Shown here piece by piece: positions 1 through 64,000 of a stretch of DNA of 64,000 bases. A model generated the notes under the pieces. The model did not search any database and had not been told where the DNA came from. It saw only the letters and a list, made by a program, of their open reading frames with translations. Source of the stretch: Ulota crispa (lineage: Eukaryota; Streptophyta; Bryopsida; Orthotrichales; Orthotrichaceae); the NCBI GenBank assembly GCA_963920765.1, contig OY987242.1, forward strand, positions 26,684,002 to 26,748,001. The letters run 5' to 3'. A program made the position numbers and the translations under genes. Position 1 is the stretch's first letter. Every line of letters starts with the position of its first letter.

Positions 1-73
1 GGCAACGCCACTCACTGTGAGTGCAAAGCTCACAGCGGGGCGGCAGCAACAAACATCTACTTCACTCGCCACG

Positions 74-3000
74 ATGATGACGACTGCAACTCTTCCAGGC
101 ATGGTTTCCTCCGGCCTTGAGCGAGTGTCATGTCACAGACACTCCACTCCAGTTACAGTGCGAAGTCAATACGGGCTTCCTCGCACTCAAGCTTCCCGAG
201 TGCAAGCAGTGAAATCAACCTCCGCTCCGAGCAAGTTGAGCTTCAACCCGTTCCAAGCGGGTGAGTCCCTGGGCTCCATCAAACCCTTGGTCTCCAGGAG
301 AGCACCGGCGAGCTTCGCAGTCTCAGCGCAGGCTGGGGGTGCCGCGTACCCCGAGGGAATACCGGAGGTGACGGCGCCAAAGCCGGCCATGGGGAAGGTG
401 AAGATCGGAGTGTACTTCGCGACGTGGTGGGCGCTGAACGTGGTGTTCAACATTTACAACAAGAAGGTGCTGAACGCGTATCCGTTCCCGTGGTTGACGT
501 CCACGCTGTCGCTTCTGGCTGGGTCCACCATCATGCTCCTCTCGTGGGCTCTGCGTTTAGTGCCTGCTCCCGACGTGGACATGGATTTCTGGAAAGGACT
601 TGCTCCGGTAATGCTCTACTGCCCTTGCTTGACCTCCTGTTTTTCAAAAAAAAAATCCTTAAAATTGGATTGTTTAGTAACTTTTAGATGATCAGGAGGT
701 CTGTGTATGGGGAGTCTCTGTGTATGACTTAGGGAAAACGCATTGGAGTCGGCCGTGGTGATTAGCGTTACCTTTTATCTCTGGAAAACTCAAATCTCTA
801 AAGTTCTTGTGCTTCTCGCAAGAAACTTGCAGGAATAGCATTTCTAATTTTTGATTTTGATGTTTTTTAACTGACTTCCACGTAATGCTTTGTAACTTCT
901 TTGTTGTTTCTGTAGTTCTTCAATTCCAATGCAATATGGAAGTTCATGGAAGTTTGCCCTTAGAGAAATTCTGATTTTGTTTTAGGTCTTGATGGAATTT
1001 ATGTTGATTTTTTAAAGTTTATGGCTTCCTGTAGTCCTTGAAATGGTTGTGCTTGTAAATTGCAAGTAGGAGCTGAACGTTATGTGCTTCTGAATGAGTG
1101 CGGGGTTTTTTTGTTGAAAGAAGGTTGTTTTTGGAATTTTAGATTAGAGAATATTCTCTAATGAGCTCCGAGGAAGGTTACATTTATTACACAAAAGTTT
1201 CTATACAATCAGTTTTTTTAATATGAGGGGTGATTCACATTATGTTCCACGTCCCAACTCTAGAAGCCTTAATTTCTGCAACCAATTTGTTGGAACTTGG
1301 ATCTCAAGTTGGGTTTTTGCTTTTTTTTTCTTTCTATACCAAACAAATCCCATCTTTTTAGTTTTTTGAAAAGTGTTGGCATGTGACATTTCTAAGCAAA
1401 CCAAGACTAAATACTAGGGACATAAGTTCTAATTTCACTCTCTCGAGGAGTTGATGGGATTTAGTGTAACCCGTCCCTTTTATTCTAATTTCTATTGATA
1501 ATTCAAAATGCAAGGTGGCACTAGCGCACACAATTGGCCACGTGGCAGCGACAGTGAGTATGTCCAAGGTGGCAGTGTCCTTCACGCACATCATCAAGAG
1601 TGCAGAGCCAGCGTTTAGCGTCGTCATCCAAGCGTTGTTGCTCGGGGAGAAGTTCCCATTGCCAGTCTACCTCTCATTGCTGCCCATCGTTGGTGGGTGT
1701 GGTCTGGCTGCTGCTACAGAGCTGAATTTCAACATGACAGGTATTTCTCATTCTATCTTGGTACCATGGCCCCTGCTCCTTTCATTTGTGTACAAAATTG
1801 AAAATAATTCATTCTAGAAGCCTTCAAGGAAAAGTAACAATGTGTATCTTACAATTTGTGACAACAACATAAATATGTTTTTATACAAAACAACCAGTGT
1901 ATGTCCGTCATTGAAAATGTTATAAAGCATTAGTTGTCAAGCATTGGGTGTTTGTCTGTCATTAGAAATTAGAAATTCAAAACAATAGTGAGGGTGAGGA
2001 AAAGGGAGGGAAAGGGAAGGTGAAAATCACAAGAGAGACAACAAGAAGCACAGACAAAGCATACTAGTATGATTTTAATAGTCAACTATTTAGTTTGTTG
2101 TTCCAAGACCCAAACCTGTGGAGTTCATAGCTTCACACTAAGTCTCTTGTAGCAAATCTCAAATCACTCAAAAATGCTTACACAATAGCATTTTCTTAAA
2201 ACTTAGGTACCAAGAAAATGGGACTTTGTTTCAAGAATTGGGTTTACATGAAACATAATCCAAATTTTGGAACCAAATTCTTTATTATTTAGAAACCAAA
2301 GTTAGGAGCCGTCAATTGCATAAACTAGGACTTGTAGGGTTGGGATGTGAGACATAGTATATGTCACCCCTTAACTTCAAATGCAAAGCAAATTTATTGC
2401 CGTTTTATCAGTTGGGGTTAACATGTTTTTTTTCTTTTCTTTCTTCTCTTACCTTGATCAAATCATGAGCAAAATCTTTGAATTTTGGTGTGGGTACAGG
2501 ATTTGTGGGAGCCATGATTTCAAACGTGGCCTTTGTTTTCCGCAACATCTTCTCCAAGAAGGGGATGACGACCGGCAAGAGTGTGGGCGGCATGAATTAC
2601 TACGCTTGCCTGTCCATGATGTCCCTTGTGCTCCTCACGCCTTTTGCCATTGCTGTCGAAGGCCCTCAGAATTGGGTATCCGGATGGAAGGTTGCCAAAG
2701 CATCCGTGGGGCCTCAGATTTTCTGGTACTTTATCATACTTATTTCTTACTTTAAGAGAAAACAATCAGATTTTTTGTGTTTTTATGAAATGAAATAGGG
2801 CTTTGCATTGAAACAGGACTTTGTATTAATTTCTTGGACATCAAAATCATGGGGAGTTGTGTAAATGAGGAAGATTGGGCATGAAGTAGGTCAATTATAG
2901 GGGACATTGTCATTCCCTTCATTAAAGTTGTCTACTTTAATATTTTGAATAACTGCATAAGCACTTTGTGAGTAGGAAAGAGTAAGTTAGCAAAGGGTTA

Positions 3001-5723
3001 TATCTCCATAGAGGTGATGAAATTGTGCCCTGCTATCTTCTCTTTCAGTTAGTCTTCCTATGTTCATTGAATGTTCTTGGAGTAATTAAAGTTTTCTGAT
3101 TTTTTTACTAACATCACTATAAGAGACGACTAAGATTTAAAACCTTTTTCATGATTCTTGCCTTGTAGTAGGTTTGTCTATTGTATAGCAGGGATCCGCA
3201 CGTGGGGTTGGGTTGAGAGTGACAATATGTTGGCACATTAAGAAACACCCCGCTTGGTTAATAATCATTTCCAAACTAAGTAGTCCAATGGGTGTCAAGT
3301 AATGGGTGACTATCCGTCACCCAAATTTTGATATTCAAAAACTTAAGTCTAAAATATCAAAGGACGGTGAAAGGTCATAAACAAGTGAAGGGAGAGGGAG
3401 AGAAGAAAGCAGGGAAAGGTAGGATGAAAAATCACCTAAAAAATCATTGAAAAGATTAAGAGTAACAATGCACAATGTGCGTTCAAGGCATACTTGTTTG
3501 TGAGAAAAAGGTTTGTTGTTCAGTAAGGGAGGCACCATTGAACAAAACTAAACAAAGCTATGTAGTTTTTCCAACTAAGTGAGGAGCAAACCAAGGTTTT
3601 ATGAGATTTTCTCAAGAAGGGAGACCACTGTGGTTGGGAATATTTCTCCAGGATTGAAACGAGTCCTGTTATACATTCCTCAATCAAATCAATTTACACC
3701 TAAAATTTTCAACCCCAATTTTTCATTTAATACCTAGTATGATGTCATAAAACACTAAGGGAACAATTCATGTGTAAAGAGGTTTAACCCTTAAACGACC
3801 AATTGACCATAGTACGTAGTGTGTACGTTGCTATATATTGGTATTTGCTACCAACAAAAACTTGTAATTTGGGATTTTGATTAGCTCACTAGAACCGCAT
3901 TTCTATATTCTAACTTCTTTATTGATCTCAAATGTAATAAAGGTGTAGATGCAATCCAAATACAAGAAATATACATCATATTGTACTTTGTACTATGGTT
4001 GGTTGGTCATTTAAGGGTTAAACCCAACATAAATGTCACATGAACAAAATTCTCTACATTTTTTATTGTCCTTATACTTGTGAACATAACAATGAAAATT
4101 GCTGAGTGGTATGACATTTAGTAACGTGAATCTTGCCAGCAAAAAGGACACAGCGGCAATATTTTCTTCCATCAATGTTTACGCAAGTAAAAGCCTCACG
4201 CATTGGCCATCCCATTGCGCCAGTGATTACTCGGGCTCCATCCTTGTTCCTATCTCATCCTTGTTCTCATTGTCTTAAACGTCAGAACGCCTTTGCGTGA
4301 GACCGTTACCGTACACATAACCTTCAATTTCCTCGGTGTATGTGCAGGTGGGTGGTAGCGCAAAGTGTATTCTACCATTTGTACAACCAGGTGTCCTACA
4401 TGTCCCTCAACGAGATTTCGCCGCTCACCTTCAGCATCGGTAACACCATGAAACGAGTGACCGTCATCGTCTCCTCCATTATCATCTTCCACACCCAAGT
4501 CCGGCCCATCAACGGTGTGGGTGCTGCTATTGCCATCCTCGGAACCTTCTTGTATTCCCAGGTATGTTTTTGACCCTAAATATCACAACAAATCTTGCAC
4601 TGCTTGTTAAATACCCTTTGTTCGTAGCTTTTCAACATGCTCGCACTGGCATGGTTTGACCTAAATTTGAGCAAGAAGTCTCAAATAACAAGCTCCTTGT
4701 TGGTTCTCACTAGTCTGCTGTCATATTTGTTATACACCTTGCTGTGATTCCAGTACTTGAGGTGGATTATAGCTCATTAGAAGCACATTCTCAGTAATAT
4801 TTTCACAAGACGTTACTCTAAAAACATTTGGTTGAGAAAGGAATATCTTGGTACAAAATTGAGTGCAACCATTGTTTGTTTGCTGGCTGCCAAGGGCCTT
4901 AGTTGTCTACCCTTAGTTCAAGCACCATTTCCATGAATAGTATTTGTGATGTTTTTAATGCTCATAGTGCAAAATCTTTGTAGAGAGAGGATTTGCAACC
5001 AACAACCCCTTTTGTACGATTTTGTGGCCTTCCATTTTATGCATGGGTTTTGATGACGCCAACCAATACTTGCACATAGAGAGACTTTGAAAAAGAGAAT
5101 CAAATCACTGTCAACAACAACATCAGATTTTTAGAACTAGAGTTATGTTACTCTTGTAGATACTAAGGTAGTGTGCTCTAATTGCGTTCATGCTCTAATT
5201 GCGTTTGGGTTTAGGAACAAGAGATATTTTAAATGAAATATCTATGACTGTCATTGATGAGTTAGGTAGGCTTAGCAATATGCTAAGCCTACCTAACTCA
5301 TCAATGACAATCGTAGACATTTCATCTAAAATGTCTCTCATTCCTAGAGCCAAATGCAATTAGAGCATGAATGCAATTAGAGCACACTACCTTACTTGTT
5401 CCATTTCAAAAGTCAAATGGCCAAGAAGGTTTCAGTTGCTAAACCCCGTGTTAAGTTTTATGAACCTTGCCAGGGAGGGATTTGCAACTGGCAACTTCTT
5501 TAAATGTTTTATACCATGCCTTGAAGGGAATGGTGTTTATCAACGTCCTCATTTGTTATAATGAACCCAAACTGATTTCTCACTATACATGGGTTCTCTT
5601 AACAGAAACATTGTTTTGTAGGGATTTTCATTAGTTTTTTCCGGTGTTCCTTAAGTAAAGTGCTTGAGATGTCAGTGTTTCTAACCAGAGGTTTTTTTTG
5701 ACGTTGTGCAGGCGAACCAGTAA
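74..5723 (+). CDS. GPT: plastid glucose-6-phosphate/phosphate translocator, 5 coding exons
   Basis: Exons 74-607, 1515-1740, 2500-2725, 4348-4561 and 5712-5723 join in phase (0, 1, 2, 0) with GT-AG introns and give 403 residues, close to the usual ~390. It is an inner-envelope antiporter importing glucose-6-phosphate into plastids in exchange for phosphate, for starch or the oxidative pentose phosphate route. Residues 1 to about 100 are rich in Ser, Thr and Arg, as in a transit peptide. The triose-phosphate-translocator fold (drug/metabolite transporter superfamily) follows from about residue 108 (KIGVYFATWWALN). GPT-type blocks include HTIGHVAATVSMSKVAVSFT in exon 2, FVFRNIFSKKGM in exon 3 and QSVFYHLYNQVSYMSL with NTMKR in exon 4. 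K364/R365 match the phosphate-binding Lys-Arg of the family. The first ATG in frame is at 74. The frame stays open to the window edge, so an upstream start cannot be excluded. The last exon encodes only Ala-Asn-Gln before the stop. Confidence 0.95.
3784..4021. mobile_element. TTAA-flanked piggyBac-like MITE, ~230-bp class, copy 1
   Basis: The element starts with CCCTTAAACGACC at 3788 and ends with its imperfect complement (TTAAGGG at 4017). It is flanked on both sides by TTAA (3784-3787 and 4018-4021). It lies in intron 3 of the translocator gene. Two relatives occur near 14253 and 52040, sharing the internal block ATTTGCTACCAA and a stretch reading AACTTCTTTGTTGATCTCAA or close to it. A TTAA target with CCC termini is the signature of the piggyBac superfamily. 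No transposase is present. Confidence 0.7.
5164..5394. repeat. foldback MITE of the TAAGGTAG family, in translocator intron 4
   Basis: Nearly the whole 231 bp is one inverted repeat. It opens TA-AGGTAGTGTGCTCTAATTG, turns over at about 5280 (AGCAATATGCT), and closes with the complement CACTACCT-TA. A close relative with different outer ends lies at 58527-58758 and shares the core GGCTTAGCAATATGCTAAGCC (split by two extra bases there). Transcribed within the intron, it would fold into a hairpin of about 110 bp. Confidence 0.8.
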
Positions 5724-6368
5724 AGATGAGAGCGCCATGCTTTCACTTAGACTCTGCAATTTCTGTATGGTGATCACTTAGGTTGATTCAAAAGACTGCA
5801 AAAGAGGTGTTGGGTGTCAACTTCTTTCCTGCATCATGTACTTGTATGAACTATTTATGCAAGCTGAGATTTGAGTGTGAGTTTATGCCAATCGGGTCAT
5901 GAGCTTGTTGATGCTGCCAATATTCTGTAAAAGGTGTACACGCTGTCTTTTGTTTACTGGCATTTATTGTTGCAAGTTTTGTAATACCTGTGAGAGTCAA
6001 GCTTCTTCGTTGAAATGCTTGTTCAAGAATAATACAGATGATTTTGAGAAAGATTTGGTTTGAGCAACTGAGATTGGGTAGGAGATCTATAAAAGTACCT
6101 CTCTACCAGCTGTTTTGTACTTTTGGAGGATTTAGACTTCTTAAAAAAAATCAGTAAATTTTTCAAGAAAGATAAATGGGATTAACATCTGATCAAGGTT
6201 GTTCCATAGTTTTTGGACTCTAGTGGAATTATCTATGGTTTTTAACGTTTGCAGGTACGATACATCTATTGTTTGTAGGTGGAGGCAAGACTTACTTGTC
6301 TTTTGATGAACTTGAAAGACTCAGAAGTTTGTGATGGCGAACCCATATAGTTTTCTAATATGTTGGTT
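5724..6368 (+). other. 3' untranslated region and downstream spacer of the translocator gene
   Basis: No ORF of note. T-rich sequence with AATAAT-type polyadenylation signals near 6028 follows the stop codon, so the transcript probably ends around 6050. The rest is anonymous spacer. Confidence 0.4.
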
Positions 6369-6975
6369 TAAGAGCATCCGCACCCTTGTACATAATCTAG
6401 AGCACTAAGTGTCTAGGGTGCATTCACAATCAAGGGCTTGTTCAAATTTCCTATGTCTCACCCTTGCCCACAAGTAGGTACAAATAAGCACTAAGAGCAT
6501 ATCACGGAGGATAGATGTTGAGCTTCAGTTGTGGGCCTCATGTTAACCAATCAACAAGTTTCAATTCTCTTGGATTTAGGTTTGCTAACAATTCACCTAA
6601 CACTTGACTTTTTAGTGTTCAAGATGTCTTGTATAGAGTTGTCTTGTATAGGGCATTGACACGTCTACGACATAGTCCAAAGAGTTTTTTAAGCTTAATC
6701 AACCAATATCTTACATTCTCTTGGGCCAACGAATTGTCTAGAGTATATTGTTGACTAAACCTATAAAAATAAAAAATATTCTCTTTCTTTTTTTCGTTTA
6801 AAAGGTTGATTTTGTTCCTAAGCTCTTAAATTCATTTCAACGATTCTCAAAATCAACCGGTAGCTTGTAACTAAATGCCGGTACTCCCCGTACATGGGTC
6901 TGCGGTGAGGAGCATCACAGCCATGCCAAGTGCTATTGAGGCCATGTCTTGCATACAAGGGTGAGGGTGCTCTAA
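6369..6975. mobile_element. ~600-bp non-autonomous element with AGAGCATCCGCACCC ends
   Basis: The left end AAGAGCATCCGCACCCTTG is matched at the right by the complement of TTAGAGCACCCTCACCCTTG. The interior is AT-rich and non-coding. Ends of the form AGAGCATC also bound the elements at 27407, 38435 and 51304, so these may be distant relatives. I could not fix a target duplication. Confidence 0.55.
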
Positions 6976-7251
6976 CATGTGTGAGAAGAGATCGCGCTAA
7001 ATTACGCCTTGGTTACAAAAATTTGGAGATTCTTTTGGAAATTCTTGATGTCATCATAATTTACAAACATCTCACACTCTCTCAAACATTACGAAAAACT
7101 ACAAAATAACAAGTTCATCTCACACATAGCGTCAGACAGCAAAGCTTAAAAAGTGGTAGACAACAACCACAGCGATTTGCTCACAGAACTAGACACAAAA
7201 ATCGTAACTCATCAAAATCACTGCACCCGCGCAAAATTCAAAATTCAAAAT

Positions 7252-9138
7252 TCAAAAAACTTCAGGCAGGGGCGTAATGTACCCCCGCTCACCGGGGCGC
7301 GGCTTCTGAGTAAACCGAGTAGCGATGGTGAAAGCGCGCCCGTCCGACGTAGGCTTCCCGCGCAGGTTATACCGGCCAGGGCCCGGCACAACTTTCCAGT
7401 CGGGGTCATCAAGCTTGGTAGCGATAACGGGCCCTCTCCCCTTCGCAGGAACGGCGTTGTACGTCCCAGGGCCGGGGTTCTTGTTCGCCGGGTCGCCCAA
7501 ACCGCGCGGCGCGAGGCTGTAAGCGGGGCCAGTCCACTTGTCCAGCTTGGGGTTGAAATAAGTGCCGGCACCGGGCACGTTGAACGGCGTTTGCTCGACG
7601 AACCGCGTGGCGATGGAGTAGCCGGGGCGCTTCGACAACAGCGGTGAGTACGCACCGGGGCCTGGGAATCCGTCGTCGTGAGGGATGTCGTTCCGTCCCG
7701 CGAGGGAGTACCCCGGTGGGCCTCGCACGAATACCGGGCTGTACTCGCCTGCGCCCGGGTATACGAATTGTTTGCGGCTCACGAACCTCGTGGCGATTGT
7801 GTATGCTGGCGGCTTGCCTCGGTACTTGTCGTTGTAGTTCCCCGGGCCTGGGTACCCGAGATCGTCTTCCTGCGGGATCCGCTTGCCGAGAGAGTACCCG
7901 TCCTTCCTCCACAGGATTTTGGGTATTCGTGGGTTATATGTCCCTGGCTTTTGAAGGATGACATTAACAAAGAGGAACTATGTGTCAAATTCTTTTAACA
8001 TTTCATTGTCCATTTACACTTGGTGTTGAGGGTGGTGTTAGCAAAAGTGTGTCTTGTTGAAAGGGTGTGCTATTAAAAGGTGTGCTATAATGCATCTTTT
8101 TGTATTTTTGCTACCACCATTCTTAACACGAAGTGCAAATCGTTAGTAATATTGAGACACACATGAGGTTAACAATAATCTCTATAATAATAATAACATC
8201 TACATTATAAAGAAGTCGGCCACTGGGTATAATTCTCAATCAACACAAGCATATTCTCTATCATGAAACATTGAGTGTCTCTCATTGATCCAAAGTTTGA
8301 TGTCTTTTGTCACCCAGAACTTGAAATTCAAAAAGGGGATGAGTGAAGTCAAAAATCATAAAACTCAAAAACGACAAACAAATTCAAGTGTAAAATTGTT
8401 TGGTATTTTTGGTTTTTTCAAATTTTAGGGCATTTTGCTCTAACTCTCATAATTCCCAAAAAAAATGAACCAACATTAGTTATATATATTGCTTTCAATC
8501 TCCTCTCAAAGAAAATTTTCTGAGAAACGTTTCAAGGTTTGTAGCAAAAGGTAAATCAGCTCTTACAGCATCACCTCTCTTACCTCAAAACGGGTTATCA
8601 AGGGGTTGTGTTATGTACCTGGCGCTGGGTTTTGGTCCATCCCCTCAGCAGGGTAACGCTTCCCAAGAGAGAACCCAGGCTTGTACCAATTCACGAAGGG
8701 CTTCTGGTACGTTCCAGGCCCAGGAAAGTTTTGGTGGATTTCGGCAGCAAAGCGCTTCCCAAGAGTAAACGCGGGTTTCTGGCCGACTCTTTTTGGCTTA
8801 TAGGTTCCGGGACCAGGATTGCTGGTCTCGAAGGAGGTGTCGATCTTGGGACCGAGGGTGTACTGCGGCTCTTCTCGCATTGTGAGTCTGATGCTCGGGT
8901 CATACGTCCCCGCGCCAGGCTTGCCATCTATTAACGATGCGTCGTTTCTTCCTTGGATTGAGAAAGCCGGCTCCCTTCGATCGACAATGCCGGGGTTGTA
9001 CGTGCCCGGACCTGGCAAGTTGTCGCAATCCTTCGTCTTTAACTTTGTGCCGAGCGAGTAGATCGCTCCTTGTGTTGTGGTTAATCTGATCTTCGGTTTG
9101 TATGTCCCCGGACCTGGATTCCATGTGTAGTAATCCAT
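7252..9138 (-). CDS. sperm-tail PG-rich repeat (SHIPPO/ODF3-like) protein, 2 exons
   Basis: Exon 1 runs 9138-8619 and exon 2 runs 7943-7252, joined in phase 1 across a 675-bp GT-AG intron, giving 403 residues. The protein consists of 12 repeats about 33 residues apart, each centred on a PGPGTY-like motif: NPGPGTYKP at the start, then LPGPGTYNP, KPGAGTYDP and others, ending VPGPGRYN. The splice completes one repeat exactly (PAPG plus TYNP), which confirms the junction. Repeats of this type (STPGR) occur in outer dense fibre 3 and related proteins that bind doublet microtubules of flagella. In a plant this implies a role in the sperm axoneme. No membrane segment or signal peptide is visible. 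Of upstream ATGs only the one at 9138 gives this frame, and a TATA box lies about 50 bp further up. Which member of the family it is cannot be told. Confidence 0.9.
8017..8148. repeat. imperfect palindrome in the intron of the sperm-tail gene
   Basis: CACTTGGTGTTGAGGGTGGT at the left is matched by ACCACCATTCTTAACACGAAGTG at the right (read in parts). The middle holds two GGTGTGCTAT-like direct repeats. It looks like an old foldback element. Confidence 0.45.
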
Positions 9139-9188
9139 GTTGCTCGCACAACTTCTTCGGTCTGTGTTAAGCTTTCTCTGTCACTGGA

Positions 9189-9195
9189 TTATATA
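9189..9195 (-). promoter_or_regulatory. TATA box of the sperm-tail gene
   Basis: TATATAA on the minus strand, 51 bp before the ATG at 9138, is the only good TATA match nearby. It implies a 5' untranslated leader of only about 20-30 nt unless an upstream exon exists. Confidence 0.5.
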
Positions 9196-9196
9196 T

Positions 9197-9779
9197 CCCT
9201 ACAACACAAAGCAGGGTTTTTTTTTTCGGTTTTGGACTGAGTGGTAGCTTCTCAGGCCATATGGCAAATTTTAGTGTAGATATGGCGACACAAGATTTTT
9301 TTAAGTGCAAAATTAGGCTGCAAGTGTTTACATTTTGAGCTTATTGATTGTGATCAAATTTTTTCTAAAATCAAAAATTGGTGGTGCAAGAATGGGTTTT
9401 TTGAAAATATGAGTTACAAAACCCAAAAATTTATAACAAAAAGACACATTATCTCAAAGAAATTAAAGGGTTGCTTGATTTTCAAATAATACAACTACAC
9501 ACAGTGTGAAAATCACTTTGTTTTTTGCCTCAATTCCTCATTGACTAGCTACAAACAACAACATATATTTTTTTCTAATGCTTTGCAAGCATTTAGATTT
9601 AGAACGTTCAACAACATTTGGCACCAAGACGCTATTTTTTCTTCACTTTTTTTGTATAAGGCTTGAAGCTTGAATTTGTTTTGTTTTGTTTTTTTGTAGC
9701 TTTCTGGCTTTTTAAAGCCTACAAAAAATACCCTGACACAAAGAGTCTTCATGTAGTCATGTACTGCTGGATGAGTGCT
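9197..9779. other. spacer upstream of the sperm-tail gene
   Basis: AT-rich with long T and A runs. I see no gene or clear repeat in it. Confidence 0.4.
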
Positions 9780-10440
9780 GTAACTTACAACTCTATCACC
9801 TCTTTCGGTTTCCGGTGTAGCTCTCGATTTTAATAAATCACGGCGGCTCACGCGAGGAGTTCCTTCCAGCTGAGCTTGACCTTCACTATTGTCATAATTG
9901 CCATCAGCAATGCCGGAGCCGTCTTTCTTGGAATAATTTAAGACTGGAGTAGGTGAACTTGTTTCGAAATGCGTATGTGATTACAGAGAGAGTTGAACTT
10001 ATCACGAGAGGTATACGTGAGCCAGATTTAAGCATCATAAATGCTTGTTGTGGAGAGCTATTCTGGATATCGATAGAGGTGGACATTGTTGTTGTTAAAT
10101 GGAGGAGCAGCGTTTCTTGGAATTGAAGAACTTAGGGTCGGACAGATTACGACTTATCCTGGAATTTCTGTGTAGGTTGCTGTGACAGCACTGCATCAAG
10201 AATGGGAGAAGCTGAGATGAAGATAGTGTCCAGACATAAAGAAGGAGGAGGAAAGTGAAGGACGAGATGCGAAAAGCAGCGTCCACCAGATTACGGGAGG
10301 GTCTAAAGACTCTAATCTGCTCCTCATGGCCAGCTCAAGGAGTCTTTCATTGCTCACCTTCATCGCGCAAGCTTTTGCTTGATTTCAGCATCAGGTGTTC
10401 AATCTTGGCATGTTGAACTTCAACAAATGAAAGTGATTAG
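9780..10440 (-). other. gene-like segment, strand and exon structure unresolved
   Basis: This stretch is richer in GC than its surroundings and holds splice-like signals. On the minus strand a reading of about 50 residues, rich in charged and small residues (around LEGTPRVSRRDLLKSRATPE), ends at a perfect GTAAGT donor near 9791. Short ATG-led readings lie upstream at about 10086 and 10362. On the plus strand a 28-residue ATG-led ORF (10099-10185, MEEQRFLELKNLGSDRLRLI) also looks protein-like. No single reading covers the segment, so it is either a gene of several small exons or a decayed copy. I do not recognise a family. Confidence 0.3.
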
Positions 10441-10465
10441 CGTCCGGAGGCTGTACAGATTGAGT

Positions 10466-10738
10466 AACGCGTTATTCGTTAAATTGGGAAAAACAGTATA
10501 TTTTGGGACTTTTGAAGGTTTTAGGTAATCACCTAAAATCAAGCTCACAGTGTTTTTTGGTACACGTGCCTTCACCTGAGAGGACAAATTTGTGAGGGAA
10601 AAAGCCTTGTGAGGGAAAAAATTTTCGTGGCTCAAACTAAATTTGATACCTTTGAATCTAATTTAAGGTAACTTTTTGGGTTTAAGGTGGAGTACAAAAT
10701 GGTATCTCTGTTTTTCCCAATTTAACGAATAACGCGTT
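10466..10738. mobile_element. TTAAATTGGG-family MITE, AACGCG subtype
   Basis: The inverted ends of about 31 bp read AACGCGTTATTCGTTAAATT then GGGAAAAACAG. The interior carries the family blocks GTGGCTCAAACTAAAT, GATACCTTTGAAT and TTTTTGGGTTTAAGGTGGAG, found in most other copies. Non-coding. Confidence 0.8.
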
Positions 10739-11113
10739 TTGTCGCAAAGAGCATTTTTCACGGGCGAGGTAGTAAGTTATGAATTTTTTTTCTTCCGTTT
10801 GGATCACAGCTCCAACATCGCCATCATTGTCCTCCTCGTTGTTCTCAAGAACTTGCAAGGTTCGGTGAGCTTTCAGAAGCCAAGGTTTGATTTTAATGCT
10901 TTGTCGTTCGGAATATTTCCTACGAGTCTGTTGGTCTCCTTGAAAAGGGGGAGGAGGTCGAGTGTTTCTGATAATCTCCAGCTTGCGCCTCTTGGCGTCC
11001 GTGGTGCTCGGCATCTGTTTTACGCCTCCATAGATTACTCATGCTTGGGATATCCTTGTCTGTTCAGGTCAAGAACATCTTTGCATGCCGTATGAAAGAG
11101 CACACATTAGGGG

Positions 11114-12816
11114 TAAGGTAGGCACACCCATCAGTGATCACCTCCCAGTACCGTACTCTAGTTTTTGGCTGTTCTCCACCCATTGTTGAACCTAAAATGG
11201 GGCATTAAATGTCACTTGCACAAGCAAATCTTGCCATATGATATTGTTAGCCCCTAGACGTCCAAGGGGTAAGGGCAAAACATAGATGTATTATAAAATA
11301 ATATTTATGTAACTTTGATGAAGTTTGCTTCAAAAGAGAAAACAAGAATCATGATGTCTAGTAATTATCCATATAGTCAAACATTCAAAAAAAGTTTTGG
11401 ATTTTTATTTAATGAATTTAGAAGCATTTACCATTTAATATTCACCAAAATTACAAATTTTATGTGGGTAGCTGCAAGAAACACTTCACAATTTTGTCTC
11501 AAACACCCTTAAAATTGGTAGTACTAGGTAGTACTATGAGCTTTTGAAATATATATTTTTAAATAAAATAAAATATGGAAAACTTGTAAAGCACTTAAAA
11601 TAGCATACTTGTGAAAATTTAAACCTAGAAAAAATTTATTCTAAAAGTTATGCACAAAAATAGAGGGATAGAAATTACCAACAAAAAGGCAATTTCCTTT
11701 TTATTTTTTAGAAAGTAGTAAAAAAATTCAAAAAAATAAAACAAAAAATGGCCATTGGTGATCATTTTCATTACCATGGACTGATGCAATTGATTGTCAA
11801 AAAAAGTTTTTGACCTTGCACTAGTGGAGGGAGACAAGTTGCTCATTTTGAGTGAATGGCCAGGACAAAGAAATAGGAATTTTCCAAAACTAGTCTATAA
11901 ATACCTATAACTCTTACTCCTTAACAACTACCCTCATTTGTGGCCCTAAATTCACATTTTACGACTCAATGTAGTATTGAAAATCCCCAAAACAGCAAAA
12001 GTAGACAAATTATCTAAAACCCAAAAAAAATACAACAATAATTTTAAAAAATGCTTAAAAATTAGTGAACGTATGCAACTTTGATGTTCATGTTGCCCTA
12101 AAATTTCAGGTCAAAAGGTCTTTTAAAGCAAAAGATACAACACTAAAACATGTTGTTGAGGTAATAGGGGACAAAATGTAGTACACCCGTTTCTTGCAAT
12201 CACCCATGCATAGATTTTAAAATTTGGTACGATTGGTTAAAAACAAACATTTTATCGTAAACTTCAAAAATGCAATCTTTTCAAAGGAGAGAACATCATT
12301 AGTTTCCCAAAATAGTAAATTTTACAACACTATCAAATATTGAAGTGTTTGTTTTTGAAAAATTCTCCTCGATGGAGTTGAGCTTGGATTGACATGATTC
12401 AAGTTCTGTTGGAAAGTAGACTTGATTTTCTATTACAAAAAAAAAGTTTTTTTTCAAAAAGCTTTTTTTTCAAAAAGCTTTTTTTTCATCTCGGGCAGCC
12501 CGCAAAATATGGGCAGCAACCAGAAAATGGTTGATTGAGCGCTTAGGGGCTGTTTTGAGGCGGTTGGGAGTGGGACCATCTTGTGCCATTATAGGAACAC
12601 ATCCAAGCACTTTCAAGGGTGGTCTAGAGTTGCCTTTAGGATCTTTTGAGTTGAAACTTTGCCATTTAATATAAAATATTCTACTTTTATCCACAAAAAT
12701 TATGTTCCTTGATAGCTTGTTGAAAGGCTAACCCTACGGGTTTTTTTTCCGGAATTTTCCGAGACCTTGAGATGCCCCAAAACCTTGAATGGTCGGGTAT
12801 AAGTGTGCCTACCTTA
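11114..12816. mobile_element. 1.7-kb TAAGGTAG-family element
   Basis: TA-AGGTAGGCACACCC opens it and GTGTGCCTACCT-TA closes it. It is the longest TAAGGTAG-type copy in the window. The interior is AT-rich with poly-A and poly-T runs and no reading frame resembling a transposase, so it is a non-autonomous or heavily decayed copy. Confidence 0.55.
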
Positions 12817-13485
12817 GTCACGGGTGGTCTGAGATTGAGATTTTTGTGAAGATTGAGAAACAATTGAGTGAATGTAGGAGCCAATGGAAGCACTTCTTCA
12901 TTAAAGGAGGTGTGGCACCCTTTTTGTGGGTGATGGAGAATGCAGAATGAAGAATGGAGAATGTTTTACTTAGAGGAAGGCTACACGGCCACTGATTGGA
13001 AGAGTAGAAAAAGTAAGGGTGAAAAGCAATTCACGAGCAAGTAAACAAGCAAACCATAGGAAAGTTCTCACGCAAAAAATATTCTCAGGCTATTTCTCCA
13101 TGCTTGAGGGAGGAAATCTTTTTTCTCAATCTTCACAGAACCTCCCTTGTGCCAGTCGCAAACAACGCGGCACGTCAGATTTCTGTGGAGATTGAGAATG
13201 CAAAAACTCAACCGTGACAACCCCTATTGTCAAAGGCCGACATTGTCCCTGATTCCTTGCTTTTTGGATTCTTGCCTCCTGTGAAGATTCCGGGACGCAT
13301 GCGAATGGCATTATATGGTGCACCTCAATGTCCTATAGACAATTCAATCGTTTAGGTAAGTTATTTGTCTTCCATTGCAACATAAACCCAAGTACTTACG
13401 CTACGAGCTTACTCGTGGCCACCACAATGGATGGAGCCGTCCTTCAAATGGATCAACTTTCAGAAGATGTAATATGGAATGGACT
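12817..13485. other. spacer with remnants of a TCTCAATCTTCAC repeat
   Basis: No gene seen. At 13120-13200 inverted blocks TTTCTCAATCTTCACAGA and TCTGTGGAGATTGAGAA flank about 50 bp. Just beyond lies CAACCGTGACAACCCCTA, which resembles the terminus of the element at 23185. Confidence 0.4.
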
Positions 13486-13582
13486 TTGGTCGGAGTATCG
13501 TTGAATATAATCTGCTGGTTCCAACGAGCGGCAAGAGCCGCAAGTGGACCAGCAGATTATATTCATCAATGCTCCGACCAAC
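13486..13582. repeat. 97-bp near-perfect hairpin with 21-nt loop
   Basis: Arms 13486-13523 and 13545-13582 pair at about 34 of 38 positions with one bulge. The outer end is TTGGTCGGAG and the inner end is CTGCTGG. The loop contains a small CGGC-AAGA-GCCG stem. The size and few mismatches fit either a short foldback element or a microRNA precursor. No transcript evidence is available. Confidence 0.7.
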
Positions 13583-13911
13583 AGAGGCTCCATTATGAGC
13601 TCTTGCAAGGTGTTTTTCAACTAGTGGTGGCCATTCGTTTAGGTTTATGTAAGCTTTCAATGTAATTGGGCGGATCATTCTGGACTGCAAAAAAAGTGCC
13701 CTAAAAAGCTCATAATATAGAGCAAGAGCTTGTTACATACTTCCAAGTTCAAACTGCTGTCAATTTCAAATTCTAACATTGCCACATTTGATCAGTCTCT
13801 CATTTCTCATTCATGAGAATATATCTCAAGAAAATGGTTTATCAAGTACTAGATGCCAATCATGCTCTTCTCTACGAAGTCCTGGAAACGGTACGTTGAA
13901 GCTGCTGCTAC

Positions 13912-13992
13912 GTTCATGTGGCCGAGTTGGTCTTAGGCGCCAGATTAAGGTTCTGGTCCGAAAGGGCGTGGGTTCGAATCCCACTGTGAACA
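13912..13992 (+). tRNA. tRNA-Leu (anticodon AAG)
   Basis: The 81-nt sequence folds as a type II tRNA. The acceptor arm is GTTCATG with TGTGAAC (two wobble pairs) and the discriminator is A. The D arm reads GGCCGAGTTGGTC. The anticodon arm is CCAGA-TTAAGGT-TCTGG with AAG at 34-36. A long variable arm follows, then the T arm GTGGG-TTCGAAT-CCCAC, which also serves as box B. It closely resembles plant cytosolic tRNA-Leu(AAG). No intron. The first T run downstream that could stop RNA polymerase III is near 14036. Confidence 0.95.
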
Positions 13993-14252
13993 GTATTCTA
14001 CCTTCTGTCGCAAGGATGTGTGCCCGCTACTATAGCTTTTCATTCTTGGCTTTGTTTTGATATATTTTAATACTGGACCCTAATATAAAGTGACACTAAA
14101 TTTTGCTCGTTGCAATGCATATTATGATGCCATCCAGTTTGTTGGCTCTTAGTACCAATGGGGGTTTTGTATTAAGAAAAGTTATGTTTAGGAACTTTGA
14201 GTAGATACCTTGCTTATGAAATCATACCTTGCTTATGAAATCTTGCTCTTCT

Positions 14253-14486
14253 TTAACCCTTAAACAACCATATGGCATAGTATATACGTTGTCGTATAAT
14301 TGTCATTTGCTACCAATTAGGAATTTTAATTTTGGATCTCAAGTAGCTCACTAAAATTGCATTAATCTATTTTCCAACTTCTTTGTTGGTCTCAAATGTA
14401 GTAAAGGTGTGGATCCATTCCATATACAAGAAAAATACCTCGTATTGTACTAGTCGCAAAGGGCCTTTTGGACGTTTAAGGGTTAA
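14253..14486. mobile_element. piggyBac-like MITE, ~230-bp class, copy 2
   Basis: TTAA-CCCTTAAACAACC at the left and GTTTAAGGG-TTAA at the right. The body matches the copy at 3784 in the same orientation, including GCTACCAATTAGGAATTTT and TCTCAAATGTAGTAAAGGTG. The right TTAA is shared with the next element. Confidence 0.7.
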
Positions 14487-14855
14487 TCCTTAAACGTTAA
14501 CTGGAACAAAAATTGTTCTTTGGCCACCAAAAATCAAGCTGAGTTATAGGAAAAAGTTATTTTTTAGCTATTTTTTTGTAGAAGTGATCATAGACACATG
14601 GTGCATCATAGAAGGCAAAAAACGCTCTCAGCAAATGCACTCATATTTTTTGATAACCCAAATTGTGATAAGATTCAGAGACACGGTGCTAGGTCCCATG
14701 CTGCCCACCTTGCACTTTTCATGAGGGCACGGTCATGCACTGTTGACTTTTGCAATTTTAAGAAACAAAATTTTAATGGGTGGGCACCTGCCACACCATT
14801 GTAGAAACCACTGTAAAGGGCAAGCATGGCCACCCATCCGACGTTCAAGGGTTAA
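14483..14855. mobile_element. piggyBac-like MITE, ~370-bp class, copy 1
   Basis: It lies between TTAA at 14483 and TTAA at 14852 with ends TCCTTAAACG and CGTTCAAGGG. The body is the reverse complement of the element at 27937, sharing blocks such as TGATCATAGACACATGGTGC and CATGAGGGCACGGTCATGCA. It abuts the previous element through one common TTAA. Confidence 0.65.
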
Positions 14856-14947
14856 TACCACATATAATGCAAAACATTGTGGGAGACAACCATGATGAAC
14901 TAATTCCCTCACTATCCCACGCTTGGATGAATGGGCCCAAATCTCTA

Positions 14948-15914
14948 TTAACCCCTAAAGGACCGAGTGTCTTGTTCAACGGACACTTAAGAACTTGGAT
15001 AGGGTCATATGAAGTCAACTTTTACTGGATGTTCTCAAAATTGTTATATACAAGGTGTATAGATGTATCCCTTGAGTGGAAATGTAGTTATTTCCCCAAT
15101 TGGATGCCTGATTCAAAGTTGTGTTGCATGAAAGAATTTTGGCAACTTGGTCAATTTGGGCATCTTTGAGGAATCTTATGCTAAAATTCTCATCAACTTT
15201 TGAAATTTGGCATGTATGTAACCACTAAAATACAATATACAATTGTCAGAAAGAAATTGAGCTCTCAAATCACACTATAAGAGGAGTCAAACCTTGTTAA
15301 CTATGTCCGGGCGGTTTCAAGAAAATTTATTTTTTACTAACTTTGGGCCCTTTTATCTTGCAATTTACAAATTCAAAGTTCTTGAAACATTTTTCACATA
15401 TTTCAAATGTTTGTCTCTAACTTTTTACTATGCACATTTCAAATATAAGACTTCCCCATTGCACAAGAAATCATGAAAAAATAACTAGTGTATTGCTAAC
15501 TAACTTAACCTTGCATTGCAGGGTGATTTAGAGTAGTAAGCTCAATTTTAAATTTGCTTCAACTGTCCGCAAACAAAAACTCCTCATAACAGTCATCTCA
15601 ATGATAAAAATGGAATGATTCAAAGCTTTCCACACAGACATAAATCTCCTACATTAATTTCAAATATTTGTTTTTGAAAAAGGTAATTTTTTCTAATTTG
15701 CCTTTAGTGCATGTCGAGAGAAAAAGAAACAATATAATAGGCCATAACTTTCTAAGCAATAGTTCCAACTTTCATGAAATTTAGTGCATGTGAATGGTAT
15801 TCCTCATCTCCACCTTCTATTCAAATTTTAACCTAAAATATGGCAATCTTCAAACAAGTACTTGCCCAAAATTGCCATGTTGCCAACAACCTAGCTTGAT
15901 CCTTAAGGGGTTAA
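14948..15914. mobile_element. piggyBac-like element, ~960-bp class, copy 1
   Basis: TTAA-CCCCTAAAGGACC begins it and GGTCC-like GATCCTTAAGGGG-TTAA ends it. Interior blocks such as CAAACAAAAACTCCTCATAA and GAATGATTCAAAGCTTTCCA recur in the elements at 25955 and 57233. The interior has no transposase-like ORF. Confidence 0.7.
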
Positions 15915-16099
15915 GTAAAGGTGGTTGGAACCATGGTTATTACTTTGGGCAAGATTTGACCAAAGGACAAAACAAGTGGACATGCGGTTCAAATTGCATA
16001 GGCAGGTGTGTTTATCCAATTTTACATTTTAGGATTTTTGACCAAAGGTAAGAAAAAAATTGCCATGTTTTACCTTCATTGCGTGACATGGCTTTTGTT

Positions 16100-16515
16100 T
16101 TGCCGATGTGGCTATCCATATTGGAATCAAGGCTTGGACGTCAAAATACAAATGCAAGGTTGAGTTTGCAGCTTGACCGCTTGCGTTTGCTCCTTGAAAA
16201 AATAAAAAATAAAAAATAAAAAACAATAAAATTTAAAATAAAATTTAAAAACATGAAAAAGAAGAAGGAAGAAGCTTGCGTTTATGCCTTAACCATTTGC
16301 GCTTGCGCCGTAGTAAAAAAATAAAAGATAAAAAATATAAATAAATAACTACATGCGTCCGCACCTTGATCATTTGCTTTGGCACCCTTATTGCCAAAGT
16401 TGGTGCCCTAACCGCTTGCGTCTGTCCCTTGACCTAAAAGGAAGAAAAAAAAGTCATTTGTGCTTGTATCCAATTGCTTGAGTTTGTGCTATGACCATGC
16501 GTTGTGCTCATATGC
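16100..16515. repeat. degenerate GCTTGCGTTTG-type repeats with A-rich runs
   Basis: Variants of a 25-40-bp unit with a core like CTTGCGTTTGCTCCTTGA recur at about 16180, 16275, 16300, 16350, 16415 and 16460, separated by AATAAAA runs. The pattern is too diverged to give a clean period. Confidence 0.45.
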
Positions 16516-16763
16516 TTAACCCTTGAGCGCCCCGCACAAGTTCACTGAAATCCAAATCCTTTGGAACTCATTCCAATCAAACTATCACCTAAAAGAGATT
16601 CACAAAAATTAACTGTACGGATTGGTAGTGAACATGGGCTTGGAGCTCCAAGGAAAATGACACGTCCTTTCACCGTACCATTGAAAAGATTATAATAGTC
16701 AAATCTAGAAATTTTTCAAAACTGAGAGGCCATATTTTGACCCATTGGGTGCTCAGGGGTTAA
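16516..16763. mobile_element. piggyBac-like MITE, ~240-bp class with GAGCGCC ends
   Basis: TTAA-CCCTTGAGCGCCC at the left and GGGTGCTCAGGGG-TTAA at the right. The interior is unrelated to the other length classes. Confidence 0.6.
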
Positions 16764-17018
16764 GTCCGCGTCCTAAGCCCATGTTGACAGCCGCATGTGT
16801 AATCAATGTGTATAAGATAAGTCTTTGTCTACCTTTATATTATATTTTGAAATCAACTATTAGTTGACTACAATGGACAAAATAGAGCTCAATTGGATGC
16901 ATGCGGCAAATGGGCTAGTCGTCAAGCAATTTGTCTGGTATGATAACCATGGTTGGAACTAATTAAGAACATTTGCAATGCACTTGGCAAAGAGGCCCCG
17001 CATGTTAAATTGAATCAT

Positions 17019-17946
17019 TTAACCCCTAAAGGATCATTGTCCCTACAGGGGACAAATGGGATTTTGGGCAAGTACCTTTGGCCTCAATTTTTATCTTGAT
17101 TTTTTGAAACTTTTTATGAAGATAGAAAAATACATTACCTTTTGGGAATATCATTTTTATTCCAATCAATGCCAGGGAGCAAAGTTATGCCCAAAAAAGC
17201 ACAAATTTGGAAAGTTCGGGCAAAAAAAATTCTTTTTACAAAAACTTAAAATATTTTATTATTATTTTTTTCTCATAGATTACAACTTTTTCTACATCTG
17301 AAGCTTTGGTTAATTCCATTTGGAATATTTATGAGAAGGTTATGGACAATTCTGTTTTTTGGGTAATTCAAGCACCTTCTTGAAAAAATAACTTAAAAAC
17401 GTCATTTTTGAATGCAAATTTAACATTTTTCCATAAAAAACCATTGGACATGGTGAAGTTTGCTTTCTAAAACAATCTTTCTGTTGCGATGATTGTATTT
17501 TAATTCCATTGCAGGGTTATCAACAATTTAAGTTTTTGTTCAATCTCATACCTTCTTCTAACTAATGTTTTTTTAAAGAATGAAAAAAATCAAGTACTTT
17601 TTGTTATAATAATTTTCCCAAGATTCCCAACTCAACTTCCCACATCAAAAAAATAATGTTTCAAACTCTGTGGTGCAACAAATTTAAGTTAATAAAGTTC
17701 AAAGTCAAACAATCTAATGCAAGGTGCAAAAAAGCTTGTTTTTTACATTTTAAACTCAAATATCTTGCAATCTGTGCGGTCAAAGTTTTTGAAACTTTTT
17801 ATACACATACTTGTACTAGTCTAGTATAAGATCCTATGGTCAGATATGCAAAAGACCAATTTCCAAACTTCTTTACTCTTTGCAAAAGAAGTGGCAGTTT
17901 TGAGTGTCTTTTGACAAAACAAAGGCCATGGTCCTTTAGGGTTTAA
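17019..17946. mobile_element. piggyBac-like element, ~960-bp class, copy 2
   Basis: TTAA-CCCCTAAAGGATC to GGTCCTTTAGGG-TTTAA. Just inside the left end is TGTCCCTACAGGGGACAAAT, repeated in diverged form at 60600. The interior is AT-rich and lacks a transposase. Confidence 0.6.
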
Positions 17947-18168
17947 GAGCCCATAAATTTTAATATGAAAAAAACACCATTTAAATGGCATTAAAAGTTT
18001 TTTGCAAAACATGACAAAGTTGGATTTAGACATTGGTTGATTGAGATACTGTTAGCTAACTTCCAAAATTGTTAAAAGGCTCTCCAAATCAAGACTCAAA
18101 AAGAAAAAAACTCAACCCAAGCCTCTTCACCATGGGCCAACACTAAAACTCATGTCAAATTCAATGAA

Positions 18169-18421
18169 CACCATATTAGGTAAATTAGGAAAAAGGGTAC
18201 ATTTTGGGATTTTTGCAGGTTGTACATGATCATGTACAACTGAGCTCAGCGTTCTTTTTGTACATGTGCCCTCACCTAAGAGGAGGAATTTGCGAGGGAA
18301 AAAATCTTAGTGGCTCAAACTAAATCTAATACCTTTGAATAAATAGTTTAAGGTAACTTTTTGGGTTTAAGGTGGAGTACAAAGTAGGACCCTTGTTTTT
18401 CCCAAATTAACCAATATGGTG
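18169..18421. mobile_element. TTAAATTGGG-family MITE, CACCAT subtype
   Basis: Ends CACCATATTAGGTAAATTAGG and the complement TTTCCCAAATTAACCAATATGGTG (in parts). The body shares AAATCTTAGTGGCTCAAACT and GATACCTTTGAAT-like blocks with the copy at 10466. Confidence 0.8.
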
Positions 18422-18447
18422 TAATGACTCTAATATCTCAATTTTGG

Positions 18448-20361
18448 GGTCTATGTAAAAACGCACCATTATTTACAAACAAGGGTAAAAACAAAAAACT
18501 ACCACTATTTTGGAGTTGGTCAATTTTACTTCATCTAAGGTTCTTGAAATAGATCAAGGCCTTTCAATCCAATTGTGAATTTAAAATTCCCAAATTCACT
18601 CTTTTAATGCCATTAGAAGAGTGAATTTGGGCCCAAGAAGGGGCCCCTTCCCCAAAACCATGGGAACTTTGGGCCCCTCATGGAAACACTTCCACATGTG
18701 TAGGCTAACTAGGTCAAGGACCGACCATGTCAAATAATCTAATTTTAGAAAAAAACCAAAAAAAATAAAAATAAAAATAAATTTTTATTTTTAAAAACTT
18801 TAAATATTTATTTATTTATTAATTTTCACTAAAAACTAGCAAGGGCTGGTTAGTAGCGTTTTTTTTGTATTAAGTATGGCAGTAGCCAAGGTGACATCAT
18901 GTGCAGTGACATCATGTTTGCACAGACCATGTTTTTTTAGGCTTCTAAAGTATTTTTCATCACAAAATACTTAGGCGATGAGGGTTGTTGGGGATGAAGA
19001 AATCTGGCTCCTCACATGAGTTTAACAAGTTAATATAGGAGACACAAGAATTTTCTTCTCAACCAAGTTCCTACAACAAAGCATTATATTTTAATTGAAA
19101 GTAGCTACATAACACAAGAAACACAATGATTTTGACAACATCCTAACTTAAACATACCCTAAGTTAAGAAAGTCACATTTTGGGTACAATAGAACTCCTT
19201 TTAAACTAATATACTTGGGACTGGAGTTACTAGTTCATATAGTGGTGTGAGAAGGGGGTGGGTAGTGTTATGACATGCCAAATATTAGTTTAGAGGGGTT
19301 CTGTTGTACAAGGCATAGAAGATTCAAAATTTAAAAGCTAAATTTGAATTTATGGTAAACTTCTAAGCACCATACAACAACATGCAAAGTGAAATAACTT
19401 TGAAACACTTTACAATAAAGAACTTGTACAACAAAATCAAGCATATAACAACACTATCCTCAAGACATAGAAATCAATAAGCAATTAAACAAACCTTCTT
19501 AAGTTTTCAGAAATAAAATTGGCCTCTTCAATACACTATCACCTAATTTTTCTTTGGTTGCTCTACTTCAAAGCAAGAGAAAAGAAGACAAACCAATAGG
19601 CAACAGACCACATGATAATATAACTAGTGCCATATATTTCTAAAAGAACATTTGTTGTCGCCACATGGCGACATAATCATAATTATTTTTTATATCACTA
19701 AACTGACACTTGGCGACATAGCCCACATGGTGTCACGATTTTAGGCTGTCTACATACTTCATCCACAAAATTTCTGGCAATAAAATTTTACAAATTTATG
19801 TTAGTTCCTTAGGGCAAAGAGAACTTGGATTTTCATAAACAAAATCTGGCTTTTTTGCACTAGGAAAAAAAATGCTGGTTCCCAGCATCAGGAATAGCAA
19901 GACTCACAGCCCTTTGAAGGGCTGAATTTCTTCTAATGGTAGATTTCTAAACTCTTCCCTTTCTTCGCATGTGAAAATTATAGCATTTTCACCCTAGCCC
20001 TACAAACAAGTTATCAAAGTCATTAAATCCAACCTGAGGCTTCGTGTTCTCCTTTACTAGGTGCACTCCGGATGCTCGTAGGCATGACTTAGTTTACAAA
20101 ACATACATGTGTATGAGGCCAAGGTGAAAAAAATACTAATCTTTCACATGCCAAATGTAAAAGTTTAGAATTTGTCATCAGAAGACTGAATTTGGGAATT
20201 TTGAATTTTGAATTTGGGAATTTTGAAATTTGAATTAAATTCAGAGGCCTTGATTTAATTCAAGAACCTTCGATGGAATTAAAATGACCAACTCAAAATA
20301 GGGCGCAGATTCCTACTTTACCCTTGTTCGTAAAATAGCGGTGCGTTTTCATCCTGGCCTC
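18448..20361. mobile_element. 1.9-kb element with ~180-bp inverted ends
   Basis: The left arm runs from GTAAAAACGCACCATTATTT through AATTCCCAAATTCACTCTT at about 18605. The right arm from about 20175 to 20361 is its diverged complement, with GAATTTGGGAATTTTGAA and GCGGTGCGTTTTCATCC. Long terminal inverted repeats of this sort are typical of Mutator-like elements, though I found no 9-bp target duplication. The interior has no gene. Confidence 0.6.
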
Positions 20362-20429
20362 ACTAAAACACTTATGTGGACTTGTGGAGTAACTTACGAC
20401 ACCGAGCCCCCAGTTAGAAAATTTAGTTC

Positions 20430-20580
20430 TAAGGTAGACACACCTTATTTCGATTGTGTTAGAATTCCAACTCCTTTGTATCCGGCATGTTCATTTTAGA
20501 AATGAAATGAACATCCTTGGTACGTAGGATGAGAATTCTCAAAGGGTCAGGTATGGGTGTGTCTACTTTAAAATGAGACC
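20430..20580. mobile_element. short TAAGGTAG-family MITE
   Basis: TA-AGGTAGACACACC opens it and GGTGTGTCTACTT-TA closes it. Inner inverted blocks include AGAATTC. It is only 151 bp and almost all foldback. Confidence 0.6.
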
Positions 20581-22461
20581 CTTGCATTGTTGTTCAACGT
20601 TTCTTTTCCTAAATTTGGGCTGAGGTTAGCAATATACCCTCACGCTCTATTCTCACTGGCAAGAGTTCACACACCAATTGATCCCTCTGTGCTGAACACT
20701 ATTTCAAATGAGTCACCAAAAATCTCATTCTTATTAGCAATGTCAAAGGGATGTACATGAATAAAAAATCATAAATAAAACCAAAAGCATAAATAGTTTA
20801 GAACCTCATCACTTAGAGGGTCCTGCTTGATGACTCATCTTTTGGGGTCAATAGAATCATCACATTGGTTGCTAAAAAATGGGGGAATGCATCATATCTC
20901 ATATGAGAGAGTGTTTTTCACTAATGCATTCTCCCACACATTTGAGGGATGCATCTTAAAGCCATTTGTGTGGACCCATGTCAAGCATTAGAATTTTTTT
21001 GAGCCCTCTAGAAGGCCCTTACCATTACATGAAAGATGTGCATATAGAGAAAAAAGTTGTCATTTTTGACAGTTAGAAATGGAAAATTCTGACATACGCA
21101 AGCTATAATATCATGTTCCACAACGGTTTTAATATTAAAAAAAAATCTTTTTTTCTTTTTTCTTTTTTCAAAATCCTTTTTCAAGCAATAGTCACAAGAC
21201 TTCTTGATAAATGGATTCTAGGTTACAAGAATAGCTCACTAGCAATACTCTACATACTTTGTCTCAACAAGAGACTTTGTAAAGTATACTAGAGCATACT
21301 TTGTATTTATAATAACATGTTACCTAGATAAGATTCTATGCTCAAAACCAAATCCCTCTATAAGGATATTATAGCACTCTTGATTGCTATAAAGCAACTT
21401 ATCTTGCATTGGAAATAATCATGGTCCTTAGTACCATACCAAGCAAGAACAGCAATATCATACTATAGTGCTACTTTTTTTCTCGCTATTAGTGTTATGA
21501 ACAAAAAATATATCTATACGTTAAGAGAAGCTCTTTCTCTTAAAACTAGTTTTTATTTTTGATTGGAGGATAGACACTACTAGCCATTGGTAACATAGCA
21601 TGTTGAAAATGCTACTATTATGTAGCAACAAAAAGCTATGGGTCTAACATGACTACACATGCTATTTTTCCTTAAGTTTTCATTTTTAAGAAAACTAGTA
21701 TTCGTATGGCTTATTTAAAAACTCAATATACAGGATCACCTTTCAGATTTGGCATATCAGGAGCCTGTACCCGTGATTCCAAGGCTTAGCCAGCGGATTC
21801 GCATGTTCACAAATAATTAATACAATCTGGTTAAGGACCCTCCCCTTTTTTTTTAATCGGTCCCAAACGAACTACTTACACGAGATTAGCAAATTCATGA
21901 GTTACTGCCCATTTATGTATATGGTCAGACCTCTGATAATCAAGCTCACCTACCAACCTTCGTTGGAATTCCGAAGTGACTGAGGCTCTCTCAATCAGTC
22001 TCACTCTGAGTTTGAGTTGCTCGCACTCGCAGCGTTGCTCTCCGCGTATGTTTTTGGGTACCTGTCCAACTCTTCAACTAAGTTATACTCTTTGTGAACT
22101 CTCGGTATTTCACATGGGAATGCTGTCTTGGAGCTAAAGACGGGTGGAGCATTTGGTTAGAGCACGTTTCGTACAATAATAGCAACATGGCTTCTACACA
22201 AAGCATGACACAGGTTCTACTTGGTTTGAGGTTCTTGTTACTATGTAATTTTTTTGACTTGTTTGTCAATAGTTTTCCTTGTGAAGGCTATAACATGCGT
22301 TATGGGCTAAAGACACTTGTTGTATCCTCACTAACATATTATTGATTTGACTTGTTTTTGAGATGGACACAGGTGAGGCCCATAATCTCTTGGAGAATTT
22401 GGTGAATTTAAGATTTCTTCTAACTACATCTAAAGTCTAACCTATGTCTATTGACCTCTAT
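20581..22461. other. anonymous spacer
   Basis: No gene, RNA or clear mobile element seen. A small inverted pair around GGGGGAATGCATCATA and TAATGCATTCTCCCAC lies at 20880-20938. The 21960-22060 part is GC-richer but has no convincing frame. Confidence 0.4.
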
Positions 22462-22709
22462 CACCATATTAGGTAAATTGGGAAAAAGGGTATAATTTGG
22501 GGCTTTCAGACTTGCTTTCAAAAGTTTGAGGTGATCTCAAATGGAGCTCAGCATTTTTTTTGTACGTGTCCTCATCTGAAAGAAGGGATTTGTGAGGGAA
22601 AAAATCTTAGTGGCTCAAATTGAATATGATACCTTTGAATCTAACTTTTTGGGTTTGAGGGGGAGTACAAGTTGGGACACCTCTTTTTCCCAATTTACTT
22701 AACATGGTG
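22462..22709. mobile_element. TTAAATTGGG-family MITE, CACCAT subtype
   Basis: Ends CACCATATTAGGTAAATTGG and CCAATTTACTTAACATGGTG. It shares GAGCTCAGCATTTTTTTTGT and GTGAGGGAAAAAATCTTAGT with other copies. Confidence 0.8.
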
Positions 22710-22764
22710 TTCTCTTTGTTTTTTTTCTATAAACTATGTTTTAGAATAGTAAAAGAGGCAACAT

Positions 22765-23020
22765 CATATTTGATAAATTGGGAAAACGCGGTTCCCAAAT
22801 TGAACTTCATCTTACATTTAAAAAGTTACCTTAAACCAAATTTGAAGGTATCAGATTTAGTATGAGCCACTAAGATTTTTTCCCTCACAAAATCCCCCTC
22901 TCAAGTGAAGGCACGTGTATCCAAAAAAATGTTGCTAAACCTAGAGCTAGGTTTAAGGTGATCACCTTAAACCTTCAGAAGTCCCAGATTCAAACATAGT
23001 TCCCAAATTAACAAATATAG
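22765..23020. mobile_element. TTAAATTGGG-family MITE, opposite orientation
   Basis: Ends CATATTTGATAAATTGGG and CCCAAATTAACAAATATAG. The body is the reverse complement of its neighbour at 22462 (GAGCCACTAAGATTTTTTCC), so the two lie in inverted orientation only 55 bp apart. Confidence 0.75.
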
Positions 23021-23184
23021 AGCCTGGCTCTATGACTACTACATAGTTCTTGACATTCTCTTTGAATACTATGTGAATGCCTTTTTTTGAGTTCCCCAAA
23101 CTTCTTTTTCCTTCTAAGATAATTTTTATCAGTGGATGGCTGAAATTCCGTTAAACTTTATGGACTGTTGTAGTACGCTTACAT

Positions 23185-23463
23185 TAGTGGTAGTCACGGT
23201 TCAAATTTTCTCATTTGCAATCTTCACGGAAATCGACGTGGCCTTCAGTCCGCGACTGGCGCGAGACCTTTTCCGTGAAAATTGAGAAATTTTTTTATCC
23301 TTGCCCAGGTGTGGAGAAATAACTTCCTTCATATCTTTGCGAGAGAACTGTAATTCTGATTTCATCTCGCGGCACTCCCCCATCTTATTCACTCGTAATT
23401 TCACTCTGCATTTTCTCAATCTTCACGGAAATCTGAATCTCGGACCAACCGTGACTACCGCTA
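23185..23463. mobile_element. ~280-bp MITE with GTGGTAGTCACGGTT ends
   Basis: TA-GTGGTAGTCACGGTT at the left and AACCGTGACTACCGC-TA at the right. Inside, CTTCACGGAAATC occurs twice in direct repeat, near each end (about 23222 and 23420). Confidence 0.65.
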
Positions 23464-24961
23464 TTGCATGAAATCTGCTCGATTTTCTCCCCGATTTTCT
23501 CAGGCTTTGCATGACTTTGCTCTCATGCGGTCATTAGATAAAGCGAACTGGTCATAAGATATAAGCACTGCCCAAGGAGTACCTTGCTCTCTCATCAGGC
23601 TGGCTTTTAGGTATCACCACTATAGAGAGTACTCGGCTCTTCTAGTGAATATAAGATTGTTGCTGAAAACACTACTCACTATAATACCGAGACTTTTCCT
23701 CTTCCAGCCTTCAAGCTGTATCGGCTTGCTGGAAGTTACACAAGCTTTCTCATGAGGTAGTAACTGATCCTCATAGGGCAGCTTACAAAAACTTACAAAA
23801 AATGTACCAGTGGAATTAGTGGTTAAAAACAAAAAAATTCAGGTAATACGTATGTTCACGATTACCTGGTTCTTACTTTTTCTCAAAAAAGATTAGGATC
23901 ATGCCTCGAATACATTTGATTAAAACTTGATAGCCGTATACCATGTCAAACATCAGATATGGCTTTGACGTAGGAAGACTTACATATTCTTTCGTAAGGA
24001 ATTCCCACTCGATCTAGACCTATCATACATAAATTTACGGTACTAGATCAGTGACTTGCTGGCCCGCTTGCTGGAGATATAAACCAGGCTAAGTGTTGAC
24101 TGGCAAAAATATCTCTCTCTTATGATACTTTCCATGTATACAGATAGTATGAAAGCCTACTCAGGTTTTTGCATGATTCGATGCTTAGAATACTACATGC
24201 AGATCCTGTAAGATAAATAGTACGGAGTAAGATACTCTCCTCTATTCTGGTTTCTTTGAGAATACTTCATGCTCTGCAATGATGCTATAATATGACCCAA
24301 AAATGATGCATGTATGTGATCTTGAATCTCTTCTTACTGAGCCTCTGAAAAGAACTAGCAAGTGCCCAAGCAATGCTAGGATGTCCCAAAAAAAACATTT
24401 TTTTACCTCTGTAATGTACCGCACCGCCATTTGTGGGGTCATCTGCAGGGCTCATAATTTTTCTAGTGAAAGAGGACAAAACTCTTCTCAGTCTTCATCT
24501 TACCTTAATTTGAGATTAGCTATCGTAACACTAGAAAAATTGGATGAAAAATTGGATGAAATTGCCAAGTCCCACACCAAGAAAACACAAGGTTTGCCAA
24601 AATTTACATGAAAGCTACTAAAATGAGTATATTTTGTGGATGAACATGCACAAGTTGTTGATTCTATCCATTTCTATCCAAAGTTTTCTTTTTTACTTGC
24701 TTGCATTGTTGGGTGCTTGTTGCGCTACCAACGAAAAAACCAAATTTAAAGGCTAGCATGTAGGCTGTAGGCCAACATTCCTTCCAATGTTTTCACCCCA
24801 TTATCTGGAAAATATTTGTGTTTGATTGAGCTTGACCGGTTGATTTCCTTCAATCCCCATATTGAACTGGTTTATCAATGAAATCTTCTAGTTATTTTCT
24901 CTATCTCATGTTGTATATCATTTTTTTTAAAGATTATAAATCAAATTTTCAACCAATATTC
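23464..24961. other. anonymous spacer
   Basis: Nothing that I can call. Short open frames on both strands (for example 24303-24611) have no family features and use codons like random AT-rich sequence. Confidence 0.4.
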
Positions 24962-25370
24962 ATAAAGGGAATTGCTAACGCAACACCCCAAATTGGTAAC
25001 AAGACATCCCCTATGAGCATGAAATGTGATTTTTAATACTAATTTTTTTATTTGGATCAAAAGATTTGTTTCACCTTTGTCATTCTAAGGCTATACTCAA
25101 AACAAATAGGTGTGCTTAAATTTGAAACTAAAAGCATAAGACTCTTAAGTTACTTAAAGCAAAAGCACGTCAAAAAATAGTATTGGTGCAATAATATTTC
25201 AACTAAAATTTAAATTTGTCATTTTTTCTTTCAAGGAAGTGGTAATGCCATGATTGAATGAATGATGGACCACTTGAATAAATCAAAAATAACACTAAAT
25301 TATTAAATTTCATACTCACAAGGGTGTCCCATTAACAATTTAGAGTGTCTAGTTAGCAATTCCCTTTATA
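24962..25370. mobile_element. 409-bp MITE with perfect 18-bp ends
   Basis: ATAAAGGGAATTGCTAAC at the left is exactly complemented by GTTAGCAATTCCCTTTAT at the right. The next bases are also partly matched (GCAACACCCC and GGGTGTCC further in). Non-coding. No second copy seen in the window. Confidence 0.75.
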
Positions 25371-25645
25371 AATTGCAAACAAACAATCTTTTCTAAGTTC
25401 AACTGGCTAGTTTTGAACTAGCTGCCAATTCTTCCTAGACATTGTTTTAGAGCACCCTCAATCCAACTGGGTTAATATCCCTCCATCAATATTCTAATAG
25501 TGGAGAATTGCAAACATGGTCCAATGCATCCGGCAAGTGGGACACAATCTTGGAGGGGACAGCAAAATCTAGCCCACATCTGGTAGATTCAATGTTCTCA
25601 GAGAGGCCTTCAAATTCCTCACTATACTGCTATCAAAGCAATGAA
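25371..25645. other. anonymous spacer
   Basis: No feature recognised. Confidence 0.35.
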
Positions 25646-25783
25646 CACCATATTCATTAAATTGGGAATTTGTGAACATTTTGGGCATTAACTATGTTTA
25701 AATTGTCCAACTTAGACTAAGTTCCAAGTTTAAAATGAACTACAACTTGGGAATCTAGTTTTTCCAATTTAAAGAATATGGTG
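25646..25783. mobile_element. short TTAAATTGGG-family MITE (138 bp)
   Basis: Ends CACCATATTCATTAAATTGG and TTTTTCCAATTTAAAGAATATGGTG (in parts). Most of the usual interior is missing. The flank before it (AATGAA) is the same as that before the copy at 18169. Confidence 0.7.
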
Positions 25784-25954
25784 ATAATGATGACTACTTT
25801 GCAAGCCAAAAATAGAGATTATGTTAGAAACACCTATTAAAAGTCTGATAGAAACAACGTTTAGAGTCTCGCTACATGTGTGCGAGTTGGATCGCAGGAG
25901 CCGGTGTGCTGCTTGCTTCAGACAAGGCCATGTAATGAAGCTCACTAATCGTTG

Positions 25955-27173
25955 TTAACCCCTAAAGGACCAAGCCATTTTTTTTTGTGAAAATCACTAA
26001 AAATTGCCACTTCAAGGAGGTTTAGTAAAATGGGATTTTATGTATTGTTTTTGGGAAATTCAACCATAGGATCTTGCCCCTAATTCAAAGAGGTACTTGT
26101 GGGAAAAAAGTCAGCTCATTCTAGATGGAGAGGAGTGAGATATTTACATCTAAAGTGAAATAAATTTTTTTTTTTCATATTGCCCAAATTTTTTAGAAGC
26201 CTTTGACCACTCTTATAACAAAAAAATTGCTCTATCCAAAACTGCACTTTATTTTTACCATGTAGGAGATCAAGTTAGGTATGTGTGGGAGAATTTTCAA
26301 ATCAATTGGAACTATACAACACATGGAACTTGTTATTTGTTAAATTGGGAAAAAACTTACATTTTGTGATTTTTGAAGCTTTCAGGAGGCCTCCTAAAGT
26401 TGAGCTCAGCATTTTTTTGGATACTTGTGTCCTCACTTGAGAGGAGGAATTTACAAGCTAAAAAATCTTAGTGGCTCAAATTGAATTTGATACCTTTGAA
26501 TTTGGTTTAAGGTGACTTTTTGGATTTAAGGTGACTTTTTGGGTTTAAGGTGGAGTACAAAATGGTACCCGTTTTTCCCAATTTAACAAATAACGCGTTA
26601 TGAGAAAAAATATTAAGTAAAAAGAAGTAGAGAACAAGTCAAAACACTTAATTGTTAAGAATTTAATTATTGAAATGAAAAACAAAAATCCCAATGCTTA
26701 TAATGTTGTGATAAACAATCTATTTCCTTTGGTTTAAATTTTTTTTCCAAAATATTAAAAATTGTCAAGTAAAATAAAGGATTTCAAAGTTTATTTTAGA
26801 GTAGAGAATCCATAATTGCCTACAAACAAAAACCCCTCATAACTTTCATCTCATTGATTAAAATTGAATGATTCAAAGCTTTGGATGTATAAAAAAATCT
26901 AAAGAACCAATTCCAATATTTATTTTTTTTAAATGTAATTTTAATGAAATTTTTGGGCTACCCGGACGAGCAGTCCTCCCCAAATTTCCATAAATCTATG
27001 CATAAATTCTTCATCAAATATCGGAATGAAGAAAAAATAAGATGCCCACATATATCTTTGAATTTCCCACCTTCAATAAAATTTTAAGAAAATCACACAA
27101 AGTAGTTTAGCTCTAGGTACATACCTGAAGTCCAACCTATCCCTTGAAGGGACAGTGATCCTTTAGGAGTTAA
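25955..27173. mobile_element. piggyBac-like element, ~960-bp class, copy 3, with nested MITE
   Basis: TTAA-CCCCTAAAGGACCAAG to GATCCTTTAGGAG-TTAA. Without the MITE at 26332-26597 it is about 950 bp and parallels the copy at 57233 along its length (AAAATTGCCACTT, CTCATTCTAGATG, GAATGATTCAAAGCTT). Confidence 0.75.
26332..26597. mobile_element. TTAAATTGGG-family MITE nested in the element at 25955
   Basis: Ends TTATTTGTTAAATTGGG and CCCAATTTAACAAATAACG. It carries a small internal direct duplication of AAGGTGACTTTTTGG. Its position inside the host element shows that this family was still moving after the piggyBac-like copy arrived. Confidence 0.8.
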
Positions 27174-27406
27174 GTGAGCTCAGGGGAGGCTAGACCAATT
27201 TCCATGGGGGGCTGGAAGGATCTAGGCTTGGACCTCCAGCCTCCAATTCTACAAAAGTTGACAACATTCCTAGAGCTCTTGGATCCTTCACCGGAGGTTC
27301 ATTTCTAAATTCTACATCTAGTAAAGATTTTAGAGTTTTTCCTTAGTTCTGCCCGGATCAGCCTGGAGGCCCCCTCCAGTTCTGGTCCTCCATGGAAACT
27401 GGCTCT

Positions 27407-27731
27407 AAGAGCATTTCTTGCAACCTTCCAAATGTCCAGGTCCCTCCAATTTCTCTCTATCTGTTTTAGAGGGAGATGTCACTTGTGTCCCCAACATTGC
27501 AAGTCACTAAGTATAGTGCCAACCAATCACTAGTCAAAGAACTTCCAAAAGCAATAAAGTAAACTATGATCACCATAAAATATAGCTTGTAGAGGGTTTA
27601 GAGGCCCCCTTCAAATATGGCTTATTTGGAGGGGGAAATAAGTATACAAGAGCAATTTGCTAAAATTAATTGTTTTTCATCCAAATTTGAGCCGGGCCTG
27701 AAAATGTGGCGTGTTGCAAAAGATGCTCTAA
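27407..27731. mobile_element. AGAGCATC-family MITE, copy 1
   Basis: CTAAGAGCATTTCTTGCAACC at the left (two parts) and TTGCAAAAGATGCTCTAAG at the right. The body is the reverse complement of the copy at 38435, sharing the CAATAAAGTAAACTATGA region and AAATATGGCTTATTTG. Confidence 0.7.
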
Positions 27732-27880
27732 GAGCATCTCCACTACAGAATGTAAAGAGACCCGCAATACCGAGCTTTGCATATTAAGGGCCATCAAATC
27801 ATGATCTGATGGCCCTTAATATGCGAAGCTCGGTATTGCGGGTCTCTTTATATTCTGCAGTGGAGAAGCTCTAAGAGCTT
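27731..27880. repeat. 150-bp near-perfect palindrome
   Basis: AGAGCATCTCCACTACAGAA leads into a stem that turns over at ATCATGATCTGAT (about 27800) and returns through CTCGGTATTGCGGGTCTCTT to TTCTGCAGTGGAGAAGCTCT. Arms of about 65 bp pair with very few mismatches. It abuts the preceding element and shares its AGAGCATC terminus. Confidence 0.8.
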
Positions 27881-27936
27881 CTCAAGAGCCCACTTAACTT
27901 GGCATGTAACCGGTAGTGTTGCGTGTGTGTGTTGCT

Positions 27937-28292
27937 TTAACCCTTAAAGGACTGATGGATCACTGTGGCTTGCCCCGCCTGTAGCATTCTACAGTGTTTT
28001 GCACATGGGCACCAGTAGTATTGCTTCAAAAAGTTAGAAAAGTCAATAGTGCATGGTGCCCTCATGAAAATTTCAAGAAGGGTAGCTCGGGAGCTAACAG
28101 CATGTATCACAATTTGGGTTACAAAATAAAATGAATGTATCTCAAGAGGTAATTTTTTGCCTTCCATGATGCACTATGCTTTTATGATCACTTCTGAAAA
28201 AAATCAGACCAAATCAGTCTTTCTCTAGGATATAGAGTTTTTTTTTTGGAGGCAACGGACGTTTTTTATCTGTGCTGACGTCTAGGGGTTAA
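27937..28292. mobile_element. piggyBac-like MITE, ~370-bp class, copy 2
   Basis: TTAA-CCCTTAAAGGACTG to GACGTCTAGGGG-TTAA, inverted relative to the copy at 14483 (shared CATGGTGCCCTCATGAAAA and CCATGATGCACTATG). Confidence 0.7.
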
Positions 28293-28754
28293 GTCTCCAC
28301 CTCATTGCCACTAAAACGTTTCCCGCTTTCTCAGGCAACGCTACAAGGCTCCATGGACGCTAATTTGAAGGTTTTTTGAAAGCACGCAAGAGCATCCTTA
28401 ACGACCGGATTTGTTTGTTTTCCAACGGCTAGTGCTACTAATCCTTTTGTACCAAAATTGTGTTGAAGAGTCGCAAAGGGAAAAATTGGAGTTGATGAAG
28501 AGAAGCAATTGTGCAAGTCTTGGCTTTCTTTTTTTCAAGACCCAGTGACTGGAGTAGACAAAGAATCAAAGCTGTGGCTCATTACAACAAACATTGTCCT
28601 ACTAAAGTGGAAGAGCATGCTCTTTGTAGTTTAGATTCAAAGTGAGAAATCATTAAACATGATGTTGCAAAATTCTATGGCTGCTTTAAGACGATGAAAA
28701 TTTTGGAGATTAAGGGTACTACCAAGGACATCATCGATCACACATTGTATTTAA
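28293..28754. other. anonymous spacer
   Basis: No clear feature. A weak resemblance to transposase or retroelement coding sequence at 28560-28740 could not be supported in any frame. Confidence 0.3.
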
Positions 28755-28996
28755 CACCATATTCGTTAAATTGAGAAAAAGGATACATTTTGGGACTTCT
28801 GAATGTTGCATTTTTTTAGAGTGTTTTGATGACTTAGAGTGAATTTTATGATGATTTCTGCAAGATATTACATGAATGATGTAGAATTTTGAAAGAATTA
28901 TCATTCAAACCAATTTAATTTGCCAAAATACTCTCAAAAATGCAATATGTAGAAGTCCCAAAATGTATCATTTTTCCCAATTTAACAGATATGGTG
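28755..28996. mobile_element. TTAAATTGGG-family MITE with long foldback arms
   Basis: CACCATATTCGTTAAATTGAG to TTTCCCAATTTAACAGATATGGTG (in parts). The inverted arms here run about 60 bp (GATACATTTTGGGACTTCTG pairs with AGAAGTCCCAAAATGTATC), longer than in other copies, and the usual interior is replaced. Confidence 0.75.
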
Positions 28997-29343
28997 TTGT
29001 TTGTACAAGCGTTGAGGAGATGAGGTGTTTTATTTTTATTTTTTCATTTTTGGAGAATTTTGTCAAAAGCCCCACACTAGCAAGATTTTCATATAGATGG
29101 TTAGACTAATCTATTGAGCTTGTGCAACAGATGCATTTCATTTCCAAATTGATATTGCACAAGACATTTTTGAAGAGTCCTAGAGTTGGCTCTAGTGGTG
29201 GTGGTACCTTTAGTGCAAGGAAGGTCATAAATTCATGATATGCTAGAGGATTAAAGTGTGTTGCCCTTCAATGTCCTTAAGGATTAAACATGTCAAAGAA
29301 GACCAACGACATGTGACTATTTCATTCCAATATTTGTAAACCC

Positions 29344-29440
29344 TAATAGAACTTCATCTCCTACAATATATTGCATTAGAGTTCAATTCTTTGAGAATTG
29401 AACTCTAATGCAATATATTGTAGGAGATGAAGTTCTATTA
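29344..29440. repeat. perfect 47-bp inverted repeat with 3-nt loop
   Basis: Positions 29344-29390 are exactly complementary to 29394-29440, with TTG between them. The stem starts TAATAGAACTTC and ends at TTCAATTCT. No mismatch was found on base-by-base comparison. Such perfection implies either a very recent inverted duplication or gene conversion. Confidence 0.9.
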
Positions 29441-30059
29441 CTATACATTAGGGTTCAATTCTCTGTTAAAATTGTATGATGCAAGAGTGCTTCATCTTCT
29501 TTAATTTTTATCTCTTGACCTTGCCAGACGATATTGTGCAAGATCAAGAGGATGAAGCCTAGTTTGAGGTTACAAACCTTTGGCCTTAGGGTGATACAAC
29601 TCTTGTCACTGATTATATAATTGCGTGATAATGTCAGTTTCATAGAATGCTTATGTAGTTGGCAACCCCATTTTTTTTATAAGCTATGTCTTAGTTCCAA
29701 TATGGATGCACTTGATGGCTTGTATTTTTCACATGCTCGCTTTTGTCCATGGAGCTTAATCTTGGCAACTTATTAGTTTAGTGTGTTGAGAGGAATCATG
29801 TTGTCTAGCCATTGCAAACTTGAGTAGTGGAATAAAATTGAGCATGCAAGGTCTGAAATCGTTGCTTTCATAAACTAATGCATTAGCAAAAATGATTCTT
29901 TTGTAAATTTTAAATGAAGAATGTATGACTGAAATTGATTTTACAATAAACCAATGCATTACTAAAATTGATTTGTCCAAAATTTGGTTCCCAAGGCACC
30001 AACTTGTCTCTCTCACCTACAAGCTACAACAACACATATGCCAGATCATGCACATGACC
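29441..30059. other. anonymous spacer
   Basis: No gene or repeat recognised. Confidence 0.35.
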
Positions 30060-30277
30060 AACCAAAGATTACCAAAGATCACTGGCGGACGCCGGCGCCA
30101 GCGCCAGGCGGGGTGGTGTGGTGGGTGGTGGATTTTACACGGCGGAATTGAGCCCCGCCAGGCTACGCCAAGCTACTCCAAGCTAAGCAAGGCCACGCCA
30201 GGATTTTACGCCAGGAATTGAGCCCCTCCAGGAATTGAGCCCCGCCAGGCTCCGCCAGGGTTAAGCCTCTCGTGCCC
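30060..30277. repeat. GC-rich patch of short degenerate repeats
   Basis: Variants of GAATTGAGCCCCGCCAGGCT recur at least four times (about 30145, 30205, 30225 and 30240), mixed with GCCACGCCAGG. The base composition is far from that of the flanks. Confidence 0.6.
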
Positions 30278-30610
30278 CGCCACCTGGCCATGCGGATGGT
30301 GGGTGGCGGCGCTCATCTCTGTCATGTCCTGTCTAATCAACATAAGTCTAATCAACATACTCCTAAAGGTTCAACATACTCCTAAAGGTAGATTCTGTTC
30401 ACGCCACCTGGCCATGCGGATGGTGGGTGGCGGGGCTCATCTCTGTCGTGTCCTGTCGAATCAACATAAGTCTAATCAACATACTCCTAAAGGTTCAACA
30501 TACTCCTAAAGGTAGATTCTGTTCACGCCACCTGGCCATGCGGATGGTCGGTGGCGGGGCTCATGCCCTGACTAGTCAACATACTCCTAAAGATAGATTC
30601 TGTTCAAACG
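30278..30610. repeat. 124-bp tandem repeat, about 2.7 copies
   Basis: The block CGCCACCTGGCCATGCGGAT recurs at 30278, 30402 and 30526, exactly 124 bp apart. Each unit holds a run of ATCAACATA and CATACTCCTAAAGGT sub-repeats. The third unit is shortened. Differences between units are few, so the array is young. Confidence 0.9.
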
Positions 30611-31278
30611 GAGTGTATTGAAGAAGGACCCGCCTATTCGTTCTCTGCTTCCCCGTTGCCATGCGTGAATTCATGCGTGAGTCCACAGTTTAGTGCTGAA
30701 ATGTGTCAGAATGGGATTGATTGTGGCAAATGCGCTTAATCGGGATCAGTTCTGTCGGCCTGGGACACGCGGATGCTAATACTGTTGCTCCGCCACGTGC
30801 TCATGGTAGGCGTCTTGCATTGTACAGTTGCAAGCTTGTGGACTATAAAGAGACTTCTTCAAAGTACGATGGATAGCCAGCATTTGTGAGAGGGCCGATT
30901 CCAAAAACGGGTAGGGGACGGAGGTAGTGCTACCACCACATGATTGTCTAAATTGGCGCTCTGTTTGGCCTACATTTTTGCTGTCCTTAGTCCTTACTCC
31001 GTAGAGCTCAATTCTCCTCTTCCATTCCATTGGAGTGTTCAAATTTTCTGCAACATCTACCTACATTTAGATAGTGTATCATCTCCTTGAAAAAATCACA
31101 GTGCTTCTCAAACATGGGAGACCATCCATTATTCCTCTGAGCCTCTATTGTTAATGCATCCCTCCCACCCAAGCTTACCTAGCCTGTCAATTGCAGTGCT
31201 AGGATAGTCAGTAGTTTCGAAGTAGAGTTCAGGTATTGAGTCTGACACTTGCTTGCACTGGACATCAAACGTTTGAAG

Positions 31279-32385
31279 ATGAGCAATTGGCCGCAAACCA
31301 TGACGCCGTCTTGGTCTGACGACGAAAGGAGCGGGTTTGCTCCTCCATGTATAATCAGCGAATTCACGACAGACCTCCTAGAGACTCCGCTCTCTGGAGT
31401 TCACTCCAACGTTGACGACAATGAAGGTCTCCATGCGGCTCCGACGTCGGCGCAAATTCATACACCAGCTCGCCTGGTTGTCGGTGCTCGTGATGACCGC
31501 CTACTACCAGGCTATCAGCGAAATATAGAAGACGGTGGATCCTTCATAGCTGCTACGAAAATTCTTGCACAAGGTGGATTTCCACCCAGTACCATCACTA
31601 CTCGATGTCATCCCTTTCTGCAACATTCAAAACCGTTGCTCACAATCACAAGATCTCATTTCAAAGCAAGAGAGGCCGTGTCGGTTTATATACTTTGACA
31701 GTAGTAGTTTCAGAATTTGTTCCCCCTATTGAGGGAGAATTGTCGATTCTAAGGTTTGACACGTACTACCTTGTTTAACTTGAAACCTTGTTCAACTTGA
31801 ATTTAAGACAGTTCTAATTTGTTTCAACAAGGTGATATAAACTTTGCTAATGCATGTTTACTAATCGTTGGTTGTTTTCACCCCCAAGATCTAGTTGCAT
31901 TTCTTACCGAGGCAGTCCCTCAATTAAGAACTGAGAGACTGACATATCCGGTTGCTGGATGGACTGTATTGGTTTTTGATTCAGAATTTGATCCACCCAT
32001 GCAAGAAGCAGAAGGCCACGTTGCTGTGATCCACTCCGAGTGCCGGAAGTATCTGAGCGAGAACGGACCTACTTTTATGACCGGTAGCGACCAGACCAAA
32101 GAAACAACGTGTGCCGTGTTATACAACATGGCTGAGCACGTGAAGGTGCTTTCGCCAGCTAATGACCCAATCCCGACGGATATCGTGCTGAACATGTGCC
32201 ACTGGGAGGCTACTCTGCTCGCATTAGTCGAGGAAATGAGGACCGTGGAAGAGGCGTTTCCTTCTCTTAGTTGCAGCTCCGGTGTGTACGTGCTCACCTC
32301 ATCGTCTTATGCTGCATTCCTGAGAGCGCTGGCTGCCGAGATTGCCGATCGGCCGTCAGCTTGCCGTTTCCCATCTCCGGCTTAA
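31279..32385 (+). CDS. unrecognised protein gene, probably two or more exons
   Basis: Two open frames with GC-rich, protein-like codon use are separated by about 120-200 bp of AT-rich sequence. The first starts at the ATG at 31279 (MSNWPQTMTPSW) and is open to 31698. The second is convincing from about 31889 (LVAFLTEAVPQL) to the stop at 32385, ending DRPSACRFPSPA. A donor AAG-GTGGAT near 31571 and acceptors CCCCCAAG (31888) or GATCTAG (31894) join them in phase 1, but other pairings are possible. The second part has features of a folded soluble domain (PVAGWTVLVFDSEFDPP, LYNMAEHVKVLSPANDPIP, MCHWEATLLALVEEM) and no membrane segment or signal. I know no family to which it belongs. It could also be a captured or decaying gene. 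Confidence 0.5.
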
Positions 32386-33748
32386 GTACGTTGCAACTAG
32401 AATAGCTGAAGGGATCGTTGTAAATTAGGACAGTATAGATATTGAGTTTAGGCCGTGCAGCCTGAATCAAGCCAAAGGAATGGAATAATGCCGATTCAAC
32501 AGAATATATTTTGGTGAGGTTTAGTGTCCATTAAAAAATCTGTAAATCAGCCAGCAAATATCCATAGTTTTCTATATTTTACTTGGTTTTGTATTAGTAT
32601 GTTTCAGTTGTTATATATACGTCTACTTGAAATATAGAGTCTGTTTCTTGAAGAATAGCTTACCGATTGTGTTTGCATAACAGCAATAATGAGCCCTCAA
32701 AATATCTTCCAAGTGTTCCTCACAATTAATAGCCAGTTCAAAGTTCTGCAAAGAGTCTGCCAGCTCAAGTGTGTATTGTCATTCAAAAGTGGGTTGTAGA
32801 GGCCAAATGATACGGTCAGAGGAAGGAAAAGAGCGCGTTAAAGCGCTGGCACGATCAGGGTACCCCGAAAGGGCATACCGGACCTCCGGAAAGCAATATC
32901 ATTTCACTTTCATTAGTGGGTCCTCAATATTTTTGTTTAGTGAAAAGTTTGAACTTGCTAGTGATGAGACATTTTTTTTAAGCTTTCCTTATGTTAAGAC
33001 ATTCATTTATCAAGTGTTCCTTTCATCAAAAGGACTTTCTTGTTTTTTTTTCACACCATAAAAGTGATTAGAACCCAAATGTCCTAATCCGGACTTTTTT
33101 TGACTTGTAATTTGTAATGGCTCCCTAAAATGAATTATGAACAGTTTAATAATTTTGACCAAATGTGCACCTAGAAACAAGTATATGTGCATGCTTTTGC
33201 CACTTTAAAAAAAGAACTACAAATTTTTAATGTTCTTTATTGGACGTGGAAAAACTCGCATGAAAGAGTCCTTAAAAGAATTCATAACAACTAGTTTTAA
33301 TAATGTATGGACTAATACTCTTCAAATTCATGAACCATAGAAGCTTGCACAACTGTAAATGCATTAACCTAATTCCTACCAACCAAATTTGTAGTCCGGA
33401 TGAGTCCTTTACTTCATTTTGATGAAATGAGACAGTTCCAAAACTTTTTTTAAAATTGCTCATTTGGATATGATAACATGCATCTTTTGAAAAAGTGTAT
33501 TTTTTTTCTACTAATCTACAAGTATAAGAAACTTCTTGCCAAAAAATAAATAGCAAAGCACTATCTAGTAAGACATAATAAATAGCAAAAGTATCATGGG
33601 TATGGCCAAATTAGACCTAAGTTGTCCTTTTTGGTTACCTTGATTGTGCCATCACCCTTTAGTAACTCCGTTGTGCAAAGTAGTGACTTTGTTAAACAAA
33701 TCACAAAATGAAATAAATGGTCCTTTCCTAGCCTCATTCTTGCCCTAA
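32386..33748. other. 3' flank of the unknown gene and spacer
   Basis: Probable polyadenylation region in AT-rich sequence to about 32660. A short GC-rich patch at 32820-32890 has no supported frame. The rest shows nothing. Confidence 0.35.
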
Positions 33749-34060
33749 TAACATGTTATTCGTTAAAAGGGTACTATTCTTACAAATTGGAACTTCTGGC
33801 TTTTTTTTTTGAGAACGCCATAATCATCAAATTGGGAATCCATTGACTATTTTTCAATGAAATGAGATGTATATCATTCAGAAATACGCTCTTTTGAGAC
33901 ATAAAGTCTGAAATTTGGATAGAAAGACTGAAATTTTGAATAGATGTTCCATTAAGCAAGTTTTAGGTGACCTACTTAATTAAATTAATGGGGACTTTTT
34001 GGATTCAGGTGAAAAACAATTGGGACTCATGGTTTTCCCGTTTTAACGAATAACGTGTTT
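33749..34060. mobile_element. diverged TTAAATTGGG-family MITE
   Basis: AACATGTTATTCGTTAAAAGGG at the left (in parts) and CCCGTTTTAACGAATAACGTG at the right. The block TTTTTGGATTCAGGTG resembles the family block TTTTTGGGTTTAAGGTGG. The interior is otherwise diverged. Confidence 0.6.
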
Positions 34061-34496
34061 AATACAGTTTTAATTTTGAAGTAGTGTTTTTCTTGACAAA
34101 TAATTTTGAAGCAATGTTTGGGATCTAGGCTTTTCTTTTTTGCGACACAAGCTATGGGGGCCAATGGGTGGCAATCCCTCCAAATTGTAAGCCAGTTATT
34201 GCCCCCATGCAGTAGCTTGTATTATGAAAATACAAAACAAAATATCTGCCTGCTGGAACAAATGAACAGAGTCAATAGGCTGACCTGAAGCCCTGAACCT
34301 AAGCTTAGTGCCGGTTCTCCTTGTTCTCCCTGTTTATTTGTGAGATTTCTTTTGATAAGTCAAGGCGTTCTTCCATGTGAAGCAGGTAGGTAAAGAAAAT
34401 TTCAGTGAATCAAACAAGAAGAGAATCAGACCCCCCAAAAAAGCTATATTTTCTTACCATTGATGTGCAGAAAACAATCTTTTCTTTGCTATAAAA

Positions 34497-34710
34497 CACC
34501 ATATTCATTAAATTGGGAAATGAGTACATTTTGGGACTTTGAGGTGATCACCTCAAACCGAGCTTGCAATGTTTTTTGGGTACACGTATCCTCACGTGAG
34601 AGAAGGAATTTGTGAGGGAAAAAATCTTAATGGCTTTAATTGAATCTGATACCTTAACTTTTTGGGTTTGAGGGAAAAACAAAGTGTTTCCCAATTTAAT
34701 GAATATGGTG
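34497..34710. mobile_element. TTAAATTGGG-family MITE, CACCAT subtype
   Basis: CACCATATTCATTAAATTGG to TTTCCCAATTTAATGAATATGGTG (in parts), with TTGTGAGGGAAAAAATCTTA inside. Confidence 0.8.
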
Positions 34711-34908
34711 TTATAAGTAGTTGGCTACGATCTGGACACTTGTCGAAGGAGAACTTGAGCTGTACTTTTTTAACCTGTTAAATAATATTTTAGTTCTTGG
34801 TGAGGCAGCCCGAAGTATCACCAGAAGAATAGGAACCAGAATAAAAGAGAAAGAAGGAGCACAAATAAAGGCCGGCATGGATGTATGACCAATCACAATA
34901 AAAAAAAT

Positions 34909-35221
34909 AGGGAAAATTTCATGGATATTCTTGAAGTTTGCAATATTTTCATAGAAATTTCTGTTTTTTTTTAAATATCACAAATACCCTTGGACCAAAA
35001 AATTAAGCGCTTGTTTTGTTGTGCATGTCATTTCCATTCTTTCTTTGTACACACACATAACAAGAAAGAGATAGTGTGCGCACAAAGGGAGAGGAAGTGA
35101 CATGCATAACAAAACAAATGCCTAAGTTTTTTGGTCTAAGGGTATTTGTGATATTTCTGAAAAAGCAAGTGCATCTATGAAAATATTACAAACTTCAGGA
35201 GTATCCATGAAAATTTCCCTA
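34909..35221. mobile_element. 310-bp palindromic MITE (GGGAAAATTTCATGG family), copy 1
   Basis: Both ends read GGGAAAATTTCATGGATA into the element and the arms stay complementary for about 140 bp, down to a centre around the microsatellite-like GTACACACACATAACAAG. Three more copies lie in lipoxygenase introns (39357, 40444 and 42879). Confidence 0.85.
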
Positions 35222-35236
35222 AAAAACAACCATACA

Positions 35237-35561
35237 TAAGGTAGCAACACCCATAACCATCACTATACGATTGTACCCATAACCATCACCTTTAAATCTT
35301 GGAAAATTTGTGGAAGTGAATAAGTGTAATGACAAGGATGTACAACATGTGTACATGAAATCTTAGGGTTGGTATTAGGTGCAATTGTAGTCAGCTCTTT
35401 AAAATTTCACAACTTATTCTCACAATATCCAAATAATACATTTAAAAGAACAAACTTATACTTTTTCTCTTACTAGTAGAATCCTATAATTTGCTAGATG
35501 TTTATTAATAATCATCATGTTCAAAACATTTAATTTGACGATTATGAGTGATGCTACCTCA
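35237..35561. mobile_element. TAAGGTAG-family MITE, AACACCC subtype
   Basis: TA-AGGTAGCAACACCCATAA to GATGCTACCTC. The body is the reverse complement of the copy at 60194 (GTACAACATGTGTACATG, CTCACAATATCCAAATAA, TTATTAATAATCATCATG). Confidence 0.75.
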
Positions 35562-36752
35562 AAGCCCATTCAAAACTTGGGCAAGAATCAAATGATCCTT
35601 CAAACACGTTGAGTGCACATTGCAAGAAAGCAAACATGGAAGAATTTGATGTTGAAATGAAAGTAATAAATAACTTGCATTGAGTTGAGTTGAAGGACCC
35701 CTACTTAAGCTACCACAGTTAGGTGGTTTTCATGCAATAAAAAAACTATAGGGAGACTTAGCGCCAAGAGAAATTGCTATTAGGAAGTTTGAACAAGTAC
35801 CTTACTTGAAAATTGAGCTAGTGTTATAAGGACATAGACTCTTTTAGCTGCTTGTTGTTCATACAATCGCTCATTTTGAGAACATTGTTAATCCAAACAT
35901 AGGTGTCTATGAGGACCAACATAGCCATAACAGACATGGTGTGAAATTGTTGATCTTGATTTGGACACTAACCAAGTATATTGCAAAGGTGAATAGCATG
36001 TAGAACTAAAATATTCTATCAATGGCAAAATGGCTTAAGAAGATTCCAAAAACAAAATCCTCATTTTAGCAATTTTTTTCTTCTTCCATCTACATGAATT
36101 CATTTAAGGCATGCACAAAAATAATATAACATCCGATGATCAAATTAGCCATAGACAAAAATTACTTTCTAAACATACTCATTTATGTTAATTACACCCC
36201 ACCTCCTATAGGAAACATTTAAAACCGTTCATCGTCCAAATTTTGACGTTAGCACTCCTAAGAATTAAGAGCCTACCCTAACAACTGCACATCATTCCGC
36301 CTTAAAGCCATTTATTGTGTCAAACATTAAGACTTGCTTAATAATGTTATGGTATCACAAAGAAGCCGGCCCTTAGTCAAGCTTCGGCTCCTTGTAGGTT
36401 CCTTCTAAACCCAAGCCTAAGCACACACGGCATAGGCAATAATGCCACATGTCAGAATAGCCATTCCACTAAACTTATAACATTAAAAGACACTAAACTA
36501 CTACACAAGGGAAAACATAAGCACCGGTTGCATGCATACCAAGGCATGAATTTGAATTATGAAAGCACACAATAGTGAAAATCAGCAAAATCAAGCTCAG
36601 TCAGGATTGCAAAAAGTAAGATACCAGTACGGAAGCTACAGCATGGACATTCAATACCAGAAACACAAGTGGACACATTATGTAATCAACAATGAGCATG
36701 GATAAATCTGGAACCATGGTCAACAAATAGAAATTCTCTGCTCTCTGTCGTC
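35562..36752. other. anonymous spacer
   Basis: No gene, RNA or mobile element recognised. The composition is AT-rich throughout. Confidence 0.35.
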
Positions 36753-37165
36753 TAAGGTAGTATGCTCGAAAACCGCCCATCTAAAGGCTCATCCCTCTTT
36801 TCATGGTCTTCCGTGGATGGAAGGATTTTTAGTTCATTTTTCAGACAAAGAGAAATAGATGCTGAATGCAACATAAGTTGTTTCATATTTTTTGAAGCAT
36901 TTTTGAGTTACTTATGAATTCTCAAAGTGCATGTGTTATAGGTGCCTATTATTAATTTTAGACCTTCCAAGAACCGTTCACTTGCAAGTTGTGAAGAGAT
37001 TTGAGGAAGCAAGGAGAATGATTGGCTCTTGCAATTAAAAACAAATTTTCTTCCATGCATTCAATGAGTTGTAAGAGGCTAATGTAAGAACCACAAGTGC
37101 ACCATTTCACAACAAGTTACTGGATGGTTCAAAATGAGCAAACGGTTTTTGAGCGTACTACCTTA
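36753..37165. mobile_element. TAAGGTAG-family MITE, TATGCTC subtype
   Basis: TA-AGGTAGTATGCTCGAAAAC to GAGCGTACTACCT-TA with a 413-bp non-coding body. Confidence 0.65.
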
Positions 37166-37940
37166 TACTCATAATAGGCTTGGTTTCATTAGTTGGGTAG
37201 TTGGGTGTCTATAATAGAATATAATCTCTATTAGTTGGGTAGTTGGGTGTTGCTCCAAGAAGATTAAATGGCGATTATGTGGCAGTTATTCTTATTTCTA
37301 TGGTTATGTGGCGGTTATGGTCGTTCTTGGGGATGTGGTATACACGGGAATAGGGGGTGGATGCCTAGAGAAGGAGGCAAAGCGCATAGGTAGGCATAGT
37401 ACAAGTAAGCTCATTGTAAAAGAAAGGAGAAGAAGCCTGAAGAAGGTGATTATGAGGAAGGGCATGTTAATATTTTTGCAAGGACCCCCTCCCGTGATGG
37501 CCCTCTGCCGAAACAGCAGGTACAAGGGTTCACTAGTATAAATATAATAGATTAGGATTGTATTAGTTGTGTCTATAGGTCAAGCATGAACATGGTCAAG
37601 CATGGTTGTCTTAAAATCTTGAGCTCAAGTCTTGAATTCAAGTAATAGATTATGACTATATGAGTTGTGTCTGTAAGTCAAACAATTTAAGTTATGAGCA
37701 TGGTTAAGCAATGGTTAAACATGATTGTCTTGAAATCAAGAACTCAAGTTGTGAAATTGAGAACTCAAGTCTTGCATTCAAGAGCCCAAGTCTTGAATTT
37801 GAGAGCCCAAGTCAATGGCTGCCGTGTCCATAGGACACGAGTCATACTAGTTCTCAAATAATATGTGCTAGACAACACAACACATTCTAAATGCTTGCTG
37901 CCGCGAAGGTTTCATTCAGCCCTCCTATAAGCTATAGAAG
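37166..37940. repeat. short direct duplications, possible old long terminal repeat
   Basis: ATTAGTTGGGTAGTTGGGTG occurs twice (37188 and 37231). Between 37580 and 37820 the phrases CATGGTTGTCTT, AACTCAAGTCTTG and GAGCCCAAGTC recur in diverged direct copies. TATAAATATAATAG at 37537 could be a core promoter. A solo LTR is possible but its ends cannot be fixed. Confidence 0.35.
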
Positions 37941-38434
37941 ATGAAAGGTGCAAAGTTTTGGGATTACAGATTTTGGATGGGCCGGTTTCCAATCAAGACT
38001 TCATCTACTAAAATCAGAAGGGACTTGAAAGCGCCACGTCACCGAACGTTCAGTTGGTGTACACCCCTGAATCAGTTTTCATTTTCATATTGTGAGGAAA
38101 CCAATATTAGTCTAATCTGGAAAAAACTTGATTTTGGGATTTTTGAATTTTGTGTTCTTGAAATAGCATTTGCTGGACACTCAGGCGTAAAAAACTCAAA
38201 AGTCCCAAAATCAATTTTTTTCTAAATGAAATATTCTATTTCAAACAATTCAACTCTGCCTCTAATCAGTGTTCGGGGATATTTTTTTTAGCTTCATTGG
38301 CTAATATCCAACATTTCCCATTGTCAATTGGTTTTTCACAAGCTCAAGCTGGATATGGCCTACATTGTAATTAGATATTAATTACAAAAAATCTTTTCAA
38401 AGTTCAATCAATTCTTTTAAATTTTTATCGGCTT

Positions 38435-38768
38435 AGAGCATCTTCTACAACCTTTCAAATGTTCAAGTCCCTTTGATTTTTGGATGATAAGCAATCAATT
38501 CTAGTGTGTGTCAACCTCTACATTTACTTTCCATTTTCAAATAAGCCATATTTGAAGTAATTTCTAAACCCTCTATAGCTATATTTTCTCTTGAAATTAG
38601 CAGGTTGTCATAGCTTACTTTATTGCTTTAAAAAATCCTTGACTTGTGATTGATTGACACTATACTTAATTAGTTGCATTATTGGAGATACAAGTGACCA
38701 TCCCTCTTAAGTGGATAGAGAGGAATTAAAGGAATCTACGTAGTTGCAGGGTTGCACAAGATGCTCTT
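38435..38768. mobile_element. AGAGCATC-family MITE, copy 2
   Basis: TTAGAGCATCTTCTACAACC to GGTTGCACAAGATGCTCTTA. The body is the complement of the copy at 27407. Confidence 0.7.
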
Positions 38769-39137
38769 ACAGTACACCAACAGCCAGTTCTCTCCGTACA
38801 TTGCCCTTGGATACTACAAACATAAAGAGATCCAGACAAGAATATACTCTTACGTCCATTTCAATCCTCGTATCAATAAAACCTTTGACCAATCTAGTAA
38901 AATAGAAACTACGCTCAGTAGAAGAAAAAAAGGTGGCAACTTGAGGTATCTCAACCTACTAGCACTGTAGACTCGGACTCAAACGTGATCTCTAGAACAT
39001 CTACCAGTAATAATTTGCAACATCTTTCAACAACTCTTGCTTGCAACATCCAAACCACGCAATATTTGATACATTGGAATTCTCTGTCAAAAAAGAAAAA
39101 AAACTGGGGGAGAGGGAGGGTTCCAATGTTCCATGCC

Positions 39138-42100
39138 TCAGATAGAGATGCTGTTGGGAATGCCGCGCATGGTGATCCCGGCGTCCGATTTCTGCAACAA
39201 TAGCTGATACGGCAGCGTCCCCGCGCCAGTTCGATGCGGGAGGGCCAAATCCGCATTCCGTTGCTGAATCGTCTTGTCCACTTCCGCCAACCTGAACAAA
39301 TATCCATTGTAATTGGCAACTTTCAATTATACTTGCAAAGTACAGAGGTAGACTTAAGAGAATTTCATGGATACCCCTGAAGTTTGCAATATTTACAGAG
39401 ATACCCCTGTTTTTTAAGAAATCGCACAAATATCCTTGGACCATGATTTTTTTATTTGTTGTGCTTGTACTTCCTTCATGGCTAATGTTGAAAAAGGAAA
39501 TATAATGAAACAAAAAAGAAGCAATGTGCACGCAAAGGAAGAAGGGAAGTGACATGCACAACAAAACAAACGCCTGAAAATTTTAATCCAAATGTAGTTC
39601 TCTAATTTCTGAAAAATTAGTGGTATCTATATAAATATTGCAAACTTCAAGGGTATCCATGAAATTTTCCCCATCCTTAAACACTAAAACCCTGAACCCT
39701 AAACCGCTTGTGTGCAATCGAGAAGTTGAGTTGGGTTGACTAAAAATGCCATACCTTGCCGAGAAGGCTTTGAACGCGTGCACAGCGCGGGCATCAGAAG
39801 TCCAGTTGGTGTGCATGCCGTTGTAACCGAGGTACTCTTCGTCCGGCGAGTGCGTGGACAGCGACTCCACCACCATCATCAGCACCGTCGCTTGCTCTTG
39901 GCTGGGCAAAGTCTCCAGCATCAGTTTCTCAGGGTCTCGCAGCAGCGTCTCGAAGTCGGGATCGCCGGGCTCCGGCACGAGGCGGCGGGAGAGGCACGGC
40001 TTAAGAGGTAGCAGCACCCATAAGCGTCAAACTACGGAGTTTTTAGAGCAGGGAAAATCAATTGATGAACTTTGAAAATAATATGGTCAAATTAGGAAGA
40101 GGAAATCAAAGATATTGGCATTAATTTCAAAGTTTCAATTGCAAGCATTTGTTTACAAATATTTTTCAAAGTTCAAAATCACTAAAATTGTATAGTTGTG
40201 TAAGAGAAGCTAAAAACAATGTTTAATGGTTCTTAAATAGTGAGCAAGATGGGGCACTTAAAATTATCACTTTAGTCACCCAAAACCACCACTTTGTTAC
40301 CCACAATCATCACTTCATCACCCATAACCATCACTTCCTCACCCACAACCATCACTTCCTCACCCACAACCATCACTTCCTCACCCACAACCATCACTTC
40401 CTCACCCACAACCATCACTTTGTCACCCATAACCATTTGATTTTAGGAAAAATTTCATGGATACCTTGAAGTTTGCAATATTTTCATAGACACCTTTACT
40501 TTTTCAGAAATATCACAAATACACTTGGACCAAATTTTTTAGGCGTTTTTTTTGTTATACATGTCATTTCCTTCTCCCTTTGTGGGCACACTACTTCTTT
40601 CTTGTTATGCATACACACAAAGGAAGAAGAGAAGTGACATACACAACAAAACAAACCCCAAATTTTTTGTTCAAGAATATTTGTGAATTTTTTGAAAAAA
40701 CAAGGATATCTTTGAAAATATTACAAACTTCAGGGGTATCTATGAAATTTTCCCTTGTCAGTCCCTAATACTGTCAACTGACGCCCATGAGGAACATGAC
40801 AGAGATGGGTGTTGCTACCTACCTTATTAGGGACGAAGCCCGCGTAGTCGTACTGACCGAAGTTCACGGCTGCGTGGTGCCCTGACGCGACCCAGATCAT
40901 GGTGGTCAGAATGTGCACCAGCGACTCCGGAGTGGTGAGCATCGGCCACCAGGGCTCGTCTTTCTTGTCGGGGTGGCCCTGGGTCTGAATCTCCGTCCAC
41001 CATCGCCGGAGCTCAACGTCGGCGAGGATGGTTTCAGCGTCCGGGTAGTAGAGAGCCACGTAATCGCGGCACCATTGCTCGATGGCGTCGTAGACGAGCA
41101 GCCCGTCTGCCGCGTACGGGTAGTCTTCGATTCGAAGGCGGACTCCGTGAGGCGCGGTGTTGTCTCGCACCGCCATTCCTCTGCAAAAAAAAGCGTTACA
41201 ACTATTCAAACTGACAGCATACAGGATCTTTTGCAAGTTCAAATTTCTGGTACTAGTGGAGATTCATGATGACTGCACATAGGCTGTATATATAGACGCT
41301 TGAGGTCAAAAAAAAGGCAGGGAGTCATTGGCTTTGAGCAGCAAATTCTACCATAAACCTCAAAACCATATTGTGAAGCAAGCTCTTTATGAATATAGGC
41401 ATGATCAACATATATTAAGTAGTAGTACGATGCTACAAGGGATTTGAACTCCCAAAGGGGCTCTGAGTTTTGTTGTTCCCAATATTGGGAACCAACTCCT
41501 ATTAGTCGTCAGAAAAATTAATTAAAAAATAATAATAATAATAAAAATACAAAAGTCTTAGAAAAAAATAAGAAATTTTTTGAATTTCTTTTTTTTTGAA
41601 TTTTTTGTTTGAAAAATAATAAATAATAAAATAATACAGGCTGACATGGTCGCCCTAATGCCAGCATGGCCTGCAACAGACTACCCATGTGAAAGGTGTT
41701 CCCAAAATTCTTATGGATTTAAGGGAAGGGGCCTCTTTGGGGGTTCAAATCCCTTGTAATGACTCTTCAATATGTTAAATTTGCATTGTAAAAAATCTTC
41801 AAAGTCTAGAATATTCATACATTTCAAGAGTGCCCAACAAGAGTGTCCAACTTCAGGCATGCTACACCACAACCATATCTGCAACTAAGGTTGTATGTTT
41901 GAATTGCAACTCTCTTCAAAGTGTTCCTATAATTAACTCAAAAATGGATATGAAGTGGTCCTTGAATAGACCTTGTTAATCATTAAAGAAAAGGTGTAGT
42001 CAATTGCAAGAGCCAATCATACTTCTTGATTTCCCCTCATCTCTTTATAAGTTGCAAGTGAACAAATTTTGAGAGACCTATAGGTCATGAATAAGTTCTT

Positions 42101-45100
42101 ACAACTACAAAAAAAACTTTGAAAATTTATCAACAATTCAATAATACTTTTTTTAATATGTAAAAAAATTACGTTGTACTTGACATCTATTTCTCCTTGT
42201 CTATACAAAAAAGTCTTCCTGCTTTGAAAAGCCCATGAAAAGGCAAACCAGCCCTTAAAGAGTCAGACTACCTTACAGCGTTTATTAGAACCCATTCTTC
42301 TTATGGTGTGATGAATTATGGTAAGGATTAAAAATCCGGAAGGCTGAGAGAGTGAGAGAGAGAAAAAAAAAGTACCTTCGGATGAGGTCTTCAGGTAAAG
42401 ACTCTTTATCGAACCGCCAGAAGAGACCGTAGACCTCAGAGCTCATCTGCATAGAATACTTGCCCGGCGTGAAGGTGCTCTCAATTACGCCGCCAGCAGC
42501 AATGAGGTTCTGTCTGGCGGAGGCATTGATTTCCATGGTGTACCGGAAGTGCGGGTGGAGGAGCTTGGCAATCGGGTGCAGCGCGCTCAGCTGCCGGTAC
42601 GTCGCAATGATGTACGGCTCCGTGCATGCGTGAGTACGCAACCTGTCGAGAACACAAAATGCTCACAATCCTGAGCTCTCAACACAAAAGGGCAAGTAAT
42701 TCCATAATTTCAAAACAGCCGAAATGTGATGTTGCATGTGTCAGTGGGTTCAAAAAATAAAAAGCCAAACTTGAACGGAAGAAAGGACGAGTATGGCACG
42801 CACAGGGTTTTTTTTTTGGCAATTAAAGGCCAATTGCCTCGGAAAAGAAAAAGGTGAGCTTTCAAGCTTATAGAAAAAAGGGAAAATTTCATGGATATCC
42901 CGGAACTTTACAATATTTTAGATATTCCTGCTTTTTCAGAAATTCTACAAATCTTCTTGGACCAAAATTTTCAAGAGTTTGTTTTGTTGTGTATGTTATT
43001 TTTCTTCTTTCTTTGTGCACATGCATAACAAGAAAGAAGTAGTGTGCGCACAAAGGGAGATGGAAATGACATGCACAACAAAACAAATGTCTGAAAATTT
43101 TGGTCTAAAGGTATTTGTGATATTTCTGAAAAAGCAAGAGTATCTATGAAAATATTGCAAACTTCAAAGGTCTCCATGAATTTTTCCCTAGAAAAAAAGG
43201 GAGAAAAAAAAAAAAAAATGCCCGATTGCAATAATGAAAATTGCATTGCAACCTAGGCTTTCATAAAATCCTTATCAAATTGAGAATTGATGTCATTGTT
43301 TTATGCTGAGAAAGATCCAAAAGCACCATCACCATCGACAAAAAAGTTGATTGTGACAGCTTCTTAATTTCATTATTAATAGCCACTATGCTGCAAAGTA
43401 GGGATAGAGCCAGCAAGCTCCAAATCATTTTCAGAGAATGCCACACAGCCATTGGTCAGAAAACCAGAAAAATAATTCGTGGGCGCGCGTACCAGTGGCT
43501 GACGAGTTGGTGGTAACCAGAGTCGTTAGTGCAGGCGTGCAGCTTGGCGAGCTGCCATAGCCAGAAACTGGTAGCTTCATTCCCTGGCGTGAACACACGC
43601 TTGCTAGCACTAGCACCAGGCGCAGGTGGCGGCAAGCTCAGCTCAATGGCAATGGGCCGTAGTACCCCGTCGCGGTGCAAGAAAAACAACGTCCTTGTGG
43701 CGTAAGTCTTCCGGCCCTCCAGGGCGTTGATTCTGGCCACATACGGCAAGAACACATCGTGGTAATCCACAATGAACAGCCTCTTCGCCTCCACGGCCTC
43801 CGCGACTGTGAACCCATCCAGAAAATCTTCAATATGCTCGGGCTTGATTGCCGACTCCTGGGAACCGAACTCCTCGGGATTCAGTGCACTTCGAGGTGGG
43901 AACTCCTGCAACAGAAAACCAAACGCTTACTCAATCAACGTGATCTCATTGCTTTGAATTGGCAGGCGTGGTATAGCTCATTAGAAGCACATGTTCAGTA
44001 GCTCTCCAGCAAGATAATCCCTCTGTCCCTCTACCAACGTCCAAATCAGACACATTTCTTGTACCACTAAAAAAAATAAACTCCCTTTTGCTGATTTCAA
44101 ACGTTGAGAAAGCATTTGCCATGTTCAAATGATCTCATGGGTGTAAGTTAAGCAATTAGAGAGCATTTTTCTCCTAGCAAGCTTGACCTTGCCCATGTGA
44201 GGTATCATTGTTGTTACTAATCTTTAAATCATCAATAATGAGGAGCTGGCAACATATCCAAATATGATATATTTTGCATGAAATTTGGGTGCCTAAACGG
44301 CGGCATCAAAACTGGAGATTTTGCATACACTTGGTAGATGATATTATACTGATTCTAGAATGTATGTGTCACTGGCACAAAGACTAAAAACATAGTAAAT
44401 CCTTTCAAGAAAGTTTTTTGGACGTTTTTAGGGGCACAGAGGAAGTATCAATCAATCAAAGGATTTGGTAGGTAGAGAATCATGAGCACAAAATCTGAGT
44501 TGGAAATCTGACCTCAAGGCACGAGATCACAAGCGGGTTAACACCCGCCAAAACCTGCCTCGCGAACTCGTCGTCACGCATCCACGCAAACCGGTCCTTG
44601 GAAAGAATCCTCGGCAGCGGATACTTCAGCAAGCTCGTGGGAGTGGTGCTGGACCGAATCAGCTCCCGGTAGTAGTCGGGGATCGGGAGGGCGGCGAGAA
44701 AGCGGTTGCGCTCCTGCGACATCTCCCCACCTGCTGCAAGCTCCTTCTGCATGAACTCAGGAATCATGGCGCTTCTTTTTATCCCTCCTGGCATGGCGAT
44801 TCCTTCCTGGTACAATCCCTCGATGTCACGAAGACTGTCGAACTCTCCAGGGGTTGCATCGAAGTGATCCCGAATCGAGGGGACCACTTTGTGCACCAGA
44901 CCTCGGAGCTGGTTGGCGGCGAAGTTGGTTTGCTTGATCTGTTCGAAGGACTCGTCGCGCGGGACGTACACCGCTTCTCCATTCTCCACCTTTTCCTCTT
45001 TTGTCGCGTCTGGAACACAAGCATACACGTCAAGTCAGAATCGTCTTGGATCAAACTGAAGGGTTTCACAGATTTGTGGCAGAGCTTTCAAGAGGCTCAT

Positions 45101-47121
45101 CCCGAGGTGACAAAGATTGCGGTAAAGAAGTTGTGATTAGAGCAAGTAAGGAAGCGACACCCCTCTCCTTGAGTGTCCCCGCTTACGGGCCAGATTCTGT
45201 GTGAGTGATTGCCAGATAAAAAAAAAATTGGTTATGGGTGATAAAGGGATGATTTTGGGTGACTAGCATGACGGTTTTGAGTGTCCCCATCTCAAAATTT
45301 AAGAATTTCTCAAGTTTTAGTATTTTGAAGCATATAAGCACACAATTTTAGTAAGGGTTGTTTTAGCATCTCCTACATACAACTATACATTTCCAATGAT
45401 TTTGGACTAAAATCTTTATGAACTAAGCTTGCAATTGGATCTTTGAAATTTGATGCCAATATTTTTGATTTCCACAATGTTTTTTTCAAAGTTCATCAAT
45501 TGATCTTCTTACTCCAAAATCCTTAATTTCACGCTTTTGGGTGTTTGCTACCTTACCAGATTTACAAGGACTGCGGCCGGTGCGAATGCGGCGAGGGTAG
45601 GGAAACAGAGTCCCTCCAAGAACAAGGCGAGTTAGGTCAGCTTTCTTGTCAGGATCACCGAGGTCGTTGTAGAGGGCGTAATCATAGACGCGGTCCCAAC
45701 TCTTGCGCTCGCCGTGGCCATGCCCTCGCAACGTGCTTAGCTCCTGTTCTCGTAAATCCTCAAGTCCTGCTGGAGTCTCCCATGGCAAATACACCTAAGG
45801 TAGCAACACCCATAAGTGTGAAACGAAGGATTTCGGAGTAAGGAAAATCAATTGATAGAATTTGGACAAAAAAAATATTTTCAAGTTAGCAAGCAAAGAG
45901 GAAAACCAAAAACATTGGCATAAATTTCAAAGTTCCAAGTTACAAGCATTTGTTCACAAAGAATTTTTCAAAATCCAAAATCACTAAAAAAAATACAGTT
46001 TTGTGTAGGAGAATGGTGCTAAAAACCAATGCTTACTAAACTCTTTAGTGTGTTCATACATACTACTAACTTGAGGAGTTCTTAAGTAGTGATTTTTCAA
46101 AAGTCCAAAATCACTAAAAATGCATAGTTGTGTGTAAGAGATGCTAAAAACAATGCTTACTAACGCCTTTAGTGTGCTCATACCCTCATAATACTAACTT
46201 CAGAAATCCTTAAATAGTGAGATGGGACACTCAAAACCATCATGCTAATCACCTGAAACCACCACTTTGTCACCCATAACCAATTTTTTTTTATCCATCA
46301 ATCACTGACATATATAGGCAGCGCCAATGGGGACACTCACGGAGACCGGTGACGCTACCTTAAGCCAAAACAGACCAAGAATGACGAGAGCAAATCAGCG
46401 ACCACAGCCTGAAACCATCGCTATGGTCATCCCCTGGTGTTCGAAAGCACAAAGTTCGGCGTAAGCTTACCTTATTGCTGAAAAACACGCGGGGATTGGG
46501 ATCATGAACAGACGCCGCAATGTACGAGTGACAAGGAAAATACACCGTCCCAGAACGGAGCTGCAAGGCGATCGACTCCAGATAAAACTCCGCTTGATGC
46601 CCGTTGCGGATCAAAATAGCGCCCGGCTCTCCAAACTCTCCTCCGAGGCTAAACTCCGCCGTGTACTGCACCTTGTTAGCTACCACTCCCGCCTTCTGCG
46701 CCCAATCTCTGATCGAAGCCTCTTTACTCCGCTTCCCCACTCCGGTAACGGGATCCACGTCAGCACTCACAAGCTGGAGGAACACTTTGCTGCCTGTCAA
46801 GTCGGAGACTACGTCCACCGAATTAACCATTTGCTCGTCGCGGCTGAGGCGCTGCTTTCGGACGATCGTGATCACGGCTGTCACGGCAACGGCAGAAAAC
46901 TTTGGATTCGGTTTGGCTATGGCGGATGTCGCACTGCCATTTCTGTCGGTAGTGGTGGTGATGGACGTTTTTGTATCTGTCACCCGATTCGTGATTAGGA
47001 CCCTTGCGTGGCGGCGGTGTGCGGATAGTCCCACACTGCGACGCCGCCTAAATGCCGTTCCTCCGCTCCATCGTGTCAGTTCGCTCAGAGCTCTCACTGG
47101 TGCCACCGAGGCTTGTGCCAT
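39138..47121 (-). CDS. LOX: plastid 13-lipoxygenase, complete, 8 coding exons
   Basis: Exons 47121-46471, 45794-45557, 45009-44513, 43905-43493, 42642-42376, 41180-40823, 39999-39755 and 39291-39138 join in frame with GT-AG introns and give 940 residues, a normal length for a plastid LOX. The enzyme adds oxygen to linolenic or linoleic acid, feeding oxylipin and jasmonate-type pathways. Residues 1 to ~60 are Arg/Ser-rich (transit peptide). The PLAT domain spans about 75-215 and the catalytic domain follows, with YPRRIRTGR. All iron ligands are present: H599, H604, H791, N795 and terminal I940 (ending RGIPNSISI). The H-X4-H-X17-H-X8-H signature is intact at 599-631. T656-F657 at the position equivalent to soybean LOX-1 T556-F557 argues for 13-specificity. 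Six of seven introns contain a MITE and three splice sites or pairs coincide with element ends (see findings). It looks functional. Specificity is inferred. Confidence 0.95.
39357..39672. mobile_element. 310-bp palindromic MITE, copy 2, in LOX intron 7
   Basis: AATTTCATGGATACCCCTGA to the complement ending at GGTATCCATGAAATTTTCC. It makes up most of the 463-bp intron and as RNA would form a long hairpin between exons 7 and 8. Confidence 0.85.
40264..40437. repeat. 21-bp minisatellite inside the intron-6 element
   Basis: About 7-8 head-to-tail units of CATCACTTCCTCACCCACAAC with one or two variant units at each end. Single or double units of the same motif occur in the sibling elements near 46255 and 51045, so the array expanded from an internal motif of the family. 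Confidence 0.9.
40444..40755. mobile_element. 310-bp palindromic MITE, copy 3, nested in the intron-6 element
   Basis: GGAAAAATTTCATGGATACC to GGTATCTATGAAATTTTCCC, inserted within the TAAGGTAG-family element, hence younger than it. Confidence 0.85.
41434..41760. mobile_element. MITE in LOX intron 5, ends with a tRNA box-B-like motif
   Basis: TACAAGGGATTTGAACTCCC is complemented at the right by GGGGGTTCAAATCCCTTGTA. The termini pair over about 28 bp. The centre is an AATAATAATAA-rich run. The right end contains GGTTCAAATCC, identical in form to the internal box B of tRNA genes. Confidence 0.75.
42879..43190. mobile_element. 310-bp palindromic MITE, copy 4, in LOX intron 4
   Basis: GGGAAAATTTCATGGATATC to CTCCATGAATTTTTCCC, with the same internal order of blocks as the other copies (CTTGGACCAAAATTTTC, GCACATGCATAACAAGAAAG). 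Confidence 0.85.
45148..45555. mobile_element. TAAGGTAG-family element at the donor of LOX intron 2
   Basis: Left end TAAGGAAGCGACACCCC, right end GGGTGTTTGCTACCTTA. Read on the gene strand the right end is the intron donor (CTG then GTAAGGTAG). The body is a copy of the family seen at 45796 in opposite orientation. Confidence 0.8.
45796..46362. mobile_element. TAAGGTAG-family element at the acceptor of LOX intron 1
   Basis: TAAGGTAGCAACACCCATAA at the left, GGTGACGCTACCTTA at the right. On the gene strand its CTACCTTA plus one G forms the acceptor before exon 2. It holds an internal direct duplication (AATCACTAAAAA, TAGTGTG(T/C)TCATAC) absent from the other copies. Confidence 0.8.
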
Positions 47122-47346
47122 GGCCTAGAAGCTCGGATTTCTCGTCAATCCAAGGCTAGAGAATCTTGTTTCGCAAAAACCTGTCCAAATTGACACGCCT
47201 AAACTGACTAAATGTGTTTAAAATGACAAAACAAAAAAAACGTCCACTGTATCAAAAAAATGTCCAAATCAACAAATCCAAATGACAAAAAACTGTCCAA
47301 ATTGACACTGTTCCCTTCTTCTGAATTCCTCTCTAATCAACGGATA

Positions 47347-47757
47347 ATGCGATACGGGGTGTCAGAGCTTGGCAAGTCCCGAGGACACTGGATTGCGAGA
47401 CTGGGTTCTGCGATTCTCAACACACAAAAACAGTTCAAATTCTGGCAAGACTGGGTATTTGGAATCTCTTCGTCTTTGAGGCAAGGAATTGCTCAAGTTT
47501 GCGTCAAGGTAGGAGCTGTGTGTGTTCGGCTTCAAGTACTGGTGTTTGCTACTCTCCGGAGGTTGGATTCTACTGCTGCCACTGCAACAAATGAAGTGGT
47601 GAGACAATTTGATCTAGTTCAAAAAGGAGATAGACACTTGGATCAAGGTGAAGGCGGTGAAGGTGCGATCCTTGTACTGTCCAGACACACTCTGTCGTCG
47701 TCGGTGTTGTCAATGCGGTTCTACCGTGGAGGTACTTGGATACATGCGCTTGGCTAG
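47347..47757 (+). CDS. small divergent ORF, 136 residues, unrecognised
   Basis: It starts at an ATG 226 bp from the lipoxygenase start on the opposite strand, so the two could share a promoter region. The predicted protein (MRYGVSELGKSRGHWIARLG at the start) has a stretch rich in Val, Leu and Ala around CVKVGAVCVRLQVLVFATL that might be a membrane helix. A donor-like CAAGGTAGGAG at 47504 raises the chance that it is only a first exon. The base composition is close to coding, but no family is recognised and the ORF may be spurious. Confidence 0.3.
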   Translation: MRYGVSELGKSRGHWIARLGSAILNTQKQFKFWQDWVFGISSSLRQGIAQVCVKVGAVCVRLQVLVFATLRRLDSTAATATNEVVRQFDLVQKGDRHLDQGEGGEGAILVLSRHTLSSSVLSMRFYRGGTWIHALG

Positions 47758-48113
47758 TTTGGGTCTGCAGCGACTGCGACAGGGGAACAGGCTTCTTGTC
47801 CGTGTGGGCCTGTGGGGGAGAAGTGAGGTGTGCGGAAATTTGGGGAGGAGTTGTATTTGGAAAAGTGGAGAAAGTGGTAAGGGCTCAGTTATTGGGCTAC
47901 TGCTCACACGTGTTTGTGGGCTTCCGTGGAAAATCTCAGATTTTCCATCTGGCCGGAAAAACCTTCGAGTTTAGAGACTCATCATCAAGATATTGAAATT
48001 TGGGAATTTTTGGATTCATATTTGGATTTAGAGACTTGATTTCATGTGGTGATGCGAAAGGAGATAGAATTGACCAACTTCAAATTAGGGTCATATCTTT
48101 ACTTTTATGTACA

Positions 48114-48658
48114 AGTATACTACCCGTTGTATCAACGAGTTTATGCCCCCCACCCCTATCCCCGTGCTCCCCGATCCTTGTGTCCCCATATCATCGTGCA
48201 CTCTATCCCCTTGTCTCTATCCTCATGCCCCCTTATCCCCGTGCCTTTTCATCCCCCATGTCCTCTATCCCCGTGCCCCCATATCCTTGTGCCCCTTTTT
48301 CCCCATGCCCCCTTATCCCCGTGCCCCCTTATCCTCGTGCCCCCTTATCCTCGTGCCCCCTTATTCCAATACCCCTTTATTCCTGTGCCCCCTTATTCCA
48401 GTGCCCCCTTATCCCCATGTCCTCTTTTGGTTAAGAGAAAGTTGTGGAGCAATTCCAGTGACGGTGTAACTACCAATGACTTGTTGTTAATGTCTAGTGA
48501 AGCACATAAAAGAGAGTCATAGGTGATTTTACTTTATCCATTTATGCCTTTTTGATCCCAGTCATGCCCAAACCGAACTTATGCCCGACTCTAACTAATT
48601 GAATGCTATTACATGATAGGCCCTAATTGAGTGACGGCTATTCTTTTATTAATATAGA
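48114..48658 (-). mobile_element. Helitron-like unit 1, with minisatellite
   Basis: On the minus strand it begins TCTATATTAATAAAAGAATAG at 48658 and ends with a stem-loop (AACTCGTTGATACAACGGG) followed by TAGTATACTTG. A 5' TC and a 3' hairpin a few bases before the end are Helitron hallmarks. Between them lies an array of 16-bp units (CCCCTTATCCCCGTGC on the plus strand, 48140-48425). No RepHel ORF, so it is non-autonomous. Confidence 0.6.
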
Positions 48659-48918
48659 CTAGTATACTACCCGTTGTATTGACAGGTTTATGCTCCCTAT
48701 CCTCATGCTCCCCGATCCTTGTGCCCTCATATCACTGCGCCTTCTATCCCCGTGCCTCTATCTTCGTGCCTTCTTATCCCTGTGCCTCCTTATCCCCGTG
48801 CCCCTTTATCCCTATGATCTCTATCCTTGTGCCCCCTTATCCCCATGCCTTATCCTCATGCCCCCTTATCCTTGTGCCTTCTTTTGGCCGAGAGAAAGTT
48901 GTGGTGCAATTGCCAATA
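48659..48918 (-). mobile_element. Helitron-like unit 2, truncated
   Basis: Its 3' end reads CAATACAACGGGTAGTATACTAG on the minus strand (in parts) and is followed directly by the TC of unit 1, so the two are head to tail. CTAG is the expected Helitron 3' end. The 5' portion is lost at the junction with unit 3. Confidence 0.6.
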
Positions 48919-49512
48919 TACTACCTGTTGTACCAACGGGATTATGCCCCCACCCCTTATCCCCGTGCCCCCTATCCTCATGCCCCCTATCCTCGTGCCC
49001 CCTATCCTCGTGCCCCCTATCCTCGTGCCCCCTATCCTCGTGCCCCCTATCCTCGTGCCCCCTATCCTCGTGCCCCCTATCCTCGTGCCCCCTATCCTCG
49101 TGTCCCCTATCCCTATGTCCCCTATCCTTGTGTCCCCATATCCCCGTGCTCCCAATCCTTGTGCCCTCATATCTCCGTGGCCTCTATCCCCGTGTCCCTA
49201 TCCCCGTGTCTCTTTATTCCCGTGTCCCCTTATCCCCATGCACCCTTATTCTTGTGCCCCCTCATCCTCGTGCCCTCTTTTGGCCAAGAGAAAGTTTTGG
49301 TGCAATTGCCAGTGACGATGCAACTGCCAGTAACTTGTTGTTAATGTCTAGTGAAGCAGATAAAAGAGAATCATTGGTGATTTTACTTTATCCATTCATA
49401 CCTTTTTGATCCTAGTCATGCCCAAACCTAACTTATGTTTGACCCTAACTGATTGAACACTATCATATGATAGGCCCTAACTGACTGAAGGCTATTCTTT
49501 TATTAATATAGA
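48919..49512 (-). mobile_element. Helitron-like unit 3, with near-perfect 15-bp array
   Basis: The 5' end TCTATATTAATAAAAGAATA is at 49512, preceded by A as Helitron insertion between A and T predicts. The 3' hairpin is CCCGTTGGTACAACAGG at about 48927-48943. The segment 49260-49500 parallels 48425-48655 of unit 1. Confidence 0.6.
48960..49130. repeat. 15-bp minisatellite, about 10 copies
   Basis: Near-identical head-to-tail units of GTGCCCCCTATCCTC. Because 15 is a multiple of three, all frames stay open and give spurious Pro/Tyr/Arg or Pro/Leu/Ser repeats. Confidence 0.9.
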
Positions 49513-50786
49513 TATAAATAAGGAAATTTTAATGCAATATTTAACTTCACAAAAATTTAACATCTCACAAATCAACTGGTCTAGAATCTAATCTTGATGT
49601 ACTTTATAAAAAATCAATATCTCACAACTGGTTTAGAATCTAACTCTCATGCACAAAAAATGTTATTTCATGAGTAGAGATATATGAGCCGTGAGTCATG
49701 AGCAGGGATTTTTAGTCAAAATAATAAATTCCACATATAATTGTGTACATAGAGTCCTATAATTGTGCATTTCAAATTATCATCTCTTGAAAAACTTGCT
49801 ATTTTTTTGCTTATTTCATTGATTTTGAGTTGAGAATCCAATCTTGCTCACAAAATCTTGAATCCCCCTCATGGCTCACCGTTTTACGCTCACCAAATAG
49901 CATAGTCCCCTCATGCACCATCCTTTTGGTCCTTGTTTGAGATCAAAATACCAATTGCTTTCATCACAATGCTACTTTTTAATACTTTGTTAGGATGCGC
50001 TTGACATTTTAATGATTTTTTAGCACATAATTGGAGGGCGTTTGGTGTTTTATATTTGGGGCAATCTTTATTGATTCAACTTCCACCAAATCTAGAAAAT
50101 TTTGGAAAAGAACATGGTTGGAGGGCATTTGGTGTTCTATATCTTGCACATACTTTATTACTTCAACTTACAACAAGAAAGTTCTAGCTAGAAGGTTCTA
50201 GAAAAAGGCGCAATGAAGGAAATTCTCCCACTGAGTAGAATAGATATGTTTGTTTTTGTATTTGTAGAATTAGAAGGTACATGTTTTTATAAAATAAGCT
50301 TTTTGCAAAATATTTGAGAATACAAGGTATTGACTCCCAGATATGATTTTCATTATTAGCTCAAGTGACAAAGAGCACTTACAAACATGCTAAATAGGGT
50401 TTTTTTTTAAGGATTTCAACTTATGGAAGTGTTGGCAATGATTTATGACTGTAATTTATTGAGGTGGCTATAATGGAAGAACACTTGAAGAAGCATGCTT
50501 TGTTCATGACATAAGGTGGAGAGAATTTTGGCTACCAATGGTTTCTTCTTACACAAGTAAGGAGGCGCAAATGAAGTGTATTGGTCATGACTTTTGAAAA
50601 ATTACTATAATTAAAGTGTGAGAGATGAAATATGTGGGGACTTTTGAAAAATTACTACAATTAAAATGTGAGAGATGAGATATGTGGCGAATAGGACACC
50701 CATATTATCTTGGTTGGAGATTAAGTTGGTGATGCCAGTCAACCAATAAGGGAATACATATTTGGTCCTCAATCAAGATTTGGCTA
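49513..50786. other. anonymous spacer with a short direct duplication
   Basis: No gene. GGAGGGCGTTTGGTGTTTTATAT near 50034 and a similar phrase at 50115 are diverged copies, and ACTTTTGAAAAATTACTA with its following GTGAGAGATGA recurs at 50590 and 50640. Confidence 0.4.
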
Positions 50787-51172
50787 TAAGGTAGGTGCAC
50801 TCATAAGCATGGAAATAAGGATTTTGGAGTAGGTAAAACAATTGACTAACTTTGAAAAAAATATTGTAAGTTAGGAAATGGAAATAAAAAATATTGGCAT
50901 CTTTTTCAAGGTTCCAACTGCAAGCATTTGTTCACAAAGATTTTTCAAAGTCCAAAATCATTGAAATTGTAAGAACCATATGTAAGAGATGCTAAAACAA
51001 GGCTTGTTGGTTCTTAAATAGTCAAAACCTCATGCTAGTCACCCACAACCATCACTTCATCATCCATAACCATCACTCGCTCACCCACAACCAATTGATT
51101 TTTTTTTTATTAGCCCTGCCACTGTCAGGTGATGGCCATGGGGATACATCGCTTATGGATGCTGCTACCTTA
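50787..51172. mobile_element. TAAGGTAG-family element, intergenic copy
   Basis: TA-AGGTAGGTGCACTCATAAG to GGATGCTGCTACCT-TA. It shares body and right-end blocks with the LOX intron 1 and 6 elements, including two units of the CACCCACAACCATCACTTC motif and CACTGTCAGGTGATGGCCA. It is a useful unspliced reference for the intron copies. Confidence 0.8.
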
Positions 51173-51297
51173 GTGTTATCAATTACAAAGTGAACATTGG
51201 CAAAAAAGACACTCTTTTTCACATTTATTTCATATAATGATAGTGAAGCATAAATCTCGCAGTGGATTTTGGTTATTTTTAGGCAATAAAAGAAACG

Positions 51298-51696
51298 ATG
51301 GTGCTAAGAGCGTCTCCACCAGACCGGGCAAATGGCAACTTGCTAGATGTTGTTGCTAGGGCCCGGGGAGGCGACTATGACCGAGTCAAAGTCCTGATCC
51401 CCACCGGTGCAGACCCTCTAGGCTTCAAAAGCGAGAATTCTAGCCCGGAAAGATGGTCTCAACGAATCACTTCCTCACGACATCCTGTCGCCATGCGCGC
51501 AATTTCAGAAAAGCACCGGAGATTCAACTCGCTACATAAGTTTGCAAACCTAGGAGGTCCCGTCCCCGGAGGCTTGCTTGACGAGGCCTATGAGTTCTTC
51601 AAGCGTGACAAGACACCGGTGGAGATCGCATTTAACAAAGGTACCTTCTTACCTCGCCAGCCGCATGACTGGAGTCAACCGGTGGAGATGCTCTAA
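51298..51696 (+). CDS. captured ORF, 132 residues, spanning an element with AGAGC ends
   Basis: The ORF starts at ATG 51298 and runs to a stop at 51694-51696. It lies almost exactly between inverted ends CTAAGAGCGTCTCCACC (51304) and GGTGGAGATGCTCTAA (51681). Its interior is GC-rich (GNLLDVVARARGGDYDRVKV, LLDEAYEFFKRDKTPVEIAF) against an AT-rich background. LLDVVARARGGDYDRVKVLI followed by GADPL resembles an ankyrin-type repeat in plan. A donor-like AAAGGTACC near 51640 suggests that a host exon with its splice site was captured. Whether it is expressed is unknown. Confidence 0.45.
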   Translation: MVLRASPPDRANGNLLDVVARARGGDYDRVKVLIPTGADPLGFKSENSSPERWSQRITSSRHPVAMRAISEKHRRFNSLHKFANLGGPVPGGLLDEAYEFFKRDKTPVEIAFNKGTFLPRQPHDWSQPVEML

Positions 51697-52039
51697 CCTG
51701 TTCAATTATCTTTTTAAATCGTGGAATCAATAAAATCTGGTTGAACTTTTTGCTAAATTTGAAAATAGCCACATTTTCGTGAGCAAGGGGATGGGCCAAG
51801 TCAATAGCCTGGCTGGTGGTAATTGATACCACGGATTACACGGTGGTGCATGTACTGTTGTACATGACTGATTTTGAATCCCCACCACTGCCACCAGTAC
51901 TCATGAAGATTCCACTGAAAACTTGGATTGAATTATGAATGCACGTAGAAGTGTAGTACCCATGCAATTGATGCCCGCCATGTGTACCAGCAGAGGAGAG
52001 TAAAGTTCACAGTCAGTGTTTCAAGTTCCAGCTGGAGCT
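51697..52039. other. anonymous spacer
   Basis: No feature recognised. Confidence 0.35.
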
Positions 52040-52276
52040 AAACTTAGCAAGGAGCTACTATAATACATACTATGTATGCTGCTGTATAACTGGCATTTGC
52101 TACTAATAAAAGGTTTTAGTCTGGGACCTGCACTACCTCATGAGCACAACATTGATCTATATTTTAACTTCTTTGTTGATCTCAAATATAAAAAAGGTGT
52201 GGATGCACTCCAAATATATAAAAAACATTCCATATTGTACTAGTCGCAAGGGGCTACTCAATTGTTCAAGGGTTAA
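52040..52276. mobile_element. piggyBac-like MITE, ~230-bp class, copy 3, left end decayed
   Basis: The right end CAAGGG-TTAA at 52267-52276 is clear, the left end is diverged. Body blocks GGCATTTGCTACTAAT, AACTTCTTTGTTGATCTCAA and TATTGTACTAGTCGCAA match the copies at 3784 and 14253. A 30-bp remnant of another end pair (CCCCTAAAGAGCC with GGGCTTTAGGG) follows directly. Confidence 0.6.
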
Positions 52277-53019
52277 CCCCTAAAGAGCCATTGGGCTTTA
52301 GGGTTACGGTACCAAATACGGTCGCAACCAATACTCATAAATTTAAATCAGCTGAAAATTAAGTGTTATAACCAAGGTTTGTATGATGGTGGGTGCATAA
52401 AAAAAATTGAAACACCCTCAAAGCAGCTCAAATACGTTTGTACATACAATTGTACATACGGCCGCAAATGGCGTTCAGGCTCTTCAAGGATTATACCTTT
52501 TGAGCTCCAAGAGGGTTTCAAGCCTTGCCCCTCCACTCAATGCAAGTTCGCTACATCCTCCCCTTGGAAGCTCATCTGGTGTGGCTTAGCAAAGGTGGCA
52601 GGAGATGCTCTTATTTCACAAAACAATCACCCCCACAACATTACTTGCTATAGAAAATGTGAAAACCTCCATGTCAAAACGCGGAATCTAGCACATTTAG
52701 AAGCATTTTGTTTACTTTCCTTTTTTTAATTTTCAACTTGAGCAATTTATGTGGGGCTACTGATGTATTGTCTGTAAACGTGGTTAACTTTAACAAAACT
52801 GCCCCCCCTTTTTTTTAATTTTTTTTAATGTCACTAGTATAAGCACTTGTTAGTCCGACGGGATCCAAAATAATTTCAAGCCCAGTCATGCAAAATCTTT
52901 TCATTGCAAGAAAATAATAATTCTTACTTTTTATTTGCGCACTCCAATATCAAACTTTACTCATAATATTTGTTTTTGTTTACAAAACATTCCCTTCCAA
53001 TAAAGCATTTTTTGTTCTA
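52277..53019. other. anonymous spacer
   Basis: No supported gene. An open frame at 52379-52729 is AT-rich and lacks family features. Confidence 0.35.
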
Positions 53020-53290
53020 TACCCATAGAGTTTTTTACCCAAAAAATATAAGGAGAGTCACTATTTTCTCACGCAAAAATTTGTTTTTTATTTTTTACCT
53101 TTGCAACTTTTTTACCCATGTAGTCATTATTCATGCAATTATTTTAGTTTTTTACCCATGCAATTTTGTTACATTATTTACTCACGCATTTTTTTACATA
53201 TAATTTTTTTCTCATGCAAGATTTCACTTACGCAAGTTTTTAACCCAAGAATTTTTTTACCCATGTTGGATTATTTATACACGCAATAAG
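53020..53290. repeat. T-rich degenerate repeat with TTTTTTACCCATGCAA motif
   Basis: Variants of TTTTTTACCCATGCAA and TCACGCAA-TTTTT recur about ten times at irregular 18-30-bp spacing on the plus strand. It resembles an old, decayed minisatellite. Confidence 0.55.
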
Positions 53291-53393
53291 AATATTGTGG
53301 GAAAAGCATCGCCAAAAGGGAAAACTGAATTCTGTTATAAAATGTTATTAGAGGTGGTTATGCAAGACACTAATTGAGATCACAACACTGGTG

Positions 53394-53724
53394 TAAGGTA
53401 GGAGGCTCATAAATGGAGCATCTAAGGGTTGAAACTGAATTTTGGGTAGGTGAAATTTCTTGAAGTATTTTTTAGTAAATTTTCCTTGAAAGACAAGAAG
53501 AATTGGCATTTAATTTAAATTGTTTCACATTTTTTGGAGCTTTGTGAAATTAGTTATGAAATTTTGAAGTGGACGGGCCATATGGCTCTAAAATGAAGCA
53601 CCTCTTAAAATGTACATCACATGTACATTGTTGAAGGGTTATAAAAAACAATATGTACAAGTAAAGTACATTTGAGGAGGTGCTTCATTTTAGAGCCTGC
53701 TTCAAATTAGAGCCTCCCACCTTA
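53394..53724. mobile_element. TAAGGTAG-family foldback MITE, GGAGGC subtype
   Basis: TA-AGGTAGGAGGCTC to GAGCCTCCCACCT-TA. A second inverted pair GGCTCTAAAATGAAGCACCTC (53584) and GAGGTGCTTCATTTTAGAGCC (53678) lies inside, possibly a nested related foldback with TGTACAT repeats at its centre. Confidence 0.7.
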
Positions 53725-53783
53725 ACAGGATGAAGTCTTCTTGCAAATTGTTAGCAAGAACTGTCCTCATTCATTGGGGATGT

Positions 53784-54806
53784 TTAACCTGTAAGGGCCC
53801 AAGCCATTTTCACCAAAATTTGGTTTAAGAAGACCTACAACTTTGATGCATTGAATCTAAGGCATTTGGATGATTCACAAAAAGTGACCATTGAAAATAG
53901 TGGGACACCTAACTAAGTAAATTGTTTTCTTGCAAAATTTGGGAACAACTGACTCTAGGAAATGGAAGATTATAATATTAGATCAATTAACAAGTGATGG
54001 CAAAATCTCATTCTTTGGCAAGTAGATGTTATTTGTTGATTTTTACAAAATCCTAAAAGCCCCTAACTAACCTAAAATATTTTGAGTAGCAAGATTAGAT
54101 GTGAATGCACACACTTGCAATTTTTTGAAGAATGTACTTTTGTATGTCAAGTTTTAAGGCTTTAATTTGTTGTTGCAAGGAAAACAATGATTGGTAGAGT
54201 TGGTGGGGGTTGCCACAATAGTGGTCTAGAACATGCTTGAACCCTTGTTGGCCAATTTTCCACCACCACAAAGTATTTGTAAGGAAGCTTGTAACGGATA
54301 TTGACTACTTGCAGCTTGTAAGACATTGTTTGAACACCATATTTGTTATAATGAGAGAATGGAGACATCTCAAAATAAACATTAAAATGAGAGTTTTCAG
54401 CTCAAATTGAGCTGAATTGACACAAAACCTTTTAATTTTGGGACAAATCTAAAAGGCTTTATGTCCATTCAGCTCAATTGACCTAAAACCTTGTGTCGAA
54501 TTGCCCTAAAACTTTTTAATTTCAAGTTATATTTCCTTTATATTACTCTCATTTCATTAGAAAACTCTCATTATAACAATATGGTGTTTTTGCCACCTTG
54601 CCCCATATAATGTTCTACCCAATTGAGGCTCTTGAGGCACTTATACAATGTTTGGCTTGCCCCACCTTTATTCCATTTGCATGTACCACTTGAATGCCTT
54701 GGTAATTGTAGTTTATAGCAAGGTCAAAAATTAAACTTGGTGTCTCAGAAAAACCTGTGAAATCATGTGGGGAAACTTTTAGTCCTTTGGGGCGTTCAAG
54801 GATTAA
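53784..54806. mobile_element. piggyBac-like element, ~960-bp class, copy 4, with nested MITE
   Basis: TTAA-CCTGTAAGGGCCCAAG to AGTCCTTTGGGGCGTTCAAGGA-TTAA (in parts). The ends are more diverged than in other copies. It contains the MITE at 54335. Confidence 0.55.
54335..54586. mobile_element. CACCATATT MITE of a distinct subfamily, nested
   Basis: CACCATATTTGTTATAATGA to TCATTATAACAATATGGTG. It shares the outermost bases with the TTAAATTGGG family but has a different interior: ACTCTCATT foldback arms and four CAGCTCAAATTGA-like motifs. Confidence 0.75.
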
Positions 54807-55607
54807 ACAACCTCAACAGCTAAGGGGTTAAAATTTTGCTGGTTTTTTTGTGTATGAATTCCCTTTGGGTTGAGAGGTTAAGTTATCCTAAAAGTACTGA
54901 TGACTTGGGTTTGTAACCTCTATTCCACAAAAAGATAGGATAGCTTTTTAAAAGTTAAATATTTCTTAGTCAAGTTTTGAATATATAGTACTAATCCCAA
55001 ATATTTAATTTTAGTCCTAAGCTTACAATTTTACAAGGGCCCAATTATTGGGTTAGCAAAAGGGATTTTTTTAAGTTTTTGAATTTGTAGCCCAACATGC
55101 ATCTAAGAATGTGAAGTAGGAAAGGAAAAAATGGATAGAATCATCCATGTGTTGACATTCATCCAAATTTGGCAAACATGGTGTTTGTTTGGAGGGGTTT
55201 AACAATTTCATCCATTTTTTCACCCAATTTTTAAAATGTTGAGGTAGCCAGTGTCAAAATGAGGTAAGATTGTGATAACAATTTGCCTAGAAACCTTTCT
55301 ATGGGTTGTTTTTTCGGAAGACGTAATCCTCTCACCTACCATTGTACCATGCTGAATTTTTTACACTTACTTTTGGTTGTCATAAACAATACAAAACACA
55401 AGATGACAATGAGTACCAAATACAATCTGAATTTAAAAATAGTTCCAATACGTAGGTGAAAAAACGAAAAGTTTTTATAGCTGAAATATCTATTCTTTCC
55501 AAAAAAAAAAGAGATTGAATTGTCAAATTTAGATGAGAATAGGACCCTGACAAAATGAACTAGTACTTTCTATCTAAAGACTACGTGAATGAATTTTCAA
55601 ATATGTA
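54807..55607. other. anonymous spacer
   Basis: A stray piggyBac-like end (CTAAGGGG-TTAA, about 54820-54831) is present. Otherwise nothing recognised. Confidence 0.35.
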
Positions 55608-55618
55608 GCTTCACCGGC

Positions 55619-55902
55619 TCAGTCTACTGCACATAAGTCGATGTGGGACCGGGGTGGAAAACCTCAGATTTTTTTCACAGAGAAGGGTTATGGTAATAAT
55701 TTATCCCCTATATTTGTAGTATTTAATTATATCCTTCTCTGCGCTTTGGACTTATGAAGTATGGATTCAAAAATGAATTCAAAACTCCCTGATTCAATCA
55801 TTATATGAAAATAGTTAAACTCTCACATTTTTTTGGCAAGTGAAAAACTTGCGGTTTTCCACCCCGGCCCCACATCAACGTATGTGCAATAGACTAAGCT
55901 TG
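55619..55902. mobile_element. 284-bp MITE with ~43-bp ends and 11-bp target duplication
   Basis: The inverted ends include AGTCTACTGCACATAAG, ATGTGGGACCGGGGTGGAAA and their complements. Directly outside are GCTTCACCGGC (55608-55618) and GCTTCACCAGC (55903-55913), 10 of 11 identical. A target duplication of 9-11 bp points to the Mutator superfamily. Confidence 0.75.
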
Positions 55903-55913
55903 GCTTCACCAGC

Positions 55914-57232
55914 ATATATGTATAGATTTTTATCACTATTCACTCTCTAGGACTAAGATAAATTTGTAAAATACAAAATAATATTAAGAATTGGTTGACA
56001 TCAGTGTTTTTTTATTGGCTAAAAATAGCCAAAATTCACCTTAAATTTTATGCTTCAAATATTATCACTAAAGAAAATAAACTTGAAAAAGAGTGTATCA
56101 GTAACCAATGTTCACTTCTAATTGATTACCATATGGCCAAGCCATGATTGAGGACCACATTGTCAATCCAATCTCTAACCAAAATAATATGGGTGTTATG
56201 TTAGCCACATATTTCATCTTTCACACTTTATTTGTAGTACTTTTTCAGAAATTGTTCACAAATTTCATCTTTCACAGTTTACTTTTAATACTTTTCCAAA
56301 TGTTGTGTACACTTCATTTACCTCCTTTACTTGTGTAATAAAAAACCGATAGTAGCCAATATTCTATCTGCATTTCTTCTTGAACAAAACATGCTTCTCG
56401 CTTTTCCAAAATAGCCACCGAAGCTAATTATCATCACAAATCATCGCCAAAAAGAACCCTGGTTGGCATGGCCTTAGATTCCCACGTTTTTATTTTATTT
56501 AATTTTTCTCTCGAATCTTTGCAAGTTGACTGGGTTCCTAATGAGCACGTGTTACTGCGCTTTCCTTTTTTCACGTGCACTCACTTGTTTTTCCTATTTT
56601 AAATTCCGCAATATAACCACCTTGACATTTATACCAGTTGACCGTCACCAAACTCAATCAGGGTTTTTTTTGGGCGATAAACAGCGAGATTCGATATAGT
56701 AAGGTTCGAAATTGCGATGCGGTCCCTCCAGATTTCCACCTCACTTCAGAGGACACGTTTGTACATTTACTATGCAACTATAGTGCAAAAAAAAAAAACT
56801 TGAACTCAATCATATTTGGGCGGGCATTTGAACCAATCGAGACTTTGGAGGTGATTTTTTAAAAGTAAAAGTAGAGCCCTCTCCATCTTTTCCTAACTCT
56901 TTCTTTTTCTTTGAAGTGGACTTGGGTCATAACATTATTAACAGGGCGGGTTCTTTCCCCCATGGGGAAGCATATTCCTTGCCAGATATCTAGGGGGCCC
57001 TTTAGTTATATTGTGAGTACTATGAGTGGCTGGATTGGTGTCTTGTAGCTCCGGGGGGCTCATAGTTGTCCAAGGAGCAAAATGGAGCCCTCCAGCACTG
57101 GTGAACAATGTTATGGTCTTGGGGTGAAAGTTTTCAAAATTCTCACGTTGAAGAAAACGTTAGAACTTAGAACTTACAATCTTACCACAATATGTTGAAT
57201 TTGAAAATTTTGAGTTGGTTTATTAACCCCTA
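55914..57232. other. anonymous spacer
   Basis: No gene supported. The ORF at 56638-56862 opens in a GC-richer patch, but it contains a long A run and has no family features. Confidence 0.35.
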
Positions 57233-58200
57233 AAGAACCAAACCCTTTTATCTATGAAAATCATTGAAAACTGCCACTTTTGGGGGAATGAGTAGAAAGG
57301 TAGGAAAGAAGGTTTTTTTGAAAATTCAACCGGTAGGATCTTGCCCTAGACTATGGGAGGTACTTGCGGGTAAAAAATCAACTCATTCTAGATGTAAAAG
57401 AGTGAGATATGGACATCTAAAGTGTAAACAAAAATTTATTTCCGTGCTGCTCAAAAACTTCAGAAGCCTTCGATTGCTACTATATCAAAAAATTTAATCT
57501 ACGCAAAGTTGGGGTTAATTTTTTCCATGTAGAAGACCAGGTTAGATACATGTGGGAAAATTTTCAAATGAAATGGAGGTGTGAATCATACTTTGTAAAA
57601 TCTTGCAATGCTGTAAAGCCATGAAATTTGCATAATACACTGGGCCAAATTGGAGGATTTGTGTATAATTCAAAAATCTAAATTACCTTGATCCAAATGG
57701 CAAAAATCAAGGAATTTTAAACTACTACAACCTGGAAAAAAAGAGTCAGAAAACAAATACACAAAGAGCTCAAAAAAATAAAGCAAATAATTTTACAAGG
57801 GGCAAAAGGAATGGAGGTTTGGGAGTCCAACTTACCTAAAGTACCCGCAAACTAAAACTTCCCATACCTTTCATCTCATCAATCAAAAGCAAATGATTCA
57901 AAGCTTCCCACATATACATAAATCTAAAGAACCAATTTCAGATTTTTATTTTAAAAAAGTGCAATTTTAATTATTATTTTTGAGTTCCCTGCCCTCCCCC
58001 GTTTTTTTTTTGGAAATTCATGCATAGCATCCTCAATAAATGTTTAAATGAAGAAAAAAATGAGATGCCCACATAGATTTTTGAATTCTCCATCTCCCAT
58101 AAAAGTTTCAGAAAATCATACAAAGTAGTTTAACTGTAGGTACATGCCCAAAATCCCATTTGTTCCCTGAGGGAGCAATGGTCCTTTAGCCTTGGGTTAA
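57233..58200. mobile_element. piggyBac-like element, ~960-bp class, copy 5 (least disrupted)
   Basis: TTAA-CCCCTAAAGAACCAAACC to CAATGGTCCTTTAGCCTTGGG-TTAA (in parts). It parallels the copy at 25955 throughout and has no nested insertion, so it is the best reference for this class. Non-coding. Confidence 0.75.
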
Positions 58201-58526
58201 TTCAAAAACCTTTATTTCGTCTACTTACTAGGCAAAAAGGAACATTACAAAACAGAGGATTCTATTATAATTATTTGTAAAAGAATGGACAGTTCCCATA
58301 CTAGGTAAGGAAAATAAGGGATTCAAGTTAACATGGTGGCCAAACTTGCGTTTACTGAAAAACCCATCTCTAGATTGTTTATAGTGAGTGGCCAAGATAT
58401 GGGCAAATTTTCAGTAAAGAACAAAGTTATTTTAGATCTCAAGTAAATTTCAACCCTTGTCTCATTCATTGGTTCAATTAAAAATCACAAATTGGTTGCA
58501 AAGTCTTTACAGTAGGAGGTAGGAGG

Positions 58527-58758
58527 TAAGGTAAGAGGTTCTAATTGCAATCAGGCTCTAATTGCAATCAACTTTAGGAACATGTGACATTTTGCAATAA
58601 ATATCTATGATTGTCATTGAAGAGTTAGTAGGCTTAGCAATATATGCTAAGCCTACCTAACTCTTCAATGACAATCATAGATATTTGTTGCAAAATGCCA
58701 CATGTTCCTAGAGCTAATCGTAATTAGAGCCCAATCGCAATTAGAACCTCTTACCTTA
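58527..58758. repeat. foldback MITE of the TAAGGTAG family, sibling of the one at 5164
   Basis: TA-AGGTAAGAGGTTCTAATTG to CAATTAGAACCTCTTACCT-TA (in parts), folding at AGCAATATATGCT. The inner 130 bp match the translocator-intron copy (TAAGCCTACCTAACTC, CAATGACAATCATAG). Confidence 0.8.
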
Positions 58759-59406
58759 GGGTCAAATTTCTAGAAATGTTTGATTGTTCAAAGACATGAA
58801 TTGATAGGACCCAAAGATTAAGAATTGAGTTGATCAAGAATAAAAGGTTAATTTGTAATCATTGGGTGGTTGTTAAATCTCATCAATAATAATAGTTTTG
58901 GGATTTGGGAAATCTTTTAATAGTCACCATTGCAATATGGAATTGAAATGTCAACTCTTCTATTGATTCAATTCTTTAATCCCCCTCTTAAAAACAATCA
59001 AAGTTTGTCATTGTAACCTAGAAGACTTTGAGTCACAAATAGTCACAAAACAAATAGCCTCATTATATTCCCTTCCTCAAGTTATATTCTTATTCTAATG
59101 AGTACTTGAAACAATCTCTTGGGAATGCTTTTTCAAGTCATATATGCCCAAAATTTGGTCAAATAGCTTAAATTTTGATACCCTTAGCTCCTAGCATAAA
59201 TTGGCCCTTAGGACTCCACTTGCACTTGGTGTTGAAAGTGATTTTATAGCTCATTCATATTCATTGTGAATACCATCAAAATTTGAGATTGAACCAAATA
59301 CTTGAACTCACATGGTTTCAAAAAGAAGAGTCTTGACCACTCATTATAGTGAGATGCCCAAAATTGCTATGTTGCCAAAAATGTTGTTGAGGGCTTTCAG
59401 GGTTAA
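58759..59406. mobile_element. right-hand fragment of a ~960-bp-class piggyBac-like element
   Basis: Only the right end is recognisable: GCCCAAAATTGCTATGTTGCC near 59349 and CTTTCAGGG-TTAA at 59403, matching the end of the copy at 14948. The left extent is uncertain. Confidence 0.4.
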
Positions 59407-60193
59407 AGCATAACAACTTTATAAGATTAAACAACGCTATAAGACAAAATTAAGATCTCAATGGCTCAACTTGCTCCCTTTTACTCTTTTCCTTCTAAAA
59501 TTTTCATTGCTTGTAGTCATGGCATCAAGGTTTTCATGTAAGGAAGAAACGGCTTGATGCCATATATAGTTAACCAATTATGAATAATTCAGACAAATCT
59601 AAATTATATGAATTACATTAATCAAGAGATATTTCAATGTCATGCACATGTTCTAAATAATAAACTCCTCCAACATGGATTAGTCTCCTAGCAAGTCCTC
59701 TTTGTGCAATTTATAAGGGTTGCTAATCGCCAAAACTCTCAATTTTCTTTGCCACTTGGCATGGTTTTTTTTTTGGGTCTTTAAGTGAGACAAAATAATT
59801 AAATAATTGTGAAAAATTCATACTCTTATTTAAGCAAGTGCTTGAGGCTGTATTTATTACCTCGATCCTCAACTAGTGAATTTTTGGTTAAAGCGGCCCC
59901 AGCCTTTGATAGCTTCTATTCCCAATTTAAATCATCCCTAAATTAGAGGACAAGCGGATAGCTCCACAAGCTATTTCAATTATTGTGCTCTTATCTAACT
60001 TGCACTAAAACAAAAAGTAAGTGAATTTGCAAGGAGCACAAAGAAGGTGTATAATAGCAAAGTAGGTAAACTATGTGGGCTATAGTTTTGAGATCTTGTT
60101 TCAAATACCATGACTTATGTGACAAAATCTTTAAAACATTTTGTAAAACATGCACCTCAACCAAACAATAAATGAAGATGCCACAACTCTATT
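59407..60193. other. anonymous spacer
   Basis: No gene or repeat recognised. Confidence 0.35.
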
Positions 60194-60504
60194 TAAGATA
60201 GGAGCACCAATAATCATCAAATTAAGGGTTTTGAGCATGATGATTATTAATAAACATCTAGCTAATTATAAGATCCTATTAGCAAGAGAAAAATGATGAG
60301 TTTGCACATTCCAATATTTTATTTGGATACTGTGAGAATAAGTTGTGAATTTTTAAAGAGCCAACTGTAATTGCACCTAATACCAATACTAAGTTTGCCA
60401 AGAAGGTTGCATGTTCACATGTTGTACATCTTTGTAAGTACATCTATTCAGTTTCACATATTTTTTAAGATTTTAGAGGTGATGTTTATGGGTGTTGCTA
60501 CCTA
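60194..60504. mobile_element. TAAGGTAG-family MITE, AACACCC subtype, copy 2
   Basis: TA-AGATAGGAGCACCAA to GGGTGTTGCTACC-TA. The reverse complement aligns with the copy at 35237 over its whole length. Confidence 0.75.
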
Positions 60505-60578
60505 AAGACTTGCTTCTATTATAGCCAAAATTTCAACTACTAAGAGAACAAGGACATGAGATGTGTCATCTCTTCACA

Positions 60579-61000
60579 TTAACCCTTTTACCTCTAAAGG
60601 ACCACTTGTCCCTACGGGAGACAAATAGGACTTTGAGTAGAGTCAAGCTACTACAATTTTTCACCAAATTCTATATTTTTTTCTTCAAAGGTAGAGTTCT
60701 GCAAGGGCTACGTGGGAGAACAATTTTTATTGAATTCTTATTTATAGTTTAAAAGTTACAAGGGTAAACGTGTAAATTTTAGTTCGAGGGGTAGCTTAGG
60801 CATGCCAAAAATCTTTGACTTTTGAGAGGGGCAAGCAAAGTGGGCAATTTTACCAAGAAAAGGGGCAGGAGATTGTAAAATGGGTGCCACCAAAAGAACT
60901 ATAGTTAGAAATAAGAAAAGAAATACAAAAAATAAAATAAAATAAAAACAGTGCATGTGGCCTTGCAAAGCCGGCCCAAGGGCTGGCCATGGTTGGCCCG
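60579..61000. mobile_element. left-hand fragment of a piggyBac-like element plus spacer
   Basis: TTAACCCTTTTACCTCTAAA-GGACC followed by TGTCCCTACGGGAGACAAAT matches the left end of the copy at 17019. No right end is found before the copia fossil, so it is broken or its end has diverged. Confidence 0.45.
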
Positions 61001-61216
61001 TGTTGGGAATAGGAAACACAACAAGGACACAAAAGATATATGAGAGGGAAGAAGTTTAGAAGTTATCTTATTCCAAGTAGGTTTTCACATATATACTAAG
61101 GAGAGAGGACATAAAGTAAAGGTCCTTCTCTCCTATTGGTCCATGGAATTCTTTTACTAAAGTAAACTCTAGCTAATTATGGTGGAGAGCGTAATAATAG
61201 AATACTTATCTCAACA
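61001..61216 (-). repeat. long terminal repeat of the Ty1/copia fossil (3' LTR)
   Basis: The 216-bp segment begins TGTTGAGATAAG and ends CCTATTCCCAACA on the minus strand, giving TGTTG/CAACA termini. A purine tract (AAGCGAGGAG) lies directly before it, as expected at the 3' LTR boundary. Confidence 0.6.
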
Positions 61217-62210
61217 CTCCTCGCTTGACACATAGTTGCATGGAATCCTAACTAATAATGTTCTATATGATAATTCCCGTAATCTTGTAAGATATACGAT
61301 TGTTGCCTCATTAAAACCTTATCTAGGAAAATCTTGTTAATAATCAAGGATAAAACCATAGATGGAGGAAAAAGAATACAACACCTTCAACAATCCATTC
61401 ACATGGTAAAAATCCATAGGAAAAAATCCATGGAAGGATAGTAAAAGTTATGTTAATATAAACCTATTAAATATCTTGTTCCAAAGTATTGAATCGCCGC
61501 ATTCCAATGCCATGAATAAGTCGACGATGAGTATATGATAATAGGATTGAAACCAGCATCAGTGTACCTAGTGATTTCTAGAGTTCCACCTTTGGTGTAG
61601 TGCATGCCCAAATCTTCTGTGTCTCTGAGATATTGGAGTAGATGCTTGACTCCATTCCAGTGATGTACTCTGGGCTTTTGGTTGTACATAGCAAGTACAC
61701 TTGTGGCAAAGAAAATATCCGGGCATGTGTATGTAGACAAGTACAAAAGAGCTCCTACGGCTGCAAGGTACCTGTTCTTGTCACAAAACTCCTCCTCCTC
61801 CTCTTTGCAAGGACGGTAGAGATTATCAAATGTTCTACTACTTGCCCCATCATGGGGGCGGAAAGTGGATTAGCTTGGTCCATATGGAACTTCTTCAACA
61901 AGGTTTGAGTATAAGTGGTTTGATGGAGAAAAATACTCCCATCAGATAAATAATCCACTTGAATTCCTAGGCCAAAAGTAGTACGTCTTGCCTAGCAACT
62001 TCATCTCAAATTGAGTGGTAAGTAAACTCATGGCATACTTACAATGCTTGGGGTGCCTACAAGATTAAGGTCATCCACATATATTGCAATAACAACAAAA
62101 CCAATAGTCTCCTTTAAAGTGAAGAGACAGGGTAGAGTTTAATCATGTGGGAACTTTTGGCAAAGTAAGAAGTCATGTATGCATTTCATTTCTTGGTAAA
62201 AATAAGTTTG
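61001..62210 (-). mobile_element. Ty1/copia retrotransposon fossil, 3' portion
   Basis: The minus strand carries the end of a copia-type pol region, reverse transcriptase (around the YVDDL motif near 62060-62075) followed by RNase H-like sequence (HWNGVKHLLQYLRDTEDLG near 61600), then a polypurine tract and LTR. The 5' LTR, gag, protease, integrase and most of the polymerase are not in the window. The copy is broken in several places and clearly old. Confidence 0.75.
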
Positions 62211-62468
62211 AAACCAACATGCTTAGTATGGAGGTTAGTGACTAAGGGACTGTGAGTCTCAGATTCAGCACCAAAAGTCCTGAATTTATTTTTTGTTTTA
62301 CTTAGCTATGAAATTACATTGATAGAAGTGGAATAGCCATTTATGTTGATTTATATTAGTTAGACCAAATGGTTAGCGGTACGCCATTTACCCTATCATA
62401 ATTGGTAAGTCATTAGAAGTGATTTAGTGAGAATTAGTAGTTTTTAGTTAGTTTGAGCAACACACACG
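62211..62468. other. anonymous spacer
   Basis: Nothing recognised. Confidence 0.3.
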
Positions 62469-62609
62469 CTAGGGGCTTGGGATCCCTACCAAAAGTCCCC
62501 ACTAACCTAATTAGAGAGGGTTAGTTTAGGAATTGTCATTAGGGACTTGGGATCTCCACCAAAAGTCCTCACAAACCTAATTAGAGAGGATTAGTTTAGG
62601 AGTAGATCA
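62469..62609. repeat. 71-bp direct duplication, two copies
   Basis: CTTGGGATCCCTACCAAAAGT and CTTGGGATCTCCACCAAAAGT (in parts) start corresponding units about 71 bp apart. Both units continue through ACCTAATTAGAGAGG and TTAGTTTAGGA. Confidence 0.8.
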
Positions 62610-64000
62610 GTTAAGCCATGGCCAAGGGCCAAATCACCTAGTTCACATCACAATATTGATTTGGTTCATCTATACCCAAGGCTCCTAAAACCGTTCGCTT
62701 TTCAGAGAGCGTGATTCCAAGCAGTCAACCCTGCTAGGCTACCAGTCAACCCTAGTCAAAGGAGGTTAACAAATGGCAGTAAAATGCCACCAAAATTCAT
62801 GGAAGAGTTTCTTAAGGATTTAAGACAATTCCCCAAGTTTCAAGTTGTTTCAATAGCGGCAAGGCCTCCAACGACCACATCCAGCTTATTTTAAGAAGAC
62901 CCCCGACATCCAATTTCAAGATATCATCCATTTGGAGCCCAATTGATGGAAGTAAGGAGTGTTTCCCGGCTCCCCCGACAATGTTGGAAGACCTCGAGAA
63001 GTCAATTTCTCAATTTTGGATGAATTCCCAATTCTGGGTTTTTCATCCATCCACCCCTAATCCTTCATTCAAGTTTCTTGACGCCTTGTAGCTTGGAATT
63101 AGAATTTTGAATAGCCAAAACCAGCTATTTTGGATCCAAGGAATCCAATGCAACCATCTGTTTGTTGTTTAGAGCTACGCTCCAAAAGTTATGGCAAATT
63201 CATCCAGATTTCATCCATTTTGAGTTTTTCTTAGATTTTAGGTAGATTTCAAGGGATCTATGGATCTCCTAGATAGAGGGCCGAGGTTTCCTCCCCCAAA
63301 TGTATAAAGGGAGGCCCACCTCCTCCTAAACCATCACTTTCATCATCACTTATCACTTTTTTGTTTGTAGGTCACTTGCACCATTTTCCTCACTTGTAGC
63401 ACTTCCCATTGTAATCCATTTCTTGCACCTTCTTCCACTTAGAGCCATGGCCCAATCTCCCCCTTAGGAGTCCTTAAGTGTCAATTGCAAAGTGTCTTAC
63501 TAACCTCTAGGAAGTTGGATTATAACTAGCGATGCCACTTTTCCACACTTCTTAGAAGTTCTGGTTAGCCATTGTGGTCATTAGCAATCCCTAAAGTGCC
63601 ATTAGGATAGTAATTCCCCTTACCCTTGTAGCTTACCATTCCACTACCGGAACGCCATCATCTTACCAAAACTTCACCGTCTCGCCTTCACCAACCATTA
63701 GATCCTCCTAGCAGCTCATGAGGAATCAGCTTTGATCAGCTCACTCGATTCCTTGGGCAGTTCTCTGAGGAACTGCTTGATTTAGTGATCTCTCTTAGCT
63801 TGAGGCTTCGTCTTACTACAGATTTCTCTTAGTCCTGCAGCATTGTTCCACTTGGCTCCCTTGATCCCTGCTCTCCTAGCCTGCAGCCTCTGGTTCCAAC
63901 CCATGCCTCACGACTTTGGCCCACCAAGCTCTCTATTAGCGTCAACTCAAAAGCCTCAGCTCATCAAATTCTCCGTGTAGCTCTCGGCTCTTGAGACTGA
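62610..64000 (+). other. non-coding segment, possibly a long terminal repeat running off the window
   Basis: No protein gene seen. TATAAAGGGAGGCCCACC at 63303 followed by a CATCACTT-rich leader resembles an LTR core promoter. The GC-richer tail to 64000 has no supported frame. Neither the element's ends nor its internal region can be seen, so this is only a suggestion. Confidence 0.3.

Follow-up and report, generated by a model that had tools for sequence, protein, structure and literature searches.

The window, a 64,000-nucleotide stretch of the genome of the moss Ulota crispa, carries a complete lipoxygenase (LOX) gene on its minus strand, from position 47121 to 39138. In our hand-made gene model the gene comprises eight exons that encode 940 amino acids in an intact frame, and all of its introns (7/7) begin with GT and end with AG (Table 1). 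The predicted protein matches the Pfam families Lipoxygenase (PF00305, E=1.6e-297) and PLAT (PF01477) and ends in SISI, with the C-terminal Ile present, and so shows both domains and the terminal residue by which plant lipoxygenases are recognized. Its best named relatives are proteins of the moss Ceratodon purpureus (P0124, 79%; P0122, 69%). An Rfam search over 38500-47500 gave no match reaching the gathering score, that is, no non-coding RNA was seen in this interval. Past the 5' side of the gene, at 48000-49400, short repeats with PYPRAP-like frames follow one another in a long array.

Table 1. Positions in the window of the LOX exons, of intron 6 and its parts, and of related elements in introns 1 and 2. 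A slash marks a boundary in the sequence.
Feature	Position	Strand	Basis or remark
LOX exon 1	47121-46471	-	hand-made gene model
LOX exon 2	45794-45557	-	hand-made gene model
LOX exon 3	45009-44513	-	hand-made gene model
LOX exon 4	43905-43493	-	hand-made gene model
LOX exon 5	42642-42376	-	hand-made gene model
LOX exon 6	41180-40823	-	hand-made gene model
LOX exon 7	39999-39755	-	hand-made gene model
LOX exon 8	39291-39138	-	hand-made gene model
LOX intron 6	40822-40000	-	823 nt, phase 0; donor AATAAG/GTAGGT, acceptor CTACCTCTTAAG/CCG
Transposable element	40004-40824	-	821 bp including nested repeat; starts AGGTAGGTAGC, ends GCTACCTCT
Left TIR core AGGTAGCAACACCCAT	40820-40805	-	sequence
Right TIR core AGGTAGCAGCACCCAT	40006-40021	+	sequence
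TA, target-duplication copy in exon 6	40825-40826	-	sequence; TA inferred from three other copies
TA, target-duplication copy in exon 7	40002-40003	-	sequence
Host AG, 3' splice site of intron 6, directly after the exon-7 TA	40001-40000	-	sequence
Nested foldback repeat in element	40445-40755		311 bp; blastn within window and inverted repeats
21-bp minisatellite, 7.7 copies	40276-40436		Tandem Repeats Finder
Same-family element in intron 1	45796-46362		own TA and host G form the acceptor (CTACCTTAG/GTG)
Same-family element in intron 2	45147-45555		at donor TA (TCTG/GTAAGGTAGC)

Intron 6 coincides from end to end with a single element bounded by terminal inverted repeats (TIRs). On the donor side (minus strand, 40828-40810) the gene reads AATAAG/GTAGGTAGCAACA, or in longer form AATAAG/GTAGGTAGCAACACCCAT, and on the acceptor side (minus strand, 40017-39997) it reads GTGCTGCTACCTCTTAAG/CCG, also written ATGGGTGCTGCTACCTCTTAAG/CCG. 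The initial annotation had placed both splice sites of the intron in the inverted ends of one element, and this is what is seen: the two TIR cores are inverted copies of one another, identical at 15 of 16 positions, and the two ends of the element are AGGTAGCARCACCCAT in inverted copies. They are not alike in their outermost bases, where the left end has an extra GTAG and the right end reads AGAGGTAG in place of AGGTAG. The ends of the family are also written AGGTAGCARCACCC. The element thus bears the signature of a DNA transposon (TIRs and/or a target-site duplication, TSD). Given a duplication of TA, every base of intron 6 falls within the element, and splice boundaries and element boundaries agree to the base; in the Introners discussed below, the splice sites likewise coincide with the element's boundaries or are recruited there. 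With the same TA duplication, the letters AATAAGCCG (Asn-Lys-Pro) spell both the site before insertion and the mRNA after splicing, which upholds the earlier claim that splicing rebuilds the empty site.

The description of intron 6 as a whole transposon is accurate in that the element fills the intron from one end to the other, but the element is not a simple one, since a 311-bp repeat and a minisatellite lie inside it. Using blastn within the window, copies similar to the nested repeat were found at 42878-43201, 39358-39671 and 34908-35224, and shorter stretches matching the minisatellite were found within an element at 50787-51172. Without the nested repeat, the LOX element measures about 516 bp. 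Foldback repeats of ~310 bp are present in LOX introns 4, 6 and 7 and once more near 35 kb.

With its TIRs, TA borders, short length and many copies, the family to which the element belongs is a large, TA-duplicating family of miniature inverted-repeat elements (MITEs). In the window the terminus TAAGGTAG is present 16 times; shuffling gave a mean of 1.4, and in no shuffle (0/100) was a count of 16 reached. Across the 275-Mb genome, the terminal 20-mer TAAGGTAGCARCACCCATAA has 10,926 matches with at most two mismatches, compared with one for a reversed control. The right end of the LOX element (261 bp) has 39 further matches at 85-89% among those listed, which number 40 with the LOX copy itself, 40 of 2,378 first-look candidates having been scored. 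The 87-bp left end is matched at 35 more listed places, at 80-93% identity (36 including the LOX copy); in 12 of these 35 cases there is a listed match to the right end at most 1.5 kb away, on the opposite strand in all 12, giving spans of 396-586 bp. The 30 copies that could be paired, in the window and the loci fetched, are 296-802 bp long; the TA at both of their borders is partly there by construction, because the patterns used to find them contain the TA. Repeats with the same TAAGGTAG terminus and other interiors are also present in the window, at 5164-5394 and 58527-58758, at 11114-12816 and at 36753-37165; since they differ inside, the terminus is common to several families.

The length of the target duplication was assessed by joining the flanks of individual copies through a single TA and comparing them with other loci, for which six alignments were printed. 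Counterparts with one TA were found for three copies (L085, L041 and L028), whereas the counterpart of L064 has TT, L094 aligned with a further copy of the element and the alignment of L046 was poor. We prefer TA as the duplication because, for the first three, the uninterrupted counterpart that the flanks match contains just one TA. For the LOX site itself we infer the same duplication, as the initial annotation had proposed; here the other copies favour TA, while TAA or TAAG would yield an identical empty site.

The intron is missing from homologues of the gene. Of the other LOX loci in the genome that match the terminal part, none has an intron at this site (absent in 8/8): seven cross it in one matched block, and the eighth, which has two stop codons inside and is probably a pseudogene, also spans it. 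The site residues at these loci are PNHP, PQHP or PHHP. A LOX-like locus with internal stop codons, at G000:C1:20037824-20038698, is probably a pseudogene. Compared as proteins, the eight database sequences nearest to the LOX protein (P0001-P0008, 68-88% identity) likewise read through the site without a break, with PNKP in P0001 (84%), P0003 (82%) and P0006 (88%), PNQP in P0002, P0004, P0005 and P0007, and PNHP in P0008. Among 240 listed proteins, the site motif is NRP in 205, NKP in 11, NQP in 8, NHP in 5 and TRP in 1, the pattern being unmatched in 10. Hence the observation that the initial annotation had named as speaking against an origin by insertion, an intron at the same position in other plant LOX genes, was absent from all eight loci and all eight closest relatives within the searches run.

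The extent of P0006 also bears on the site. This 200-aa sequence runs from the Met of GMAV, where exon 6 starts, to FSAR, where exon 7 ends, with PNKP unbroken, and so looks as if the flanking introns exist in its gene and intron 6 does not. By pattern, a start at the same Met is found in 69 of 120 listed hits (the best 120 of 571). The protein search takes candidates of 138-439 aa, and open reading frames cut at the site would be ~119 and ~132 aa long; since candidates shorter than 138 aa fall outside the search, it proves uninterrupted exons in relatives and leaves room for an intron elsewhere. A control search with exons 2-3 returned 17 proteins, 15 of them covering 51-68% of the query. In the ten of these 15 that were printed (P0241-P0250), the start falls within exon 3 or a little ahead of it; some of the ten continue past SCLE into non-homologous residues. 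Introns 2 and 3 are therefore visible as breaks in the open reading frames of the control. The longest contig is of equal length for P0002 and P0245 (12,363 bp, jgi), and likewise for P0007 and P0250 (32,914 bp, ena), which suggests that each pair comes from the same genomic contigs.

These observations can be accommodated by one mechanism. A non-autonomous TIR element (MITE) would have targeted the TA of ...CCT AAT AAG CCG... in an uninterrupted LOX exon. Starting with AG-GTAG, the element would create the left junction AATA-AG/GTAGGT and so provide the AG that ends the exon as well as a good GT donor, and the right junction would become ...CTACCTCT-TA-AG/CCG, where the host AG behind the second TA would serve as the acceptor. 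Both junctions, AATA-AG/GTAGGT and -TA-AG/CCG, are present at the locus, in line with the claim that the element brings the exon-end AG and the host AG turns acceptor. Removal of intron 6 would restore AATAAGCCG exactly, and because the spliced product equals the empty site, the protein would have kept Asn-Lys-Pro. The mechanism would require a sense-strand TAAG that is not read with TAA as a codon; the orientation of the element should not matter because both of its ends are alike. We consider it probable (roughly 0.86) that a transposon inserted into a LOX exon in this way and became intron 6, a birth already put forward as a candidate in the initial annotation and now supported by the eight intron-less LOX loci and the eight closest relatives. 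The direction of change that we infer at intron 6 is thus gain.

Such a birth presupposes that intron 6 is spliced in the cell, which the intact and conserved frame downstream of it implies. Reading through an unspliced intron 6 would meet a stop 30 codons on, short of the C-terminal Ile. In P0001-P0006, identity is not lower 3' of the junction than 5' of it (after versus before: P0006, 74/82 and 101/118; P0001, 116/132 and 96/119; P0003, 110/132 and 94/118). It is slightly lower after the junction in P0007 (0.70 versus 0.71) and P0008 (0.67 versus 0.69), and clearly lower in five more distant sequences (0.49-0.53 versus 0.60-0.63). The donor AAG/GTAGGT agrees with the plant consensus at 8 of 9 positions and ties with the best among the six other donors of the gene. 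The alternative that the insertion was disabling, leaving intron 6 unspliced or poorly spliced and the LOX gene in decay, draws on the early stop that a retained intron would impose on the protein. Against it stand the whole 940-aa frame, the GT-AG boundaries of all seven introns and the equally good conservation relative to P0001-P0006 after the junction. Moreover, the element is an aged one, about a tenth diverged from its relatives (right end 85-89% to the 39 listed, left end 80-93% to the 35) and containing a nested repeat, yet the sequence downstream is still without a stop or frameshift. We therefore regard a disabling insertion as very unlikely.

A further alternative starts from an older intron at the site, next to whose donor or acceptor the element would have entered, the remaining old intron then being deleted. 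Insertions at the edges of introns do occur in the same gene, where elements of the family lie in introns 1 and 2 and the host sequence left in these introns amounts to ~111 and ~140 nt. In intron 1 the acceptor TTAG/GTG abuts the end of the element; without the element this intron would measure 111 nt and end in GGCTTAG. The donor of intron 2 reads GTAAGG now and would read GTACTT in its empty form, so that the insertion may have strengthened it; since intron 2 is common to relatives, its element represents an edge insertion and not a birth. Splice-site TAs make up ~6 of the 211 TAs in the empty form of the six other introns (the 6 counted by eye), and the location of both element hits in introns 1 and 2 (2/2) at such TAs is suggestive, as a post hoc observation with n=2. 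Elsewhere in the genome, at L048, a family element sits inside a GTAAGTG-like donor of an unnamed gene (empty site CAGTA/GTAAGTG), which also lends some weight to an entry beside an existing splice site. At intron 6, however, neither the eight other LOX loci nor the eight closest relatives have an intron, a GT donor is lacking from the empty site AATAAGCCG, and the leftover host intron would have to have been deleted exactly. We regard a pre-existing intron that the element later overran as very unlikely, and reject it on these paralogues and relatives.

Birth of intron 6 by insertion into an exon raises the question of how often the family has done the same elsewhere. Element ends with zero mismatches at TAAG targets number 85, and 70 of these loci (L028-L097) were fetched. 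No further exon insertion was recognized in the 70 fetched of 85 perfect-ended TAAG loci, a survey of perfect-ended copies, whereas the LOX copy itself belongs to the older, decayed ones. A recognizable partner end is present in 65 of the 70 loci (none in L036, L049, L054, L055 and L074). Scoring covered 67 element rows with a partner, among which the element of L041/L042 is counted from both ends in both loci and a few partner ends, with 4-5 mismatches, are doubtful. Peptides of at least 45 aa that cross a junction numbered 27, and Pfam was run on 10 of the 27. Matches above the cut-off were ZF-HD_dimer at L052 and Oxidored_q6 (NADH-ubiquinone oxidoreductase 20 kDa) at L039; matches at L086, L083 and L053 were weak and under the cut-off. 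L052 was rejected as an exon insertion: the frames differ on either side, as a short host intron from AAG/GTTGTG to CAG/GTG would explain, and the element looks like an insertion inside a short ordinary intron of a ZF-HD zinc-finger homeodomain gene. L039 was also rejected, the element being read as lying within the intron that precedes the conserved exon.

A true Introner family would be one in which the same element had made introns in many genes of the genome. The thousands of copies, the termini that give AG/GTAG and CTACCTTA, and the three splice-site contacts in the LOX gene alone point in this direction. Against this, no clear exon insertion was found in the 70 loci fetched of 85 perfect TAAG-target ends, and both loci with Pfam hits above the cut-off, from the 10 of 27 peptides run, read as insertions into ordinary introns; we regard such a family as unlikely. 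Of similar introns in non-homologous genes, of which an Introner family has at least four, one was found, that of LOX, and the same 70 of 85 ends added no recognized exon birth. The birth of the intron proposed in the initial annotation is supported; the word introner in its strict sense, of many similar introns in unrelated genes, is not established, a single exon insertion having been found. Because no second exon insertion was recognized, the name of an Introner family is not yet warranted.

The origin of new spliceosomal introns is an old question, and introns made by transposons are on record from algae and fungi and from a small number of animals. In plants, maize Ds and other elements are spliced from mutant transcripts, at or near the element ends. 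Ds resembles the LOX element in being a plant DNA transposon in an exon that is removed by splicing. It differs in that it concerns mutant alleles, the products of which are often imprecise, whereas in LOX the product equals the empty site, the element is aged and the gene is intact. In its structure, the LOX family is like the Tc1/mariner or Stowaway-type MITEs, which likewise have TIRs, TA borders, lengths of a few hundred base pairs and thousands of copies, although its terminus AGGTAGCARCACCCAT is presumably not that of Stowaway.

Introners are described in Micromonas, Aureococcus, Symbiodinium, Chrysochromulina and others (Gozashti et al. 2022, PMC9860276). That survey, which covers 3,325 genomes, places Introners in only two groups among animals and land plants, both of them animals, and reports no evidence of them in land plants (PMC9860276). 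Like intron 6, Introners stem from non-autonomous TIR DNA elements that give rise to an intron when they enter an exon, and splicing leaves the length of the mRNA unchanged, as is predicted for intron 6 (PMC9860276). The Chrysochromulina type of Fig. 2C in that work, in which the 5' splice site is carried by the element and the 3' site is co-opted, is the same as that of the LOX element (PMC9860276). There are also differences: at least four similar introns make an Introner family, compared with one intron here; Introner duplications are 3-9 bp long, compared with an inferred 2 bp (TA) here; and the survey found none in land plants, whereas the host of the LOX intron is a land plant (PMC9860276). 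Intron gain in MSH1, mosses included, is the subject of a paper that in its excerpted text cites Introners and reports no transposon-made intron (PMC10487979). In a partial coverage of the literature, no report of a transposon-made intron in a land plant was apparent from a title or the start of an abstract. As far as we have seen, then, the kind of event is known and the host group is new, with a single case documented.

With termini of AG/GTAG and CTACCT-TA, the family would be splice-ready: any TAAG on the sense strand of a coding exon, except one read as a TAA codon, would take an exactly spliced insertion, and the element could also be absorbed by existing splice sites (GTA donors, TTAG acceptors). 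It is possible, though doubtful, that this MITE family in a moss represents an Introner-like system, which would be the first one in land plants, and that its older copies include more births. An empty site that can be spelled out, an intact gene and thousands of sister copies make the question of intron origin testable in a plant. The exonic TAAG sites that were hit could be counted, and it could be asked whether the spliceosome or selection decides which insertions survive.
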